Source: Deltaproteobacteria bacterium
GTDB lineage: Bacteria; UBA10199; JACPAL01
NCBI GenBank assembly: GCA_016180845.1
Contig: JACPAK010000001.1
Location: 551,497-615,496, forward strand
Reading direction: 5' to 3'
Length of the DNA stretch: 64,000 bases
This document shows positions 1 through 64,000 of the stretch, piece by piece. A model generated the notes under the pieces. The model worked only from the letters and a program-made list of their open reading frames with translations. It made no database searches and was not told the DNA's origin. Every line of letters starts with the position of its first letter. Position 1 is the stretch's first letter. The position numbers were made by a program, and so were the translations under genes.

Positions 1-329
1 AGCTCGCGCGGCGAAAATGGCTTTGCCAGATAATCGTCCGCCCCCACCTCAAAGCCGACAATTCGGTCGACCTCTTCCGCCTTGGCGGTCAGGATCAGCA
101 CCGGAATCTTTGCGGTCTTGGGATCCCCCTTGAGCGTTTTACAAACCTCAAGCCCCCCGACGTCGGGGAGCATCAGATCCAGGATGATCAGATCCGGCAG
201 GGTGTGGCGCGCCTTAGAAAGACCTTGATTCCCACTAAGACAAAATTCGACGAAAAATTTTTCCTGGCGCAAGTTGTATTCGATCAACTCCGCGATATCT
301 TTTTCATCCTCGATGACCAGAATTTTCAT
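1..329 (-). CDS. PhoB-like response regulator, N-terminal receiver domain (partial)
   Basis: The gene runs off the left edge, so only about 110 residues are visible. They form a complete receiver domain: the acidic pair near residues 8-9, the phospho-acceptor Asp51 in a DLMLPD context, Thr81 and Lys103 followed by PF. An OmpR/PhoB-type DNA-binding domain would lie beyond the window. The start at 329 gives the canonical MKILVIEDE opening and has no Shine-Dalgarno site. A perfect TATAAT lies 6 bases before the ATG and a three-unit Pho-box-like repeat lies just upstream. The divergent neighbours are a DUF47 (PhoU-like) protein and a phosphate permease. Assignment as the phosphate regulator PhoB is inferred from this context; the receiver domain itself is certain. 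Confidence 0.85.
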   Translation of the reverse strand, partial: MKILVIEDEKDIAELIEYNLRQEKFFVEFCLSGNQGLSKARHTLPDLIILDLMLPDVGGLEVCKTLKGDPKTAKIPVLILTAKAEEVDRIVGFEVGADDYLAKPFSPRE

Positions 330-335
330 AAAGTG

Positions 336-382
336 ATTATAGGCAGGACGATTGTTACAATGTTGTGACAGGAATGTAAAAT
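336..382 (-). promoter_or_regulatory. Pho-box-like triple repeat with TATAAT -10
   Basis: Read on the minus strand, 382-350 holds three contiguous 11-base units: ATTTTACATTC, CTGTCACAACA and TTGTAACAATC. The second and third closely match the PhoB box pattern (CTGTCAT plus four AT-rich bases, repeated every 11 bp). A perfect TATAAT follows at 341-336, and there is no recognisable -35, as expected for PhoB-activated promoters where the box replaces it. The predicted transcription start falls on the ATG at 329. Autoregulation by the encoded regulator is inferred. The same site may also act on the divergent phosphate uptake genes. Confidence 0.65.
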
Positions 383-406
383 GATTGAATCCAGTGAAAT
401 GATTCA

Positions 407-435
407 TTGACCCTTCGTTGGAGTTTGCCTATAGG
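407..435 (+). promoter_or_regulatory. Candidate sigma-70 promoter for the DUF47-PiT genes
   Basis: TTGACC at 407-412 and TATAGG at 430-435 are separated by 17 bases, 10 bases before the ATG at 446. The -10 overlaps the AGGA that would otherwise serve as ribosome binding site, so the two readings compete. If this promoter is used the mRNA would have only about 4 leader bases. Confidence 0.35.
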
Positions 436-445
436 AACCGGACAA

Positions 446-1069
446 ATGGGTCTCTTTCCAAAAAACATCCAGTTCTTCGATCTCTTCGAGCGGGCGGCGA
501 ACAACATGCTCCACGGGGCGAAGCTGCTCGAGGATTTTGTCCAGGACTTCAAAGATGTCGAGAGGAAGTTGAGGGCGATCGAGGATGCCGAGCATGCGGG
601 GGATCAGATCACGCATGACACGATTGAGATGCTGAACAAGACCTTCATCACGCCGATCGATCGTGAGGATATCCATGAACTTGCCTCGGAGCTCGACGAT
701 ATCCTCGATCTGATCTTTGGGGCGGCGAATCGGATGGTTCTCTACAAGATCGGGCAGCCGACCGATGGAATGAAAAAGGTCTCCGCCCTTTTAGCGCGAT
801 CGGTTGAAGAGGTGAGCAAGGGAGTCCTGCGACTCCGGAATTATTCCAAAAATCCCCAGATGATCCTCGCCCAGTGTATCGAGGTGAATCGGATCGAGAA
901 TGAGGCGGATGAGGCGACACGTGTCGCGATCGCCTCACTGTTTGAGAAGGAGAGAGACCCGATTCGCCTGATCAAAGAGAAGGAAATTCTTGAGACCCTC
1001 GAGCTCGCGACAGATCGTTGTGAGGATGTCGCCAATGTCCTTGAGGGTATCATCCTAAAAAATGCCTGA
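446..1069 (+). CDS. DUF47 family PhoU-like phosphate transport regulator
   Basis: This 207-residue, largely alpha-helical protein matches the DUF47 (PhoU-like) family, which is typically encoded directly before PiT phosphate permeases and thought to modulate them. The start at 446 (MGLFPKNIQFFDLF) fits the family N-terminus and has AGGA nine bases upstream. A longer reading from TTG at 407 would add residues encoded by intergenic sequence and is less likely. The 3' end overlaps the PiT start by 8 bases, indicating translational coupling. Together with the divergent PhoB-like regulator it forms a phosphate-acquisition locus. Confidence 0.88.
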   Translation: MGLFPKNIQFFDLFERAANNMLHGAKLLEDFVQDFKDVERKLRAIEDAEHAGDQITHDTIEMLNKTFITPIDREDIHELASELDDILDLIFGAANRMVLYKIGQPTDGMKKVSALLARSVEEVSKGVLRLRNYSKNPQMILAQCIEVNRIENEADEATRVAIASLFEKERDPIRLIKEKEILETLELATDRCEDVANVLEGIILKNA

Positions 1070-2054
1070 GCTTTCTTTGTCACTGATCGTCGTCCTCCTG
1101 CTCGTGCTGGGTGCCGAATTTGTAAACGGCTGGACCGATGCCCCGAATGCGATCGCGACGGTCGTGTCGACAAAGGTCCTGTCTCCCCGACAGGCGGTGA
1201 TACTCGCGGTCTTGCTGAATATCCTGGGGGCGATGTCCGGACAGGCGGTTGCGGCGACGATCGGTAAGGGTTTTGTCGAGGCGGATATCATCAATCTGAC
1301 AACGGTCGCGGCGGCGATGATCGCGTTGATCGGCTGGAGCTCGATCGCCGCCTATTTTGGTCTTCCGACGAGCGAGAGTCATGCACTGGTTGCCGGATTA
1401 ACGGGAGCGGGATTTGCGTCGGGAGGGCTTGAGGCCCTGCTTTCAACCGGATGGAAGAAGGTTTTCATGGGGCTCGGTTTTTCAACCTTTCTGGGATTTA
1501 TCTTTGGCTATCTGATTATTCTCATCATTTCCTGGATTTTCAGGAATATCGCCCCAGGCAAGGTGAAAAAGATCTTTGGTCGTCTCCAGATTCTCTCCGC
1601 TGCCTTCATGGCGTTTGGACACGGCTCGAATGACGGGCAAAAGTTTATCGGGGCGTTTGCGTTGGCGCTTGTTCTGGGCGGGGTGATGCCGGAGTTTCAT
1701 ATTCCGATCTGGGTTATTATTCTTTGTGCGACGGTGATGGGGATCGGAACCTCTGTTGGAGGATGGCGGATCATCAGGACGATGGGGGTGAAGCTGGTCA
1801 AGCTCGAGACCTATCATGGGTTTGCGGCGGAGACCGGTGCGGCAACGGCGATTCAGATCGCGTCGGTTTTGGGGATCCCCTTAAGCACCACACACACGAT
1901 CAACACCTCGATCATGGGTGTCGGGAGTGCGCGCCGTTTTTCGGCGGTCCGGTGGGGGGTGGCCGGGCAGATTATCGCCGCCTGGGTCTTGACCTTTCCG
2001 GTTTGTGGGGTTCTAAGCTGGGGAATCACAAAAGTTTTGATGTTATTTGCATGA
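1062..2054 (+). CDS. PiT family inorganic phosphate transporter
   Basis: This 330-residue polytopic inner-membrane protein has the duplicated PiT signature: [11 protein letters not shown] near residues 20-30 and FGHGSNDGQ in the second half, each carrying the Asp/Asn residues used in metal-phosphate symport. It is an ion-driven, low-affinity type phosphate carrier. It overlaps the DUF47 gene by 8 bases and shares a 4-base ATGA overlap with purC, so the three genes are probably one transcript. Linking phosphate uptake to a purine-synthesis gene is unusual and may simply reflect compaction. Confidence 0.92.
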
Positions 2055-2959
2055 CGCTTTTTGAATCAGATCTTAAAGGATTGAAACTCCTCTTCCGCGG
2101 CAAGGTGCGCGATATCTACGAATTGCCTGGCGATACGCCCCTACTTCTCATCGTCGCGACCGATCGACTCTCTGCCTTTGACGTGATTTTGCCGACCCCG
2201 ATTCCCGATAAAGGTAAAATTTTGACGGCCGTTTCCAATTTCTGGTTTGAGAAATTGAAAACAATCATTCCAAACCATTTGACGCACAAGCCGTTATCAA
2301 CGGTGATCAATGATCCCGAAGGTTTGAAACAGGCAGAAGGGCGATCCGTCATTGTTAAAAAAACAGAACCGCTCAAGATCGAGGCGGTGGTTCGCGGGTA
2401 TCTTGCCGGTTCCGGCTGGAAGGATTATCAGAAGACAGGCGCTGTCTGTGGAATTCCACTGCCATCCGGTCTTCAGGAAGCGGCCCGGCTTCCGGGCCCG
2501 ATCTTCACGCCAGCGACGAAGGCGGCGAAGGGGGCGCATGATGAGAATATCTCTTTTGATCAGGCGGTGGAGATTGTCGGTGGTGACATTGCAGAACAGG
2601 TAAGAGAGGTGAGCCTTCACCTCTATAAAGAGGCCTCGAAATGGGCGGAGGCAAGAGGGATTATACTCGCCGATACGAAGTTTGAATTTGGGTTGTTGAG
2701 GGGCGTGGCAAGCAGCGCCCCCACATTAATTTGGATCGACGAGGCGTTGACGCCCGACTCTTCCCGTTTCTGGCCGAAGGATCAATATAAGGTAGGAATC
2801 TCGCCCCCAAGTTTTGACAAGCAGTTCGTTCGCGACTATCTCGAATCAATCCACTGGAACAAAAAACCCCCGGCGCCGGAGTTGCCGAAGGAGATCGCAG
2901 AGAAGACGGCGGAGAAATATCGGGAGGCGTTGGAGAGGTTAACAAAACAGGGATTTTAA
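2051..2959 (+). CDS. purC: Phosphoribosylaminoimidazole-succinocarboxamide synthase
   Basis: This enzyme joins CAIR and aspartate using ATP in de novo purine synthesis. The N-terminus carries the family motif [10 protein letters not shown] followed by [10 protein letters not shown], and the centre has [13 protein letters not shown]. At 302 residues it is the longer form resembling yeast Ade1 rather than the roughly 240-residue E. coli type. The start at 2051 overlaps the PiT stop by 4 bases. The last 21 bases overlap the 3' end of the convergent HAD gene, so both C-termini are encoded on opposite strands of the same DNA. Confidence 0.95.
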
Positions 2960-3586
2960 CTCCCTCAACTCCGAAATCACAAAATCCGGTTTCGCCTGCC
3001 GCACCTCGTTCGGAGAACGAAAGCCTTTCAGATAGCCACAGGTGAGTACCCTGGCATTTTTCCCAGTCTCAATGTCGATCTTGCTATCACCGATCAGGAC
3101 AGTTTCGGCTGGGAGACATTTCATCGTCTTCATGAGGTGATGCACGATCGTCGGATCCGGTTTTTTGGGGAAACCGGACTCGCTTCCGATTACCTCATCA
3201 AAATAGTGATCGAGTTTTAGCCCCTTCAGGATCGGTTCGGTAAAGTATTGGGGTTTATTCGTGAAGACCGCCTTTTTCTTCCCCTTGAAATGTTCCAGTA
3301 TCTCAAGGGCCCCCTCCATAGGGACGGTGCAATCCAGAGAATGCGTACCATAATAATCCTTAAATATCTGAAGTGCCTTTTGGAAGTTAGGCCCCTCTTC
3401 CTCACCGACCGATTTTTGAATAAGCGGCCTGACCCCATTGCCGACATACGAATAGATCTCTTCATCGGAGACCTGGGGAAGGCTTAAGTCGCGAAGTGTC
3501 CAGTGAACGCAATTGGCGATGTCGCGCTTGGAGTCGATGAGGGTACCGTCGAGGTCAAAAATGAGAAGGTTGATTTTTTGCGGCAT
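2939..3586 (-). CDS. HAD-superfamily phosphatase, Gph-like
   Basis: This 215-residue protein has all four HAD motifs: FDLDGTL with nucleophile Asp11 and acid/base Asp13, the FTNKP motif II, a conserved Lys in KKPDP and the [11 protein letters not shown] metal-binding motif. The helical cap is of the type found in phosphoglycolate phosphatases. The start at 3584-3586 is preferred over upstream in-frame codons because the upstream stretch is low-complexity Lys/Glu-rich sequence antisense to the next gene. A GGTGAGAG stretch precedes it. The substrate is not proven; phosphoglycolate or a related small phosphoester is likely. It diverges from the next gene with only 18 bases between start codons. 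Confidence 0.85.
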
Positions 3587-3604
3587 ATTTGATCTCTCAC
3601 CTTT

Positions 3605-4456
3605 ATGTCGATTTCGTTTATCCTTGTCACCTTCCTTTTTCAACTCGCCGTCGGGATGATGGTCACCGTTTCTTTTCTCCCCCCGAAGCTCGTTGATCCC
3701 CGTTTTTTCAAGTCGATCAGTTTTTGGGGTTTTCTTTTCATTCTTTTCGGTCTCCTGCTTCAGCACGAGTCCGTTTTTCAGTTGCCGGCGAATTTTGCGG
3801 TAGAGGAGGGAAGTCGTGAGTTGCTTGCTCGTGCCGGTCGAATCCTCTTTTTCTTTTTCGGCGCTGTGACGTTTGCGCAATGGTTTCATCTCCGGTTTTT
3901 CAATGGGAACGCCTCACGACCGGGACTGCTTTTCATCTCCTCCGTCGGTATCCTGGCAGTGATCACTGATGCCTTTCTCTTTCGGCCCAATATCCCACCG
4001 CTTCTTGTTCAGAATATCGTCGTTCCACTTCAATTTCTCTCGGCGTCGTTACTTCTGGGTGGTTTTCTTGCGGGGATGATTTTTGGTCACTGGTATCTCG
4101 TGAACACCGAGATGCCGAAGCGACTTTTGGTTACAATGGCTTGGATCCTGATTGGTGTGCTGATCTTGAGGGTCCTATCTGTCGGGACGACACTCCTTTG
4201 TTTTGAAAAATTTGTTTATCCCGAGGTCAGTTTTTTAAACAATCTTGTTTCGTTTCAGGGGCACGGGATTTTTTTCTGGCAGAGGGTTCTGGTAGGACTT
4301 CTCATTCCGGCGATTGTCGTGGGGATGATCTGGAGCACCGCGCGGATCGGCTCGAACCAATCAGCGACCGGGATCATGTACGTCGCGATCGCGTTTGTGT
4401 TTATCGGAGAACTCGCGGCGCGGTATCTGTTTCTCTTGTCGGCGATTCCTCTATGA
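3605..4456 (+). CDS. Hypothetical polytopic membrane protein
   Basis: I do not recognise a family. The 283 residues contain about eight hydrophobic segments with short loops and no obvious catalytic motif. The start at 3605 has no clear ribosome binding site and lies 18 bases from the divergent HAD start. The stop overlaps the next ATG by 4 bases, so it is probably co-translated with the small zinc-ribbon protein. Coding potential is supported by the long membrane-type reading frame and this coupling. Confidence 0.65.
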   Translation: MSISFILVTFLFQLAVGMMVTVSFLPPKLVDPRFFKSISFWGFLFILFGLLLQHESVFQLPANFAVEEGSRELLARAGRILFFFFGAVTFAQWFHLRFFNGNASRPGLLFISSVGILAVITDAFLFRPNIPPLLVQNIVVPLQFLSASLLLGGFLAGMIFGHWYLVNTEMPKRLLVTMAWILIGVLILRVLSVGTTLLCFEKFVYPEVSFLNNLVSFQGHGIFFWQRVLVGLLIPAIVVGMIWSTARIGSNQSATGIMYVAIAFVFIGELAARYLFLLSAIPL

Positions 4457-4767
4457 AATTTGCTGCGATGAACCCCGACGACATCATCACTACCTGCCCT
4501 TCCTGCAGCGCGAAAGATCTCTACCTCCAAAAAGACTTCCCCCGCAAAATTGCGATCAGCATTGTGGTGATCGGCATCATCACCAGTTTTTGGACCTATG
4601 GGATCTCGCTCCTGGTCGTGGCACTGATTGATTTTATCCTGTTTCGGCGTGTCAAATGGATGACAGTTTGTTACAAATGCCGGTCGGAATATCGAGGATA
4701 CAAGCCGAATCCCGCCCATAAGGAGTTTGACAGGCACCTCGATGAATTGTACAGGTACGGCCCATGA
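4453..4767 (+). CDS. Small zinc-ribbon membrane protein
   Basis: The 104-residue product has CPSC at residues 15-18 and CYKC at 73-76, a four-cysteine zinc ribbon split by one or two transmembrane segments (about residues 33-63). Both Cys pairs would therefore lie on the same side if the membrane part is a hairpin. It starts in a 4-base overlap with the preceding membrane protein. Function is unknown; a membrane-tethered zinc ribbon is all that the sequence shows. Confidence 0.7.
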   Translation: MKFAAMNPDDIITTCPSCSAKDLYLQKDFPRKIAISIVVIGIITSFWTYGISLLVVALIDFILFRRVKWMTVCYKCRSEYRGYKPNPAHKEFDRHLDELYRYGP

Positions 4768-4779
4768 CCAAGTCCGGGT

Positions 4780-4796
4780 ACCCGCCGTAGGCGGGT
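4780..4796. repeat. Short perfect hairpin between genes
   Basis: ACCCGCC and GGCGGGT form a 7-base stem around a GTA loop, with outer GTCC/GGAC able to pair as well. There is no T-run on either strand, so it is not a classical terminator. It lies in the 65-base gap before mqnD and may be a small palindromic repeat or an mRNA processing site. Confidence 0.5.
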
Positions 4797-4832
4797 GGAC
4801 GCGGAAATGGTTGGAGACGGGAGTCGGAAACC

Positions 4833-5804
4833 ATGAAATTGACCCTTGCCCACAGCCCCGATGCCGATGACGCCTTTATGTTTTATCCCCTCTTTGAGGG
4901 GAAGGTTGACCTTCAAGGCCTGGAGTTCGAAGAGGTTCGCGAGGATATCGAGACCCTGAATCGGAAGTCTGAGGAGGGGGCCTATGATATCAGTGCGATT
5001 TCGCTCCATGTCTATCCAGCGATCCAGGGGAATTATCTCTTGCTCCCGACGGGGGCCTGCTTTGGGGAGAAGTATGGTCCGGTTCTTGTCTCAAATCGTC
5101 AACTCAAACCACGTCAGGTTTTGAGGCTTCGATGCGCGATCCCGGGGAAGAGGACAACCGCCTTTTTGGTCCTCAAATTTTGGGAACGGGCGATCTCAGG
5201 GGAGGGGCGTTCAGGGGTTTCTTATACCGAGGTCCCTTTTGATCAGGTGATGGAGAAGGTGGCGGCGAAACAGATGGATTTAGGTCTCGTGATTCATGAA
5301 GGGCAATTGACCTATACCGAGAAGGGGCTCTTCAAGGTCGTTGATTTGGGGGAGTGGTGGTATTCCCAGACGGAACTTCCTCTGCCTCTCGGTGCTATTG
5401 TTGTACGACGAGGCCTGGATTGGGAGACTCAAAAGAAGGTTTCAGAGGTGATCCAGTCCAGCATTCGGTATGCCTTGGAGCATAAGGAGGAGGCGGTTGC
5501 CTATGCCCTTCCCTTTGCGCGGGGGCTTGATCAAACCAAGGCGGCTGAGTTCATCGGGAAGTATGTCAATGAGATGACGGTGGCGATGGGGCGGCGAGGG
5601 CTGAAGGCGATTCGAGCCCTTTTCGAGAGAGGCTATCGGAATGGTGCTCTCTCCAGACGTGTTGATATGACCGATGCCATCTTGAGTTTCAAAAAAGGTG
5701 TGGAATCTGAACCGGGCGAAATGGGTGATGTTTCACATGAAACAGTGCCGAGTGAGGTTCCAGGTGAGACCCCTTCCGAGATCAAACCAGAAGAATCCCA
5801 TTAA
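4833..5804 (+). CDS. mqnD: 1,4-dihydroxy-6-naphthoate synthase family (MqnD, futalosine menaquinone pathway)
   Basis: The 323-residue protein has the MqnA/MqnD periplasmic-binding-protein fold signature, SPDADDAFMFYPL near residues 8-20, then an ACFGEKYGPV motif typical of the MqnD branch. MqnD converts cyclic de-hypoxanthine futalosine to 1,4-dihydroxy-6-naphthoate. The last 40 or so residues form a Pro/Glu/Ser-rich tail that looks disordered and is not part of the usual domain. The gene stands alone here without other mqn genes. It supports menaquinone as the quinone used by the nearby complex I subunits. The MqnA alternative is less likely. Confidence 0.8.
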   Translation: MKLTLAHSPDADDAFMFYPLFEGKVDLQGLEFEEVREDIETLNRKSEEGAYDISAISLHVYPAIQGNYLLLPTGACFGEKYGPVLVSNRQLKPRQVLRLRCAIPGKRTTAFLVLKFWERAISGEGRSGVSYTEVPFDQVMEKVAAKQMDLGLVIHEGQLTYTEKGLFKVVDLGEWWYSQTELPLPLGAIVVRRGLDWETQKKVSEVIQSSIRYALEHKEEAVAYALPFARGLDQTKAAEFIGKYVNEMTVAMGRRGLKAIRALFERGYRNGALSRRVDMTDAILSFKKGVESEPGEMGDVSHETVPSEVPGETPSEIKPEESH

Positions 5805-5809
5805 TTTTT

Positions 5810-6586
5810 TTATTCGATTTCCCTGCCGGGACCGAACAGTCGGGCCTTCATGAGGTGAAGTTCCCCTTCTTTTTTCTTATTTTTTCGGATCAGGAGTTCA
5901 CCCAAAAGGGTATGGCACGGGACACAGCTGGGGCGGATTTCGATCGCCTTCCGATAAGAATGAATCGCCTCTCCTTCTTCTCCGGCCTCCTCAAGACTTT
6001 TTGCCAAAAAATAATGGGGGAGTGGAGAGTCGCTTGTGTGAGAGGCAACTTCTTGCAGTTTTTTAATCCTCTCATCGCGATCAGCTGTTTCGTAAATTTT
6101 TTCGAGGCTACTCAGTGGATCTGATGACGTTTTGTCTTGTGAGAAAGAGGGGCTGTCCAACGAGCAGATGATCTTGGCCACTGAGTACGATTCAGGGTGG
6201 GCCGGTTCCAGGGACAAAAATTCGTCGAGATGCTCGAGGGCTTTTTTAGAATCATTCAGTTTAAAGGCGTAGATCATCCCCAAATTGTAGTGTGCTTTTG
6301 CATGGTCCTGCTTCTTCTCCAGTATTTTCTCATAGTCTTCGATCGCCAGCGTGTATTCCTCCAGTCCTTGATAGGCGAGCGCTCGTAGAAATCTGGGCTT
6401 TTCATCCTTTGGATTCATTTCGATCAGCATAGAGAGTTCATCGATCGCCTGACGTCTCTGACCATTTTGAATAAGACGTTTCGCTGATTGAAGGTCCTCT
6501 TCGTAGGCAGGTCGGAAGGCAGCCCTCTGTCCCGCCGCACAGCAATTTAAGAAGATCAGAATTAATAAAATAAAAAATTTCACCAT
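5810..6586 (-). CDS. TPR-repeat lipoprotein, last gene of the CsgG-like operon
   Basis: The 258-residue product opens with a hydrophobic signal sequence ending in LNCC at residues 13-16, a plausible lipobox, so it is probably a lipoprotein. Several tetratricopeptide repeats follow, for example around residues 30-130 and 185-250, each with the A-x-Y-x-x-G pattern. Its ATG directly follows the TAA of the CsgG-like gene (TAAATG), indicating coupling. A periplasmic or outer-membrane scaffold for the secretion pore, comparable in position to curli accessory proteins, is inferred. It ends 5 bases from the convergent mqnD. Confidence 0.82.
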   Translation of the reverse strand: MVKFFILLILIFLNCCAAGQRAAFRPAYEEDLQSAKRLIQNGQRRQAIDELSMLIEMNPKDEKPRFLRALAYQGLEEYTLAIEDYEKILEKKQDHAKAHYNLGMIYAFKLNDSKKALEHLDEFLSLEPAHPESYSVAKIICSLDSPSFSQDKTSSDPLSSLEKIYETADRDERIKKLQEVASHTSDSPLPHYFLAKSLEEAGEEGEAIHSYRKAIEIRPSCVPCHTLLGELLIRKNKKKEGELHLMKARLFGPGREIE

Positions 6587-7582
6587 TTACTCCAACATTT
6601 GATAACCGCTTAGAGAGGAAGTTGTTGCCGAAGACGATTCGCTGCGGCCGACAAGACGGACAAGATCGCCAATTCGGGGACGGAAGGGACCTAGAATCTT
6701 GGCCCGTGTGTATTTGAGTTCGATAGCGATCGCCTCGGCGACTCCCAACTCTTTTTCCACCAACCCCAGGATTTCGTTTGTTTCGGGATCGGTCAGGACT
6801 TTTTGGACGGAACTGACACGGAATCGGTCACCGATCTGGAGATCGGCCTTCTTGCCGGCGTCAAAATAGAGGGTGTCCCCCTCCACTTCAATAACCCTCG
6901 CCATCCAGGAAAATTCCTCGGTCCTTTGCTCCACCACTTCGAGGATGAATTGAAGCGCGTCGGAGATCGCGCGGCGCGTTGCCTTGCCCAGAGGTGTTTT
7001 ATAGAAAAGATCACCACCGAACTCGACAAATTTATAATCGACCTTGATACTCGTTGCCCTTTCCCAGGCACGTCCTTGTGCCCGGTGCGAATGGAGGATT
7101 TCCCCTGTTCGTGTATCGATCACGCGGAGATCGATCCCGACATGGGCGGCGACAAACTCACCGCTCACCTTGGGTCCGAAAGATTTTGCCACAGAGACCG
7201 AACCGCCGACGCCGGTCTGGCGTTCTTCAAACTCAGTGACCTCACCGACGATCAGATAATCGACCCCCAAAAGCTGTCCGGCCGGTGTTTGTGTAAAAGG
7301 GGAGGAGAGGTTTGCTTGACCGAGCTCCTGTTCGATCAGGACCTTCGAGAGGATTGCCCGTTCGACGACGACGACCCGCCCACTATCGATGAGGAGCGTG
7401 ACAAGCTGCGCGGCGAGTCCGCCGCCGATGTTCCATCCCCCATAGACAGAGGCAAATCGGTCGGTGGTCCCGAACTGGGATACCGCGACCCGTGCCTTTG
7501 GCCCCTGTTTTGGGAGTGCCGTGGCGTACGTTGGCAGAGCGATCATTACAAAAAATAGTATGTTACGGGCAAAGTCTTTCAT
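6587..7582 (-). CDS. CsgG/HfaB-family outer-membrane secretion pore
   Basis: The 331-residue protein has a Sec signal peptide (cleavage near residue 22, after ATA) and a CsgG domain at about residues 30-230. Visible CsgG hallmarks are VAVSQFG, the invariant VVVER at 71-75, an Ile/Leu-rich EQELG segment and GVDYLIVGEVTEF near 106-118. A C-terminal beta-rich domain (about 235-320) resembles those of non-curli CsgG relatives. Unlike E. coli CsgG there is no lipobox cysteine. CsgG proteins form nonameric outer-membrane pores that export amyloid subunits. The gene overlaps the upstream small-protein gene by 20 bases and abuts the TPR gene, so it is part of one transcript with three small secreted proteins, its likely substrates. 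Confidence 0.88.
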   Translation of the reverse strand: MKDFARNILFFVMIALPTYATALPKQGPKARVAVSQFGTTDRFASVYGGWNIGGGLAAQLVTLLIDSGRVVVVERAILSKVLIEQELGQANLSSPFTQTPAGQLLGVDYLIVGEVTEFEERQTGVGGSVSVAKSFGPKVSGEFVAAHVGIDLRVIDTRTGEILHSHRAQGRAWERATSIKVDYKFVEFGGDLFYKTPLGKATRRAISDALQFILEVVEQRTEEFSWMARVIEVEGDTLYFDAGKKADLQIGDRFRVSSVQKVLTDPETNEILGLVEKELGVAEAIAIELKYTRAKILGPFRPRIGDLVRLVGRSESSSATTSSLSGYQMLE

Positions 7583-7961
7583 TGGGATTCACCACTTGGA
7601 CATTTATGGCCGAGTTAATTGTCCCCTCGTTACTTTCGACATTGACCTCTCCATGGCCCGCCTCGACATTCACACTTCCCGCGATACGATTTTGTTCATC
7701 ATCGATTTCGCGCATTCGCTGTCGCGCCTGTTCTACAGGACTACAAACCATTTGGGTCTGAAGCATGACCGGTTGTTGAATGACACGGACGACGCTCCCT
7801 TCTTCCACCTCCTGTCTCTGGCGCATATTCGAGACGGCATTTTGCAATTCCGGATTGTGCGGATTTGGTTCTAGCGCTAGTGCTGAGGCAGCCAGCAGGA
7901 GTTTCATAAGAACCAATACCGCTGTCTTGCGTGACTTAACTCTTTTTGAATGCCTTTTCAT
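7563..7961 (-). CDS. Small secreted protein C of the CsgG-like operon
   Basis: This 132-residue unrecognised protein has a signal peptide (basic N-terminus, hydrophobic core, cleavage near residue 29 after ALA). The mature part has a charged helical middle with many Gln and Arg, and a C-terminal stretch (96-132) with alternating hydrophobic residues: VNVEAGHGEVNVES, then GTINSAINVQVVN. That stretch aligns with the C-termini of the two proteins upstream. Two cysteines occur in the mature protein. The start overlaps the preceding stop as ATGA and the 3' end overlaps the pore gene by 20 bases. A minor subunit or adaptor role is inferred. Confidence 0.78.
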   Translation of the reverse strand: MKRHSKRVKSRKTAVLVLMKLLLAASALALEPNPHNPELQNAVSNMRQRQEVEEGSVVRVIQQPVMLQTQMVCSPVEQARQRMREIDDEQNRIAGSVNVEAGHGEVNVESNEGTINSAINVQVVNPNERLCP

Positions 7962-8314
7962 TGCTTCATATTCCCCAGGATGATCGTGGAATTTATAGAG
8001 GCATCGATCATGCTGTTGGTTGAATCTTTCATCCCCTTGATTTCGATCTTTTCGTGGCCGACCTGAATATTCATATCCCCCATAATATTCATGCTCGCAT
8101 CTCCGTAATTATGACTCCCGTCCCGGCGATCCGCCTGGTTGTTCTGGGTATTGGTGCTCGGCCCATAGTTCTGAATCGTCCCTTTTTGTGTCGTGTCACC
8201 CATTTGGCATTCCTTGAGGCAGAGGGCGTGAGACAAACCGGGAAAAAGGAAGGAAAAGATTGCCAGCGCACCAATTACTTTTTTTTTAAGTTTTATTTTG
8301 TTTCGTGCCTGCAT
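7958..8314 (-). CDS. Small secreted protein B of the CsgG-like operon, candidate fibre subunit
   Basis: The 118-residue protein has a long basic signal peptide (cleavage near residue 30, after SHA). The mature sequence begins LCLKEC, continues Asn/Gln/Thr-rich, and ends in a 50-residue domain (69-118) with NYGD, MNIQVGHEKIEI and MIDASINSTIILGN. This domain is clearly related to that of protein A. Alternating polar and aliphatic residues suggest beta strands, as in curlin-type amyloid. AAGGAG lies 6-7 bases before the ATG. The gene overlaps the next by 4 bases. No family name is recognised from memory. Confidence 0.78.
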   Translation of the reverse strand: MQARNKIKLKKKVIGALAIFSFLFPGLSHALCLKECQMGDTTQKGTIQNYGPSTNTQNNQADRRDGSHNYGDASMNIMGDMNIQVGHEKIEIKGMKDSTNSMIDASINSTIILGNMKQ

Positions 8315-8340
8315 TTTTCTCTCCTTTTCCCCGGTTTGTC

Positions 8341-8370
8341 CCGGGTTCTCTGAAATCTCGGAGAACCCGG
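8341..8370 (-). promoter_or_regulatory. Stem-loop between the genes for proteins A and B
   Basis: CCGGGTTCTC and GAGAACCCGG are perfect 10-base arms, extendable to 13 pairs with one G-U around an AATC loop. No T-run follows on the minus strand, so it is unlikely to be an intrinsic terminator. Located directly after the first gene of the operon, it could protect that message from 3' decay and so raise the level of protein A over downstream products, as known for several fimbrial operons. Confidence 0.6.
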
Positions 8371-8383
8371 AGACTTCACCTTG

Positions 8384-8827
8384 TTAGTTACTGCCGTTGC
8401 CGATCACGAACGTGTTCCCGTTCACCGAGGCATCCATCACGTTGCCGGTTCCACCCGACACGGTCCCGAAGTTTACGGTGTCATGACCTGCTCGGAGATT
8501 CACCTTGTCCTTGAACATCGCGCCGCCGGATCGGTCACCGTACTGCTGTTTGTTGGTCGTATTGTGACTGTTGGCCGTCGATGTGGTCGTGTTCGTGCTC
8601 TGATTGCGACTATCCGACCAGCTTTGGTGGTTGCTCATGTCCCGGCTATCGGTCGTGTTGGTGACACGATGGTCACTGAAATCACGCTTGTCCTGTCGGT
8701 TATCAACCCGCTGATCGTACTTGTTCATGTTGTTGGTGGCGTTGATATTTCCCCAACCCCATGCTGGACCTCCAGCAGCTGCCGTAATCAGGGCAACGAC
8801 AGCGACGCCCGTTTTGATTTTGTTCAT
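8384..8827 (-). CDS. Small secreted Asn-rich protein A, candidate major fibre subunit
   Basis: The start at 8827 is fixed by AAGGAGG at 8843-8837 and gives a 147-residue protein with a signal peptide cleaved near residue 24. The mature protein is extremely rich in Asn, Asp, Ser, Thr and Gln, with no cysteine. Its C-terminal part carries QYGD, VNLRAGHDTVNF and VMDASVNGNTFVIGN, matching protein B. The composition and beta-like periodicity resemble curlin or holdfast-anchor proteins exported by CsgG-type pores, though I cannot name a family. It is first in the operon, behind a sigma-54 promoter and before a stabilising-type hairpin, both suited to high regulated expression. Confidence 0.8.
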   Translation of the reverse strand: MNKIKTGVAVVALITAAAGGPAWGWGNINATNNMNKYDQRVDNRQDKRDFSDHRVTNTTDSRDMSNHQSWSDSRNQSTNTTTSTANSHNTTNKQQYGDRSGGAMFKDKVNLRAGHDTVNFGTVSGGTGNVMDASVNGNTFVIGNGSN

Positions 8828-8857
8828 ACGGTGTATCCTCCTTGAGGAATCTCCCAT

Positions 8858-8873
8858 AGCAAGAGCCGTGCCA
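8858..8873 (-). promoter_or_regulatory. Sigma-54 promoter of the CsgG-like operon
   Basis: On the minus strand TGGCAC (8873-8868), five bases (GGCTC) and TTGCT (8862-8858) match the -24/-12 consensus exactly. The predicted start of transcription is about 8847, giving a 20-base leader that contains the AAGGAGG site of protein A. The geometry of promoter, ribosome binding site and start codon is fully consistent. Confidence 0.85.
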
Positions 8874-8913
8874 TCATCGTCGACCCGCTATTTTCTTTAA
8901 TGGGTGTGATGAC

Positions 8914-8951
8914 CGTCCGATTTCCGGACGCCACCGTCCGAGTTTCGGTCA
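8914..8951 (-). promoter_or_regulatory. Tandem dyads, candidate enhancer-binding-protein sites
   Basis: CGTCCG-N5-CGGACG at 8914-8930 is a perfect dyad. A second, imperfect copy, CGTCCG-N5-CGGTCA, lies at 8935-8951. Their starts are 21 bp apart, two helical turns. They are centred about 75 and 96 bp upstream of the predicted sigma-54 start, the usual range for upstream activating sequences. Confidence 0.6.
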
Positions 8952-9029
8952 CTCTTGAAAAGTTCCCCCTCTCAAATCTCTCGGCCCCATCCCTTGACAG
9001 CCCAAGCGCGAAGGCCGTAAACGAACGGC

Positions 9030-9104
9030 ATGATCACACTTCCAAAATCGGCCGGACTGATTGTTATCGACGTCCAAAAAGGGTTCGACGATCCCCAACA
9101 GTGA
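9030..9104 (+). pseudogene. Remnant of an isochorismatase-like cysteine hydrolase
   Basis: An ATG at 9030 opens 24 codons ending in TGA at 9102. Residues 8-22 (SAGLIVIDVQKGFDD) match the N-terminal strand and catalytic-Asp motif of isochorismatase-family hydrolases, which normally continue for about 180 residues. Past the stop, weak similarity (NLRRL and nearby residues) continues for a few codons, then nothing. I read it as a decayed 5' fragment. It lies in the 427-base gap (8828-9254) that otherwise holds the sigma-54 promoter and dyads of the divergent operon; I see no intact gene there. Confidence 0.5.
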
Positions 9105-9254
9105 GTATCCAAGACCAATTTGCGACGATTGTCACCACCCAGGGATTGCTGGACTAAAGCTCGGGATGAGTGGAGTTTACCTATTTTTTTCGGTTGCTTT
9201 GAGGAATCGTAACTTATAGAACATGAGGCATTATTTTTTAACAGGAGGATTCTC

Positions 9255-10703
9255 ATGTTCACTCTCAGGAAAGTTTTTGTTTTCATCGCTGTTGGGATGC
9301 TGGTGATCGCAGCCTCCTTCGGTGGGACCAGTGGTTGCGGAACCTCAGGGACCACGCGGGGGCTTACAGGGACATTAAACTCCTCTTCCCTTTCCGGGTT
9401 AAAAATAAAGGGGGCCACTGTCGCGGTCGCCTGTGAAGAGATCAAGGTCTGCTGTGGCGGCTACGACGGAAAAGTGACTGTCGAGAAGGTGAATAAAGAT
9501 TGTACCTTCAAGATCGACCTTCCTTTGGAGACCTTCTGCTACTGCGCTATTTTTACGGGAGATGATGCCGATAGCAATGACTGTCCTGATACCTACCTAG
9601 CTTCCCTCGGTTGCTCGGAGAATGGCTATGGCGGCGCGATCCCTGTTTTTGCGGGGGCCGATGACAAGACCGATGATATTGATTTGGGGAGCTCGAGTTT
9701 GGAGGGGAGAAAGGTCGTCTCAACAAACAATTACTGCGCCTCTATTGATGAGGACAATGACGGGATCGCGAACTCAACAGATGACAATGACGATGGAGAC
9801 GAGGTTTTGGACAGCACTGACTTTCAGAATGCCAAAGGGTGTGTGAATGCCGACAAACTGGACAGCGATGGCGATGACACCCCCGATATCTATGAAGGTC
9901 TTTGGGGCTCGACCCTTTCTGCGCTGAAGGTCAAGGGGCAGACCGACGGCGAGCTCGACGATTTTTTTGTCGATGCCGATAATGACGACATCCCGGATTT
10001 TTGCGATGCCGATTTTGCCTGTACACCGGATGCCGATGACAGTGATGGCGATTGTATCCCGGACAGCTTCGACTGGTGCAGTGATGACGGGGATGCTGAT
10101 GGGGTTCCGTTCTGTGTCGACTGTGATGACGGAGATGCGACAAGCACTGTAGAATGCTTCGCGGATGATTTCTGTGCGTTGGATGGGGATGGGGATGGGT
10201 ATGGACTCTGCGATGACTGTGACGATTACGATCCGAGCAGCACTTATGAATGTTTTGGCGATGCCTTTTGCGATACGGATGGGGATGCCGATGGCATCGG
10301 ATTCTGTCTCGACTGCGATGATGAGGATGCGACTCAGACGACGCAGTGCTATGAGGATATCGAGAACTTCTGTGATCAGGACAATGACAATGATGACATT
10401 GGAATTTGTGCCGATTGCGATGACTTCGATTCGACCTCGAAGACGGAGTGTTACGGGGCGGAGGCGTGTGCTGATGATGTCGATGGTGATGGGGTCAACT
10501 TCTGCAACGACTGCGACGACCTCGATGTGACGATCAAGACAACAATCGCCGAAGGGTGTCCTGTGGCTGCCGGCGCTTGTGAGACATCAGAATGTGTCAA
10601 CGATTTCGAATGTCAGCTCTTTGCCGATGACAATCAGAACGATGAGTTCAAGACCGACAATGTTCAGTGTAATCTGACAACCGGTTGCTGTGAACTCAAG
10701 TAA
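9255..10703 (+). CDS. Secreted Asp/Cys-rich calcium-binding repeat protein (thrombospondin type-3-like)
   Basis: The 482-residue protein has a signal sequence ending near SGC at residue 28, possibly a lipoprotein although the -3 residue is unusual. After a beta-type N-terminal domain (about 35-155, several Cys), the rest consists of acidic repeats such as DEDNDGI and DADNDDIPD, followed by four related units of about 33-37 residues of the form C-x-D-x-D-x-D-G...C-x-x-CDD. These resemble thrombospondin type-3 calcium-binding repeats with added disulfides. AGGAGG lies 6 bases before the ATG. Role unknown; a calcium-stiffened surface stalk is plausible. It is divergent from the CsgG-like operon and could be functionally linked. 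Confidence 0.8.
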   Translation: MFTLRKVFVFIAVGMLVIAASFGGTSGCGTSGTTRGLTGTLNSSSLSGLKIKGATVAVACEEIKVCCGGYDGKVTVEKVNKDCTFKIDLPLETFCYCAIFTGDDADSNDCPDTYLASLGCSENGYGGAIPVFAGADDKTDDIDLGSSSLEGRKVVSTNNYCASIDEDNDGIANSTDDNDDGDEVLDSTDFQNAKGCVNADKLDSDGDDTPDIYEGLWGSTLSALKVKGQTDGELDDFFVDADNDDIPDFCDADFACTPDADDSDGDCIPDSFDWCSDDGDADGVPFCVDCDDGDATSTVECFADDFCALDGDGDGYGLCDDCDDYDPSSTYECFGDAFCDTDGDADGIGFCLDCDDEDATQTTQCYEDIENFCDQDNDNDDIGICADCDDFDSTSKTECYGAEACADDVDGDGVNFCNDCDDLDVTIKTTIAEGCPVAAGACETSECVNDFECQLFADDNQNDEFKTDNVQCNLTTGCCELK

Positions 10704-10728
10704 CCAAAATTCCTTGATTTAACTCCTG

Positions 10729-10751
10729 CCCCCGCGTTAAGACCGCGGGGG
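10729..10751 (+). promoter_or_regulatory. GC-rich hairpin abutting the nuoJ start codon
   Basis: CCCCCGCG (10729-10736) and CGCGGGGG (10744-10751) form a perfect 8-base stem with a 7-base loop. It ends one base before the ATG of nuoJ. No T-run follows, so it is not a standard terminator. The only purine-rich stretch that could bind the ribosome is the 3' arm itself, so the structure would occlude initiation unless melted. Confidence 0.6.
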
Positions 10752-10752
10752 T

Positions 10753-11244
10753 ATGGAGTTGATTTTCTTCTACATTTTTTCCGGATTGACTGTTTTAACC
10801 GCGCTTTTTGTGATTTCTTTTCGTAATACCCTCTCCGCTGCCTTTTCGCTTGTCCTCTGCCTGTTCGGTGTTGCTTGTCTCTTCGCACTTTTGGGGGCGC
10901 ATTTTCTCGCAGCGATGCAGGTCCTGGTTTATGCCGGTGCGATCATGGTCCTCTTTGTCTTTATTATTATGTTGCTTGACCTGGGGAAGGGGGCCTTGCT
11001 GAAAATAAAACTCAACTTTCCGGCAGTCGTTGGGGTTCTCTTTGGATCTTACCTTGGTGTCTTGCTGGTGCTTCGCCTCGGCTATTTAAGTCTCTCGTTT
11101 CCGCCTCTGCCGGACCGTTTTGGAGAAGTTCGGGAGGTTGGAAGACTACTTTTTACCAATTACCTGATTCCTTTTGAGGTCGCTTCTATCCTTCTGCTTG
11201 TTGCAATTGTCGGAGCGGTTGTTCTGGCCAAGAAAGATTTATGA
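10753..11244 (+). CDS. nuoJ: NADH-quinone oxidoreductase subunit J
   Basis: This 163-residue membrane subunit of complex I matches NuoJ, with five predicted helices and the diagnostic VYAGAIMVLFVFIIMLL segment around residues 56-72 that forms the pi-bulge helix. The N-terminus aligns with E. coli NuoJ from the ATG at 10753. It heads a five-gene membrane-arm operon; nuoA-I are not adjacent. It overlaps nuoK by 4 bases. A GC hairpin lies immediately before the start. Confidence 0.93.
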   Translation: MELIFFYIFSGLTVLTALFVISFRNTLSAAFSLVLCLFGVACLFALLGAHFLAAMQVLVYAGAIMVLFVFIIMLLDLGKGALLKIKLNFPAVVGVLFGSYLGVLLVLRLGYLSLSFPPLPDRFGEVREVGRLLFTNYLIPFEVASILLLVAIVGAVVLAKKDL

Positions 11245-11540
11245 CACTAGCCCACTTTATTACCCTCTCCGCCATTCTCTTCTCAATCGGAGTGACCGGC
11301 GTTATGACACATCGAAATCTTCTTGTTGTCCTCATGTCAATTGAACTCATGCTGAATGCGGCGAATGTCGCCTTCATCGCCTTTTCCCGTTTTCATGGTG
11401 AAATGGGGGGGCAGGCACTTGCCTTTTTTGTGATTGCCCTTGCTGCCTCTGAGGCGACAGTCGGGCTTGCGATTGTGATAGCGATTTTTCGAAAACAAGG
11501 CACCGTTGATGCGGGCGAATTACGCTACCTGAAGGATTGA
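11241..11540 (+). CDS. nuoK: NADH-quinone oxidoreductase subunit K
   Basis: The 99-residue, three-helix protein matches NuoK, including the LLVVLMSIELMLNAANV segment with the conserved membrane Glu, and a second Glu in the EATVGLAI segment; both take part in proton transfer. It overlaps nuoJ by 4 bases (ATGA) and is followed by nuoL. Confidence 0.95.
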   Translation: MTLAHFITLSAILFSIGVTGVMTHRNLLVVLMSIELMLNAANVAFIAFSRFHGEMGGQALAFFVIALAASEATVGLAIVIAIFRKQGTVDAGELRYLKD

Positions 11541-11542
11541 AC

Positions 11543-13519
11543 ATGAATTCTTTAGTTTTGGGGTTTCCGTTTGGGGTGGTGGTGGGGTTGATCCCACTGC
11601 TTCCGCTTTTGGGGGCGGTTTTAAACGGCGTCGTTGCCCTTTTCTGTCGCTCCGGTCGTCGCGAGGTCCCAAAACCGTTGGTCTCTCTGATTGGTGTGAG
11701 TCTCCCGTTTCTCGCCTTTGCCCTTTCTCTCTTTGTCTTTTCCATTGCCAAAGATCCTGCCGGGGGACTGACGACGCCTGCCCTCTGGGATTGGATGAGC
11801 GTCGGAGATCTCTCCCTGCCGGTTCATTTTAAGGTCGATCGCTTGTCTCTTGTCATGGCACTCGTCGTAACAGGGGTTGGTGCCCTGATCCATCTTTATT
11901 CGGTTGGTTACATGGCCCATGATGCCGGTTACGCCCGCTATTTTTCCTATTTGAATCTTTTTCTCTTCGCGATGCTGGTTCTTGTCCTGGGGGGAAGCTT
12001 ACCTCTGATGTTTATCGGCTGGGAGGGTGTCGGGCTTTGTTCCTATCTCCTGATCGGATTTTGGTTTGAGGATGATGCGAAGGCGTATGCGGGGAAAAAG
12101 GCGTTCATTGTGAATCGAATCGGAGACCTTGGGTTTTTGCTCGGGATGTTTCTGCTTTACTCAACCCTTTCGGAGCGAGGGGTCACTTCCGGTCTCGGTC
12201 TTCTCTCCTTCGATACACTCCAGCAGTACCGCGGTGAATTTTTCTCTGTGGCAACCCTCGCCTCTCTCCTTCTTTTTGTCGGGGCTGTTGGGAAGTCGGC
12301 CCAGATCCCGCTCTATGTCTGGTTGCCGGATGCGATGGCCGGTCCGACACCGGTCTCCGCCCTGATCCATGCGGCGACGATGGTGACCGCTGGCGTTTAT
12401 ATGGTGGCCCGGATGCATTTTCTCTTCAGTCTCTCGCCGACAGCGATGGAGGTGGTCGGCTCTGTAGGGGCAGCGACCGCCCTCTTCGCAGCGTTGATTG
12501 CGCTGGTCCAGAGCGATATCAAAAAAGTTTTGGCCTACTCCACGGTTTCGCAGTTGGGGTACATGATCCTCGGTGTCGGGATCGGGGCCTATTCCGCCGG
12601 GATTTTTCATCTTGTGACGCATGCCTTTTTTAAGGCCTGTCTCTTTTTAGGGGCCGGTTCTGTGATTCATGCAATGGGAGGGGAGCAAGAGATCTGGAAG
12701 ATGGGGGGGCTCCGAAAAAAACTACCGATTACTTTCGTAACATTTCTTGCCGCGGTGGTCGCTATTGTCGGGATCTTCCCGTTTGCCGGTTTCTTCAGCA
12801 AGGATGCGATCCTCTTCCAGACCTTTGCGCAAGGGTATCGGATTTTATGGGGAATCGGTTTTGTCACGGCGGGATTGACCGCTTTTTATATGTGCCGGCT
12901 TTTTGCGGTTGTTTTTTTGGGGGCCAATCGGAGCGAGCCCGAGAAGCGGTATCACCTTCATGAATCCCCTCCGAGCATGACGATCCCGCTTGTCCTCCTG
13001 GGGTTTTTATCATTGGTTGGCGGATGGATCGGGATTCCGGAGGCGCTCCATGGGAAGGATCATTTCTTCCGGTGGCTTGCACCCCTTTTCCCTTACACCG
13101 GTTTCTACGAGAGATTGGAAAGGGCAGGGCATGGGATGGAGCTTCTCCTCTCGATTATCACGGTGCTTTGGATCTTTCATATCGCCCTGATCACCTTGAT
13201 CCTCTATTCCCAAAGGCCGGAAACGGTCGCTCGCATCGCGCAAAAGATCGGTCCCCTCTATCGGCTGCTTCAGCAGAAGTTTTATGTCGATGAGCTCTAT
13301 CATTTCCTGGTGATCCGTCCGATCCATTGGTTCTCTCGCGTGGTCTTGTGGCGGTTTCATGATGAGAAGGTGATTGATAGTTTATTGATTAACGGATCTG
13401 TCGAGACCGTGGGGCTTGTCGGCAGGACATTGAATCTCCTTCAAACCGGTCTGATTCAGAACTACGCCATTTATTTTGCCTTAAGCGCCTTAGGGGTTAT
13501 TGCTTACTTTATCCTATGA
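11543..13519 (+). CDS. nuoL: NADH-quinone oxidoreductase subunit L
   Basis: This 658-residue antiporter-like subunit forms the distal end of the membrane arm and carries the long lateral helix at its C-terminus. Family motifs seen include GWEGVGLCSYLLIGFW, LPDAMAGPTPVSALIHAATMV and KVLAYSTVSQLGYM. The ATG at 11543 is chosen over TTG at 11537 because AAGGA sits 6-7 bases before it. It follows the nuoK stop by two bases and overlaps nuoM by 4. Confidence 0.95.
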   Translation: MNSLVLGFPFGVVVGLIPLLPLLGAVLNGVVALFCRSGRREVPKPLVSLIGVSLPFLAFALSLFVFSIAKDPAGGLTTPALWDWMSVGDLSLPVHFKVDRLSLVMALVVTGVGALIHLYSVGYMAHDAGYARYFSYLNLFLFAMLVLVLGGSLPLMFIGWEGVGLCSYLLIGFWFEDDAKAYAGKKAFIVNRIGDLGFLLGMFLLYSTLSERGVTSGLGLLSFDTLQQYRGEFFSVATLASLLLFVGAVGKSAQIPLYVWLPDAMAGPTPVSALIHAATMVTAGVYMVARMHFLFSLSPTAMEVVGSVGAATALFAALIALVQSDIKKVLAYSTVSQLGYMILGVGIGAYSAGIFHLVTHAFFKACLFLGAGSVIHAMGGEQEIWKMGGLRKKLPITFVTFLAAVVAIVGIFPFAGFFSKDAILFQTFAQGYRILWGIGFVTAGLTAFYMCRLFAVVFLGANRSEPEKRYHLHESPPSMTIPLVLLGFLSLVGGWIGIPEALHGKDHFFRWLAPLFPYTGFYERLERAGHGMELLLSIITVLWIFHIALITLILYSQRPETVARIAQKIGPLYRLLQQKFYVDELYHFLVIRPIHWFSRVVLWRFHDEKVIDSLLINGSVETVGLVGRTLNLLQTGLIQNYAIYFALSALGVIAYFIL

Positions 13520-15009
13520 ACTTTGTTGACTCTCATCTCTTGACGCTTGTGATCTTTTCCCCGTTGGTGGGGCTTCTCCCCCTTCTTTTTTTAAGGGAGG
13601 TGCGGTGGCAACGCTGGGGTGCCTTCTTCGCTTCTCTCATCCCCTTTTTATTTTCCATCCATCTTTTCAATAAATTTCAATCAACGGGGGATTTTGAGTT
13701 TGTGGAAAAGATCGCCTGGATCCCCTGGTTTCGGATTCACTATTATCTTGGGGTCGATGGATTCAGTTTGCCCTTGGTCCTCCTGACGACCTTTTTGACC
13801 CCGATCGTGGTTCTGGGTTCCTGGTCGGATATCCAGAAGCGCGTCGGGAGTTTTTATTTCCTTCTCCTCCTGCTCGAGGTGGCGATGTTGGGTGTTTTCT
13901 CAAGTCTCGATCTCTTCCTTTTCTATGTCTTTTGGGAAGGGGTCCTGATCCCGATGTATTTCATTATCGGAATTTGGGGAGGGGGGCGGAAGGTCTATGC
14001 GGCGATCAAGTTTGTCCTGTATACGATGGTCGGAAGTCTGCTGATGCTCGCGGCGATCCTCTATCTCTATTTTGCGGCGGGCAAATCATTTTCATTGATC
14101 GATCTCTACGTGGTCTCGCTTCCGCTGAAGGCGCAACTCTGGCTCTTCTCTGCCTTTGCCTTGGCCTTCGCGATCAAGATTCCCCTCTTCCCTTTTCATA
14201 CCTGGCTTCCCGATGCGCATGTGGAGGCCCCAACGTCAGGCAGTGTGATCCTTGCTGGTGTCCTGCTGAAAATGGGGACCTATGGCTTTGTCCGTTTTGC
14301 GATGCCGCTTTTTCCTCACGCGATGCAGCTCGCAACCCCTTTATTCCTGATCCTCTCCGTGATCGGCATTGTCTACGGCGCCTTGGTTTCCATGGTCCAG
14401 CCGGATCTCAAAAAGTTGATCGCTTATTCTTCTGTCTCTCATCTGGGGTTTGTGATGTTGGGGCTTGCCTCGCTCACCCCTCAGGGGGTTGCGGGGGCGA
14501 CCCTCCAGATGGTCAATCATGGGCTCTCCACAGGGGCCCTCTTTTTGCTTGTGGGAATGATCTATGAACGTCGTCATACACGAGAGATAAAGGAGTTTGG
14601 GGGACTTGCGAGTCAAATGCCGATTTATACAGTCATCTTTCTCATCGTCGCCTTTTCCTCGATGGGGCTTCCGGCGACCAACGGGTTTGTCGGTGAATTT
14701 TTGATCTTGATCGGGACGTTTCGAAGCAGTCCTGTTTATGCGGCGATCGGGGGACTCGGTGTTGTTTTGGCCGCTGTCTATCTGCTCTGGATGGTTCGAC
14801 GCGTCTTTTTTGGACCTCTTGCTCGGGAAGAGAACAAGGGTCTTTCTGATCTGAATAGACGTGAGGTTGCGCTGCTTCTCCCGATTCTCCTTTTTGTTTT
14901 TTGGATCGGGATCGCCCCTGGATTTTTATTGAAAAAGATGAATCCTTCAGTCGATCGTTTTCTTGACCGAACGGTGGTGTTTACGCATGGCATGGCTCGA
15001 GACAATTAA
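13516..15009 (+). CDS. nuoM: NADH-quinone oxidoreductase subunit M
   Basis: The 497-residue antiporter-like subunit has the NuoM hallmarks: YYLGVDGFSLPLVLL, the key Glu in FYVFWEGVLIPMYFIIG, FHTWLPDAHVEAPTSGSVIL and KLIAYSSVSHLGFVMLG. It pumps protons in the membrane arm. It starts in a 4-base overlap with nuoL and its end overlaps nuoN by 23 bases. Confidence 0.95.
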   Translation: MNFVDSHLLTLVIFSPLVGLLPLLFLREVRWQRWGAFFASLIPFLFSIHLFNKFQSTGDFEFVEKIAWIPWFRIHYYLGVDGFSLPLVLLTTFLTPIVVLGSWSDIQKRVGSFYFLLLLLEVAMLGVFSSLDLFLFYVFWEGVLIPMYFIIGIWGGGRKVYAAIKFVLYTMVGSLLMLAAILYLYFAAGKSFSLIDLYVVSLPLKAQLWLFSAFALAFAIKIPLFPFHTWLPDAHVEAPTSGSVILAGVLLKMGTYGFVRFAMPLFPHAMQLATPLFLILSVIGIVYGALVSMVQPDLKKLIAYSSVSHLGFVMLGLASLTPQGVAGATLQMVNHGLSTGALFLLVGMIYERRHTREIKEFGGLASQMPIYTVIFLIVAFSSMGLPATNGFVGEFLILIGTFRSSPVYAAIGGLGVVLAAVYLLWMVRRVFFGPLAREENKGLSDLNRREVALLLPILLFVFWIGIAPGFLLKKMNPSVDRFLDRTVVFTHGMARDN

Positions 15010-16492
15010 CTGGTTTTTGTTGAGTGAGGCGGCGAGGCCGATCCTGATTCTGATTTCGGGCGGGCTTGTCCTTCTCCTGTTTTCGGCCTTCTCCGATCGA
15101 CTCCAGAAGGCCTCGATGCTTTTTTCGTTCGCCCTGACCCTTGGGGCCTTCGTGCTGACCTGGAAGACATGGCTTACCGGTCTTCCTGTCAACCTCGAGA
15201 TTTTCTTTTTTGATCGGCTTTCCTATTTGCTCGATCTGATCTTCCTTTTTTCACTGCTGATCACGCTGCTTTTTTCGAGAGACTATTTACGTGAGGATCG
15301 CCTCGAGAGAGGAGAATATTATGCCCTGCTCTTTTTTGCGACGTCTGGATTGATGCTGATTTCCCATGGGGCTGATCTGATGCTTATTTTTTTGGGGTTG
15401 GAGCTCGCCTCGCTCTCGACCTATATCCTTGCCGGATTCCAAAGGGGTTTCATCAAGTCTTATGAGGCGTCACTCAAATATTTTATCCTCGGCTCCTTCG
15501 CCTCGGCCTTTTTGCTCTATGGGATCGCCTTGGCCTATGGGGCCCTGGGGACGAGTTCCTTGCAGGCATTTTCACAAGGGAATGAGCTGAGTGATGAGAA
15601 GATCCTGTTGCTGAGTCTCTCGATCGCTTTGCTTCTGATCGGCGTCTGTTTCAAGATCGCTGCGGTTCCTTTTCATTTCTGGTCTCCTGATGTTTATGAA
15701 GGGGCACCGACACCGGTGACCGCTTTTATGGCCTCCGGGGTAAAGGCGGGAGGGTTTGCGCTCCTGATCCGGCTCGGTCTTTTGGTCGCGCCGCTCCCGA
15801 TGATTCCATGGATTCCAATCCTCAGTGTCTTGGCGATTCTCACAATGTCGGTTGGGAATCTGATGGCCCTTCGACAAACGAATATCAAACGGATGCTCGC
15901 CTATTCCTCGATTGCGCATGCTGGTTATGCGCTGGTCGGTGTGGTGGCAGCGATGAAGGATCCTCATGGTGCCGAGTCGACGCTCGGTTCGGTGGTTTTC
16001 TATCTTTTCGCCTATTCGGTGATGACACTCGGCGCCTTTGGGGTCGTGATGGTCCTCGGCCGGAAGGAGGAGGAAGCTCTATCCGTCGAGCCAGGACGTG
16101 GCGAGAGACTCGAGATGTCTGATTATGCCGGCCTTGCCGAACGCCACCCCTTTTTATCCGGCTTGATGGCCATTTTTATGATCTCACTCGTTGGTATCCC
16201 ACCGACGATTGGATTTATTGGAAAATTTTATCTCTTTTCCGGCGCCATCCAGGTGGGCCTTGTCGGTCTTGTTGTTGTGGGGGTTCTGAATAGTGTGGTT
16301 TCTGCCTATTATTATCTGGCCCCTGTTGTGAAGATGTTTTTCCAGGGAACCGCTCGTATCGATTTAAAGCCGCTTTCGCGACCTATTTTGGTCGGGTTGG
16401 TCATTTGCCTCTTTGCCTTGCTCTATTTTGGGATCTTTCCTTCAAATTTGTTTCTTATTGCAGAAGAATCGATACGCGAATTAGTATTCTGA
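14987..16492 (+). CDS. nuoN: NADH-quinone oxidoreductase subunit N
   Basis: The 501-residue third antiporter-like subunit shows FLGLELASLSTYILAGF, PFHFWSPDVYEGAPTPVTAFMA and KRMLAYSSIAHAGYALVG. The ATG at 14987 gives an N-terminus like other NuoN proteins; an upstream TTG at 14963 has no support. It is the last complex I gene of this cluster, and the next gene starts one base after its stop. Confidence 0.94.
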   Translation: MAWLETINWFLLSEAARPILILISGGLVLLLFSAFSDRLQKASMLFSFALTLGAFVLTWKTWLTGLPVNLEIFFFDRLSYLLDLIFLFSLLITLLFSRDYLREDRLERGEYYALLFFATSGLMLISHGADLMLIFLGLELASLSTYILAGFQRGFIKSYEASLKYFILGSFASAFLLYGIALAYGALGTSSLQAFSQGNELSDEKILLLSLSIALLLIGVCFKIAAVPFHFWSPDVYEGAPTPVTAFMASGVKAGGFALLIRLGLLVAPLPMIPWIPILSVLAILTMSVGNLMALRQTNIKRMLAYSSIAHAGYALVGVVAAMKDPHGAESTLGSVVFYLFAYSVMTLGAFGVVMVLGRKEEEALSVEPGRGERLEMSDYAGLAERHPFLSGLMAIFMISLVGIPPTIGFIGKFYLFSGAIQVGLVGLVVVGVLNSVVSAYYYLAPVVKMFFQGTARIDLKPLSRPILVGLVICLFALLYFGIFPSNLFLIAEESIRELVF

Positions 16493-16493
16493 T

Positions 16494-17120
16494 ATGCTCA
16501 AAGACTTAGACGATTTTCTTGAAGAAAAACGAGAGCAGGGACAGATCGTCGGCGCTTGGGGGTTTCATTCGAACCTGAACTTTACCCGCATGAGCTCCGA
16601 GGAGGCGAACGTCTGGTTTTTTGAGCAGGTTTTTAATTTTCTCCGCGCCTTCTTCGGATTGGTCCTCCCTGATTCTGTAGAGGTGATTACCTATAATGCC
16701 ACCCAGAGGATCGAGAAAAAGGGGCTCGATCAGATGACATTCCTTGATGAGCTTATGTTGATCTTGAAGAGACTGAAGGAACCGATCTGGACCTGCCGAC
16801 TGGGGCTGAATCTGATCGGTTTCCTCCGGACGGCGGAGGATCCCGAGCATCCGGTACGGCTCCAGATTCAGGAGCCGACCTCCTTCATCGTCTGGGGCGG
16901 GCCGGATGAGACCGGGTTTCAGTCCTTCAGTATCGGTTACACCCTTTTTTCGGATGTCGTTCTGGAGGGGGAAGAGACCGAGCTCTGGTCGATTAATCAA
17001 CCGCTCCTCGAGAAGGCGCTCAGAAAATGGGAGGAGCAGTCGGGGCATATGATCGAGGTGGTCGAATCGAACGGAAATCTGCCTGTCTATCAGTACGGTT
17101 TTAAGAAAAAAGGGAGATAG
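16494..17120 (+). CDS. Hypothetical protein downstream of nuoN
   Basis: I do not recognise this 208-residue soluble protein. It has no signal peptide or membrane segment and mixed alpha/beta composition, with a Trp-rich segment in the middle. It starts one base after the nuoN stop, so it is almost certainly co-transcribed with complex I. Whether it serves complex I is unknown. Confidence 0.7.
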   Translation: MLKDLDDFLEEKREQGQIVGAWGFHSNLNFTRMSSEEANVWFFEQVFNFLRAFFGLVLPDSVEVITYNATQRIEKKGLDQMTFLDELMLILKRLKEPIWTCRLGLNLIGFLRTAEDPEHPVRLQIQEPTSFIVWGGPDETGFQSFSIGYTLFSDVVLEGEETELWSINQPLLEKALRKWEEQSGHMIEVVESNGNLPVYQYGFKKKGR

Positions 17121-17128
17121 GACAAGCC

Positions 17129-18385
17129 ATTTATAAGAAAAGTCTTCAGTACTCGATCTTCGAGGGGATCTTTTATTCGGTCATGGTGGGATTGGGGGAG
17201 CACTACTTTTCCCCCTATGCCGTCTCCATCGGCGCGACCGATTTTTTGATCGGTCTTCTCGGTTCACTTCCACTTCTCTTCGGTTCTCTAGCTCAACTAG
17301 CCAGCCCGAGTCTTATCCAGCTCTTCGGAAGCAGACGTCATATCGTCCGGATCGGGATCTTGCTGCAGGCGCTTTGTTTTATTCCGATCCTATGGATCAT
17401 CCAAGGGAACGGGGCCCGAACCCCGTTCTGGTTTCTCCTTTTCGTGATCGCCTACTGGGTGTTTCAGCTGACCTTGAGTACCCCTTGGCAAAGCTGGATT
17501 GGGGATCTGGTCCCAAAAGATCAACGCGGGCGTTATTTTAGTCTTCGCAGTCGCTGGATACAGCTCGCGACATTCTTTAGCATCGTTGTCGGCGGAGCGC
17601 TGCTGAGCAAGTTTAACTTTCAGCTTATCTTCATGCTGGCGATGGTCGGCCGTTTTATCTCGCTTGCCTTTTCTCTTCTTCAGGAAGAACCGACTTACTC
17701 AAGCCCTCCCGAGGCACAGTTTACACTCACGCAATTCGTGAAGAAGATGGGATTCAATAACTATGGCCTCTTTGTGATCTACATCTCACTTTTCTATATG
17801 AGCTGTCACATTGCAGCCCCCTACTTTGTCCCTTATGTCTTTAGAGAACTCAAATTTTCCTATCTTCAATACATGATAGTGCATGCGGTTTTTATCGGCA
17901 GCAAGTCACTCTTTCTACCGATCTGGGGTCATTACTCGGATCGATATGGTTCGAGAAAACTCCTCGCCCTCTCCGGTTTTCTACTGCCGATCGTTCCGAT
18001 CTTGTGGCTCTTCACTCGGAACTATTATGGGATTATTGCGATCCATTTTGTGACGGGATTTGGTTGGGCTGGTTTTGAGCTCTGTTCTTTCAATTTTATT
18101 CTGGATTGCACGACACCGGAGAAGAGGGCCCGATGTTCCTCCTACTATCAACTTTTCAATGGTGTTGGGACTGTGGTCGGTGCCGTCCTGGGCGGGCTTC
18201 TGCTCAAATACAACCTTTTTTTTAGCATCCCCTACTATTTTGTCTTTCTGGTCTCAGGGATTGGGCGTTTTCTCTTCTCGCTCCTGTTTATTCCCAAACT
18301 AAAGGAAATGCGGACTGTCCACCCGATCTCCTACAAGAGTCTTCTTGTCAGGATCTTTCTCTTTTTGAAGCCAGGGCCGAGCTAG
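17129..18385 (+). CDS. Major facilitator superfamily transporter, probable ATT start
   Basis: About twelve transmembrane segments over 418 residues, with the MFS loop motifs WIGDLVPKDQRGRYFSLRS between helices and a matching GHYSDRYGSRKLL after helix 7. The first ATG in frame is at 17183, but that would cut transmembrane helix 1 in half. The frame is open upstream to 17105 and contains an ATT at 17129, six bases after AGGA (17119-17122); no ATG, GTG or TTG exists there. I therefore favour initiation at ATT. The substrate is unknown. Confidence 0.8.
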   Translation: MYKKSLQYSIFEGIFYSVMVGLGEHYFSPYAVSIGATDFLIGLLGSLPLLFGSLAQLASPSLIQLFGSRRHIVRIGILLQALCFIPILWIIQGNGARTPFWFLLFVIAYWVFQLTLSTPWQSWIGDLVPKDQRGRYFSLRSRWIQLATFFSIVVGGALLSKFNFQLIFMLAMVGRFISLAFSLLQEEPTYSSPPEAQFTLTQFVKKMGFNNYGLFVIYISLFYMSCHIAAPYFVPYVFRELKFSYLQYMIVHAVFIGSKSLFLPIWGHYSDRYGSRKLLALSGFLLPIVPILWLFTRNYYGIIAIHFVTGFGWAGFELCSFNFILDCTTPEKRARCSSYYQLFNGVGTVVGAVLGGLLLKYNLFFSIPYYFVFLVSGIGRFLFSLLFIPKLKEMRTVHPISYKSLLVRIFLFLKPGPS

Positions 18386-18449
18386 AATTGAAAGCAACAA
18401 CAAGAGAAATACAACGATATCAGCCGTCAGAAAGCGGGGTCTTTTTCAG

Positions 18450-19154
18450 ATGACGGGAGACATTGTTCGAGCCATTCCACTTCCTAATGTTCCAGAGATT
18501 CCCTGGGACTACCCCAAATTTTGGGATGACGCCTGGATCTCCCTTCAGGCGGAATTGACGCGGGATGAGTATGCAAGGGCCAAGCTCCCAGGTTTTGTCA
18601 ATTCGGCCACTTCTCTTGAAACAGCCCAAACAGTTCTTTTTTGGGGAAGACAGGTGGAGGACCAGCTTGTCCAGGGGGTGATGCCACTTTTTCTTTTTGA
18701 GCGACATCGAGATTTTTCTGTTGTTGGTCATGATGTCATCGGTCTTACAAATGATCTCAATAAGCTTGAGTTTGCACTAGCCAAGGAGCGTCTAGAACGC
18801 TCAGAGGGCCCCTCTTTGGAGAGGTTGAGGACTTTTCGAAGGGCGGCTCATGCCAGGGTCTGTACCCGCTTTCGTATTTTCAGCACTTGCGCTCGCGAGG
18901 CGTTGAGAAAAAAGGGGGTCAGGGTTATTGCGAATGCCCCGTCTCCCGTTTCTTGGGACCGAGGCATTTCAACAGCCCAATTGGAAGCGGCCTTTCAGCT
19001 GTTTTGCAGTTCCGATTTTCGCGTGCAGCATGGGATTCGTCCATCTCGTCCTGGCAATCATGTCGTCGCTAGAATTTTGATCGGAGCCCTTCTTGTGATC
19101 GGATCTGGAGCGGCGATGCTGGTTTCTCGTGCTGACTCTCCGCACGCTTTCTGA
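18450..19154 (+). CDS. Hypothetical protein with C-terminal membrane anchor
   Basis: The 234-residue product is not recognised. It is mostly soluble and charged, with a single hydrophobic segment near the C-terminus (about 208-228) and no signal peptide. There is no strong ribosome binding site. Its last 86 bases overlap the 3' end of the convergent SRPBCC gene. It resembles in style, not in visible sequence, other lineage-specific tail-anchored proteins in this window (47982-48773, 63325-63852). Confidence 0.6.
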   Translation: MTGDIVRAIPLPNVPEIPWDYPKFWDDAWISLQAELTRDEYARAKLPGFVNSATSLETAQTVLFWGRQVEDQLVQGVMPLFLFERHRDFSVVGHDVIGLTNDLNKLEFALAKERLERSEGPSLERLRTFRRAAHARVCTRFRIFSTCAREALRKKGVRVIANAPSPVSWDRGISTAQLEAAFQLFCSSDFRVQHGIRPSRPGNHVVARILIGALLVIGSGAAMLVSRADSPHAF

Positions 19155-19818
19155 CCGCCTCCAAAACTCCCCTTGTCTCCTTTTTAACAATCGGTTTGAA
19201 GATCAACTCAGGTACCTGAAAACCGGGGTCATAGGAATTTTCATAATAGACAAGAGACCAGTTGGGATTTTCCGGATGCGGCCTTGCCCGCCAGTACCCT
19301 TCGGCTACCACGAGATTGCCGGCCTCCAAAACAAACCGACGATTGTAGGCATTTTTTGCAGGATCAAAATGATCGGTCTCTTTCTGTAAGACCCACCGGT
19401 TCTGGATCGGCCAGGGGAGATTCATCAAGAGAAGCTTGTGATAGGTCGCCTCATTTTGTCCGCTCTTTTGAATCCTCTCATTTAAAGGAAGGCTCTCTCC
19501 CTGAACGATTTTGTGAACTTCCTTCCAGGAGGTCGTTTTTGAAGAAACAATGAGTTCCGCCTTTTGGGGACTCACCACACGGCTGAAGAGAATCCGCGGG
19601 ACAAACTCACTCCACTGATCGATTTGATCCAAGACAACCGCCCAGACCTTTTCAGGAGGGGCCTCTACCAAAAATTCCGACTTGGCGGTCCAAAGACGAT
19701 GGCGGTAAAGCTCGGCCTCGACCCGGATAGATCTTGAATATCCCTTGGAATCTGAGGTGGCCGGTAGGGGGATCCCCCACAAGAGGGTGAGGAGCATGAC
19801 TATAAGAACTTTCCTCAT
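19069..19818 (-). CDS. Periplasmic SRPBCC/START-domain protein
   Basis: The 249-residue product has a cleavable signal peptide (about 1-22) and an SRPBCC-type fold: the pattern F-x-V-E-A-P-P-E-K-V-W-A-V near residue 50, then W-S-E-F-V-P, ending with a long C-terminal helix. START-like domains bind lipids or hydrophobic ligands; the ligand here is unknown. Its ATG directly follows the metG stop (TAAATG), so it is translated with the tmk-holB-metG operon. The C-terminal 28 codons lie antisense to the end of the preceding gene. Confidence 0.75.
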   Translation of the reverse strand: MRKVLIVMLLTLLWGIPLPATSDSKGYSRSIRVEAELYRHRLWTAKSEFLVEAPPEKVWAVVLDQIDQWSEFVPRILFSRVVSPQKAELIVSSKTTSWKEVHKIVQGESLPLNERIQKSGQNEATYHKLLLMNLPWPIQNRWVLQKETDHFDPAKNAYNRRFVLEAGNLVVAEGYWRARPHPENPNWSLVYYENSYDPGFQVPELIFKPIVKKETRGVLEAVRKRAESQHEKPASPLQIRSQEGLRSKF

Positions 19819-21855
19819 TTATTTTACTTTGGCTCCAGATGCGAGGTTTCGGTCCAGTGTGAGGATCGAAAGTCCCTCTTCGTTTGAGGCGGCCAAGAGC
19901 ATCCCGCGTGATTCGACACCGCGGATCGTTGCCGGCTTCAGATTCGCGACAATCACAATCATTTTGCCCTGCAATTGTTCCGGTGTGTAGTGCTGTGCGA
20001 TCCCCGCGACAATCTGTCGCCTCTCAGTGCCCAGATCGACTTGGAGCCTTAGGAGCTTGTCGGCCCCGGCGACTTTTTCAACCTCGAGAATCTTGGCTAC
20101 CCTGAGGTCGAGTTTTTGAAATTCCGTGATGTCGAGTTCCATGCCTGCCTCCTTTTGAATTGAACTGACTTCTGGGCTCTTCGAGTCGGCATTGCCGGGA
20201 GCGGCGGGCCCTTCAGGAGCTTTAGCGGACAATGAAAACTCGCGTTGTGTGCGAGAAGGTTCATTGGCCGCTGATGCCCTGAAGGTCGCCGCGGAGGCAT
20301 TTGACGACGAAGAAGGACCAGAAGTCAGTTCAATTCGAGGGAATATCGGTTTCCCCGCCTGGACGTTTACAGACGGCGTCTTTCCCCATTCAATATTTTT
20401 AAATTTCTGATTTTCCCATTTCAATTTTTTAGAAAGCCCCAGTTGTTTCCAGATCTCCTCCGAGCTCTTGGGGAGAAACGGGGCAATAAGTATCGCAATA
20501 TTTCGGAGCGTATCGACGACCTGATAGAGCACTTTTTTGATCTCGTCTATTTTTCCTTCCTTCATCAAAACCCATGGTGCGCTTGAGTCGATATGCTTGT
20601 CCGCAACATGGACAACCTCCCAAATTTTTTCCAGGGCGAGATGAAAATTAAGATCTCCGCTCTTGCGATAGTCCATCTCTTCCCGCACCCCCTTCGTCGC
20701 CCCTCGGATCGCCTCTTGGAGTGGCTTGTGAACTGTTTTTTGCGGTGTGATTTTTCCCTCGAGATATCGGTTCGTCATCCCCAGTGTGCGGTTCAAGAGA
20801 TTCCCCAGATCATTCGCGAGGTCACTATTGTATCTCTTGATAAAATCATCCCAGGTGAAATCACCGTCACTTCCAAATGAGGAGCTGCGGAGAAGGTAAT
20901 AACGGATCGCATCCGCTCCGTATTGAGGGACGACATCGAGCGGGGTGATGATGTTCCCAAGGGTCTTGCTCATTTTCTCACCCTTCAGATAAACGAAGCC
21001 GTGGCCGAAGACCGTTTTTGGGAGCGGGAGACCGGCACTCATGAGCATCGCCGGCCAGATCACGCAATGAAACCGCGTAATATCCTTTCCGATGACATGC
21101 AGATCGGCTGGCCACCATTGACGAAACTGGCGCTGGTCTTTGGCGAATCCGACCGCCGTGATGTAATTGATCAGGGCATCGAACCAGACATAGACGACAT
21201 GACTCTTATCGATCGGAAGCGGAATCCCCCAGTCAAAGGAGGCGCGTGAAACACTGATATCCTGCAAACCCCCCTCGACGAGCCTCAAGACCTCATTTCT
21301 CCGGATCTCCGGCAGGATAAACTCTGGATGCTGTCGATAATGTTTCAAGAGTCTCTCTTGATAGACGGAGAGCCGGAAGAAGTAATTCTCCTCTTTGAGC
21401 CATTTTGGGACTGATTGGTGGTTTGGGCACTTCCCATTGACGAGATCCTTGTCGGTAAAAAACGCCTCGCACGATTCGCAGTACCATCCCTCATAAGGGG
21501 ACTTGTAGATATCCCCCTTTTTGAAGATTGCCTCAAAGAGCCTCGAAACGGCATCGGCATGTCTTTTTTCCGAGGTCTGGATAAAGCCGTCACAAGAGAT
21601 CTCGAGTGACTCCCAGATTTTCAAAAACTCCTTCTTCATCCCGTCACAGTATTTTTTGGGCGAGAGCCCCCTCTTCTCCGCCTCTTTCTTGACATTGGCG
21701 CTGTGCTCATCACTCCCCATCTGAAAATGGACCGTCTCTCCTGTCATTCGGTGATAACGTGCGATGACATCGGCACCGATCTTTTCGTAGGCGGTCCCGA
21801 GGTGGGGCAAGTTATTGACGTAGTCGATCGCGGTGGTGACGTAGAATTTTTTCAT
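19819..21855 (-). CDS. metG: Methionyl-tRNA synthetase
   Basis: This 678-residue class I synthetase has the HIGH-like PHLGTAYE motif near residues 17-24, one knuckle with CESC and CPNH, the KMSKTLGN loop, an anticodon-binding helical domain and a C-terminal tRNA-binding (EMAP-type) domain from about residue 575. The two are joined by an unusual Ser/Ala/Pro-rich linker at about 515-575 that looks disordered. It charges tRNA-Met. Start and stop overlap or abut its neighbours in the tmk-holB-metG operon, a common bacterial arrangement. Confidence 0.95.
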   Translation of the reverse strand: MKKFYVTTAIDYVNNLPHLGTAYEKIGADVIARYHRMTGETVHFQMGSDEHSANVKKEAEKRGLSPKKYCDGMKKEFLKIWESLEISCDGFIQTSEKRHADAVSRLFEAIFKKGDIYKSPYEGWYCESCEAFFTDKDLVNGKCPNHQSVPKWLKEENYFFRLSVYQERLLKHYRQHPEFILPEIRRNEVLRLVEGGLQDISVSRASFDWGIPLPIDKSHVVYVWFDALINYITAVGFAKDQRQFRQWWPADLHVIGKDITRFHCVIWPAMLMSAGLPLPKTVFGHGFVYLKGEKMSKTLGNIITPLDVVPQYGADAIRYYLLRSSSFGSDGDFTWDDFIKRYNSDLANDLGNLLNRTLGMTNRYLEGKITPQKTVHKPLQEAIRGATKGVREEMDYRKSGDLNFHLALEKIWEVVHVADKHIDSSAPWVLMKEGKIDEIKKVLYQVVDTLRNIAILIAPFLPKSSEEIWKQLGLSKKLKWENQKFKNIEWGKTPSVNVQAGKPIFPRIELTSGPSSSSNASAATFRASAANEPSRTQREFSLSAKAPEGPAAPGNADSKSPEVSSIQKEAGMELDITEFQKLDLRVAKILEVEKVAGADKLLRLQVDLGTERRQIVAGIAQHYTPEQLQGKMIVIVANLKPATIRGVESRGMLLAASNEEGLSILTLDRNLASGAKVK

Positions 21856-22529
21856 GGTGATAGGATTCCATAAAAGAGCCTTTCAAACGCGAGTTGCTTC
21901 AGGACATTCGCTTCCACAGCCCTTTCCGTTTCTAAAATCAGATCCCACTTCTCAAACAATTTTTCCCCAGCTCCCCTTTGGATGATCAGATCACGCCACC
22001 AACTTTTCAAGAAGGGGAGGAACTCTTTGGGGGTCTCAAATTCATCGAGGAATTTTTCGGCGAGTTGTGAGGCCTGTGAGAATGAAACAGGTGTTTTTGA
22101 CTTCAGACACTCTTCCTTCCAGAATCGGGAAAACGCCTCCCACTCCTCGGGCACAGACCAGACAGAACGGATCGATGAAACCCTTTGGCATCGTGAGCGG
22201 ATCGTGAGCGGCAGTTGGTCTGGGATTTCTGTCCGCAAGAGAAAGAGAAGATAGGGAGGAGGTTCTTCAAGCGTCTTCAGGAGTGCGTTTGCGGCAGCCT
22301 CTGTCATCTTATGGGCCTCTTCTATAAACACAACCAGTCGTTCCGCCTCTAGTGGTTTGTAGAGGATCCGTCTCTGAACCTGATGAATCGCCTCGACACG
22401 GATGCTCTCCCCGTCGGGTTGGATCAAAATAAAATCAGGGTGGTTTTTGCCTTTTTTGCCGAGGATCTCTTCGAACAGGGCGGTTGGTTCTTCACGGATA
22501 AGATAGGCAGGATGTGCCCAATGGTTCAT
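21852..22529 (-). CDS. holB: DNA polymerase III delta-prime-like AAA+ subunit lacking a Walker A motif
   Basis: The 225-residue protein matches the core of clamp-loader delta-prime: HPDFILIQPDG, the EAHKMTEAAANALLKTLEEPP segment around the Walker B region (the DEAD-like box is EEAH) and the sensor/SRC motif SRCQRV. It is much shorter than E. coli HolB and the N-terminal P-loop region is absent, as is the usual zinc module. Delta-prime does not hydrolyse ATP, so loss of the P-loop is tolerable. It overlaps tmk and metG by 4 bases each, and this context supports the call. Confidence 0.82.
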   Translation of the reverse strand: MNHWAHPAYLIREEPTALFEEILGKKGKNHPDFILIQPDGESIRVEAIHQVQRRILYKPLEAERLVVFIEEAHKMTEAAANALLKTLEEPPPYLLFLLRTEIPDQLPLTIRSRCQRVSSIRSVWSVPEEWEAFSRFWKEECLKSKTPVSFSQASQLAEKFLDEFETPKEFLPFLKSWWRDLIIQRGAGEKLFEKWDLILETERAVEANVLKQLAFERLFYGILSP

Positions 22530-23158
22530 CGCAACACCTCTTGCAGATAACGGATCAGCTTTTTTGAGACCTCTGGTTTGGGTCTTCGTGTATCCACAAT
22601 CCGGAATCTTTTCTTCTCCTGTCGGGCAAGTGTCAAGTAACCTCTGCGAACCTTTTGGTGGAAAAGGTTTTTTTCTCTTTCAAACCTGTCCTGACCTTGC
22701 CGGGAGTGATGGTTGCGTGCCCGTCCCAGCCCAACTGAGATCGGGATATCAAAAAGAAAGGTCAGGTCAGGTTTGAGACCTCCAGTGGCGACATCATTGA
22801 GTCTTTTGAGCCATTGGACTGAGAGTCCACGACCATACCCCTGATAGGCGAGGGTCGCATCGGTAAATCGGTCGCAAAGGACGACCTTCCCTTTTTTTAA
22901 GGCGGGGCGAATCTTCTGGGTGACATGGTCTTGCCGAGCGATCAGATAGAGGAGGAGCTCCAAATGTCTGTCCATCCCTTTGTTTTTGGGGTCGAGCAGG
23001 AGGCTGCGGATTTGGTCGGCAAATACTGTCCCGCCTGGCTCTCTGGTGATCAGAAAAGGGCGCCTCTTTTTTTTGAGCCAACCCGCAAGATTTTTAATCT
23101 GGGTGGTTTTGCCGGTCCCCTCCCCCCCCTCAAATGTAATAAAAAGCCCCTTTTTCAT
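22526..23158 (-). CDS. tmk: Thymidylate kinase
   Basis: The 210-residue kinase has the P-loop GGEGTGKTT at residues 11-19, the DR(F/Y) motif as CDRFTDATLAYQG and the dTMP-binding REPGGT segment. It phosphorylates dTMP to dTDP. It is the first gene of the tmk-holB-metG operon. There is no Shine-Dalgarno site; TATAAG lies 9 bases before the ATG, so the mRNA is probably leaderless or nearly so. Confidence 0.95.
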   Translation of the reverse strand: MKKGLFITFEGGEGTGKTTQIKNLAGWLKKKRRPFLITREPGGTVFADQIRSLLLDPKNKGMDRHLELLLYLIARQDHVTQKIRPALKKGKVVLCDRFTDATLAYQGYGRGLSVQWLKRLNDVATGGLKPDLTFLFDIPISVGLGRARNHHSRQGQDRFEREKNLFHQKVRRGYLTLARQEKKRFRIVDTRRPKPEVSKKLIRYLQEVLR

Positions 23159-23167
23159 CGGAACAAT

Positions 23168-23173
23168 CTTATA
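23168..23173 (-). promoter_or_regulatory. Candidate -10 element for tmk
   Basis: TATAAG at 23173-23168 on the minus strand lies 9 bases upstream of the tmk ATG in an AT-rich gap. No good -35 is seen at 17 bp. The predicted transcription start is within 3 bases of the start codon. Confidence 0.45.
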
Positions 23174-23218
23174 AAGGTTTAATTAAAAATCCAGAAAATT
23201 CATGAGGTTAAAAAATAG

Positions 23219-23247
23219 TTGTTCGGACAGGCAACTTGGGATATCCT
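23219..23247 (+). promoter_or_regulatory. Candidate sigma-70 promoter for the 23271 gene
   Basis: TTGTTC (23219-23224) and TATCCT (23242-23247) are separated by 17 bases. The predicted start leaves a leader of about 17 bases that includes AGGAG at 23261-23265, a normal layout. Confidence 0.45.
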
Positions 23248-23270
23248 AGGTTACGAGAATAGGAGTATCA

Positions 23271-23585
23271 ATGGCCAAGGTCCCTTCAATTCCACCCGAA
23301 TATCAGAAGGCCCTTTTTGATTCAGTGGCCTACCGTGATAGTGATAGACCTCCTGCTTATTTTACCGATGAGAAGTGGGAGCCGATCACGGGTCGGGAGC
23401 ATTTGGATCAGATTCGGGCGAAGGCGAGCGAAGGATTCACTGTCAGTGGTGATGAGGATACCGATCCAGGATTGAGCGCCGAAAAGATACTCGGTGGTCG
23501 GGTCCTTGATGAGTCAGCCCTTCGTGAAGATCCCTCTACACCCAAGAGATATGGGGATCTCCTCTCCGGTAAGAAAAAAACATAA
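23271..23585 (+). CDS. Small acidic hypothetical protein
   Basis: The 104-residue product is not recognised. It is soluble, acidic and Pro/Asp-rich, with no signal peptide. AGGAG lies 5 bases before the ATG and a plausible promoter precedes it, which supports it as a real gene. The 166 bases that follow hold no further gene but contain two TTTGAGAA direct repeats (23626 and 23643) and a sigma-54 promoter for the next gene. Confidence 0.6.
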   Translation: MAKVPSIPPEYQKALFDSVAYRDSDRPPAYFTDEKWEPITGREHLDQIRAKASEGFTVSGDEDTDPGLSAEKILGGRVLDESALREDPSTPKRYGDLLSGKKKT

Positions 23586-23722
23586 CCTCTTAATTCTTAA
23601 TCATCACAGCGACATTTTTTCTCACTTTGAGAAATTTATCATTTTGAGAATTCTGGAAACAGAGTCGTCTGTCTAACCCCTTATTATTTTGGCTCTTTTA
23701 GGTCTTGGCCGTCTTAAGTGAC

Positions 23723-23738
23723 TGGCACCGTTTTTGCT
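23723..23738 (+). promoter_or_regulatory. Sigma-54 promoter of the beta-helix protein gene
   Basis: TGGCAC, five bases (CGTTT) and TTGCT match the -24/-12 consensus exactly. The predicted transcription start is 23749, only 3 bases before the ATG at 23752 and 9 before the in-frame ATG at 23758. Direct repeats TTTGAGAA at 23626 and 23643, 17 bp apart and about 100-120 bp upstream of the start, could be activator sites. Confidence 0.75.
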
Positions 23739-23751
23739 TCTTCAATAATGT

Positions 23752-26268
23752 ATGGAAATGGTCTTTGCTTTTCCATGCCGGACAACCTCGATAGGGGTTC
23801 TGTTCCTGATGACAGTCCTCTTTTCTCCCGGTACTTGGGGTCAGAGTCTTCCTTACAGATCACAACCACAGGTTTCAAGACCGGCACAGAGGCAAATAAA
23901 TCAGGGGGCGATGACATCAATAGTGCGAAGTTATCACGTAGGACCGAGACTGGCATCGCAGAGACCGAGCTCAAATGTTTCTTCAGATGCCGTTCAGTAC
24001 TACGTCGCTACGAACGGAAATGACAGTTGGACTGGTCTCTTGCTCTCACCGAATGCAGACAGAAGCGATGGTCCTTTCGCAACACTTGAGGGGGCCCGAG
24101 ATAGAATCAGGGAGTTGAGGGCAGCAGGAGAGATAAGTCCACCCATTATTGTGAATATCCGCTCCGGCACTTACGTTCTCAGCCGGACATTGGAGCTCGA
24201 ATCTCAAGATTCAGGAGAGGAGGATCGATCGGTTGTCTGGCGCGCCTACCTCGCCCCCGGTCAAAAAAATGGTGCAGCAATTATCAGTGGCGGGAGGAGA
24301 ATTACCGCAGAATGGGGGCCCGTCAGGGGACGGCTCGGTGATCCCATCGATATCGATTTTGGAACCCGTCCGATTTATATGACAGAGATTGCCCCGTTGG
24401 AAGATGGTCAGCCTTGGAGATTCAATTCCCTTTTTGTCGAGGGCGAGCGGGCGACTCGGGCACGCTCACCGAACATCGGAGATTCCTTTCCCTATTTCAC
24501 CATGGCAGATGATGTAGTTTATGGTGATCCTCGGGTGTCTTGTGACGTTCGCCGACGGGCCAATCTAGAACTGAGCCCTGACTGTCAAGACATGCTGCCT
24601 ATTCCAAACGAGGCTTATAGTAGTTTTCTCTTTCAGTGGAGAGACATCCAAGCAATATGGAGTGGCTTAGGAAATGTTGAGGTTGTTGCACTCAAGGCCT
24701 GGGAACAGACGAGACAGTGCTTGAGTCATGTAGAGGGGAATCGTGCCTATCTCCAGGCTGATATCGATAAGCCATATCAGTATACCGGATTTTCCGGTCG
24801 CTACTATGTTGAGAATCTGAGAGGCGCACTCGACAGTCCTGGTGAGTGGTTTCTCGACTCACGCAACTCCCGTCTCTACTATTGGCCCCTCCCCGGGCAG
24901 GATATGGGTCGGGCGGAGGTGATTGTACCGACACTGACTCAACTTGTTCGATTTCATCCAGATGCCCATGACATCGTTTTTCAGCGGCTCACGTTTGCCC
25001 ACACCGATTGGGGCCTTTCCGATGGGGGGCATATTGGCTGTCAGGCGGCTGTTTGTTTGGCAACACCTCCTACCATAGAGTTTGAGGTCAGTGGCCCACC
25101 ATTCGATGACAGAGAGGCAAATGGGGCAGAAAGGATCCAGATCCTTGATAATATTCTCAAGCATACTGGGAGTTATGCGGTAGGAGGACCGACACGACGA
25201 TCTGTTTTTCGGGGGAACGCCATTTACGATACGGGTGGGGGAGGGATTCAGATTGGGGGGATTGATGATAGAGCTATCGATTCTGTGGGATGGCCCTTAG
25301 GCCATGCGGATACTCAGTTTTTGAGCGAGCAGAATGAGATTACGGACAACACGATCCATGATATCGGTAAGGTCTATCTGGAATCCGTCGGGATTCAAGA
25401 CCTGCTAAGTCGCGAGACAAAAATTTCACATAATCTGATCTACGACGCCCCTTATTCAGGGATTTCCGTCGGTTGGATTTGGAATGCGAGAACGACGAGG
25501 GCTGGAAATAATCAGATCGAAAATAACGAGGTTCATCATGTTTGCCAAATCCTGACTGATTGTGGTGGTATCTATACATTAGGACACCAAACGGGGAGTT
25601 TCATTCGAAGAAACCTCATCCACGATATTCCCTTCACATCGCATCATCTGCACAAAACGAGCTTGATGGGGATCTACCTCGACCAAGGGAGCAACGGTTT
25701 CACCGTTTCCGAAAATATTGTCTATCGGATCGCCTCCGCAGCCCTTCATATTCATCAGGGGTCTTTCAATACGATCGAGAATAATATCTTTGTTGATGGG
25801 AGTTCAGCGGAAGAGCTCATGAATGATTATGGACAGATCGGTTTTTCAACCCCTGAACCTTCTACCTGTCCCTATGATTCGGGGTTATCGAGCCGCAAGG
25901 GGTTGTACCTTCATCCAGAAACCGGAGGTTGTCCCGAGACGGCACGGGGTCGGGCACCGCCTCAGGGAAATGTTTTCCAACATAACATCATTTACGGTTC
26001 ACCGCCTGAGAACGATCGAAAACTGATTCACTATGACCGATGGCCGTACCCGTTTGTCTCTTCCAACCACAACCTGTTCTTTTGGCCAAGGATGAGATCT
26101 CGCTTGTTGCCTGGCAATCTTTGGGAATGGCAACGGGAGATGAGACAGGATCTGAATTCAATCAGCGCAGACCCACTCTTTCAGGATCCGGTTCGTCAGA
26201 ATTTTAATCTGCGACCCGGCTCTCCCGCCTCCCGGATCGATTTTATTCCTTTTACACTGACTCAATAG
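23752..26268 (+). CDS. Secreted right-handed parallel beta-helix protein
   Basis: The 838-residue protein has a signal peptide ending near TWG (about residue 30) and an opening YYVATNGNDSWTG followed by GPFATLEGARDRIRELR, the classic N-cap of secreted beta-helix carbohydrate-active proteins. From about residue 400 onward, repeated ladder-type units with N-x-I patterns (for example ITDNTIHDIG, IENNEVHHV, IENNIFVDG) build the helix. Such proteins are often polysaccharide hydrolases or lyases; the substrate cannot be told. The ATG at 23758 is an equally possible start. It is transcribed alone from a canonical sigma-54 promoter. Confidence 0.82.
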   Translation: MEMVFAFPCRTTSIGVLFLMTVLFSPGTWGQSLPYRSQPQVSRPAQRQINQGAMTSIVRSYHVGPRLASQRPSSNVSSDAVQYYVATNGNDSWTGLLLSPNADRSDGPFATLEGARDRIRELRAAGEISPPIIVNIRSGTYVLSRTLELESQDSGEEDRSVVWRAYLAPGQKNGAAIISGGRRITAEWGPVRGRLGDPIDIDFGTRPIYMTEIAPLEDGQPWRFNSLFVEGERATRARSPNIGDSFPYFTMADDVVYGDPRVSCDVRRRANLELSPDCQDMLPIPNEAYSSFLFQWRDIQAIWSGLGNVEVVALKAWEQTRQCLSHVEGNRAYLQADIDKPYQYTGFSGRYYVENLRGALDSPGEWFLDSRNSRLYYWPLPGQDMGRAEVIVPTLTQLVRFHPDAHDIVFQRLTFAHTDWGLSDGGHIGCQAAVCLATPPTIEFEVSGPPFDDREANGAERIQILDNILKHTGSYAVGGPTRRSVFRGNAIYDTGGGGIQIGGIDDRAIDSVGWPLGHADTQFLSEQNEITDNTIHDIGKVYLESVGIQDLLSRETKISHNLIYDAPYSGISVGWIWNARTTRAGNNQIENNEVHHVCQILTDCGGIYTLGHQTGSFIRRNLIHDIPFTSHHLHKTSLMGIYLDQGSNGFTVSENIVYRIASAALHIHQGSFNTIENNIFVDGSSAEELMNDYGQIGFSTPEPSTCPYDSGLSSRKGLYLHPETGGCPETARGRAPPQGNVFQHNIIYGSPPENDRKLIHYDRWPYPFVSSNHNLFFWPRMRSRLLPGNLWEWQREMRQDLNSISADPLFQDPVRQNFNLRPGSPASRIDFIPFTLTQ

Positions 26269-26274
26269 TCCTCT

Positions 26275-26300
26275 TTTGTCCTAACGGATTGCAGGACAAA
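26275..26300. terminator. Weak hairpin after the beta-helix gene
   Basis: TTTGTCCT (26275-26282) and AGGACAAA (26293-26300) form an 8-base stem with a 10-base loop just after the stop codon at 26268. Only a short pyrimidine tract follows, so termination strength is uncertain. Confidence 0.4.
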
Positions 26301-26362
26301 TTCCCCTCCAAACTGAATAATCATCCTTACAGATGTCGTTCTTCTGAGGTAGCCAAGGCCTC

Positions 26363-26755
26363 TCAAGCTTGGGGGGCGAAGAGGTTTACCCAACCCAGTT
26401 TTTTCATTCTTCCAAAATCAGAGTCAAGTGACCAAAGGGCCAAGTTGTTTTCTTGAGAAATTCCCGCAATCAGCAAGTCGACAACCCCGAAGTTATCGCC
26501 GTGCTCCTTTCCCTCTTCAACCCATTTTTCGATGAGTGACCATGTTGTTTTCTCCGGGTAAAAGATTGGTAGTGCTGCTAAAAGACGACCTATTCTGAGA
26601 ACCTCGTTTTTTGGGGTTCCTGAAAGAATTTCAATCCGCACAGGACTTGTCAGGGCAATCTGATCATCGTCAAGAAGAGACCGAAACTTTTGAATGAGAC
26701 GATTGTTCTTTCCTCGGAAAAATTCAATCCAGACGGAGGTGTCAGCAAGAATCAT
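26363..26755 (-). CDS. vapC: VapC family PIN-domain toxin
   Basis: The 130-residue PIN domain carries the four acidic active-site positions: Asp5 in ADTSVW, Glu42 in RIEILSG, Asp93 in VVDLLIAG and Asp111/113 in SLDSDFG. VapC toxins are Mg-dependent RNases cutting tRNA or rRNA. It lies 3 bases after the antitoxin gene, the usual vapBC order. All catalytic residues are intact. Confidence 0.9.
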   Translation of the reverse strand: MILADTSVWIEFFRGKNNRLIQKFRSLLDDDQIALTSPVRIEILSGTPKNEVLRIGRLLAALPIFYPEKTTWSLIEKWVEEGKEHGDNFGVVDLLIAGISQENNLALWSLDSDFGRMKKLGWVNLFAPQA

Positions 26756-26758
26756 GGC

Positions 26759-26965
26759 TCATGCCATTCGTCTTGGGCGTCGACGTGACTTTGAAAGATC
26801 GATCTCGAGTTCAAGGTGACCGGCCATCTTTTTGAGTTCTTCAATCCTTTTTCTTCGGACAAGTTCTCTTAAGGAGAAGATGACCGTGTCAGTCTTTGAA
26901 GTATAGCCCAAAATATTCTGGGCCTCATCGATCAAAGTTTGAGGCAAATCAAGGGTCGTGCGCAT
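26759..26965 (-). CDS. vapB: VapB family ribbon-helix-helix antitoxin
   Basis: The 68-residue product opens with MRTTLDLPQTLIDEAQ, the VapB ribbon-helix-helix pattern, followed by KTDTVIFSLRELVRRKR and a basic tail that would bind the toxin. The start at 26965 is set by this motif; an in-frame upstream start would lie inside the promoter. No ribosome binding site is present. The promoter places the transcript start one base before the ATG. Confidence 0.9.
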   Translation of the reverse strand: MRTTLDLPQTLIDEAQNILGYTSKTDTVIFSLRELVRRKRIEELKKMAGHLELEIDLSKSRRRPRRMA

Positions 26966-26972
26966 ATAAAAC

Positions 26973-27001
26973 ATATTAAAATAGATGATTATATATGTCA
27001 A
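26973..27001 (-). promoter_or_regulatory. Sigma-70 promoter of vapBC
   Basis: TTGACA (27001-26996) and TAATAT (26978-26973) are separated by 17 bases on the minus strand. The -10 ends 7 bases before the vapB ATG, predicting an essentially leaderless message. VapBC complexes normally autorepress at such promoters. Confidence 0.75.
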
Positions 27002-27007
27002 TTCCCC

Positions 27008-29848
27008 TCATGAACAGCCCATCGAATTCCCGCAATTAATACACTTGTAACAGGTCCCGTTTCGGATCGTCACATGCCCACAGAGATCACAGAGCGGGGC
27101 ATCCCCCATCAGCTCCGCAAGATTTTTCCCCATCTCGTCACCCTCAACGGCCCTTTGGGTCTGGTTAAAGTCGGTGGCGGCAGCAGCGCCGACCGAAGTT
27201 GCTGGAGCTGTCTGCTCGTGATTATCAAGTGTCGCCGGTTTCAGGTGAACGAAGTCGGTCCTTCCCAGATATTCCATGCCAAGAACCCGGAAGATGAAAT
27301 CGAGGATCGAGGTGCAGAATTTGATGTTCGGGTGATCGGCCGGTCCCTGGGGATCAAATCGCGTAAAGGTGAAGGCGTTCACGAATTTCTCCAGAGGGAC
27401 ACCATACTGAAGCCCGATCGAGATCGCGATCGCGAAGCAGTTGATCAGGCTTCGATAGGCGGCCCCTTCCTTGTACATATCGATGAAGATCTCGCCGAGT
27501 GCCCCATCGTCGTATTCTCCTGTGCGGAGGAAGACCTTGTGACTTCGGACAGAGGATTCGACAGTGAATCCACGTCGCTTAACCGGAAGCTCTTTTCGTG
27601 TCCCCCTCGTCTCAGAATTTTCGACAACTGTTTTTTTCTCGTTATCGCTCTTCTTGTCATTCCCGGCGCTGAGTGGCTGAGAATGTTTGGAACCGTCCCG
27701 ATAGAGGGCGATCGCCTTGAGCCCGAGCTTCCACCCCTCCATGTAGATATTTTCAATATCCTCGACCGTCATGTCGTTGGGGAGATTGACTGTTTTTGAG
27801 ATCGCGCCGGAAATGAACGGCTGAACCGCCGCCATCATCTTTACATGCCCCATTGGATGGATGAAGCGAACGCCGTTGCCACACCGATTCGCACAATCAA
27901 AGACCGGCAGGCGCTCTTCGGAGATGCCTGGGGCCCCTTCGATCGTTCCATTTTCCAAAATGTAATCCTGGATTTTTTTGATATCGGGAGGGGCGTAACC
28001 CAGATTTTCCAGTGCACGGGAAACCGATTGATTGATGATCTTGAAGTGTCCACCCCCCGCAAGCTTCTTCCACTTGATCAGGGAGAATTCAGGCTCGACC
28101 CCTGTGGTATCGCAATCCATGAGGAGTCCAATAGTCCCTGTCGGCGCCAGGACACTCGCCTGTGCATTTCGATACCCGTAAATTTCTCCGGAATGGACCG
28201 CCTCATCCCAATCTTCTTGAGCCGCCCGAAGCAGATCGCTGGGACAGGATCGTCCATCAATTTTGTAGGCGGCATCCCGATGCTTGTTCATGACCTTCAG
28301 CATCGGTTCGCTATTCTTCTTAAAGCCGGCGAACGGCCCCATCACGGCGGCAAGCTCACTGGAAACCTTGTAGGCGTGACCGGTCATGATTGCGGTGATT
28401 GCTGCAGCGATCGCGCGCCCTTTTGGACTGTCGTAGGGAATTCCACTGGTCATCAGGAGGGTGCCGAGATTCGCATATCCCAGACCGAGTGGGCGGTAGT
28501 CATGGCTGTTCTGGGCAATGTCTTGTCGAGGATAGGCGGCAAAATCAACGATGATCTCCATGGCGGTAATAAAGACCTGAACGGCATGCCGGAAGTCCTC
28601 AATCTGAAATTTTCCGTCTGAATCGATAAATTTCATGAGATTCAGTGAGGCAAGATTGCAGGCGCTGTCATTTAGAAACATATACTCAGAGCAAGGATTC
28701 GAGGCGTAGATGCGATCGGTATTCGCGCAGGTGTGCCACTCATTGATCGTTGTATCATACTGCATGCCGGGATCCGCACACTGCCAGGCAGATTCCGCGA
28801 CCTGGCGCATCAGCGATTTGGCGTCATAGGTGTCACCAACCTCTCCTGTGGTCCGGAAACGTGTGCTCCATTGACCCCCTTGAAGACAGGCGTTCATGAA
28901 TTCATCGGTGACACGGACGGAGTTGTTTGAGTTTTGTCCAGAGACTGTGTGGTAGGCCTCGCCATTGAAGTCAGAGGTGAATCCCCCCTGATGGATCAAG
29001 ATCCCGGCCTTTTTCTCTTCCCGTACCTTCCACTGGATAAAGTCGACGATCTCGGGATGGTCCATATCGAGACAGACCATTTTGGCGGCCCGTCGTGTCG
29101 TCCCCCCTGATTTTGTTGCCCCTGCCCCTTTGTCGAGTACCTCGAGGAAGCTCATGAGCCCTGAGGAGGTTCCGCCACCGGACAGCTTTTCCTGTTTTCC
29201 ACGCAGATGGGAGAAATTAGTCCCCGTCCCCGATCCGTATTTGAAGAGACGGGCCTCCGATTTTGCCAACTCGAAGATGCTCATCAAGTCATCGCCGACA
29301 GACTGGATGAAGCAGGCGGAACACTGGGGGTGGCTATAGGCATCAAGCGTTTCACGGATACTTTGAGAAACAGGATCCCAAGACCAGTTCCCGCCGCTCC
29401 CCTGGATTTTGTACTCATGGTAAAGACCACAGTTGAACCAGACGGGGGAGTTGAAGGCCCCCATCTGATGGAGGAGGAGATAGGTCAGCTCTGATTCAAA
29501 AGTTTCGGCGACTTCAGGGTTGGAGAAATAACCAAGCTCTTCTCCAGCAACCCTGAGGCTATGGGCAATACGATAGATCGGCTGACGGGCGGTTGTTTCG
29601 CGACCTGTCTCCGGGACACCGGCCTTTCTTAGGTATTTTTGGGCCAGGATGTCGGTCGCCAATTGGGACCAGGATTTCGGGATCTCCACATCCTTCATCT
29701 CAAAAACAACAGTCCCATCCGGTTCCTTGATGACGGAGGAGCGGAGCTCCCATGCGACCTGTTCAAAAGGGTGGACCCCCTTTTTTGTAAAGCGGCGTTC
29801 GATAGCGGCCCCATCGATCTTTTTGTGAGTCTTGACGGCAGTTTGCAT
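27008..29848 (-). CDS. nrdJ: Adenosylcobalamin-dependent ribonucleotide reductase (class II)
   Basis: The 946-residue protein reduces ribonucleotides using B12, independent of oxygen. It shows the ten-stranded barrel core with [11 protein letters not shown] near the first active-site Cys, the NPCSEYMFL substrate loop, the [15 protein letters not shown] segment typical of the NrdJ/NrdZ type, and a C-terminal zinc-ribbon tail with CDLCG, CYKC and CGNSMGC for thiol exchange. AAGGGGG precedes the ATG. A promoter with two NrdR-like boxes lies upstream. No partner subunit is needed. Confidence 0.95.
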
Positions 29849-29889
29849 GGTTTGTCCCCCTTATTATTAACAGGTTATCCGTCTGTTAT

Positions 29890-29937
29890 ACACAGCATAT
29901 TGTATATAAGTAGCTTATAAATAACAATATGTAGTAT
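29890..29937 (-). promoter_or_regulatory. Tandem NrdR-like boxes upstream of nrdJ
   Basis: ACACAGCATATTGTAT (29890-29905) matches a palindromic NrdR box (ACACAATATATTGTGT) at 13 of 16 positions and TAACAATATGTAGTAT (29922-29937) at 11 of 16. They are 16 bases apart, 32 bp centre to centre, the spacing typical of NrdR sites. One box covers the promoter spacer and the other the predicted start, an arrangement suited to repression. Confidence 0.7.
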
Positions 29938-29942
29938 GTCAA
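29914..29942 (-). promoter_or_regulatory. Sigma-70 promoter of nrdJ
   Basis: TTGACA (29942-29937) and TATAAG (29919-29914) are 17 bases apart. The predicted start near 29907 gives a leader of about 59 bases ending in a good ribosome binding site. The leader is too short for a cobalamin riboswitch. Confidence 0.75.
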
Positions 29943-30083
29943 GCAGGGAGGGGTGAAATCAGGTATTTCAAACTTAATCAAGAAGAGTCAGGGTGCGACT
30001 TTAAAGGCGACGACATTTTTTTTGATTTTGTTTCTTATGAACTCAACCCCGAGAAAAGAGATTCGGCTAAGGCCCACCATTCC

Positions 30084-31595
30084 TCATTTTGATTTTGGTC
30101 GGTGGTAGTGGGTCAAGAAATGAAAAAGGGTTCGAACCATAAATCCAGTTCCTCCACGCGGGCAGAGAGCGGTTCCCTTTTCGGTCCAGGCGGTACCGGC
30201 AATATCCACATGGGCCCAAGGGATCTTCTCATCCACAAACTCTCTCAAGAAAAGCCCGGCAGTAATCGTGCCGGCAGCCCCTTTTGCGCCGACATTTTTG
30301 AGATCGGCAACCGAGCTTTTTATGTCTTCCTTATATTCTTCAATGAGCGGCAATTGCCAGAGTTTCTCTCCCGTTTTTTGTCCCGAGGCGATTAATCGAT
30401 CCACCAAATCTTGATTGGTTCCCATAATCCCGGCGCAAAGATCACCCAAGGCGACAATGACGGCCCCTGTCAAGGTCGCTAGGTCAATCACGAGATCCGG
30501 TTTTTGCCTCAAGGCATAGGGGAGGGCATCGGCCAAGGTGAGTCTCCCCTCCGCATCGGTATTCAGGATCTCGATTGTCTTCCCGATCATCGTGGTCGCC
30601 ACATCACCCGGTTTGTCGGCGCTTCCCGAGGGCATATTTTCGGTCACGGCAGCGATCCCATGAACCTCCAGCAGAGGGAGGTGAAGTGTCGAAATCGCCT
30701 TCATGAGGCCTAAAACGGCAGCGGCACCACTCATATCATCTTTCATTGTTTCCATCCCGGAGGCTGGTTTGATGGAGAGGCCGCCACTATCAAAGGTGAT
30801 TCCCTTCCCGACAATCGCGACGCGACCTTTTGGTCGGCCGGAAGGACGATAATGAAGATGAATCAGATACGGAGGTTGTTTACTTCCACTGGCGACAGCG
30901 AGAAAACTCCCCATCCCCAGACGGCGACAGGCGTTCTGATCCAGGATGCGACAGGAGATTCTTGGAAGCTGCCCGATTTTTTTTGCCTCCTCAACCATGC
31001 GACGAGGGGTCATGTCGGTTGCCGGGATATTGATCAGATCCCTTGCATAATTTGTTACCTCGGCAAGGACCTCTCCTGTCTTAATTTCCTTCGACGCCTT
31101 TGCCGACCCCTTCCCTTGGGAGAGAAGAAGGACGCGGGTCACCGTTTTTGGCGTCTGATTGTCTTTTGATTTGTAGAGGTCAAAACTGTAATTGCCCAGA
31201 AGGAGTCCCTCAGTGATCAATTGGTAAGGAGTTTCAGATTTCCCTCGGAGGATCGGATCGACCTCAATAGCGATTTCCTTGGCATGGATCTTTGTTGCCG
31301 ATCGGACGGTGGTCGCTGCCATCCGTCTGAGGTTATTTTCGCAATCTTTGACCTCTCCCAAACCGACAATGAGGAGATTCTGAATCGAGCGATTGGAATT
31401 TAAGGGGATCAGCTTTTGCTCGCCCGGCTTCGCCTTAAACTTTTCTTTTTTTAGGGTATTAAGGATCCATTGGTTTGTCTTCGGGTCCACGAGATGACTA
31501 ATCATACGGGCCGTTTTTTCCCAATCTTTCCAGAGCCCAACGGCCAATAAATCAACCGCAATGTTCTGTTTTGGCTTTATGACTTCTATTTTCAT
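30084..31595 (-). CDS. pepA: Leucyl aminopeptidase (M17)
   Basis: The 503-residue M17 peptidase has the signature NTDAEGRL and the metal-binding GKGITFDSGG and KDDMSGAAAV segments, with the two-metal ligands all present. It removes N-terminal residues from peptides in the cytoplasm. There is no clear Shine-Dalgarno site; a promoter lies 9 bases before the ATG. It is separated from nrdJ by 235 bases and appears to be a single-gene unit. Confidence 0.94.
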   Translation of the reverse strand: MKIEVIKPKQNIAVDLLAVGLWKDWEKTARMISHLVDPKTNQWILNTLKKEKFKAKPGEQKLIPLNSNRSIQNLLIVGLGEVKDCENNLRRMAATTVRSATKIHAKEIAIEVDPILRGKSETPYQLITEGLLLGNYSFDLYKSKDNQTPKTVTRVLLLSQGKGSAKASKEIKTGEVLAEVTNYARDLINIPATDMTPRRMVEEAKKIGQLPRISCRILDQNACRRLGMGSFLAVASGSKQPPYLIHLHYRPSGRPKGRVAIVGKGITFDSGGLSIKPASGMETMKDDMSGAAAVLGLMKAISTLHLPLLEVHGIAAVTENMPSGSADKPGDVATTMIGKTIEILNTDAEGRLTLADALPYALRQKPDLVIDLATLTGAVIVALGDLCAGIMGTNQDLVDRLIASGQKTGEKLWQLPLIEEYKEDIKSSVADLKNVGAKGAAGTITAGLFLREFVDEKIPWAHVDIAGTAWTEKGTALCPRGGTGFMVRTLFHFLTHYHRPKSK

Positions 31596-31604
31596 GATCC
31601 CAGT

Positions 31605-31633
31605 CAGTTATCGTGGGGTTTGGCTCCAGTCAA
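31605..31633 (-). promoter_or_regulatory. Candidate promoter of pepA
   Basis: TTGACT (31633-31628), 17 bases, then TAACTG (31610-31605), nine bases before the ATG. The predicted leader is only 2-3 bases. Confidence 0.5.
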
Positions 31634-31688
31634 GAATAAGGGTGAATTTTTATTGCTCAGGTTTTTATTTCAATTATGAAAGAGAGAG

Positions 31689-32333
31689 ATGCGTAACCCG
31701 TTTGGTTTCTTGATTAAAAAACGTGTAGAGAAAAAACCGGTTCGATCACCGCTCCCACAGGACCGATTTTTGGAAATGATCAGCGCCTTTGAAACAGCGG
31801 AACTCAAGGCGCGGGCAACAGATTTTTCCGGGGGGCTCGCGCTGGAGGTCGCTCCTCATCTCAAGCCACTCGCATCACTGTTGAAGGGGCCCCGCTTCCT
31901 TGTCTCCATCGGAACCACAGAGGGGGCGACTCTTCAGAGTCGGGAGGACCTTCTCCCTTTTCTCAACACTTCTCTCGAGCTTGTTTTGCTTCGTAGCTAT
32001 CAGGGCAGAAAGCATTTATCGGCCCTTCTCAGGGAAACCTCCCGCGTCCTGAAGAGGCAAGGCCAGCTGATCCTGGTCGATCTGCATCCCTTTAGTCCTA
32101 TGGTTCAAGAGGAATTTCAGAACCAGCCGGCCACTGAAGAAGGGATTCCCCCTGGGTTTGAACGTTATTTTAGATTCCTTGGATCTGGGGGGTGGATTGT
32201 TGAGGGGGTCAAGGAGTCTTTTTTTGACAACAACAGTAAAAAGTTCTTCAAAGACGATTTGCCAGAAAAATTTGAGGAGTTCAGAAGGAAACCTTGTCTT
32301 ATCCTTCTGGTCTTGAGGAAAGGAGGAGGCTGA
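31689..32333 (+). CDS. Methyltransferase-like hypothetical protein
   Basis: The 214-residue product resembles the C-terminal half of class I SAM methyltransferases (a segment like LRETSRVLKRQGQLILVDLHP), but the glycine-rich SAM loop is not convincing, so it may be degenerate. A purine-rich GAGAGAG precedes the ATG. Its stop overlaps the start of the RidA gene by one base (TGATG), so the two are coupled. Confidence 0.6.
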   Translation: MRNPFGFLIKKRVEKKPVRSPLPQDRFLEMISAFETAELKARATDFSGGLALEVAPHLKPLASLLKGPRFLVSIGTTEGATLQSREDLLPFLNTSLELVLLRSYQGRKHLSALLRETSRVLKRQGQLILVDLHPFSPMVQEEFQNQPATEEGIPPGFERYFRFLGSGGWIVEGVKESFFDNNSKKFFKDDLPEKFEEFRRKPCLILLVLRKGGG

Positions 32334-32788
32334 TGGGAATCGAGGATCGCCTGCGTGAGTTGCAGATCGACCTTCCGGAGGTAGCACCGGCGGGGAATTA
32401 CCTCCCCTCCTGTCGTGTTGGAAATCTTATCTTTATTTCAGGTCAGCTTCCGAAGGTGGAGGGGCGAATCGCCTTTCGCGGGCGCGTCGGGAAAGAGGTC
32501 GACCTTGAATCGGCACGACGGGCAGCAAAGGCCTGCGTGGCCAATCTGCTTGCTGTCTTGAAACAGGATCTTGGCTCACTGGATAGGGTGAAAAAGGTGG
32601 TTCGGTTAACCGGTTATGTTAATTCATTCCCCGGTTTTCAGGAGCAACACAAGGTTGTGGATGGGGCGAGTGACCTCCTCGTAGAGATTTTTGGGGATTC
32701 GGGACGACATTCGCGTGTTTCCGTTGGTGTTGTGGAGCTCCCTATGGGTGCTGCTGTGGAGCTCGAGATGATAGTCGAAATTAAGTAG
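32333..32788 (+). CDS. RidA/YjgF family protein
   Basis: The 151-residue protein has the RidA fold signature GNLIFISGQLP and ends with VELPMGAAVELEMIVEIK, typical of the roughly 150-residue branch. Archetypal RidA proteins deaminate reactive imines, but this branch often lacks the catalytic Arg, so activity is uncertain. AGGAGG lies just before the ATG at 32333; upstream in-frame codons are unlikely. Confidence 0.85.
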   Translation: MGIEDRLRELQIDLPEVAPAGNYLPSCRVGNLIFISGQLPKVEGRIAFRGRVGKEVDLESARRAAKACVANLLAVLKQDLGSLDRVKKVVRLTGYVNSFPGFQEQHKVVDGASDLLVEIFGDSGRHSRVSVGVVELPMGAAVELEMIVEIK

Positions 32789-32791
32789 AAT

Positions 32792-32809
32792 TATATTTAA
32801 TTAAATATA
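32792..32809. repeat. Perfect 18-base AT palindrome
   Basis: TATATTTAATTAAATATA is its own reverse complement. It lies just after the RidA gene and about 38 bases before the -35 of the porin promoter. It could be an operator, an AT-rich UP-type element or a weak terminator. Confidence 0.5.
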
Positions 32810-32846
32810 GTTAAATAATAATTAAGCATCCATTAGTAAACATTTG

Positions 32847-32875
32847 TTGACAAAGATGAGTCTGGTTATTATATT
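32847..32875 (+). promoter_or_regulatory. Strong sigma-70 promoter of the porin gene
   Basis: A perfect TTGACA (32847-32852), 17 bases, then TATATT (32870-32875). The predicted start near 32882 gives an unusually long leader of about 129 bases with AGGAGAG before the ATG. The leader is AT-rich with no obvious strong hairpin. Confidence 0.75.
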
Positions 32876-33010
32876 TTGAGTAATTTTATACAGCTTTGGG
32901 GTTAAGGGAGACATTTAAATAAACGAGGAAAGGGGGTGGGGAGCTTTATATTCGTTTATATGTCTGCCGATAAATTAAGTTAAAACTAAAATCTAAAAGG
33001 AGAGAAAAGA

Positions 33011-34216
33011 ATGAAAAAAATCACAGTCTTCGCGTTAGCCTTGGCGCTCGCAAGCCTTGTGGTCTATTCACCAGCTCAGGCGGAGGATTCAGGTTCGCTT
33101 GAGATCACGGGGAATGTAACCACAGTCACAGGTTGGCAGCGTCAGACGTCAGGAAAGTATGCAGATCCAACCTCCGGTGTCCTCGGTGACGGCTTGGTCG
33201 GCGCCGCGGGTGCAGGGGTTGAATCTTTTGGTTTCTTCGTGGATCAGGTCGAGCTCGATCTCGCCAAGAGTTTTGGTGAGAACATTCGTGCTCGAGGTGA
33301 TCTTGATTTTTACCCGATCGCCGGTATCGGTGCGACGCCTGGTCGAATTTCGCCAGCGGCGGCGACAGGGACTGCAGACTTTATCGTCGAACAGGGATAC
33401 GTAACAGCCAATATCCCTGCAGGGAATGGGGTTGAATTTCTCGTTGGTCGTTTTAATTCAGGGATTGGTCTTGACCCTGTCGATCGTGGCGAGCTTTCAA
33501 CAGTCTCCTTTTCCTCAACCCATCGAGTCTTGCTCCCTCATAACCTGACAGGGGCAAGGGCTGGTTATGAGTTTAGTGATAGTTTTCGATGGGAGACCTA
33601 TGTCGTCAATGATCTTGCCGATCGAGCTCCGGCTGCAACGACCACAATCCCTTCATTTGGTTTCAATGCAATTTATAACTATGGTGATGAGGGGAATATG
33701 AGCTGGTTCAAATTCTCTGGTGCCGGTGGTCTTGAGACACCTGGTCTCAAGAAACACTGGTCCTTCCTCGGCGATATGGCGCTTCATCATATGATGAATG
33801 ATGCCGCCTCTTTGGGACTTGAGGGGGTTTATCGTCAAGATAATGCGACAGCTGGTGCTGTTGATAACAACCAGTTCATCGCTGGGACCCTCAAGCTCGG
33901 CTATGACTTTAGCGATGTTTGGGATGGGACGCTTCGTTATGGTTACCTCTGGGATCTCGACACCGGTCCAGCAGTTGGTGGTACCGGGGTTGCTGTTGCC
34001 AACAATGAGTATGCACCTGGTTTGGCTGGCACGCTCACCAACGGTGGTGTTCGCCATGACTTCGTCCTTGCCACAGGGTATGCTATAGCTGACGGTGCCC
34101 GCTTTGGTCTCGAGGGTCGGTTTGATCTTACCAAGCCCTCCTCTGGGGTCACGGCAGGTTCTACAGCTACCGGTCAGAACATCGGTGCTGCTGCGACGTT
34201 TGCCTATAACTTCTAG
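33011..34216 (+). CDS. Outer-membrane beta-barrel porin
   Basis: The 401-residue protein has a signal peptide cleaved after AQA (about residue 24), amphipathic beta strands throughout, many Gly/aromatic residues and a C-terminal Phe (FAYNF), the recognition signal for the BAM complex. It is probably an abundant channel: strong promoter, good AGGAGAG ribosome site and a strong terminator isolate it as a single-gene unit. The substrate is unknown. Confidence 0.85.
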   Translation: MKKITVFALALALASLVVYSPAQAEDSGSLEITGNVTTVTGWQRQTSGKYADPTSGVLGDGLVGAAGAGVESFGFFVDQVELDLAKSFGENIRARGDLDFYPIAGIGATPGRISPAAATGTADFIVEQGYVTANIPAGNGVEFLVGRFNSGIGLDPVDRGELSTVSFSSTHRVLLPHNLTGARAGYEFSDSFRWETYVVNDLADRAPAATTTIPSFGFNAIYNYGDEGNMSWFKFSGAGGLETPGLKKHWSFLGDMALHHMMNDAASLGLEGVYRQDNATAGAVDNNQFIAGTLKLGYDFSDVWDGTLRYGYLWDLDTGPAVGGTGVAVANNEYAPGLAGTLTNGGVRHDFVLATGYAIADGARFGLEGRFDLTKPSSGVTAGSTATGQNIGAAATFAYNF

Positions 34217-34240
34217 TTGGGTTTAAGTGGAAGCGGTTCA

Positions 34241-34275
34241 AAAGGCCCCCCGCCGGGAAGGCGGGGGGCCTTTTT
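34241..34275. terminator. Strong bidirectional intrinsic terminator
   Basis: GGCCCCCCGCC and GGCGGGGGGCC form an 11-base GC stem with a GGGAA loop, followed by TTTTT on the plus strand and preceded by AAA. It ends the porin transcript and, with a weaker T-run on the minus strand, may also end the convergent Omp85 operon. Confidence 0.92.
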
Positions 34276-34287
34276 GTGAGGCTGTCT

Positions 34288-36981
34288 TTAAAAGGCATAC
34301 CCAAAGGCGAAGTGGAGTCGTCCAAAGCTCTCTCCGACAGCACGATTCCGATCGAGCTTAATGCCGTAATCGAGCCGTAGGGGTCCGATCGGGGTGATAT
34401 AGCGGAGACCTGCCCCTGCTGAGTGGCGCAGGGAACCCAAATCGAGTTGGGAAAAATTATCGGTGACGCTTCCACTGTCGAGGAAACTGGCAAACTTGAG
34501 CCCTCCTTTTATTTTTGTCTGAATTTCAATGGTGTGAAGGAGAAGGATGAGTCCACCGGCAAGTTGACCGGTGGCATCACGCGGGCTGATGCTATCCTGA
34601 TCAAATCCTCTGACAGAGTAGTCACCTCCTAAAAAGAGTCTTTTATCTCTCGGAAGGACATCGCTTCCAAAGACGTTAATCCCCTCCGCACGGAGATAAT
34701 TAAAAAGGGTAAAGCGAGAGGCAAAGAACTGATAATGGGCTATTGAGGCTGATGGTTGAAGAAAATTGAAACCGGAAGCCAGAATCTTGTTGGAAACATC
34801 AAGACCGGTCAAGGCATTGATCCCTTTTTTTGGATCGGCAAAGGAGTCGCGTGAGTCAAAGTTAAAGGAGAAACCAATACGAGAGAGCGTGTGATCTCGT
34901 GTCGCAAGGGCTGTTGGATCTGCGACATTCTGGAAAGAGGTTCGCGTCAGGTCGTATTTGGTCAAGAGGGTGATTTGATTGGTCAGTGGACTTCGAAATG
35001 AGAGTTTGCCACCGTAATCAATCGCTTCAAAACTGGGACGTTGTTCCGCCTCGACAAGTCCTGTTGTGACCATTTCCAGGTTTACCCCAAAAAACCGTGG
35101 ATCGATATAATTGAGTTCCCCTTTTTGGATATCGTTACCACCGGTCAGTCGAAGGGTTGACCTTTTAGCAAAACCGAAGAGGTTGTTATGTTGCAGACTG
35201 ATAGCACCCGTAAACTTGTTGTCTGTGTCGTAGCTGGATTCGAGATCGATGTACGATCTGGGGTTTTCCTCTACCTTGACCAGCAAGTGGATCTCCTCTT
35301 TATGCTCCTGTATGCCGAGAGGCTCAATGTCGACCGATTGGAAGACCCCCATTCGACGCAGGGAAGATTCGCTCTTGAGAAGCCTATTCAGACTAAAAGG
35401 GCGATTGGGTTTGAGGGCAAGCGCCTTTCGTATCGCCGAATGGCGGGTCCTGTAATTTCCAACAATCAAGATTTCTCCCACTTTTGTCTGAGGACCTTCC
35501 TGGATTTTATAGACAAGATGGATTTTTTGATCTTCCTGGAGGAGATGGGGTTCTATCTTCGTATAAGTATAGCCTTCATCTGAATAAAAATTCTGGAGGA
35601 CAGACTCATCTATTTTTAATTCTTCTTGAGTGAGCCGATCCCCATTTTTCATCTTGAGAATTTTGTTTAGTTTTTCCGAAGGGATTTGATTCCCTTCGAA
35701 GCTGATTGACTTGATTCTGAACTCAGGCCCCTCCTCAACAAAAAACGAAATGGTTGCCTTGTCTCCCAAGGGGCTGAAATCTGTTTTTTTATCAAGGGCA
35801 CGGGCCTCCAAGAATCCATGGTGGTGGTAGATTTCAGGCAACCTCAGAAAATCAGCCTCAACTGTTTCCGGATTGTAATAACCATCTTTAAAAATCGATT
35901 CCTCTTCTGTCGTCAGGTGACGTTTGATTTTTCTGGGCCTGAGTTGTTTCGCACCGACAAGACGCACCTGCTTGACGCGTGTTTGCGTTCCCTCCTGAAT
36001 ATCGAACTGAATCAGAATTTCGGAAACATCGAGGCGTTTTTTTCTGGCGACAACGGAGGCCTCTAAAAATCCCCGTTCTTTGTAAAGGGCCTGGATCGCT
36101 TGTTTGCTCTCCTCGATAGCAAGAGAACTTGTGTCTCCCTCTGTCAGGACAGGAATCACCTTTTTCAGGGTCTTCCGAGAGAGGCGCTTGTTCCCGTGAA
36201 ACCGGACTTTGACATGAGGCCCCTCTTGAACAGCCAGTTTCAGATTAATTTTTCGTTTTTTCTCATCGATCGAGATTTGTTTGATACGTACTCGTGCCTC
36301 AAGATACCCCTTTTTTTGGTAGTCTTTTCGTATCTTGTTCAGACTATTTCGGAGTCTTGCTGGGCGATAAAGGATGAGGGGGTTCAACTGTGAGATAAAG
36401 TATCCTCTGGGAAATAACTGGTTTCCTTCGATCTCGATTTGGTTTAGTTGATAGCGATCTCCTTTTTTAATGTGATAGTGGAGAATCACATTTTCCCATT
36501 TGTGATCTGGTTGGATATCAAGCGTGACTGTAGTCCCAGCGTAACCTTCCCGTTCGTAGAAATCCTGCAACCTCTTGATTTGATCTTGAGCGATCTCCGG
36601 GTCGTAGAAATCTCCTCGATGGACGGATAATTTTCGATGAAGACTCTTGGAGAGGTAAGGGTAATTCCCGGAAACCTGTATATCCACGACCTTCATCCCT
36701 TCCTTGAGATGAAGAATAAGCAGAAGGCCCTCAGGGGTCGTCTTCTTTTCCATTTTGATTTCTGAGAAGCGCCCCCATTTTTTGAGGTAGTCCAGAAACG
36801 GCCCCAGTTCTTTTTCGTTCAGGGGATCTCCCCTTTTTAACGGGAGGAGGGCTTCGATCTCTTCTCGAGGCAAGGAAGCCTCTCCTTCAATTTTTATGTC
36901 TGCAATTCGGGATTCACGTCCCCAAAGAGGGGTTGGCATGACCAGGAGGAAACCAAAAAGGATAAGAATGAGAGGTTTCAC
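34288..36981 (-). CDS. Omp85-family outer-membrane assembly protein with about seven POTRA domains (BamA/TamA-like)
   Basis: The 897-residue protein has a signal peptide, then about seven POTRA-like repeats (starting near residues 26, 97, 184, 260, 340, 430 and 505) and a C-terminal 16-strand-type barrel. The barrel carries the diagnostic VRGF loop motif (GGDYSVRGFD) and ends in Phe. E. coli BamA has five POTRAs and TamA three. It overlaps tamB by 4 bases, which argues for a TamA-like partner role; BamA itself is the alternative. It is the last gene of a five-gene envelope operon. Confidence 0.85.
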   Translation of the reverse strand: MKPLILILFGFLLVMPTPLWGRESRIADIKIEGEASLPREEIEALLPLKRGDPLNEKELGPFLDYLKKWGRFSEIKMEKKTTPEGLLLILHLKEGMKVVDIQVSGNYPYLSKSLHRKLSVHRGDFYDPEIAQDQIKRLQDFYEREGYAGTTVTLDIQPDHKWENVILHYHIKKGDRYQLNQIEIEGNQLFPRGYFISQLNPLILYRPARLRNSLNKIRKDYQKKGYLEARVRIKQISIDEKKRKINLKLAVQEGPHVKVRFHGNKRLSRKTLKKVIPVLTEGDTSSLAIEESKQAIQALYKERGFLEASVVARKKRLDVSEILIQFDIQEGTQTRVKQVRLVGAKQLRPRKIKRHLTTEEESIFKDGYYNPETVEADFLRLPEIYHHHGFLEARALDKKTDFSPLGDKATISFFVEEGPEFRIKSISFEGNQIPSEKLNKILKMKNGDRLTQEELKIDESVLQNFYSDEGYTYTKIEPHLLQEDQKIHLVYKIQEGPQTKVGEILIVGNYRTRHSAIRKALALKPNRPFSLNRLLKSESSLRRMGVFQSVDIEPLGIQEHKEEIHLLVKVEENPRSYIDLESSYDTDNKFTGAISLQHNNLFGFAKRSTLRLTGGNDIQKGELNYIDPRFFGVNLEMVTTGLVEAEQRPSFEAIDYGGKLSFRSPLTNQITLLTKYDLTRTSFQNVADPTALATRDHTLSRIGFSFNFDSRDSFADPKKGINALTGLDVSNKILASGFNFLQPSASIAHYQFFASRFTLFNYLRAEGINVFGSDVLPRDKRLFLGGDYSVRGFDQDSISPRDATGQLAGGLILLLHTIEIQTKIKGGLKFASFLDSGSVTDNFSQLDLGSLRHSAGAGLRYITPIGPLRLDYGIKLDRNRAVGESFGRLHFAFGYAF

Positions 36982-39920
36982 CGAATTCGAAATCTTAATG
37001 ACAAGTTGAAATGATATTGAGGATCCGTACTTGCTGTTCGCGTTCGGAATCCTTTCAGAAGTACATTATCTGTCAAGTAATAGTTCGCCTGAAAGGTCCT
37101 TTCAGCGGTATCCGGTGCAAGATCGCTCCGAAGTTCCAGACTAAGCCGATCGGTAACCTCTGATTGGAGGGAGAGACGACTGGGGGAGTAAGGCCCCTCT
37201 GCCGTTGGTTTCAGCCGGACATCTAAACCAGTTGCCTTGGAAAGAACGCCCGTGAAGGGACGCGCCGCCTCTTCCAAGGCGAGGTCCAGGCCGAGTTTTG
37301 TCCCGAGGCCACTGGTTCTCTGGAGCTCATCACGGGTCATCCCGAAGGCCAGGAGTGAAAGAATATCATCCCGATCGCGTGATGGAGAGCTGGAGAGGTC
37401 GATCTCAAGGTTATTCAGGTAGCCCTCGATCTTAAGGAAGACGACATAATTAGGGGGGAGTTCCCGTTCGCCACGAAGAATCAGATAAGGGTCGGAGCGG
37501 TTGGGATTGACATACTCCACCCGTCCCTCCGTCATCGTAAAATTGGCCGTCAGGTATTGGAATTGTCCTTCGATCAAGGAAAACCCCCCAAGAATTTTAG
37601 GGGCATCGCTGGTCCCTCTGACAAGGAGGTCGCACGAGAGATAAATTTCAGAGATATTATTTTTGATCTGAAGATCTCCCGCACTTTTCACATCGAGATC
37701 AAATTGAACCCTCGGAAGTTTTTTTGTTTTTTGATCTTCGGAGCCCCTGACAATCGGTTTGAGAACAAATTTGTGAATCTCAAATCTCTTCGTGTATCGC
37801 CCTTCGACAATTTCCACTTTCCCGGCGAGCAGGGGATCGGAAGCGGGGCCCGTGAGGTGGAGGTTGCTGTTAAGTTCCAGGTTCAAGTTTTTATCGTATT
37901 GGAAGGGGAGGCTTGAGCCAACAAGCTTCAGATCGAAAAAACTCGGGTTTAGTTTTTCGAACTGCACATTTCCTTTCAGAGAGAAGCTTCCGTTGCCAAA
38001 ATTTCCCTTCAGATCTGAAGTGACCCTCTTTTTTTGAAACTCTAATTTTCCCTCAAGTTCTGTGAGGGTTTCTTTCAAGCTTCTGATCTCAAGAGCCGAA
38101 TCCTGAAGGAGGACGGGGCCCTGAATTTCGGGGTCTTCGAAAGTCCCCTGGATTTTAAGATCAAGGTTAGCCCATCCTGAAGACTCTCCAATGAAGGCTC
38201 GGAACATCTGCAAGAAGGAAATCTGGGCAGGCCCCTTGACCCGGAAATCAAGGCTTTCCTGATAAACCCCCTCGATTTTCAGGTCTCCCTTTGGAGAGCG
38301 GATAAGAAGCCGGTCGATATGAAATCCCCTGGTTAGGTAATCATAGCTTCCCTTCAGAGAGAGACTGGAGGAAGGTTCTCCTGCAAAAATCAATTTATCC
38401 CCCAATCCCTCAAGGCGGATCGGGTTTGGAAGAAGGATCGGGTTCAGGTTTGTTAACTGCAGGACAGTTTCCTGAAAGAAGAAAACTCCGCCTGGTTCCA
38501 CTCGAAGCCTCGATTCTAGTGATTCAATGCTGATGACTCCGAGAGATCCTCCGAGGACCTGGCCATTTCCCTTCCCTCGCACAGTCGGTTCCCCATCCTT
38601 TTCGGCTCCCTCCAGCAGGAGCTCTCCAGAAAGGATTCCAGAAAGATTGAGATCCGGAAGGAGTTTTGAAATGGGGGCTTCCTGAAAACTGACATCGACC
38701 TGTTTGACATAGGCCCTGATCTTGTCCTGAGGGTGGCGACGCTCAAACAATACCCCCCCTTTTACCTGTCCCGCCTCGATATTATTTTCTTCCGGATAGA
38801 TATGGGCCTCGAATTCCAGAAGAGGCCATTGAAGGCCGATCTGACCTGAGGCGCGGTTTGCCGCAAGATTGTTGTGGCGAAGGTTGTGAATGGTCGCCTC
38901 GGCATGGGCTGAAAGCTCCGGGAGACGTCCTTGGGCCGTTCCCTTGACCTCGCTGATCCCCTGCGCGGGTGCGAGGACAGGGCTATCAATTTTCTGGAAG
39001 ATAAGTTCGATCGGGAGTTCCCTCGCCTCAAAATCAATTGCATAAAGCTTGCTCAGCAGATGAAACGAGCCGGCTCCTTCGAGTTTTCCAGACCCCATTT
39101 GGGCCTCTATTCTCTTGATTTGGGCGACGTCTCTTTCGAAGTCACTCTCAATCCGGAAGGAAACAGGTTCTGTAAGGTATTTTGTAGAAAGAAACTTCCC
39201 TTCCGTCAGAAATTCCCCTTTTGAGAAATTACCCTTCCAATGGGCTGTAAGGGAAAGCTTTAAACTCTCTTGAATCAATTCCAGAGAGTGAATCTCTCCA
39301 CCATTCGGGGTGAGGGTGATTTCTGTCTTCAGGAGTTCCAGAGGGGTATGTCCTTGGGAAAGACCTTTGATGGTGATTTTCCCCAGTATCGCCTGGGTCA
39401 GTTTGGGTTCAAGGGTGAGTTCAATTTCTTTTACAGAAAGAGGGGCCGTATCAGGACGATCGAGTTGCAGGGAGTGAATCAGGGTTTTTTTGACGACGAT
39501 GCTTTGCAGCAAGAGAGATTTTTCATAGAGGGAAAAGAATTGGCGGACAATTTCAGAGACGGGCCGCGGTTTTTTTTCAGATTTTTTGAGGAGAGAGAGA
39601 TGGGGATCTTCAACCTCAAACCGGGAGATAATGATCTGCCCTTTGAGAAGGGAGAGTGGGCTCATCGCAATGCGAACAACGGAGGATGAGAATTCAAACA
39701 TCCCCTTTTGGTCTGCGAGGCTAAGCCCGTAGATCCTGAATTCTCCACGGAGTAGGGAAAGACCGCTTTTTTTGATCTGAATTGTGAGTCCCGTCGTTCG
39801 TTGGATCGGTTTTAGAAAAAAACGATGAAGGGAGGTGCTTGAGGAAAGAAGCCAAAAGGGGGCGATGATCAGAAAAAGAACCAGGAGGGTGCGACCAAGA
39901 CGCCTCCACGCCCTCGGCAT
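36978..39920 (-). CDS. tamB: TamB-like translocation and assembly module protein (DUF490)
   Basis: The 980-residue protein has an N-terminal membrane anchor (about 8-28), a long beta-rich AsmA-like taco region and the C-terminal DUF490 domain with the family patterns LSLLAFGMTRDEL and VRLKPTAEG. TamB-type proteins bridge inner and outer membranes and move phospholipids or assist barrel assembly. It starts within the mpl stop (TAATG) and overlaps the Omp85 gene, as in other tamA-tamB loci. Confidence 0.88.
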   Translation of the reverse strand: MPRAWRRLGRTLLVLFLIIAPFWLLSSSTSLHRFFLKPIQRTTGLTIQIKKSGLSLLRGEFRIYGLSLADQKGMFEFSSSVVRIAMSPLSLLKGQIIISRFEVEDPHLSLLKKSEKKPRPVSEIVRQFFSLYEKSLLLQSIVVKKTLIHSLQLDRPDTAPLSVKEIELTLEPKLTQAILGKITIKGLSQGHTPLELLKTEITLTPNGGEIHSLELIQESLKLSLTAHWKGNFSKGEFLTEGKFLSTKYLTEPVSFRIESDFERDVAQIKRIEAQMGSGKLEGAGSFHLLSKLYAIDFEARELPIELIFQKIDSPVLAPAQGISEVKGTAQGRLPELSAHAEATIHNLRHNNLAANRASGQIGLQWPLLEFEAHIYPEENNIEAGQVKGGVLFERRHPQDKIRAYVKQVDVSFQEAPISKLLPDLNLSGILSGELLLEGAEKDGEPTVRGKGNGQVLGGSLGVISIESLESRLRVEPGGVFFFQETVLQLTNLNPILLPNPIRLEGLGDKLIFAGEPSSSLSLKGSYDYLTRGFHIDRLLIRSPKGDLKIEGVYQESLDFRVKGPAQISFLQMFRAFIGESSGWANLDLKIQGTFEDPEIQGPVLLQDSALEIRSLKETLTELEGKLEFQKKRVTSDLKGNFGNGSFSLKGNVQFEKLNPSFFDLKLVGSSLPFQYDKNLNLELNSNLHLTGPASDPLLAGKVEIVEGRYTKRFEIHKFVLKPIVRGSEDQKTKKLPRVQFDLDVKSAGDLQIKNNISEIYLSCDLLVRGTSDAPKILGGFSLIEGQFQYLTANFTMTEGRVEYVNPNRSDPYLILRGERELPPNYVVFLKIEGYLNNLEIDLSSSPSRDRDDILSLLAFGMTRDELQRTSGLGTKLGLDLALEEAARPFTGVLSKATGLDVRLKPTAEGPYSPSRLSLQSEVTDRLSLELRSDLAPDTAERTFQANYYLTDNVLLKGFRTRTASTDPQYHFNLSLRFRIR

Positions 39921-41323
39921 TATCCTCTCGCCTCCAGCTTTCGGATCAGTTTTTCGGCAACATTCCCAAAACTTCCATTAGACATGAGACAGATCGTCTC
40001 TCCCTCTCTGACTTGAGAGATCACTTTTTCAACGATCTGGTCGATCGATTCACAGGCAAAGGCATCTTTCCCCTGGGCTTCAAGTTCCCGGACAATTTCC
40101 TGGGGATCGAGGCGTTCCTCAGGCGGAATTTTTTCCGGATGGTAAACCGGGGCGATCAGGGTGTGATCGGCGTTCTCAAAGGCCGAAGGGAACTCTCTCT
40201 GAAAGACACGTCGCCTGGTCGTATTGGAACGCGGTTCGAAAATAGCCCAGATCGGTCCTTTGGGATTGGCAAGCCGTACCGCCTTCAGGGTTTCCCGAAT
40301 GGCGGTGGGGTGATGGGCAAAGTCGTCGATAACAGTGACTCCCCTGAAGCAGCCCAGGATCTCCTGGCGCCTCTTGACCCCCTGAAAACTTTGTACCGCT
40401 TGCTGAATCTCCCGAAAAGGAACTCCCTCTTCGAGAAGCGTTGCGATAACCGCGAGCAGGTTTTCGACATTGTGTCTCCCGATCATCGGGCTTGAGATCA
40501 TTCCGACCTTTTCTTTTTTATAAACGACCTCGAATTCGGTTTGTGTCGGCTTGAAGGCGATTTTTTCAGCATAGATATCCGCCTCAGGATCGGTTCCGAA
40601 GGTCAGGAGACGGCAGGGGATTCGCGGAAACAACGATCGGACATTCTCATTCTTTGAATGGGCGATCACGAGTCCCGTCGGAGAGATCTGCCCCACAAGC
40701 CTTTCAAAAGAGGAAAGAAGGTGGGGAAGGTCGCGATAGATGTCGGCATGGTCGAACTCTATCGGATTCAGGATCAGGAGGTCTGGATGGTAATGCAGAA
40801 ACTTCGGTCCTTTATCAAAAAAAGCGCTGTCGTACTCATCCCCTTCAACGACGAAATAGTTGCTTTTGCCAATTTCATACGATTGACCGGTATTTTTTAA
40901 AACCCCTCCAACCAAAAAGCCGGGCGCTCGACCGGTTTGCTTCAAAAGCCAGGCGACGAGGGCGGAGGTGGTGGTTTTTCCATGGGTCCCGGCAATAACG
41001 ATAGAACGATGCCCTTTCAGAAAAAACCGGTCCAGTGCCTCCGGCATGGAGAGGTAGGGGATCTTCATCTGCAGAAGCGCCTCGACCTCCGGATTTGTCT
41101 TGGAGACCGCATTTCCGACGATCACAAGATCAGGCCTTGGCTCCAGATGACGAGGATCGAAGCCCTGTTGGATCGAGATCCCGAGCTGCTCCAATTGAGT
41201 ACTCATTGGCGGATAGACCTGTTGATCGGAACCGGTCACTTCAAATCCTTTTCCCTTGAGAAGTCCTGCGAGAGATCCCATCCCCATACCGCATATCGCA
41301 GTGAGATGAATTCTTTGGGTCAT
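39920..41323 (-). CDS. mpl: UDP-N-acetylmuramate:L-Ala-gamma-D-Glu-meso-DAP ligase
   Basis: The 467-residue Mur ligase family member has the ATP loop GTHGKTTT, and VVEGDEYDSAFFDKGPKF, which distinguishes Mpl from MurC. It recycles the murein tripeptide by joining it to UDP-MurNAc. N-terminal GMGMGSLAGL is the Rossmann-like loop. It is coupled by short overlaps to the serine hydrolase and tamB genes, placing peptidoglycan recycling and outer-membrane assembly in one operon. Confidence 0.92.
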   Translation of the reverse strand: MTQRIHLTAICGMGMGSLAGLLKGKGFEVTGSDQQVYPPMSTQLEQLGISIQQGFDPRHLEPRPDLVIVGNAVSKTNPEVEALLQMKIPYLSMPEALDRFFLKGHRSIVIAGTHGKTTTSALVAWLLKQTGRAPGFLVGGVLKNTGQSYEIGKSNYFVVEGDEYDSAFFDKGPKFLHYHPDLLILNPIEFDHADIYRDLPHLLSSFERLVGQISPTGLVIAHSKNENVRSLFPRIPCRLLTFGTDPEADIYAEKIAFKPTQTEFEVVYKKEKVGMISSPMIGRHNVENLLAVIATLLEEGVPFREIQQAVQSFQGVKRRQEILGCFRGVTVIDDFAHHPTAIRETLKAVRLANPKGPIWAIFEPRSNTTRRRVFQREFPSAFENADHTLIAPVYHPEKIPPEERLDPQEIVRELEAQGKDAFACESIDQIVEKVISQVREGETICLMSNGSFGNVAEKLIRKLEARG

Positions 41324-42402
41324 TGTCCGATCAACTCCTTATAGATCAGATCATGCAGGAGGGGACGAAACTCTTTGATTTTCTCGTTTTTAGAGGTCGG
41401 ATGGACACGGTTCGTGAGAAAGATGACATGGAAACCCTGTTCCAGATCCATCCAGAACGAGCAGCCGGTATATCCGAGATGTCCTATAGTATTTCCGGAG
41501 AATGCCGTTCCTGCCTGTGATTGAGATTCTGACGGGGTGTCCCACCCCAGCTTAACCTTCACCTTCGCCGCGATGAATTCGTCCACAAGATCTCTGGGGA
41601 AGAGCTCACTCTTCCCTGCATAACCCTTTTTCCACTCAACGAGCAGGCGATGAAGATCATCGATGTGGGAAAAGAGACCGGCATGACCAGCGACCCCTCC
41701 GAGGGCATAGGCATTGTCGTCGTGGACCTCACCCCGGATCAGCCTTCCCCGCAGGGTTGAGTCCTCCGTCGCGGCAAAAAGATCGCGGTTTTCTGGAGGT
41801 TGGTCATTTGGAAGATAGGAGGTTTGTTCTAATCCCAGAGGATCGGCAATCTGTTGTTTGAAAAGACGATCGAGTGGGGTGTCGGAGATCTTTTCGAGAT
41901 AGATGCCAAGCAGAATAAATCCCAAGTCACTGTAAATCCTCTGATAGGCGACGGGGCGCTCAAGAGATTCCTGGGAGATCTTGTCCAAATAGATCGCCTT
42001 GGCCTCCCTGCGGCCAAAAAACTCCGGTTTCTCTTTTTTGAGCTCCTCAGAGTAGGGCTTCCAGGCGGGGAGTCCGGAGGTATGTTTGAGGAGATGCCGC
42101 AGGGTCATCTTGGCCTTGTCCTCTCCCTCCAGTCCCTTCAGTTGTTTGACAATCGGCGTATCGAGACTCAGTCGTTTCTCCTTCAGAAAGAAAAAGGCAA
42201 GCGCTGCTGTCGCCACCGGTTTTGTGAGCGAGGCGATATCAAAACGCGTCTTTTCCGTGAGGAGTTCTTTTTGTGGCAGGAGCGTTGCGTAGCCAAAGAA
42301 GTTTCTATAGAGGACCTCGTCTCCGCGAGCGACCAGCAGGGAGGCGCCCGGGAAGACCCCTTCTTCGATCGCTTTCGAAATTTCCTCTTCAAATCTGTAC
42401 AT
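41320..42402 (-). CDS. Beta-lactamase-family serine hydrolase (class C-like)
   Basis: The 360-residue protein has the catalytic SLTK at about residues 58-61, a YSDLG second motif and GHLGYTG as third motif, the pattern of esterase/DD-peptidase members of the class C family. No signal peptide is present, so it is probably cytoplasmic. The ATG at 42402 has AAGGGA 7 bases upstream and is preferred over TTG at 42420. Between ldcA and mpl, it may hydrolyse recycled muropeptides; that is inferred. Confidence 0.82.
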   Translation of the reverse strand: MYRFEEEISKAIEEGVFPGASLLVARGDEVLYRNFFGYATLLPQKELLTEKTRFDIASLTKPVATAALAFFFLKEKRLSLDTPIVKQLKGLEGEDKAKMTLRHLLKHTSGLPAWKPYSEELKKEKPEFFGRREAKAIYLDKISQESLERPVAYQRIYSDLGFILLGIYLEKISDTPLDRLFKQQIADPLGLEQTSYLPNDQPPENRDLFAATEDSTLRGRLIRGEVHDDNAYALGGVAGHAGLFSHIDDLHRLLVEWKKGYAGKSELFPRDLVDEFIAAKVKVKLGWDTPSESQSQAGTAFSGNTIGHLGYTGCSFWMDLEQGFHVIFLTNRVHPTSKNEKIKEFRPLLHDLIYKELIGQ

Positions 42403-43282
42403 CAAATATTCCCTTTTCAATGATCAGTTTCTTGCCCTGAATCCGACCTACCCCACCGAATGGAACCATTTCCGGGTTGGAACAATGACCAAAACGAGTT
42501 CCCCATAATACAGGGCCTTTGAAATTTCGGAGTCGTTCACGAAAGACCTTTTCAATTTCCGAGGGGAAGAGCTTTTTCTTGAGTCGAAACGTTCCGAGGA
42601 TAATCCCCCTTACCCCTTTTAATTTTCCCGCCTGTTCAAGCTGAGTCATCATCCGGTCAACCACATAGGGAGGTTCGTCGACATCCTCGAGAAACAGGAT
42701 TGAACCGGTGGTATCGACGTCATAGGGAGTTCCAATTAACGAGACGAACAACGTCAGACAACCACCCAGCAGGCGGCCGGTGGCCCGACCCCCTCGAAAT
42801 GTCTTTCGGGCCGAGAAGGGATGCATTTGAAACCAGCGAGGATCAGAAAGCGCTTTTTTCAGACGGGTGACGACCCTTTTCTTCGTAAGTTGAGTCGCGA
42901 CCATAGGTCCGTAGAGGGTCGGAATTCCCCATCTCTTCCAAAGTGTGGCGAGAAGGACCGTCAAGTCACTGAATCCGACAACAATCTTGGGTCTTGTTTT
43001 TTTTAAGAATGGGAGGAGGCGTTGGGTCCCATACCCACCACGCGCGAAAAGGATCGCATCGGTTCTGGGATCGTTGAGGAGCTTGCCCAGCTCCCGCGAG
43101 CGTCGGTCGTCATCACCGGCGAGGTAGCCGTTTTGAGAGAAGATGCCTCGACTATAAGAGACAGAAAAGCCGGCCCTTTTGAGATTCCGAACTCCTCTCA
43201 AGAAACGGGGTCTCGAAATCGGTCCTGCAGGCGCCGCAATCCCGATACAGCTCCCTTTTTTTAATGGTCGAAGTTTCCCCAA
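42389..43282 (-). CDS. ldcA: LD-carboxypeptidase (S66)
   Basis: The 297-residue S66 peptidase has the nucleophile Ser105 in GFSDLT, a Glu in the FLEDVDEPPY segment and the catalytic His in FGHCSNPEM. It removes the terminal D-Ala from tetrapeptides, giving the tripeptide that Mpl uses, so the two genes form a pathway. The start is TTG at 43282, because an in-frame TAG lies 5 codons upstream; no ribosome site is seen. A promoter with its -10 nine bases away suggests a leaderless message. It is the first gene of the five-gene operon. Confidence 0.88.
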   Translation of the reverse strand: MGKLRPLKKGSCIGIAAPAGPISRPRFLRGVRNLKRAGFSVSYSRGIFSQNGYLAGDDDRRSRELGKLLNDPRTDAILFARGGYGTQRLLPFLKKTRPKIVVGFSDLTVLLATLWKRWGIPTLYGPMVATQLTKKRVVTRLKKALSDPRWFQMHPFSARKTFRGGRATGRLLGGCLTLFVSLIGTPYDVDTTGSILFLEDVDEPPYVVDRMMTQLEQAGKLKGVRGIILGTFRLKKKLFPSEIEKVFRERLRNFKGPVLWGTRFGHCSNPEMVPFGGVGRIQGKKLIIEKGIFDVQI

Positions 43283-43291
43283 GCTGAAACC

Positions 43292-43320
43292 AAACTATTC
43301 GATTTTCAAAGGGATGTCTA
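43292..43320 (-). promoter_or_regulatory. Candidate promoter of the ldcA-mpl-tamB operon
   Basis: TAGACA (43320-43315), 17 bases, then TAGTTT (43297-43292), nine bases before the TTG start. The -35 borders a 125-base palindromic repeat, which could influence expression. Confidence 0.45.
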
Positions 43321-43321
43321 G

Positions 43322-43446
43322 CAGGCTGTTGACAAAGCCCCATCTGCTGCGTTGCCCACTCGACCACTCCTTGCGACGTACTTGCTAGTACGCCTCAGTC
43401 GGGTTCTCGCGGGCGCCTTGCATCTGGGGACTTTCTCAACAGCCTG
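43322..43446. repeat. 125-base MITE-like imperfect palindrome
   Basis: Terminal arms CAGGCTGTTGACAAAGCCCC and the reverse complement of the right end match except for one substitution and one extra base. Inner parts also pair, with a central GTAC-N6-GTAC. There is no coding capacity. From memory, repeats with CAGGCTGTTGA termini occur in multiple copies in several deltaproteobacterial genomes. It separates the Kor operon from the ldcA operon. A smaller dyad, GTTTGT-CA-ACAAAC, lies at 43457-43470. Confidence 0.8.
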
Positions 43447-43472
43447 AGGAAACATGGTTTGTCAACAAACTG

Positions 43473-43991
43473 TTAGGCGGCAGTTTCAGGAAACAGTTTT
43501 GAAAGGTGTCTCAAAATATCGCGGACCGAAATGATCCCGAGTCCTTTTCCTTCTCGGTGAATCGGGAGGTGGCGGAAGCCGGCGACAGACATCTGGTTCA
43601 GTGCATAGGCGAGGGAGTCGGATTCATCGAGGACCACAGGATCGGCGGTCATGATCGAGCGGATCGGATTCGCAAAGGCCTTTTTATCCTTTCCCAAAAC
43701 CTTGAAGAGGATATCCCGTTCCGTAACGAGCCCTTCGATCTGGTCCTGATTTCCCACGAAGATGCATCCGACATGGTTATCCGTCATTTTTTGGATCGCC
43801 TCGCGAATCAACGCCTTGGGAGAGACCCAGAGACCGTCTCGAGGTTTCATTTTAGCAATCGGATCTTCCATTAAGGCCTTCGTGAACTTTGTGGTGGGGA
43901 GGACCCCGTCGAGCGACGAGAGGTTCTGAAGGCAAAACTCGCACTCATCGACTCCATCGATATTCTTTTTCCCACAGGCCGGGCAGATCAT
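43473..43991 (-). CDS. Zinc-ribbon CBS-pair protein, last gene of the Kor operon
   Basis: The 172-residue protein has an N-terminal zinc ribbon (CPAC at 3-6, CEFC near 17-20) and two CBS domains (about 45-105 and 110-165). CBS pairs bind adenine nucleotides. It overlaps korB by 4 bases. A paralogous CBS protein without the ribbon starts the same operon, and both end with a similar S-V-R-[DN]-I-[LV]-R-[HY]-L motif. A role in sensing energy charge for the oxidoreductase is inferred. Confidence 0.85.
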   Translation of the reverse strand: MICPACGKKNIDGVDECEFCLQNLSSLDGVLPTTKFTKALMEDPIAKMKPRDGLWVSPKALIREAIQKMTDNHVGCIFVGNQDQIEGLVTERDILFKVLGKDKKAFANPIRSIMTADPVVLDESDSLAYALNQMSVAGFRHLPIHREGKGLGIISVRDILRHLSKLFPETAA

Positions 43992-45025
43992 AATGAACTC
44001 ACTTTCCAGGTCTCTGTTCCATTCAACAATTTCTGGATATCGGCTTTCCCTTGATTCTTAAGGGCGAGCGTTTCTTGTTCGGAGAGCAGGGAGTCATAAG
44101 TGGGCCGCTCGATAGAGCGAAAGATACCGATCGGTACAGGGAAGTGGGGCGGCATCATGCGTGAGAGCATGAAGGCATACCCGGTATCCTCACGGTTTTC
44201 ATCGTGAACAAGAAGATCCCCCTCGATGACCCCGTCCTGGCCCAAGGTGACCACCTCGGGGAGGAAGGTTTTGGGGGAGAGCCGGATACCTTTGTTTTTT
44301 TCTTTTCCAAAGATGAGTGGCTTGCCATGTTCCAGATAGAGGCCTTTGTCCCAACGACTCTCGCGATCCGTGACCTCTTGAAAGGCGTTGTCGTTGAAGA
44401 TGACACAATTTTGAAAAATTTCAATAAATGCTGTCCCCTTGTGCCGAGCGGCACGTTCAAGGACTTTTGCCATATGTTGGGTGTCGGTATCGACAGTGCG
44501 TGCGACAAAGGTCGCCTCAGCTCCAAAGGCGAAACAAAGCGGATTGAGCGGATAATCGATCGTTCCGTAAGGAGATGATTTCGTTTTTTTGCCTAACTCA
44601 GAGGTGGGGGAGTACTGCCCCTTCGTCAGGCCGTAGATCCTGTTATTGAAGAGAAGAATCTTGAGATCGACATTTCTCCGAAGGGTATGGAGAAGATGGT
44701 TCCCGCCGATCGAGAGACCATCACCGTCACCTGTCGCGACCCAGACCGAGAGGTCCGGATTGTAGGCCTTGATCCCTGTCGCAATCGCCGGGGCCCGCCC
44801 ATGGATGGTGTGGAAGCCATAGGTGTTCATGTAATACGGCATGCGGGACGAGCAGCCGATTCCCGAGACAAAAACATATTTTTCACGTGGGATATTCAGA
44901 TCCCCGAGTACCTTTTGAGTGACGGAGAGGATCGCATAATCTCCACACCCTGGACACCACCGAACATCCTGATCGGAGATGAAGTCCTTACGGCTTAACT
45001 TGGGTGTGCTGCTTGTTTCTGCCAT
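43988..45025 (-). CDS. korB: 2-oxoacid:ferredoxin oxidoreductase beta subunit
   Basis: The 345-residue TPP-binding subunit shows WCPGCGDY near residue 23, IGCSSRMPYY, HGRAPAIATG and the TPP-Mg motif GDGDGLSIGGNH. With the alpha subunit it oxidises a 2-oxoacid, probably 2-oxoglutarate, to an acyl-CoA and reduces ferredoxin. The start overlaps the alpha gene by 31 bases. Pyruvate or a branched-chain oxoacid cannot be excluded as substrate. Confidence 0.88.
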   Translation of the reverse strand: MAETSSTPKLSRKDFISDQDVRWCPGCGDYAILSVTQKVLGDLNIPREKYVFVSGIGCSSRMPYYMNTYGFHTIHGRAPAIATGIKAYNPDLSVWVATGDGDGLSIGGNHLLHTLRRNVDLKILLFNNRIYGLTKGQYSPTSELGKKTKSSPYGTIDYPLNPLCFAFGAEATFVARTVDTDTQHMAKVLERAARHKGTAFIEIFQNCVIFNDNAFQEVTDRESRWDKGLYLEHGKPLIFGKEKNKGIRLSPKTFLPEVVTLGQDGVIEGDLLVHDENREDTGYAFMLSRMMPPHFPVPIGIFRSIERPTYDSLLSEQETLALKNQGKADIQKLLNGTETWKVSSL

Positions 45026-46878
45026 TGTCTTACCTCTTTTTTCAGTGTGAGACGCTTCACCCCATCAACAATCTCTTTTATGGTGAAAGGCTGACCCTGC
45101 ATCTTCGAGATCACCTTCGCATCGACCAGATATTTTGCCCGGAGAAGGAGTGTGAGTTGACCGAGGTTGAGTTCCGGGACAAGAATCGTATCAAAACGTG
45201 AGAGAATCTCTCCAAGATTGCGGGGGAAGGGGTTCAGGTAGCGGAGATGAACACTCGAAACGGAGACTCCTTGCTGACGAAGTTCCTCAACTGCGGAGGT
45301 GATCGCTCCACAGGTCCCTCCCCAACCGACCAGCAGAATGTCCCCTTCCTGATCTCCAAGGAGGGTTGCCGGAGGGATATCATTGGCGATTCCGGCAATC
45401 TTGTTGGCTCGTAAATGAACCATCCGTTCATGGTTGTCCGGATCGTAACAGACATTTCCTGTAATGTTCTCTTTCTCCAAGCCACCGATGCGATGTTCGA
45501 GACCGGCTGTCCCAGGAATCGCCCAGGGACGCGAGAGCGTCTTTTCATCCCTCATGTAGGGTTGGAAAGCGTCACCTGTTTTCGGATGATGGATTTCAAT
45601 TTTCTGAAGTTTTTGAAAATCAGGGATGAGCCAGGGTTCGGAGCTGTTAGCGAGATATCCATCGGAGAGGAAGAGGACCGGCGTCATATATTTGACCGCG
45701 ATTCGGATCGCCTCGATCGCCATCTGGAAGCATTCACCGGGTGTAGCGGGGGCGATGACAGGCAGAGGACTCTCGGAGTTGCGCCCGAAGAGGCTTTGAA
45801 GGAGATCAGCCTGCTCGGTTTTTGTTGGAAGACCTGTTGAGGGACCGCCACGTTGGACATCGATGATGACCAACGGTAATTCTGCCATCACGGCGAGATT
45901 GATTGTTTCACTCTTCAATGCGAGGCCGGGTCCACTGGTCCCGGTCAACCCCAATCCTCCGGTAAAAGAGGTCCCCAAGGCTATTCCGGCCGCCGCAATC
46001 TCATCCTCGGCCTGGATCGTTTTGACCCCAAAATTTTTGTGTTTGGAAAGCTCATGGAGGATATCGGAGGCTGGTGTAATCGGGTAGCTTGCATACAGGA
46101 GTGGTTTATTTGCCAGTACGGAGGCAGCAACAAAACCAAGCGCCGTCGCCTCATTCCCCGTAATATTCCGATAGAGCCCTGGGGCTAACGCTGCCTTCTG
46201 CACGCGATAATGTTTTTTGATGACCTCGGTGGTTTCACCGAAATAATATCCGGCCTTCAGGGCCATCTGATTGGCCTTGACCAGTTCTGGATTCTTCTTG
46301 AACTTTTCCTCGATCCACCGAAGCGTCACCTCCATGGGGCGATCAAAAAGCCAAAACATGAGTCCCAAGGCATAAAAGTTTCGACAACGATCGATCTCTT
46401 TTTTTGTGAGCCCGACCCCTTCGAGGGCCTTGGCGTTCAAGGTGGTGATCGGAAGTTGATAATGTTCGTACTTCGCGAGGCTCCCGTCTTCGATGGGGTT
46501 TGTCCCATAACCGGCCTTTTTCAGATTCTGGGTGATAAAGGCATCTGTGTTTGTGATCAGAATGCCCCCTTCCTCCAGATCGTCGAGATTTGTCTTCAAG
46601 GCGGCAGGGTTCATCGCAACAAGGACATTCGGGCAGTCTCCCGGGGTACGAATGTCTCGAGATGAGAAGTTGATCTGGAATCCGGAAACTCCGGCGAGGC
46701 TCCCTGCAGGGGCCCTGATCTCGGCCGGATAATCGGGGAGGGTCGCGAGGTCGTTTCCAAAAATAGCGGTCGCTGTTGTAAATTGCATGCCGGTGAGCTG
46801 CATCCCATCACCCGAATCTCCGGCAAATCGGATGACGACGTCTCTTCTTTCCTCAATCTGTTTCTTCGGTGTTGTCAT
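44995..46878 (-). CDS. korA: 2-oxoacid:ferredoxin oxidoreductase, fused gamma-alpha subunit
   Basis: The 627-residue protein joins an N-terminal gamma domain (about 10-190, RFAGDSGDGMQLTG) to an alpha pyrimidine-binding domain (from about 235, YPITPASDILHELS, then GTSGPGLAL and QRGGPSTGLPTK). This gamma-alpha fusion is typical of KorA-type 2-oxoglutarate enzymes. The ATG at 46878 has GAGAGGG 8 bases upstream, preferred over GTG at 46887, and follows the CBS gene by one base. Confidence 0.9.
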   Translation of the reverse strand: MTTPKKQIEERRDVVIRFAGDSGDGMQLTGMQFTTATAIFGNDLATLPDYPAEIRAPAGSLAGVSGFQINFSSRDIRTPGDCPNVLVAMNPAALKTNLDDLEEGGILITNTDAFITQNLKKAGYGTNPIEDGSLAKYEHYQLPITTLNAKALEGVGLTKKEIDRCRNFYALGLMFWLFDRPMEVTLRWIEEKFKKNPELVKANQMALKAGYYFGETTEVIKKHYRVQKAALAPGLYRNITGNEATALGFVAASVLANKPLLYASYPITPASDILHELSKHKNFGVKTIQAEDEIAAAGIALGTSFTGGLGLTGTSGPGLALKSETINLAVMAELPLVIIDVQRGGPSTGLPTKTEQADLLQSLFGRNSESPLPVIAPATPGECFQMAIEAIRIAVKYMTPVLFLSDGYLANSSEPWLIPDFQKLQKIEIHHPKTGDAFQPYMRDEKTLSRPWAIPGTAGLEHRIGGLEKENITGNVCYDPDNHERMVHLRANKIAGIANDIPPATLLGDQEGDILLVGWGGTCGAITSAVEELRQQGVSVSSVHLRYLNPFPRNLGEILSRFDTILVPELNLGQLTLLLRAKYLVDAKVISKMQGQPFTIKEIVDGVKRLTLKKEVRQWQKQAAHPS

Positions 46879-46879
46879 C

Positions 46880-47344
46880 TTAAGCACCCTCTCTTGCGCG
46901 ATTCAACTGTTGAGGGACAGGGGGGAGATTAAAAACCTCATGGGGAAAATGTTCTGCCAGATAGCGGACGATATTTCGGACAGAGAGGACCCCCTTGACG
47001 TGACCTTCATCGTCGAGGAGAGGAATCCGCCGATAGCCGCCATTATTCATGAGACGAATTGCTGAGGCGATTGAGTCCTGTTCTTTGAGGGTCTTTGGGT
47101 TTGGTGTCATGAACTTTTCAATCGGAAGGGAAAGATCTGCCTCTTTTGCGGCGATGCGGGTCAAGGCATCACGATCTGTAAAAATCCCCTCCAGTTTTTT
47201 TCCATTCATAATAATGGCACAGCCTGTTTTTCGTTGTTGCATCTCCTGAATCACCTCTCCCGCTGTCCTGTTGCGTGAGACAACCAGTGGGGGGTTTACT
47301 ATAAGTGACTGAATCTTCTCGTTTTTTAATGTTTCGCGCAGCAT
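46880..47344 (-). CDS. CBS-pair protein, first gene of the Kor operon
   Basis: The 154-residue protein consists of two CBS domains (about 10-70 and 75-135) with the HxxG and S-V-R-N-I-V motifs, then a short tail. The ATG at 47344 gives a standard CBS N-terminus; an upstream TTG at 47392 overlaps a TTGACA sequence and is rejected. It precedes korA by one base. With the zinc-ribbon CBS protein at the other end of the operon it brackets korAB. Confidence 0.85.
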   Translation of the reverse strand: MLRETLKNEKIQSLIVNPPLVVSRNRTAGEVIQEMQQRKTGCAIIMNGKKLEGIFTDRDALTRIAAKEADLSLPIEKFMTPNPKTLKEQDSIASAIRLMNNGGYRRIPLLDDEGHVKGVLSVRNIVRYLAEHFPHEVFNLPPVPQQLNRAREGA

Positions 47345-47436
47345 TGTTCTTAATGGGTCTCCTCTCCTATCGAACCACGTCTCGAATGTCAATTTATTGA
47401 CTACATCTTCCCTATGTGAGATTCCAAGTATTGAGA

Positions 47437-47964
47437 ATGACGCAGATCAGCCCAAAAGTAAAGGTCTTGACCCGTCAACCACCGACCCTTTTAGAGAGGA
47501 TTTATCTTTTTTCACTGCTTCAGGGACTCTGGGTGACGATCCGTCATTTTTTGAGCCATTTTTTGGGTTTCAAGAAGATGCCAACCTACGAATATCCTGA
47601 GCAACCAAAACCGATCCCCGAAGGTTATCGTGCCGAACATCGTCTCATGAAACGTCCGGATGGAGCGGTACGATGCACCTCCTGTATGCTCTGTGCCACC
47701 GCCTGTCCCGCCAACTGCATTGAGATTGTCGCAACCGAGAGTCCTGATCCACAGGTCGAAAAATACCCGAAGGTCTTTAATATCAATCTGCTTCGGTGTG
47801 TTTTTTGCGGGCTTTGTGTGGAGGCCTGTCCCGTCGATGCGATCCGGATGGATACGAAGAAGATCGACATGGCTGGTTTTACGCGCGAAGAATTTATTCT
47901 CGATATTGATTATCTTTTAGGAAATCATCCGGAGGGGATGAGCCCGTATTCGATTGCGCGGTAA
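47437..47964 (+). CDS. nuoI: NuoI-type 2x[4Fe-4S] subunit of complex I
   Basis: The 175-residue protein has a membrane-associating N-terminal helix with VKVLTRQPPTLLERIY, then two ferredoxin motifs, CTSCMLCATACP and CVFCGLCVEACP, spaced as in NuoI. The tail DYLLGNHPEGMSPYSIAR is also NuoI-like. The ATG at 47437 is preferred over GTG at 47416. It is separated from the nuoJKLMN operon by 31 kb and sits divergently beside the ferredoxin-reducing Kor genes. Confidence 0.9.
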   Translation: MTQISPKVKVLTRQPPTLLERIYLFSLLQGLWVTIRHFLSHFLGFKKMPTYEYPEQPKPIPEGYRAEHRLMKRPDGAVRCTSCMLCATACPANCIEIVATESPDPQVEKYPKVFNINLLRCVFCGLCVEACPVDAIRMDTKKIDMAGFTREEFILDIDYLLGNHPEGMSPYSIAR

Positions 47965-47981
47965 TCTTAGAACCTGATCTT

Positions 47982-48773
47982 TTACCCACCTCTTCTTGCG
48001 CGGATCACCGGCATCAAGTCAACAACCTTGCCACCCCCAAAGTCCCTCGGGGCTGCACCAACAGAAGGAGGTTTTCGGCGTATCCGCATGGATGGAATAT
48101 AATAGGTGGCGATCCAGAGGGCACCTATAAGGGCGATACCGAGTCCCCAGCCGCGTTCATATTGAGTGATATCCTCCCTACACTCAACGTAAACAAATTT
48201 TTCATTACGTATTGCTAAATGACATTTATCGAATAAATCATCATCCCTCGAGTAACCGAAACCAAGAATGTATAATCCAAAAATAATGGGAAGTGTTGTG
48301 ATGGTTAAGATTAAACGCTCACCAAATGGTTTCCCTCCTAATAAAGTACGGCATCCAAGAAAAAATAGATACCCACCCCACGCAACTTTTTGACTCAGAG
48401 AACTTAAATCGAAACAAGATAATACCCCCTCCAGAAAATATTCAGATCCACTAGCTCGATAGGTTTCCCTTCCTATGTCATAGAGATCTTCAGCCCTTGC
48501 CAAGGCAGAACCACTCAATTCAGACCTTAAAATGGCAGGGACGATTTGGGACTGAGAGGATCTAAAGGTATGTGCCTGTTGGGGAGTCATCTGTTTGTAA
48601 AGCTCTCTGTTAAACTCGTTATGATTGTAGGTGAGATCCCAATCGTCCGGACCACCAGGCCAGTCATGCACACTCTTTAAAACAGAACAAACCTCTTTGT
48701 CATCGACACCCCATTTATTAACAGTGGCATCAAGGAATCTGCTCGCGAGTTTTTCAATAGAATCGGTCATCAT
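47982..48773 (-). CDS. Hypothetical protein with two membrane regions
   Basis: The product (263 residues from ATG 48773, or 262 from the adjacent ATG at 48770) is not recognised. It has a soluble N-terminal half of about 130 residues, a hydrophobic pair around 155-195, a soluble loop and a further helix near 218-236, ending in a basic tail. GATAAT lies just before the start and no ribosome site is seen. It is convergent with nuoI, 17 bases apart. The sequence is AT-richer than neighbours, which could indicate a lineage-specific or acquired gene. Confidence 0.6.
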   Translation of the reverse strand: MMTDSIEKLASRFLDATVNKWGVDDKEVCSVLKSVHDWPGGPDDWDLTYNHNEFNRELYKQMTPQQAHTFRSSQSQIVPAILRSELSGSALARAEDLYDIGRETYRASGSEYFLEGVLSCFDLSSLSQKVAWGGYLFFLGCRTLLGGKPFGERLILTITTLPIIFGLYILGFGYSRDDDLFDKCHLAIRNEKFVYVECREDITQYERGWGLGIALIGALWIATYYIPSMRIRRKPPSVGAAPRDFGGGKVVDLMPVIRARRGG

Positions 48774-48933
48774 GTTGATTATCGGGGACAAGTGAAAGAG
48801 GTTTCTTTGAAAATAGGTACGATCTCATCTTGATATTCATGATGAGTGGTGTATGGTATCCACCATTTTCTCCTCGCACATTCAACTGGAAACACTATCC
48901 GATGGGAGAAGTAGAGCGGTACCGTATCTCTCT

Positions 48934-49932
48934 ATGACCTACAAAGTATCTCTTATTGCTGGCGATGGTATTGGCCCTGAGATCACTCAGGCGGCGCGGG
49001 AGGTGATTCAAGCGAGTGGTGTGAAGATTGTCTGGGACGAGGTCCTGGCGGGACAGAAGGCGATTGAGACTTGCGGCCAACCGCTTCCGGATGCAACCCT
49101 CCGATCGATCAAAAAGAATGGAGTTGCCTTAAAGGGTCCTTTGGCAACGGCGATTGGAAAGGGATTCCCAAGTATTAATGTCATGTTGAGGAAACAGTTG
49201 CATCTCTATGCGAACGTTCGTCCTGCCAAGTCGATGGAGGGGATCGTTTCACGATACAAAAATGTCGATTTAGTCATTTTGCGTGAAAATACCGAGGATC
49301 TTTACTCAGGGATCGAGCATTTTGTGGCGCCCGGAGTGGTCGAATCGATCAAGGTGATTACCCGCAAGGCCTCGCTTAGGATTGCGGAGTTTGCGTTCGA
49401 CTACGCCAGGAAAAACAAGCGAAAGAAGATTACAGCGATCCATAAGGCGAATATCATGAAGCTCTCCGACGGTCTTTTTCTGGATTGTGCCCGAAAGGTT
49501 GCAAGGAAATTTCCCAAGATTGAATACAACGAGATGATCGTCGACAATGCCTGTATGCAACTGGTCCTGAAGCCGCATCAGTTTGATATCCTGCTTTTGG
49601 AAAATCTCTATGGAGATATCGTCTCCGATCTCGCCGCCGGTTTAGTAGGGGGATTAGGGGTTGTTCCCGCCGCGAATATCGGCGAAAAGGGGGCGATCTT
49701 CGAGGCGGTGCACGGGACGGCGCCGGATATCGCCGGGAAGAACAAGGCGAACCCGATTGCTCTCACCCTGAGTGGGGCGTTGATGCTAGATTATCTGGGT
49801 GAATCGAGCGCCGCTCAAAAAATTAGAAAATCGGTCGGTAAAATTCTGAAAAAGGGGCGCTTTCTCACGCCGGACCTTGGTGGGACCGCCACGACCTCTC
49901 AGATGACCGAGACGATTATACGGGAGATGTAG
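48934..49932 (+). CDS. Isocitrate dehydrogenase (NAD-type, isocitrate/isopropylmalate family)
   Basis: The 332-residue protein has GDGIGPEI at the N-terminus, LYANVRPAKS for substrate binding, LRENTEDLYSGIEH, which marks isocitrate rather than isopropylmalate enzymes, and the metal/NAD motif GLVGGLGVVPAANIG. The length fits the short IDH3-like NAD-dependent type. The ATG at 48934 gives the standard start MTYKVSLIAGDG; a longer frame from 48853 adds unrelated residues. It would supply 2-oxoglutarate for the nearby Kor enzyme. Confidence 0.9.
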   Translation: MTYKVSLIAGDGIGPEITQAAREVIQASGVKIVWDEVLAGQKAIETCGQPLPDATLRSIKKNGVALKGPLATAIGKGFPSINVMLRKQLHLYANVRPAKSMEGIVSRYKNVDLVILRENTEDLYSGIEHFVAPGVVESIKVITRKASLRIAEFAFDYARKNKRKKITAIHKANIMKLSDGLFLDCARKVARKFPKIEYNEMIVDNACMQLVLKPHQFDILLLENLYGDIVSDLAAGLVGGLGVVPAANIGEKGAIFEAVHGTAPDIAGKNKANPIALTLSGALMLDYLGESSAAQKIRKSVGKILKKGRFLTPDLGGTATTSQMTETIIREM

Positions 49933-49940
49933 CAGCTTTC

Positions 49941-50078
49941 AAATCCCCCCTCCAATATTTACAGAGTCATCCACTGCCCCCCTTTGCTAAAGTGGGGCAG
50001 CCATAAATAGACATACAAGATATCCCACTTTGTAAAAGGGGGATAAAAGTGATATCGGTCCTATTGGAAGGGGGATTT
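49941..50078. repeat. 138-base nested inverted repeat
   Basis: The outer arms AAATCCCCCCTCCAATA (49941-49957) and TATTGGAAGGGGGATTT (50062-50078) pair at 16 of 17 positions. Inner arms CCCCCTTT-N3-AAAGTGGG and CCCACTTT-N3-AAAGGGGG also pair. The element fills the gap after the isocitrate dehydrogenase gene, codes for nothing and looks like a MITE-type or ERIC-like repeat. Confidence 0.8.
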
Positions 50079-50080
50079 TT

Positions 50081-51592
50081 CTAGGAGGGCATCACACGAT
50101 CCGGATCGATCCGATGCAGGCGGGCGATCGCCTTGAGGATCTCCTTATTACTGTGATGTCGAGACCTCAGGGCTGTCATGAGACAAGGGAGATTCCTGGA
50201 AACCAGGAGCTCAGGATCGTTAAACCACCCCTTGAAGAGTCCCTCGGAGCCGAATTTTCGTTGCACCCCATCGATCTTAACCCAAAGGGAACCATCTGGA
50301 GAAAGCTGAGATGCACCCGCCACTTCCTCGAGTAGATGCAGTGTCCTGAGTCTCAGTGGAGATTCAGCGACAAAACTTTCATCCCAGAGGAAATCAAACG
50401 CGCTGATGTCGACATCGCGTCTGAAAGAGACGATTCGACCCGCATTTTCCATTTTGATGTGGGTTGCATGAAATCGACCGAAACAGACCATCAGGTCCTC
50501 GAGAAGGGGTGTGGCCGCGAGATCCCAATCATGTTCCCTTTCTGCTAAGTCCTCAACAAGGGCTTTATATCTCTCTGGGCAAAGAAGACGGTGAAAATCT
50601 CGCGTGGGGCGCAGCCCCGTATTTCGGCTCCCATCCAAAAGTTTCCTTTCCCAGTCCAAAAGGAAACGACCCCTGTCTGCCTCAGACAACCTTTCACCCC
50701 AAATGGCACGAAATTGGGTCCCCCATTTCACTGTCATGATCTCTTCACTCTTCAATGCCTTTGGTACCGCGGCGATCAGGGAAGGGGCGAGGTGAGGCGC
50801 CCTGAATATCAAACTCTCCAGTCTGTCTGGTCCATCCTTGGAGGTTCTTAGAGCCCTTAAAACTGCTTCCATGTCGGAGGGTAGGAAGTTGGAGGGGCCA
50901 ACCACTATCGCATCACCAACCAACGTGGCACGCGCCGCTGTCTGATGATCAGGAAGCGCCAGGATTTTATCGAGATAAGTCCTGACCTGATGAGGAGCGG
51001 CAATAAAGGATGTATATTGAGGACTCTGAGCGATTTTGGTAAAGAGGACCGGATTATCGAGGGCAATCTGTTCTAAAGCCCTCCCGGCGGCTCGACGACT
51101 CTGCAAGCCCCCCTTCGTCATATTGACAGCGAGTTGCGAGAGGGCGAGGGCGCTCCCCTTCCGCGACATCTGAAGAAGGGCTGGCACTGAAAGGGTAGCA
51201 TGATGAAAGCAAACAATGAGCATCCCAAGCTGCAAGGAAGCCAGCGCCATCTCTTCGCCGGTGATTTTTCCCTTTTCGGACGGGTCAAAGAGAAAGGAGG
51301 GGATGCCAGGGATTAATTGCCCGATGGTGAAGAAGCCAGCAACTGCAGAAGCAATCGAGGCAGTTCGGTAGGAGCCTCGAAAAAGCGCGATAAACGAGAC
51401 TGTCGAGACCGCTCCCGTGAAAATTCCCCATTTACGAGCACTATCGGCGTCTTTGGCAGCAGTCGATGACTACTGATCAACCGGTCGGGTATGTCTCAGG
51501 TATAGGGATGACCCTAGATGTCCCAAGCTTGTCAGGAGTCCGAGCCTACCAATCGCGATAGGTGCTACAGATGGCATAATCGAAGAGATCAT
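50081..51592 (-). pseudogene. Hypothetical membrane protein gene interrupted by an in-frame TAG
   Basis: From an ATG at 51592, with GAGGTGG 5 bases upstream, the frame runs 40 codons to TAG at 51472-51470 and then stays open for 462 more codons to 50081. The first 73 codons after the TAG contain no ATG, GTG or TTG and encode two likely membrane segments, so they are better explained as part of the same gene. The intact product would have about 503 residues with a membrane N-terminus and a soluble Leu/Arg-rich C-terminal part resembling no family I know. TAG is used as a normal stop elsewhere in the window, so a nonsense mutation is more likely than recoding. Confidence 0.65.
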
Positions 51593-51623
51593 CGTACCCA
51601 CCTCAATTAGGTTGCTGGTAAAA

Positions 51624-52199
51624 TTAAAAAAACGACGCAATGGCGGCGACGCCGACGGGGATGAAGAGATTGTCCCAGTCTTTGTAGGGGAGTGATTCGA
51701 TCGTTGCTCCGACAAGCGCCAGCAGGAAGCTCGCTGGAATCGAATAACTCAGGAGCGGCATCAGAAAGAAGGAGAGGACAAAAAAGGCCCCGCTTCCTTC
51801 CCAACTCTTCTTGGGTGAGTGGGGAAGATGGTGTCGACCCCAGAGAAGGCCGACCAGTGCCGCTGCCATATCGGCAAAGGCGAGCTGGATCAGTCCTGCG
51901 GCAGCCGGTTTTAAGGGAAAGATCAGCACGGTAATCAGGACGCCGATCCCCATCATAAACGGGGCTTGAGCAATTTTTTTCTCACTGAGGCGTTTTGCCT
52001 TTTGGATCGCCGGTGTGATGAGCGGGATGCTTCCACCATCCTGAACGTGGGATTCATGAACGAGGTAAAGTACAGCGAGTCCGACGATACCGAGGATCAA
52101 GACCCCTTTTGAGATAGCGGCAATCGGCAGGACGAGGATGACCCCCATATGGAGGATCTTCCGCCAGATTTCTTTTCTCATCTCTTCGGTAAGTTGCAT
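51624..52199 (-). CDS. CTP-dependent polyprenol/diacylglycerol kinase-like membrane protein
   Basis: The 191-residue polytopic protein matches the dolichol/phytol kinase-type CDP-transferase family: FADMAAALVGLLWGRHHLP followed by KKSWEGS, and an N-terminal RKILHMG motif. Such enzymes phosphorylate isoprenoid alcohols or diacylglycerol. It sits next to a PAP2 phosphatase, suggesting a pair acting on opposite directions of lipid phosphate metabolism. The ATG is not preceded by a strong ribosome site. Confidence 0.8.
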   Translation of the reverse strand: MQLTEEMRKEIWRKILHMGVILVLPIAAISKGVLILGIVGLAVLYLVHESHVQDGGSIPLITPAIQKAKRLSEKKIAQAPFMMGIGVLITVLIFPLKPAAAGLIQLAFADMAAALVGLLWGRHHLPHSPKKSWEGSGAFFVLSFFLMPLLSYSIPASFLLALVGATIESLPYKDWDNLFIPVGVAAIASFF

Positions 52200-52207
52200 A
52201 AGATTTC

Positions 52208-52966
52208 TTAGAACACTTTTACCAAACTAATTCCAGCCCCTGATTCTAGCATAGTTGGGATGACAAAAAGATCACTTTTTTCTGCCTTGTGGAATTTGGC
52301 TGTCCCTAACCCAACCAGCGTTCCCAGAACCGCCCCCGCCATTGTGTCCGAGGCGAAATGCTTGTTGGCGTCGAGACGTGAAATCGCGACCATCCCTGCC
52401 AGGGCATAGGCAGGGACACCAAAGAGGGGGCCATAAAAAACCTCGGTTACGGTCGCGAGGGCGAATGACCCTGAGGCATGGGCAGAGGGGAACGAATGAT
52501 TGTTCGAACCGTCTGGCCGGCTCCTTTGGGTCGAAAACTTGAGTGGATAGGTTATGGCGTAGGTCAAAAAGAGAGACTCCAGCATTGTCCCTGCCGCGAG
52601 TGTTGCCTTCGGGGCATCGGCCAGCTTTGAGGCGATCGTTGCGATGAGGGTTCCACCTCCGAGAACAAGACTGTTCCCCATGATGTTAAAGACATCTTTT
52701 GCCCCACCCAGTGGGTCTGCAGGATGAAATTTTTTCTGGATGTCAGGATCCGCTTCATGGACTCCAACAGTCGCTCCAACACCAGCCGCAAGACCCAAAA
52801 GGTGCCATCGATTCCAGAAGGTTTCCTTGAGGTCGTTTCCCAGATGATGAGGCAGGGTTTCGAAAAACCATTTTTCCGCAAACAGCGATCGTTCTTCATA
52901 AGATGTGGCCCACGAGTGGGAGAAACAAAAGAAGAAAATAAGGAGGAAGCAAAAGAAGCGCTTCAT
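52208..52966 (-). CDS. PAP2-family phosphatase with signal peptide
   Basis: The 252-residue protein has an N-terminal signal peptide (about 1-20) and the three PAP2 motifs: K-F-S-T-Q-R-S-R-P, PSAHAS and SRLDANKHFASD, with His residues for phosphoenzyme formation. Such enzymes dephosphorylate lipid phosphates such as undecaprenyl pyrophosphate on the periplasmic side. It overlaps gltX by 4 bases and is followed by the polyprenol-kinase-like gene after 8 bases. Confidence 0.88.
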   Translation of the reverse strand: MKRFFCFLLIFFFCFSHSWATSYEERSLFAEKWFFETLPHHLGNDLKETFWNRWHLLGLAAGVGATVGVHEADPDIQKKFHPADPLGGAKDVFNIMGNSLVLGGGTLIATIASKLADAPKATLAAGTMLESLFLTYAITYPLKFSTQRSRPDGSNNHSFPSAHASGSFALATVTEVFYGPLFGVPAYALAGMVAISRLDANKHFASDTMAGAVLGTLVGLGTAKFHKAEKSDLFVIPTMLESGAGISLVKVF

Positions 52967-54339
52967 GAAAGAACTTTTTGAATTCTTTTGATGACCCGCT
53001 CTTTTCCGAGGAGCGTCATGACCTCGTAGATTCCGGGAGAGACTGTGGAACCGGTAAGTGCGGCACGGAGCGGTTGGGCGATGATCCCGAGTTTTAGTTT
53101 TTTGTCAGCAATGTATCTCTCGAAGGCAGCCTTCAGAGACATCTCATCAAAAGGGTTTTGTTGCTGCAGAAGGGGGAGTATCTCCCTCAGAAGCTCCGGA
53201 TTGATATTTTTTTTGGCCCCTTCCTCAAGGGTAATATCTTCGACAACAAACGGTTTTATCATTTGAGCTAATTCAATCAATGTTCTCGCTCGTTCTTTTG
53301 TCAAGCCGATGGTTTTGTAGAGATACTCATCGAGTACGATCCGGATTCCCGCACTCTCAAGGTGAGGGACCAACGGGACCGCAAGCGTTTTATTATCAGT
53401 TGTTTTGATATAATGGCTGTTTAACCAGAGCAGTTTTTCTGCATTAAAGACACCGCCCGACTTGCCGACATGGTCGAACGAAAATTTTTCGACCAATTCA
53501 TCCCGAGTAAAAATCTCCTGATCTCCATGCGACCAACCGATCCTCGCGAGGAAGTTGATCATCGCATCCGGCAAGTATCCCATCTCGCGGTAGGCGAGGA
53601 CCGAGGTCGCCCCATGCCTTTTTGAGAGGCGAGCCTTGTCTGATCCCAAGATCATCGGAAGGTGTGCGAAGTGAGGAATCGGATAACCGAACGTTTCATA
53701 AAGCTGGATTTGTCTCGGCGTGTTATTCAGATGGTCGTCGCCACGGATGATGTGTGTGATACGCATGAGGGCATCATCGATCACAACGCAGAGATTGTAG
53801 GTCGGGATTCCGTCCGATCGTTGGATCACGAGGTCATCCAGCTCGGCATTTTGGAAGATGACGTCCCCCTTGATCAGATCATGGACCTTCGTCTCGCCGG
53901 TTTCATTGGTCTTGAATCGTATACAAAACGGTTTGTTTTGATTCTGGCTCACCGTCCGGCAGCGTCCATCGTACTTCGGTTTTTCTCCGCGGGTGAGTGC
54001 CGCCTTTTTCCTCTCATCAAGCTCTTCGGTGGTACAGTAGCATTTGTATGCTTTTCCCTCCGTCAAAAGTTTTTCAACATGAGACTTGTAGATATCCATC
54101 CGGGCGAGCTGATGATAAGGCCCCTCATCCCAATCGAGTCCCAACCATTCCATTCCTTCTATAATCGACCGGACATATTCCTCCGTCGATCGTTCCCGAT
54201 CGGTATCCTCGACACGCAGGATGAAGACCCCCTTTTGATTGCGGGCATAGAGCCAGTTAAAAATAGCGGTCCGTGCCCCTCCGATATGGAGGTGCCCGGT
54301 CGGGGATGGTGCAAAACGAACTCTTACCTCTTCCGTCAT
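52963..54339 (-). CDS. gltX: Glutamyl-tRNA synthetase
   Basis: The 458-residue class I synthetase has PSPTGHLHIGGART at the N-terminus (HIGH motif at 16-20), YKCYCT in the zinc-like region and the KARLSKRHG (KMSKS-type) loop, followed by the helical anticodon-binding domain. It charges tRNA-Glu and perhaps tRNA-Gln. No Shine-Dalgarno site is present; a promoter with its -10 eight bases away predicts a leaderless message. It heads gltX-PAP2-kinase. Confidence 0.94.
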   Translation of the reverse strand: MTEEVRVRFAPSPTGHLHIGGARTAIFNWLYARNQKGVFILRVEDTDRERSTEEYVRSIIEGMEWLGLDWDEGPYHQLARMDIYKSHVEKLLTEGKAYKCYCTTEELDERKKAALTRGEKPKYDGRCRTVSQNQNKPFCIRFKTNETGETKVHDLIKGDVIFQNAELDDLVIQRSDGIPTYNLCVVIDDALMRITHIIRGDDHLNNTPRQIQLYETFGYPIPHFAHLPMILGSDKARLSKRHGATSVLAYREMGYLPDAMINFLARIGWSHGDQEIFTRDELVEKFSFDHVGKSGGVFNAEKLLWLNSHYIKTTDNKTLAVPLVPHLESAGIRIVLDEYLYKTIGLTKERARTLIELAQMIKPFVVEDITLEEGAKKNINPELLREILPLLQQQNPFDEMSLKAAFERYIADKKLKLGIIAQPLRAALTGSTVSPGIYEVMTLLGKERVIKRIQKVLS

Positions 54340-54347
54340 TGCGCGAG

Positions 54348-54376
54348 AATCTAAGGGAGTCGTTCTTTTTTGGCAA
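54348..54376 (-). promoter_or_regulatory. Candidate promoter of gltX
   Basis: TTGCCA (54376-54371), 17 bases, then TAGATT (54353-54348), eight bases before the ATG. The predicted leader is 1-2 bases. Confidence 0.55.
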
Positions 54377-54383
54377 CTTCCTT

Positions 54384-55196
54384 TTATTCAACAATTAGAC
54401 TCGCATACCCGACCACCGACCCATAATCCTTTGTGACATCCCCGCTTGTGGCATGGTGCACAAGTTCGACTTTTGTCGCCCCCAGTTCTCTGGCGGCGAC
54501 GAGCATCACCGTCGTCGGAATAATCCCACACATGGAGACTTGGGTTTGATGGACGGTTTCGTAGAGACCCTTGGGGTCTAATTTTAAGATCTGGCCGATT
54601 GCGAGTTGGTCTTTTGTTTCAGCAATTTTCTGGCTCTCGTAGTGGTTCATGTCAGAACTTGCGATGATCAGAATCGGTTGTTTTGATTTTTGGATGATCT
54701 CAGCAATCGCCTGGCCGACTTCGACACATTGTTCGAAACGGAGATGACTGAATGTGATCGGGACAAAAGCGAAATCTTTTTTTAAATATTGGACAAAAGG
54801 GATCTGAACCTCGAGCGAATGTTCAAATTGATGCGCCTCTTCGTCTTCTTTGAGGAGCGGGCATTGGTTCATGAAAGAGGCGGCAAGTTCTTCGTCGACT
54901 TTAGCCTTCCCTAATGGTGTTTCCCATTCTCCCCTTGGCCAGATGGAAAATGGGACACCATATCCGGTGTGGTTCGGCGACATGATAATAAGCCGATCCG
55001 GGATATTGATCTGACTGTAGAGTTCTCCGGCGACACGGCCACTATAGATGTATCCGGCATGCGGCACGACGACCCCGATCGACGTCTTCTTAGGCCTTGG
55101 TGGAAAATCCAGACAACGTTTCAGCTCTTCGCTCAGTTTTTTGGGATCGGACGGATAAAACGAACCGGCAACGGCTGGTTGGCGAAGTGGGGGCAT
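54384..55196 (-). CDS. amrB: AmmeMemoRadiSam system protein B (MEMO1 family)
   Basis: The 270-residue MEMO-family protein shows the N-terminal RQPAVAGSFYP, VVPHAGYIYSG, SPNHTG and SSDMNHYE motifs whose His/Cys residues resemble the metal site of extradiol dioxygenases. It is usually found with AMMECR1 and a radical SAM protein, neither of which is in this window. Function in bacteria is not established. It lies downstream of ilvC on the same strand, separated by a 28-base palindrome. Confidence 0.9.
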   Translation of the reverse strand: MPPLRQPAVAGSFYPSDPKKLSEELKRCLDFPPRPKKTSIGVVVPHAGYIYSGRVAGELYSQINIPDRLIIMSPNHTGYGVPFSIWPRGEWETPLGKAKVDEELAASFMNQCPLLKEDEEAHQFEHSLEVQIPFVQYLKKDFAFVPITFSHLRFEQCVEVGQAIAEIIQKSKQPILIIASSDMNHYESQKIAETKDQLAIGQILKLDPKGLYETVHQTQVSMCGIIPTTVMLVAARELGATKVELVHHATSGDVTKDYGSVVGYASLIVE

Positions 55197-55215
55197 ATTA
55201 AAATCAATTGATGTC

Positions 55216-55243
55216 GTAGTGGCGACCGGCCGGTCGCCACTAC
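55216..55243. repeat. Perfect 28-base palindrome between ilvC and amrB
   Basis: GTAGTGGCGACC and GGTCGCCACTAC flank GGCC, and the full 28 bases equal their own reverse complement. No T-run follows. The GTAG(T/G)GGCG outer bases resemble the palindrome inside the RND gene, so both may belong to one repeat family. Confidence 0.75.
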
Positions 55244-55260
55244 TGCAATGCCTGTGTGGC

Positions 55261-56274
55261 CTATTCCCTCCCCTTCACGGACCCCTCAAGCCACGGCATC
55301 ATTTTTCGCAATTCAACACCGACCTTCTCGACAAGACTCTTGGCCGTCTCTTCCCGCATCTTCTTGAGCGTCGGGTTTCCCTTTTCACACTCGGCGATAA
55401 ACTCCTTCGCAAAATCGCCGTTCTGGATCTCCTTCAGGATCTTTTGCATCTCTTTTCGTGCCGATTCGCCGATGATTCGCGGACCACGTGTGTAGTCGCC
55501 ATATTCGGCGGTGTTCGAGATCGAATAACGCATATTGGCCGCCCCACCGTTGTAGAGGAGATCGACAATCAATTTTAATTCATGCAGACATTCGAAATAG
55601 GCGATCTCCGGCTGGTACCCTGCCTTGACCAACGTTTCGAATCCCGCCTGGACCAGACTCATCGTGCCGCCACAGAGGACCACTTGCTCACCAAACAGAT
55701 CGGTTTCGGTTTCTTCCTTGAAACTTGTTTCAATCACACCGGCGCGCGTGCCCCCAATCCCCTTCGCATAGGCGAGACCGATTGACCTTGCCTTGCCGCT
55801 GGTATCCTGTCCAACGGCGATCAAACAGGGGACACCGATGCCTGCCTGAAATTGAGATCGGACAAGATGCCCGGGTCCCTTCGGGGCGATCAGGATACAG
55901 TCCTGATCCGGGCGTGGGATAATTCTCTTAAAATGGATGTTAAACCCATGGGCGAAGAAAAGCGCCGACCCTTTTTTGAGATTTTCTTTTAAGTGATCAT
56001 CCCACAACTTCTTTTGATCCTGATCAGGAATCACAATCATTGTGACATCGGCGGTCTTCGCTGCTTCTTTAGAATCAGTGATGACTCTCAACCCATGTTT
56101 CTTCGCCTTTTCAATGCTGCCACTCCCCTCTCGCAAGGCGACGGTAACGTCCAAACCACTGTCCTTGAGATTCAGGGCATGGGCATGTCCTTGGGACCCA
56201 TAACCGAAGATCACAATTTTTTTCCCTTTCAGGGGTTCAAGGCTTGAATCTCGATCATAGTAGATAGTTGCCAT
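55261..56274 (-). CDS. ilvC: Ketol-acid reductoisomerase
   Basis: The 337-residue class I enzyme has the dinucleotide loop GYGSQG at 24-29, [19 protein letters not shown] and the metal-binding [12 protein letters not shown] and ELKLIVDL helices. It makes dihydroxy acids in branched-chain amino acid synthesis. Its ATG overlaps the panD stop by one base (TAATG). This pairing of ilvC with panD links valine-pathway carbon to pantothenate, which branches from the same intermediate. Confidence 0.96.
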
Positions 56275-56654
56275 TATTCCTCCTTGTGGCCGCTGGCGCG
56301 TGTGATTCGTACCATTCTGTTTTTTTCATCGACAAAAACAATTTTTGGTTTGTGTCTCTTTAGTTTTGATGTCGGGATTTGGACAAAACTTGAGATAATG
56401 ACGATATCCCCCTCTTTGGCATGGTGGGCCGCAGCCCCGTTGATCTGTAAAAATCCGCTCTTCTTTTTGCCGGGGATGACGTAGGTTTCGAATCGACTCC
56501 CCGTTGTCACATTCCAGACATGGATCTGTTCATGAGTGACAAGATCAGCAGCCTTCATCAGATCTTGATCGATCGTCAGACTCCCTTCATAGTGGAGATC
56601 GGCCCGAGTCACGGTCGCACGATGAATCTTGGACTTGAGGAGGGTTCGTAGCAT
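56274..56654 (-). CDS. panD: Aspartate 1-decarboxylase
   Basis: The 126-residue proenzyme has the self-cleavage site Gly24-Ser25 in YEGSLTID, which yields the pyruvoyl cofactor, and the conserved [12 protein letters not shown] segment. It makes beta-alanine for pantothenate. It is first in a panD-ilvC-amrB set. A promoter overlapping that of the divergent yceD lies 8 bases upstream of the ATG. Confidence 0.95.
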
Positions 56655-56662
56655 GGGAAGCG

Positions 56663-56692
56663 AAGTTAATTCAGAGATATTGTCTTTGGCAA
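56663..56692 (-). promoter_or_regulatory. Candidate promoter of panD
   Basis: TTGCCA (56692-56687), 18 bases, then TAACTT (56668-56663), eight bases before the ATG. Its -35 overlaps the -35 of the divergent yceD promoter. Confidence 0.4.
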
Positions 56693-56714
56693 GCCTCTTT
56701 GGTATCTTTAATCA
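56686..56714 (+). promoter_or_regulatory. Candidate promoter of yceD
   Basis: TTGGCA (56686-56691), 17 bases, then TAATCA (56709-56714), six bases before the ATG at 56721. The shared TTTGGCAA core serves both directions. Confidence 0.35.
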
Positions 56715-56720
56715 TAAGGC

Positions 56721-57266
56721 ATGAAGATCAAGATCTCTGAGATCCCTGTAGAAGGTGTTCATTTGACAGCGGAATTGGCCTCTGATCCCTGGTTTGGTGA
56801 GGTGGTCCGAGAGACCTTTCGGAAGGATTCCGACGGTCAGAATAAGGCCTCCGCCAGCCTTTTTCTTGAGAAAACCTGTGACAATATCAGTCTGAGAGGG
56901 GTTGCCTCTCTGGATCTTAAACAGGAGTGCGATCGCTGTCTGGACTTTTTCCCTTATCATTTGTCTGTCCCGATTGAGATGACCTTGGCTCCTCTCCAAA
57001 ATGTTCAGGGAGGAGAAAAGACGGAAGAATTAACGACAGAAGACGAGAATTTTTCCTTTTATAAAGGAGAAGAGATCAATCTTTCTGAGATCATTCGGGA
57101 GACATTGGTTTTGGCGCTTCCGATTCGTTATTTGTGTCAGGAATCTTGCAAGGGGATCTGTCCCCAGTGTGGCATCAATCTCAATCATAACGCCTGTAAT
57201 TGTCATGATCAGACGGGTCATTCCCAATTTGCGGTGCTCAAGAAATTCAATTTTAGAAAAAAGTAA
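56721..57266 (+). CDS. yceD: YceD/DUF177 family protein
   Basis: The 181-residue protein matches DUF177: a Cys pair CDRCL in the middle and CQESCKGICPQCGINLN near the C-terminus, a four-Cys motif characteristic of the family. YceD is linked to 23S rRNA maturation and is normally followed directly by rpmF (ribosomal protein L32). Here no rpmF follows; the next gene encodes an outer-membrane protein. Confidence 0.88.
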   Translation: MKIKISEIPVEGVHLTAELASDPWFGEVVRETFRKDSDGQNKASASLFLEKTCDNISLRGVASLDLKQECDRCLDFFPYHLSVPIEMTLAPLQNVQGGEKTEELTTEDENFSFYKGEEINLSEIIRETLVLALPIRYLCQESCKGICPQCGINLNHNACNCHDQTGHSQFAVLKKFNFRKK

Positions 57267-57308
57267 TCCCTTGCCTCTTCGTTTTTTCTTCGTTACCTCT
57301 TTTCCCCT

Positions 57309-57905
57309 GTGAATCGGAAATCTCTTTCCCAATTCTTCGCTTTTTCCCTCGTTCTTCTCTTTGCGTCGGTTCCCCTGATCGCCCAAGAAGAGTCAGACCA
57401 GTGGGCCCAATCAGGAACAGTCCTCGAAGATCCGTTGATGAGTCGCAAAGGTTTTTACCTTTCTCTCTCTCCGCATGCGGGAGCCGAGGTTATCGGACTG
57501 ACGCGGCCGGTGGGAGGGATTGGGGTGAGAGTTGGTTATGGGATCACCCCTGATCTTCTTATCTATCTTCAAAATGACTGGACACTTTCGGCACAGTTCG
57601 ACGTTTTTTTTCATTTCCTGGATTTTTATCCTCACGTCGCCTGGTTTGTCTGGAAGGAGCTCTATCTCATGGCAGGGGGAGGTTACACGATCGCAAAAAC
57701 GAGCACCGGAACAACCGCCGACGGGTTTTCGGTTCAGAGAGGGGTCACTCGCCATGCCTTTGGGGGTGGCGGAGGGATCGGGTACGAGGTTTTTCGCCAT
57801 CAGCAATTTTCTATTAATGTTGAGGCCGAAGGGGTGTATCGCAAGATCTCGGGGGGGGATTATTTGCAGACGGTGATCTCTGGTGTCTTGAATTACAGGT
57901 TTTAG
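57309..57905 (+). CDS. Small outer-membrane beta-barrel protein
   Basis: The 198-residue product starts at GTG and has a signal peptide ending near residue 25 (LIA before QEES). Amphipathic strands rich in Gly and aromatic residues follow, and the last residues are LNYRF, a BAM signal with terminal Phe. It is probably an eight-strand barrel of the OmpW/OmpX size class. Function unknown. It lies 42 bases downstream of yceD and could be co-transcribed. Confidence 0.78.
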   Translation: MNRKSLSQFFAFSLVLLFASVPLIAQEESDQWAQSGTVLEDPLMSRKGFYLSLSPHAGAEVIGLTRPVGGIGVRVGYGITPDLLIYLQNDWTLSAQFDVFFHFLDFYPHVAWFVWKELYLMAGGGYTIAKTSTGTTADGFSVQRGVTRHAFGGGGGIGYEVFRHQQFSINVEAEGVYRKISGGDYLQTVISGVLNYRF

Positions 57906-57930
57906 ATAAGTTTTAAAAATTTCTTCCAGC

Positions 57931-58221
57931 TTACTCAATTATTTCATAGAAACCGATCTGTACCGGTTCAGCGACCAATTTTTCTGTGGCGGCGAGAAGC
58001 TGTTTGAAATGACCCGTTCTTTTGTGGGCCTCGAAAGAGGTCTTGTCGACATACTGTTCGTAAAAGAAAAAACGTGTTGGGTCCTCCAGTGATCCGTGCA
58101 GTGTATACTGGAGACATTTTGGTTCGTGCTTGGTGACTTCGGTGACGGTTTGTTTTAGGTATTTCTCGAGATCGGCTTCTTTTCCAAGTTTTGATTTCCA
58201 GAGGGCGGTTACAATAATCAT
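57931..58221 (-). CDS. ABM/YgiN-type monooxygenase-fold protein
   Basis: From ATG 58221 the 96-residue product has the dimeric ferredoxin-like fold of the antibiotic biosynthesis monooxygenase (ABM) family: KSKLGKEADLEKYL, EPKCLQYTLHGS and FFFYEQYVDKTSFEAH. Members handle quinones or other small aromatics. The longer frame from 58272 adds residues without family support. AGAGG lies 8 bases before the ATG. Confidence 0.85.
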   Translation of the reverse strand: MIIVTALWKSKLGKEADLEKYLKQTVTEVTKHEPKCLQYTLHGSLEDPTRFFFYEQYVDKTSFEAHKRTGHFKQLLAATEKLVAEPVQIGFYEIIE

Positions 58222-58308
58222 GCAAAAGCCTCTTTTCTTAATCTCTTTTGCATCGCTTGCTAAGGGTGTCAAGTTTTGGACGTGACGCAGGGGGCCAATC
58301 TCGGGTCA

Positions 58309-58719
58309 TTATTTTTTGTTCGAGACGACGTAAAACGTGGCTGTCGCCATTGCGACCTTTTCTTTTTTCCTCTCCAAGGTGGCATGGACGACGGCAAGTC
58401 GGTTCCCGCGGAAGATGACCTGAGAGGTACAGTTGAGGTAATCGCCGACGAAGAGGGGGCGGAAATAATTCACCTTCAGCTCTACGGTAGAGCAGAAGTC
58501 ATTATGTTGCATGGTCGAAAAAACGGCAGCGCCACAGGTGTAATCAAAGAAGGAAGAGATGACCCCTCCATGGATCCGGCCGGCGGGTGAGAGGTGGTCT
58601 TCCCGCAGGGTCAAGACCGCCCTTGCCAACATTCGTTTTCGGTCGAATTTCAGGAGTCGATAACCTAACAAGCTCCCAAACTTGTCGGGCGATCGGTAAT
58701 TTTTTGGCATTTTTTTCAT
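58309..58719 (-). CDS. PaaI-family hotdog thioesterase
   Basis: The 136-residue hotdog protein shows the HGGVISSFFDYTCG motif of PaaI-type acyl-CoA thioesterases, with the HGG segment and acidic residue used in catalysis. Substrate unknown. Its ATG overlaps the RND stop as ATGA, so it is the last gene of the tolC-RND transcript. Confidence 0.88.
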   Translation of the reverse strand: MKKMPKNYRSPDKFGSLLGYRLLKFDRKRMLARAVLTLREDHLSPAGRIHGGVISSFFDYTCGAAVFSTMQHNDFCSTVELKVNYFRPLFVGDYLNCTSQVIFRGNRLAVVHATLERKKEKVAMATATFYVVSNKK

Positions 58720-61700
58720 CCCTCACCCTCCTTCAAATGACCTCTCTCAAATTTCGTCAACAAACTATAAACAGATGGCACCACAAAAAGACTCAAGAGG
58801 GTTGAAATCAAAACACCTCCGATAACGGCAGTAGCCATCGGAATTCTGGTTTCGGCGCCGGGGCCGAGTGAGAGGGCCGGAGGGATCGCTGCGGCAATCG
58901 TAGAGACCGAGGTCATTAGGATTGGTCGGAGTCGGATCGGGCAGGCCTTAAGCATGGCGTCATGTACCGACTGTAGGGGCGCCCCTTGGTGCGCCCCTCC
59001 TTCGCGGCGCATCTGGTTTGTGAAATCAACGAGCAAGATCGAATTCTTCTTCACGATTCCCATGAGCAGGATCAATCCGATCATGCTGTAGATATTGAGC
59101 GATTGCCCGCCGATCAGGAGTGAGAGAAAGGCCCCTGAGAGACTGAAGGGGAGTGCGACCAGGACGGAGATCGGGTGGAGAAAGCTGTTAAATTGAGAGG
59201 CGAGGATCATGTAGGCGACGATGATTCCGAGCACGAGCGCGAACAAGAGACCTTGAAATGATTCCTGAAAGGTTTGAGTCGATCCGCTGAAGACCATCCG
59301 ATAACCTTCCGGAAGTGTGTCACTCGAGAGCTTCTCGATGATTTCAAGCGCCTCGGATTGAGAGGCGCCTCGCGCGAGGTTTGCGTAGAGCTCTACGGCC
59401 CTTTCCCGATTGATTCTGGAGATTTTTAAAAGCGATGGTTTTGATTCCGTGGCGACCACATCTGTGAGAGAGATCAGCTCGCCGCGGTTGTTTCGAACCA
59501 TGAGCCGCAGGATGTCTTCCGACTTCATCCGGTCCTGGTCTTCCAGCCGGACACGGATGTCATTTCTCCTTCCCCCTTCCAGGAAACGGCCTGCCCGAAC
59601 CCCCGCCATGGCGGCGTTGATTGTCCTGGCAATTGTCTCTATGCTGACCCCTCTCTCCGCCGCCTTTTGCCGATCAGGTACGATCTGAATCTCCGGCATG
59701 TCGGTTTGATAGTCGGTGTCGACATCCACGAAGATCGGGTTTTCTGTCATTTTCTTTCGGACCTTTTCTGAAAGTTCCACAAGCTGGCTCCAGTCAGATC
59801 CACGAATCGTAAATTCGATCGGATACCCTCGATGCGCCGTGAATCCGCGCATGGAGAGGTCTTGAATAAAGACCTTCGTATCCGGGATCTTGTTGAGTTC
59901 CAGCCTTAAGAGGTCCATGAAATCAGCTTGAGAAAGTTCCCTTTCATTTTTTGGTTTCATCGTGACGAAGAGCATTCCGGTGTTGACATCTCCTCCTCCA
60001 AATCCGCCGACGGCAGCGTAGTAACGTTTAAATTCCGGTCGGTTCATCAGGAATTCTTCCGCCTGTTTCATCCGGGCATTGGTAAATTCCAGAGAGGATC
60101 CGACGGGTGTTTGGAGTCGGACCAGCATCATCGATTGATCCTGGGCCGGGACGAATTCCTTCGGCAGGAAGCGAACTAAAAGAATAGAGACGAGGAAGAA
60201 AAGGAGCGAGCCCAGGATGACTTTTTTACGATTTTGGAGGCACCAGGGGAGGGTGCGACGGTAAAAGTCAGCCAATTTTTGGAACCACTCATTTGTTTTT
60301 CGGATGAGCCAGGAGGAATGATTTCGGGTCGAGACAAACTGTGAACACCGCATCGGTGTGAGGGTTAGCGCCTCGAGCAGTGAAAGACTGACAGCGACAG
60401 ACATCGTGACACCGAATTGAAAAAAGAATCTTCCGATCACCCCCTTCATGAAGGCGACAGGGAGAAAGATCGCAATAATAGAAAGCGTGGCGCTGATGGC
60501 CGCGAAAGTGATCTGACGAGATCCCTTCAGTGCCGCCTGGACGCGTTCCTCGCCCCCCTCCTGATGACGCACAATATTTTCGAGGACCATGATCGCGTCA
60601 TCGACAACAATCCCGACAGCCAGGATCAGGCCCAGCAGGGTAAAATTGTTCAGTGTAAAACCGGCGAAATAAAGGGCCAGGAAGGTTCCGATGATTGATG
60701 TCGGGATCGCGAGAAGGATATTCAGGGTCGAACTCCAGGAGCCGAGGAAGAGCCAGCAGACAATCCCTGTGAGGATCGCTGAAAGGAGGAGCGTGAAGTT
60801 CAGTTCCCTGACCGATTCCTCGATGAAGCGTGTTCCATCGAAATTCACACCGAGTGCCATCCCCTCCGGGATATCTTTTTGCAGCGCCTCGACCTTTTTT
60901 CGGATATGGCCTGCGACCTCTACCGCGTTCGCCCCTCGTTGTTTGAGGATTCCGAGACCGACGGCCGGTTTCCCAAGGACACGCGAGATCCGGCGTGAAT
61001 CCCCCAAGCCCTTTTCGATCGTCGCCACCTCTTTCAGAGTGATCGGTTGATAGACGGGAGTTCCACCTCGAGAGAGGATTCGGATATTTCCGAAATCCTC
61101 GAGGTTGGGCGCCTCTCCCATCGTGCGGATGTTAAATTCTTTTTCAGCGGTTTCGATCCGTCCGGCAGGAAGCTCCCGATGCTCGCGTTCGATGGCATTG
61201 ACGACGTCATCGAGTGTCAATTGGTACGCCTCGAGTTTGTCCTGATCGACCCAGATGCGCAGGTTTGGTTCCAGAAACCCCCCGAGGAAGATCTGACCGA
61301 CACCCGGCAAGATTTGAAACTGATCCTTGAGGCGATCGCGCGCATAGGTCATCAGTTCACGCACCGGTTTGTCTCCGGAAAGAGAGACCCACATGATCGG
61401 CCGGTCCTCCGGGTTCGTCTTGGTCACCATCGGTGGGTCGATGTCATGAGGGAGGCGTCTCTGTTCCTGAGCAATCTTGGTCTGGACCTCCTGCAGGGCG
61501 ACGTCGATATCGCGCGAGAGTTCAAACTCGATCGTGACATACGCCTCTCCATGACGACACGAAGAGGTAATCTCGCGGATCCCCTGGACCGACGTCACCG
61601 CATCCTCGATGATATCGACGACATCCGCCTCCATGACCTCGGGTGCGGCCCCCTCGAGGGAGAGGTGGACCGTGATGACCGGGAAATCGACGTCCGGAAG

Positions 61701-61808
61701 TTCGGAAACCCCCATGCGGGAAAAACCGATCCATCCGAAAAGAATCAGCGCCGCCATGAGCATCCAGGCAAAAACCGGGTTTCGAATCGAAATTTCTGAA
61801 AGGTTCAT
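58716..61808 (-). CDS. RND efflux transporter, inner-membrane permease
   Basis: The 1030-residue protein has twelve helices, two large periplasmic loops and the proton-relay pair Asp-Asp in GIVVDDAIMVLENIVRH. The RPILMTS segment and N-terminal SIRNPVFAWMLMAALIL are typical of hydrophobe/amphiphile pumps of the AcrB type. It overlaps tolC and the thioesterase gene by 4 bases each. No membrane-fusion protein gene is present between them or elsewhere in the window. An 11-residue GGAHQGAPLQS insert in a cytoplasmic loop is encoded by a palindromic repeat. Confidence 0.93.
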   Translation of the reverse strand: MNLSEISIRNPVFAWMLMAALILFGWIGFSRMGVSELPDVDFPVITVHLSLEGAAPEVMEADVVDIIEDAVTSVQGIREITSSCRHGEAYVTIEFELSRDIDVALQEVQTKIAQEQRRLPHDIDPPMVTKTNPEDRPIMWVSLSGDKPVRELMTYARDRLKDQFQILPGVGQIFLGGFLEPNLRIWVDQDKLEAYQLTLDDVVNAIEREHRELPAGRIETAEKEFNIRTMGEAPNLEDFGNIRILSRGGTPVYQPITLKEVATIEKGLGDSRRISRVLGKPAVGLGILKQRGANAVEVAGHIRKKVEALQKDIPEGMALGVNFDGTRFIEESVRELNFTLLLSAILTGIVCWLFLGSWSSTLNILLAIPTSIIGTFLALYFAGFTLNNFTLLGLILAVGIVVDDAIMVLENIVRHQEGGEERVQAALKGSRQITFAAISATLSIIAIFLPVAFMKGVIGRFFFQFGVTMSVAVSLSLLEALTLTPMRCSQFVSTRNHSSWLIRKTNEWFQKLADFYRRTLPWCLQNRKKVILGSLLFFLVSILLVRFLPKEFVPAQDQSMMLVRLQTPVGSSLEFTNARMKQAEEFLMNRPEFKRYYAAVGGFGGGDVNTGMLFVTMKPKNERELSQADFMDLLRLELNKIPDTKVFIQDLSMRGFTAHRGYPIEFTIRGSDWSQLVELSEKVRKKMTENPIFVDVDTDYQTDMPEIQIVPDRQKAAERGVSIETIARTINAAMAGVRAGRFLEGGRRNDIRVRLEDQDRMKSEDILRLMVRNNRGELISLTDVVATESKPSLLKISRINRERAVELYANLARGASQSEALEIIEKLSSDTLPEGYRMVFSGSTQTFQESFQGLLFALVLGIIVAYMILASQFNSFLHPISVLVALPFSLSGAFLSLLIGGQSLNIYSMIGLILLMGIVKKNSILLVDFTNQMRREGGAHQGAPLQSVHDAMLKACPIRLRPILMTSVSTIAAAIPPALSLGPGAETRIPMATAVIGGVLISTLLSLFVVPSVYSLLTKFERGHLKEGEG
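58975..58998. repeat. Palindromic element inside the RND coding sequence
   Basis: AGGGGCGC (58975-58982) and GCGCCCCT (58991-58998) pair perfectly around an 8-base loop. The element is in frame and encodes extra residues just before the conserved RLRPILMTS motif. It resembles the outer bases of the 55216 palindrome. Confidence 0.6.
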
Positions 61809-63268
61809 TGCTGCTCTCCCCGGTCGTCATCAATGGGCCTTTTCAGATGGGGGGGGATCGGGGTGGAGAGCGGTATCTCCCCCCGATTAAAGCGAGCCTC
61901 TGGCTTTGCCAGGGCGAGCGAATCGACCGTCTCTCCAAGCGCGATCTTCAACTGATGTGAATTCAATGTCGACTGGTGTCGGGTTCGATTCGCCTCTCGT
62001 CTCACCTCCTGCAGGTCCCGCAGTGATTGGAGGAGTTCGAGGTTGCTGACCAGCCCCAAATTATATTCCCGCTGATGGATCTTGAAGTTCTCCTCGGCCT
62101 TTTTTACGGCGAGATCGAGTGCCTGAACGGATTCCCGAGATGCTGTCAATTCATGATACGCCTCTTTGATCTCGAGCTCTGCCTTTTGATGGGAGGCCTC
62201 CTGGGAATATTCGGCTTGTTTCAATTTCGCCTTCGCCTCTCGTGTTTTCCCTTTCGTTTCCAGTCCTGAGAAGATCGGAAAATTCAGCGTGAAGAGAACA
62301 TCCCAATCGATCTCCTTCTGAAATCCAACACGGTACGGGTAATAGTTTCCTTCCAGTCTTAATTCAGGAAGGTATCCCCCTCTCTCATAGAGGAGGTTTG
62401 CCTTCGAAAGCTTCAGATCGAAGTCGCTGGCGAGGACATCGGCCCGTTCACTTGAAGAGGGGAGATAATTGGGAAGCGGCAAAAGTTCCGGGAAGACTTC
62501 TTCGGAATCACCCAGTTTTTTCTCCGGTTGAATTCCTGTCGTAAAAGAGAGCATCTCGCGCGCGATCGCCAATTGTCCACGGGCTTTCGAGATCTCCGCC
62601 TCGAGAAGCGCTCTTTGAGATTCTGTTGTTAAAATCTCGCTTGATCTCGATCGACCCAGACGGACCCTTTCCCGCAGATCCTTGATCCTTTTGTCCAAAA
62701 CATTCCCCTGAGAGGTCAGGATCTCGAGGTCGGCCTCGAGCTCTTTTACGGTCAAGAAAAGTTGAGTCACCTCCAGAAAGAGGAGTTCACGCGCCCTCTC
62801 GATCCGCAGCCGGTTTCGTTCCTTATCTGAAGAGGAGGCGGTCAACGCGGAGTATTCCCGCAGTCCCTGAAAAATCGGTTGGGAGAGGTTGATCGCGACC
62901 TCGGGCCGACTCTTTCTTAAGAATGTCGATCCCAACGTCCCATCGGTCGCGCCAGTCCCCGATGTGTCTTGAATAAACTCGGAACCCTTCACCGAAAGGT
63001 GGGGGAGGACGGTGCTGAGCGCCCGAAAGTAACGTCCCTCGGCCGCCCGCAGCTCCTCTTCCTGGATCTGGAAATCCTGATTATGGACGAGGGCCGATTC
63101 GAAACAGTCGTGGAGGGTGAGAGGTTTTTCGTTTGCATTGTCTTGTGGGGTGGGTGACTCGGGTCGGGCGCCCGCCTGCGCGGAATGTATGAGCACAGGT
63201 GGGCGGAACCCGAGGCAGGACCCACCCCATTGAATGAGATAAAAGGCTAAGAAAAATAGGAGACGCAC
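61805..63268 (-). CDS. TolC-family outer-membrane efflux protein
   Basis: The 487-residue protein has a signal sequence and the two-fold repeat of helical-hairpin and strand segments typical of TolC, with ALVHNQDFQIQEEELRAAEG at the first repeat and the matching LVSNLELLQSLRDLQE near the end. It forms the outer-membrane exit duct for the RND pump, whose gene overlaps by 4 bases. The start is GTG at 63268. Confidence 0.9.
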   Translation of the reverse strand: MRLLFFLAFYLIQWGGSCLGFRPPVLIHSAQAGARPESPTPQDNANEKPLTLHDCFESALVHNQDFQIQEEELRAAEGRYFRALSTVLPHLSVKGSEFIQDTSGTGATDGTLGSTFLRKSRPEVAINLSQPIFQGLREYSALTASSSDKERNRLRIERARELLFLEVTQLFLTVKELEADLEILTSQGNVLDKRIKDLRERVRLGRSRSSEILTTESQRALLEAEISKARGQLAIAREMLSFTTGIQPEKKLGDSEEVFPELLPLPNYLPSSSERADVLASDFDLKLSKANLLYERGGYLPELRLEGNYYPYRVGFQKEIDWDVLFTLNFPIFSGLETKGKTREAKAKLKQAEYSQEASHQKAELEIKEAYHELTASRESVQALDLAVKKAEENFKIHQREYNLGLVSNLELLQSLRDLQEVRREANRTRHQSTLNSHQLKIALGETVDSLALAKPEARFNRGEIPLSTPIPPHLKRPIDDDRGEQQ

Positions 63269-63324
63269 GCCCCTGATTTTTAGACCTCAAGGGAGGTGAA
63301 TTCAAAGGAAATAATTGGATCTTG

Positions 63325-63852
63325 TCAGCTGAGAGCTTCTGATTTTTGTTCAGAAACGATCGAACCTATCTTGAAGCAGACAAATGCCCCCATCGCTAAA
63401 ATACCGGTTCGCAGGAAGCGTGCGCCCCATGAGGGACCAACGGCAGCTGATCTCCCCGGTTGTAAATCAGCGCACTCCTTGATCCCTCGGATTGCGACTT
63501 CAAAGAGATCATCTGTTGTTCCAGTTGACGGTAACGCAAGGCTTCGGATCCGGTCGGTGGCACCGTGATTTGCCCATAGGCATCGTGGGAAATTACCACG
63601 ATCTCGGCACTCAAATTTTTCAAATTGGACAACCCGATCTCCTTCCCTAAACCAGGCGTGGACCCCCCTGAGGTGCCCTTGGTCCCCTCCTGGAAGTGGA
63701 GAGCGAACCGAAGCGATGAGGCTAACCCTCCCCTCCTCTTCGAACACTTGCGCTTGAAATTGGGTCCCGCCGGTAAATCGGCTGGGCTGTAAGGGTGAAA
63801 ACTCGCTGAGCAAGGCAACAAGGGCATGGTCTAAATCAGTCTCAGAAATCAT
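63325..63852 (-). CDS. Hypothetical tail-anchored protein
   Basis: The 175-residue product is not recognised. It is mostly soluble with a single hydrophobic segment at about residues 145-163. AAGG lies upstream of the ATG. It follows the small frame at 63864 by 11 bases, so the two may be co-transcribed ahead of tolC. The 56 bases to tolC hold a weak CACCTC/GAGGT dyad. Confidence 0.6.
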   Translation of the reverse strand: MISETDLDHALVALLSEFSPLQPSRFTGGTQFQAQVFEEEGRVSLIASVRSPLPGGDQGHLRGVHAWFREGDRVVQFEKFECRDRGNFPRCLWANHGATDRIRSLALPSTGTTDDLFEVAIRGIKECADLQPGRSAAVGPSWGARFLRTGILAMGAFVCFKIGSIVSEQKSEALS

Positions 63853-63863
63853 AGATAATACCT

Positions 63864-64000
63864 TTACGGCTCGTAGTCGGCGCCGACAGTCTGGAAGCGG
63901 AAATCTTGTTCTCGGATCCTTTTTGTCCCCTCCATCATCATCCGGTAGCTGGTGGTGTAAGTCCCGATCTGTTCCAGGAAAGAGTCATTTGAGGCCATTG
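63864..64000 (-). CDS. Small or partial hypothetical protein at the window edge
   Basis: An ATG at 63998 opens 44 codons ending in TAA at 63866-63864, encoding MASNDSFLEQIGTYTTSYRM and a charged tail. Because the window ends 2 bases beyond, it cannot be told whether this is a complete small gene or the 3' end of a longer one. It resembles no family I know. The spacing to the next gene favours a real gene in the same operon. Confidence 0.4.
   Translation of the reverse strand, partial: MASNDSFLEQIGTYTTSYRMMMEGTKRIREQDFRFQTVGADYEP

Follow-up and report, generated by a model that had tools for sequence, protein, structure and literature searches.

A five-gene operon around a CsgG-family pore, a probable new surface-protein export locus related to the curli and holdfast systems

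The stretch of 64,000 nucleotides analysed here, hereafter referred to as the window, carries on its minus strand a five-gene operon running from 8827 to 5810 in the order A, B, C, pore, TPR, preceded by a promoter and by candidate activator-binding sites. The features of the locus, in the direction of transcription, are as follows:

8911..8940, minus strand: candidate activator-binding dyads GGACGGTGGCGTCCGGAAATCGGACGG, with the core CCGGAAATCGG at 8927-8917; pattern [TCA][CT]G[AG]AAATCG[AG]
8858..8873 (read 8873-8858), minus strand: sigma-54 −24/−12 promoter TGGCACGGCTCTTGCT, perfect consensus, beginning 46 bp upstream of the gene A start
8384..8827, minus strand: gene A, with a signal peptide, a Trp-containing mature N-terminus, an Asn/Asp/Ser/Thr-rich middle and a C-terminal module
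7958..8314, minus strand: gene B, with a signal peptide, a CLxxxC-type Cys pair right behind it and a C-terminal module (GDxNIxVGH...IDASI.STIILG)
7563..7961, minus strand: gene C, with a helical region, invariant Cys 73 and 131, and a C-terminal module
6587..7582, minus strand: CsgG-family pore without a lipobox, with an extra C-terminal domain of ~100 aa
5810..6586, minus strand: TPR protein with a lipoprotein-like leader, a candidate pilotin or assembly factor

The five minus-strand genes of the preliminary description were all found. Its statement that they are joined by abutting or overlapping starts was correct for B and C (overlap of 4 bp), for C and the pore (overlap of 20 bp) and for the pore and the TPR gene, which abut with a gap of 0, but not for A and B, which are separated by 69 bp. 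The ATG of gene A at 8827 is preceded by AAGGAGG. A longer open reading frame for this gene, with a start at 8857, was rejected; it would open right at the −12 element of the sigma-54 promoter.

On its profile matches, the pore is a clear member of the CsgG family. It matched the Pfam CsgG domain (PF03783) with an E value of 3e-30 (105.4 bits, cut-off 20.8) over positions 3–205 of 210, and no other protein of the 2.1 Mb genome matched PF03783; the profile of the pore family also matched CsgG structures (E 8e-6). The CsgG protein of E. coli is N-terminally lipidated and carries transmembrane hairpins in its core. The window pore has no Cys at all and thus no lipobox, as had been noticed from its sequence, and a lipobox Cys was likewise absent from all 12 pores examined, those of the relatives included. 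The C-terminal domain of ~100 aa added to the pore weakly resembles FlgT_C/TsaP: FlgT_C matched the pore of one related locus (L041) with an E value of 0.0017 and that of the window with 0.048, the FlgT middle domain (FlgT_M) matched the pore weakly (E 0.0014), all of these matches being below the Pfam cut-off, and the pore profile gave E values of 0.015 and 0.064 with TsaP-type structures.

The leaders of A, B and C are signal-peptide-like by eye. Within the class of the window, the orthologs of gene A are 22–41% identical and those of gene B 33–47% identical. Both Cys residues of B were invariant in 21 of 21 sequences from both phyla in which the operon was found (see below), and C has 11 invariant columns across 15 sequences from the two phyla. 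The small proteins had been described as Asn/Gln-rich. This is true of the A family for Asn, which makes up 12–21% of the mature protein, the mean for 59 window ORFs being 3.3%, but the A family is not Gln-rich, and B and C contain only ~9% Asn. The families of A, B and C are absent from the current databases, a Pfam and NCBIfam scan of the three proteins and of every homolog having yielded no family match.

Profile comparisons linked B to A (hhalign E 8e-11) and to C (E 3e-7), in both cases over the last 45–50 residues. With the signal peptides removed, the scores were 63 (A–B) and 39 (B–C), against best scores of 15 and 20, respectively, in 60 column shuffles of B, and of 11 and 15 with the reversed profile. 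The three small proteins therefore appear to carry one common module on different N-termini: Asn-rich in A, with a CxxxC motif in B, and with a helix and Cys residues in C. Profile comparison found no direct link between A and C, and their relationship therefore rests on B. When the profiles of B and C were searched against the PDB, all matches were at chance level, and no signal of internal or fibre repeats was detected in A and B. The hydrophobic periodicity of A, considered as a sign of a beta-solenoid, reached a nominal p value of 0.02 in 1 of 12 proteins with no correction for multiple testing, and was not retained as evidence; the models that AlphaFold gave for B (mean pLDDT 49) and C (59) were too poor for interpretation.

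The TPR protein of the window matched TPR families with E values of up to 2e-16, and gave matches below the cut-off with the PilW model (52 bits, cut-off 154) and with MamA. Its leader ends in FLNCC, an atypical lipobox; the lipobox of most orthologs is regular. The gene lies directly 3' of the pore gene, or of an FHA gene following the pore gene, in nearly all the loci with a long enough contig. TPR pilotins deliver secretins to the outer membrane. Since a lipobox Cys is missing from the pores but usually present in the TPR protein encoded next door, we infer that the latter may aid the placement of the pore in the outer membrane, making it a candidate pilotin or assembly factor.

The 2.1 Mb genome contains seven perfect sigma-54 sites, the promoter of the operon being one of them; the reversed control gave one. 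At 15 of the 15 loci checked, relatives included, the sequence TGGCA[CT]-N6-TG or a near form of it was present no more than ~122 bp ahead of the first small gene, with a chance expectation of ~0.012 sigma-54-like sites per 130 bp; the proposal of sigma-54 control made in the preliminary description also applies to the relatives. The −12 half is degenerate at some loci (TTGAA, TTGGA), and at one locus (L096) there are three paralogs, each behind an identical sigma-54 promoter. AAA+ sigma-54 activators (PF00158; FHA-containing or other) adjoin 7 of 18 loci, and Ser/Thr kinases adjoin 8 of 18. With its −24/−12 promoter and these neighbouring activators, the operon appears to belong to the sigma-54 (RpoN) regulon. 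The best match to the FHA activator in the window genome (47%) is located on another contig, unlinked to the operon. The dyad pattern given above was picked after the upstream regions had been viewed, so the significance of its matches is indicative only. Over 10 loci and 331 kb of strand it matched 10 times; six of the 10 lie on the operon strand, 100–203 bp before gene A, at four loci, and tandem pairs ~20 bp apart were seen twice in this position. The dyad near CGAAAATCG, 100–203 bp upstream of A in these four loci, is a candidate activator site.

The first conservation sample consisted of 99 related genomes. Among these, close orthologs of the pore (58–73% identity) were restricted to the class of the window (MAGs labelled 'Deltaproteobacteria'), with 10 copies in 8 of 46 class genomes, and a search with the C profile returned the same eight genomes and 10 copies, matching the pore copy for copy. 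The nine other copies from the class (L041–L049) have the arrangement A-B-C-pore-TPR as far as their contigs reach, with a gene for an FHA membrane protein between the pore and TPR genes in some of them, and one class locus has two A genes. The pore gene of L049 is frameshifted. A scan of one genome per species (84,980 species) identified further pore orthologs (52% identity) in Nitrospirota only, including the manganese-oxidising group Candidatus Manganitrophus. The plan of these loci is the same: C and the pore are accompanied by two or three small proteins of the CLxxC type, by a TPR lipoprotein with a fused trypsin-like domain, by a Ser/Thr kinase and by sigma-54 activators. A search of Nitrospirota found C in 6 of 296 genomes and added three more divergent loci, including one (L097) with an Asn-rich A-like gene, C, the pore and an activator; C was not found in ~340 other genomes outside the class. 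Distant CsgG matches in other phyla (L050–L052, L054) lie among unrelated genes, without A, B or C, and were excluded.

Over the two groups, C immediately precedes the pore in all 18 loci. One or more substrate genes always come first, then C and the pore, and as a rule the TPR lipoprotein is next; each locus has one C, one pore and one to three A/B-type genes. The preliminary description had staked its proposal on co-occurrence with the pore in other genomes, and C and the pore were found together in the same class genomes and side by side throughout. No pilus or flagellar genes were present in the loci read. No literature on this gene set was found among open-access papers, and no open-licence PMC paper contained both Manganitrophus and CsgG.

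The operon resembles curli (type VIII secretion) in having a CsgG-family outer-membrane pore with adjacent small, putatively Sec-exported proteins, two of which appear to be paralogous, like CsgA and CsgB. It differs from curli in the lack of a lipobox in the pore, the extra C-terminal domain of the pore, the TPR lipoprotein and the sigma-54 promoter. A survey of curli diversity defined these systems by curlin-repeat subunits and CsgE/F-type helpers, and indicated that many matches to CsgG models are paralogs from a larger family (PMC3521004). Curlin repeats (PF07012) were found neither in any A, B or C member nor in any of the 46 class genomes, and an E. coli control was detected. None of the operon proteins matched CsgC, CsgE, CsgF or CsgH, none of the A, B and C members matched CsgE, CsgF or CsgH, and the pore scored 18.9 bits with the CsgG equivalog model PRK15184 (cut-off 505). 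In the Caulobacter holdfast, the CsgG-like protein HfaB is required for the surface placement of small multimer-forming proteins (PMC6707917). The HfaB model NF037935 was the best NCBIfam match of the pore (5.9e-9), with 35.5 bits for a cut-off of 300, and no A, B or C member matched HfaA or HfaD in Pfam or NCBIfam, which may include no models of these two proteins. The operon also differs from the HfaA/HfaB/HfaD holdfast anchor in its gene set and type of promoter. The earlier impression that the small proteins are unlike those of curli and holdfasts thus agrees with the scans of all members. As the curlin and helper families are absent from the operon, and the HfaB and CsgG equivalog scores are below the cut-offs, the operon can be placed in neither system, and it may work like either of them. 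The Fap operon of Pseudomonas (FapA-F) also exports small surface proteins via a dedicated outer-membrane channel. To our knowledge, this channel, FapF, is unrelated to CsgG; the comparison of FapF with C gave a chance-level score (E 0.14).

We consider it probable that the operon encodes a system built around its CsgG-family pore and dedicated to export across the outer membrane and assembly at the surface. C and the pore form an inseparable pair, with one copy of each, while the number of A/B genes varies, from which we infer that C and the pore would constitute the machine, and A and B its exported subunits. According to this model, a sigma-54 activator, of the FHA type or another, would switch the operon on at the −24/−12 promoter, probably as part of a pathway that includes a Ser/Thr kinase. 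Sec signal peptides would take A, B and C across the inner membrane, and the TPR lipoprotein would help to deliver the pore, which in contrast to CsgG of E. coli is not lipidatable, to the outer membrane or to keep it there. C would be the partner of the pore, as an adaptor or an anchor, and A and B would exit by way of the pore, their assembly on the cell surface being mediated by the module they have in common with C. Comparative genomics provides good support for a new surface-protein export locus, and the operon is best read as a further type of CsgG-pore system for export and surface assembly, the third beside curli and the holdfast anchor. The absence of an A–C link, the lack of a fibre repeat in A and B, the unusable AlphaFold models, the unlinked FHA activator in the window genome and the absence of the system from most of the class count against this model, as does the composition of the CsgG family, which includes periplasmic lipoproteins that are not known exporters.

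We put forward more tentatively, as a possibility that falls somewhat short of likely, a third independent CsgG-pore system in two phyla in which a TPR pilotin delivers the non-lipidated pore, and paralogous Asn-rich subunits form a new surface fibre under FHA/kinase-sigma-54 control. A stronger version of the main reading, a true amyloid system functionally equivalent to curli, with A as the major fibre subunit, B as the nucleator and C as a CsgF-like tether, likewise falls short of likely. CsgG-type pores are known for amyloid export, the putative subunits A and B would be paralogous via their common module, as are CsgA and CsgB, A is Asn-rich and the copy number of the subunits is variable. 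However, the curlin repeat is absent from the 46 class genomes, there is no internal repeat signal, a high Asn content alone is no proof and AlphaFold gave no readable model of B or C; the formation of amyloid fibres by A/B is thus possible, but not yet supported.

The weak likeness of the pore to FlgT/TsaP accessory rings raises the question of a non-exporting envelope complex, in which a CsgG-family ring, periplasmic or in the outer membrane, would be associated with A, B and C as periplasmic subunits. The FlgT_C/TsaP-like domain, the sub-cutoff matches of the TPR protein to PilW- and MamA-type models and the conserved Cys residues of B and C, which would suit an oxidising periplasm, are consistent with such a complex. 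We nevertheless consider it unlikely, because the CsgG core match spans the region of the E. coli transmembrane hairpins, the loci read have no flagellar or pilus context, and the number of small genes varies freely, which would be odd for a fixed ring. It is quite improbable that the pore exports diffusible or contact-dependent effectors, such as signals or bacteriocin-like proteins, rather than structural material: the secreted proteins are small, paralogous and variable, with separate promoters, but their copies have no immunity-like partner gene, A, B and C have an assembly-like common module and their composition is low in hydrophobic residues, like that of matrix proteins. Least probable of all would be a diverged curli or holdfast operon with subunits changed past recognition, for which the weak scores of the pore with the HfaB and CsgG models might argue; these scores are far below the cut-offs, the accessory families are absent from the operon, and regulation, pore lipidation and the added pore domain all differ.

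The recurrence of the operon, gene for gene, in two phyla indicates that it is a real and apparently undescribed relative of the curli and holdfast systems. The presence of a CsgG-family gene is often read as a sign of curli, and for most members of the family we know of no exported partners. The operon gives a CsgG-family pore a conserved set of partners, with a common module and with C as a 1:1 companion of the pore. If the export reading is correct, it would add a third CsgG-pore pathway, would show how a CsgG-type pore works without a lipid anchor of its own, and would provide research on materials and sensing with a nanopore and with new small proteins.

Genes beside the operon were found in the window and at L042, one of the nine other operon copies in its class, and disrupted genes at another of these copies, L049 (genome G030):

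Window 9255-10703, plus strand: secreted-protein gene (482 aa) with Asp-rich DxDxDG/Cys repeats, divergent from the operon
L042 3080-4912, minus strand: two lipoprotein genes, divergent from the operon, with their own sigma-54 promoter at 4993
L049 5931-7241: pore and TPR genes, frameshifted or truncated

The 482-aa protein, which is likely lipidated, carries many of these repeats, of the calcium-binding type; it had no match in Pfam, and its gene was not seen in the operon neighbourhoods of relatives. The two L042 lipoproteins, one of which ends in an Asn-rich tail (NSNNNNSVTIINGNNNN), are possible extra substrates. In L049, A, B and C are intact, unlike the pore and TPR genes, the disruption of which reflects either decay or an assembly error.

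At the Nitrospirota loci L065-L067 and L096, two more genes follow the kinase in constant order, one encoding a thioredoxin-like TPR protein and the other an additional lipoprotein of LpoB/CsgG-like type, and the cassette may therefore be larger at these loci.

In G000, the genome of the window, several of the perfect TGGCACGNNNNTTGCT sites besides that of the operon (loci L105, L106, L107, L109 and L110) adjoin genes whose products are surface proteins, either secreted or resembling lipoproteins, suggesting an outer-surface regulon under sigma-54.
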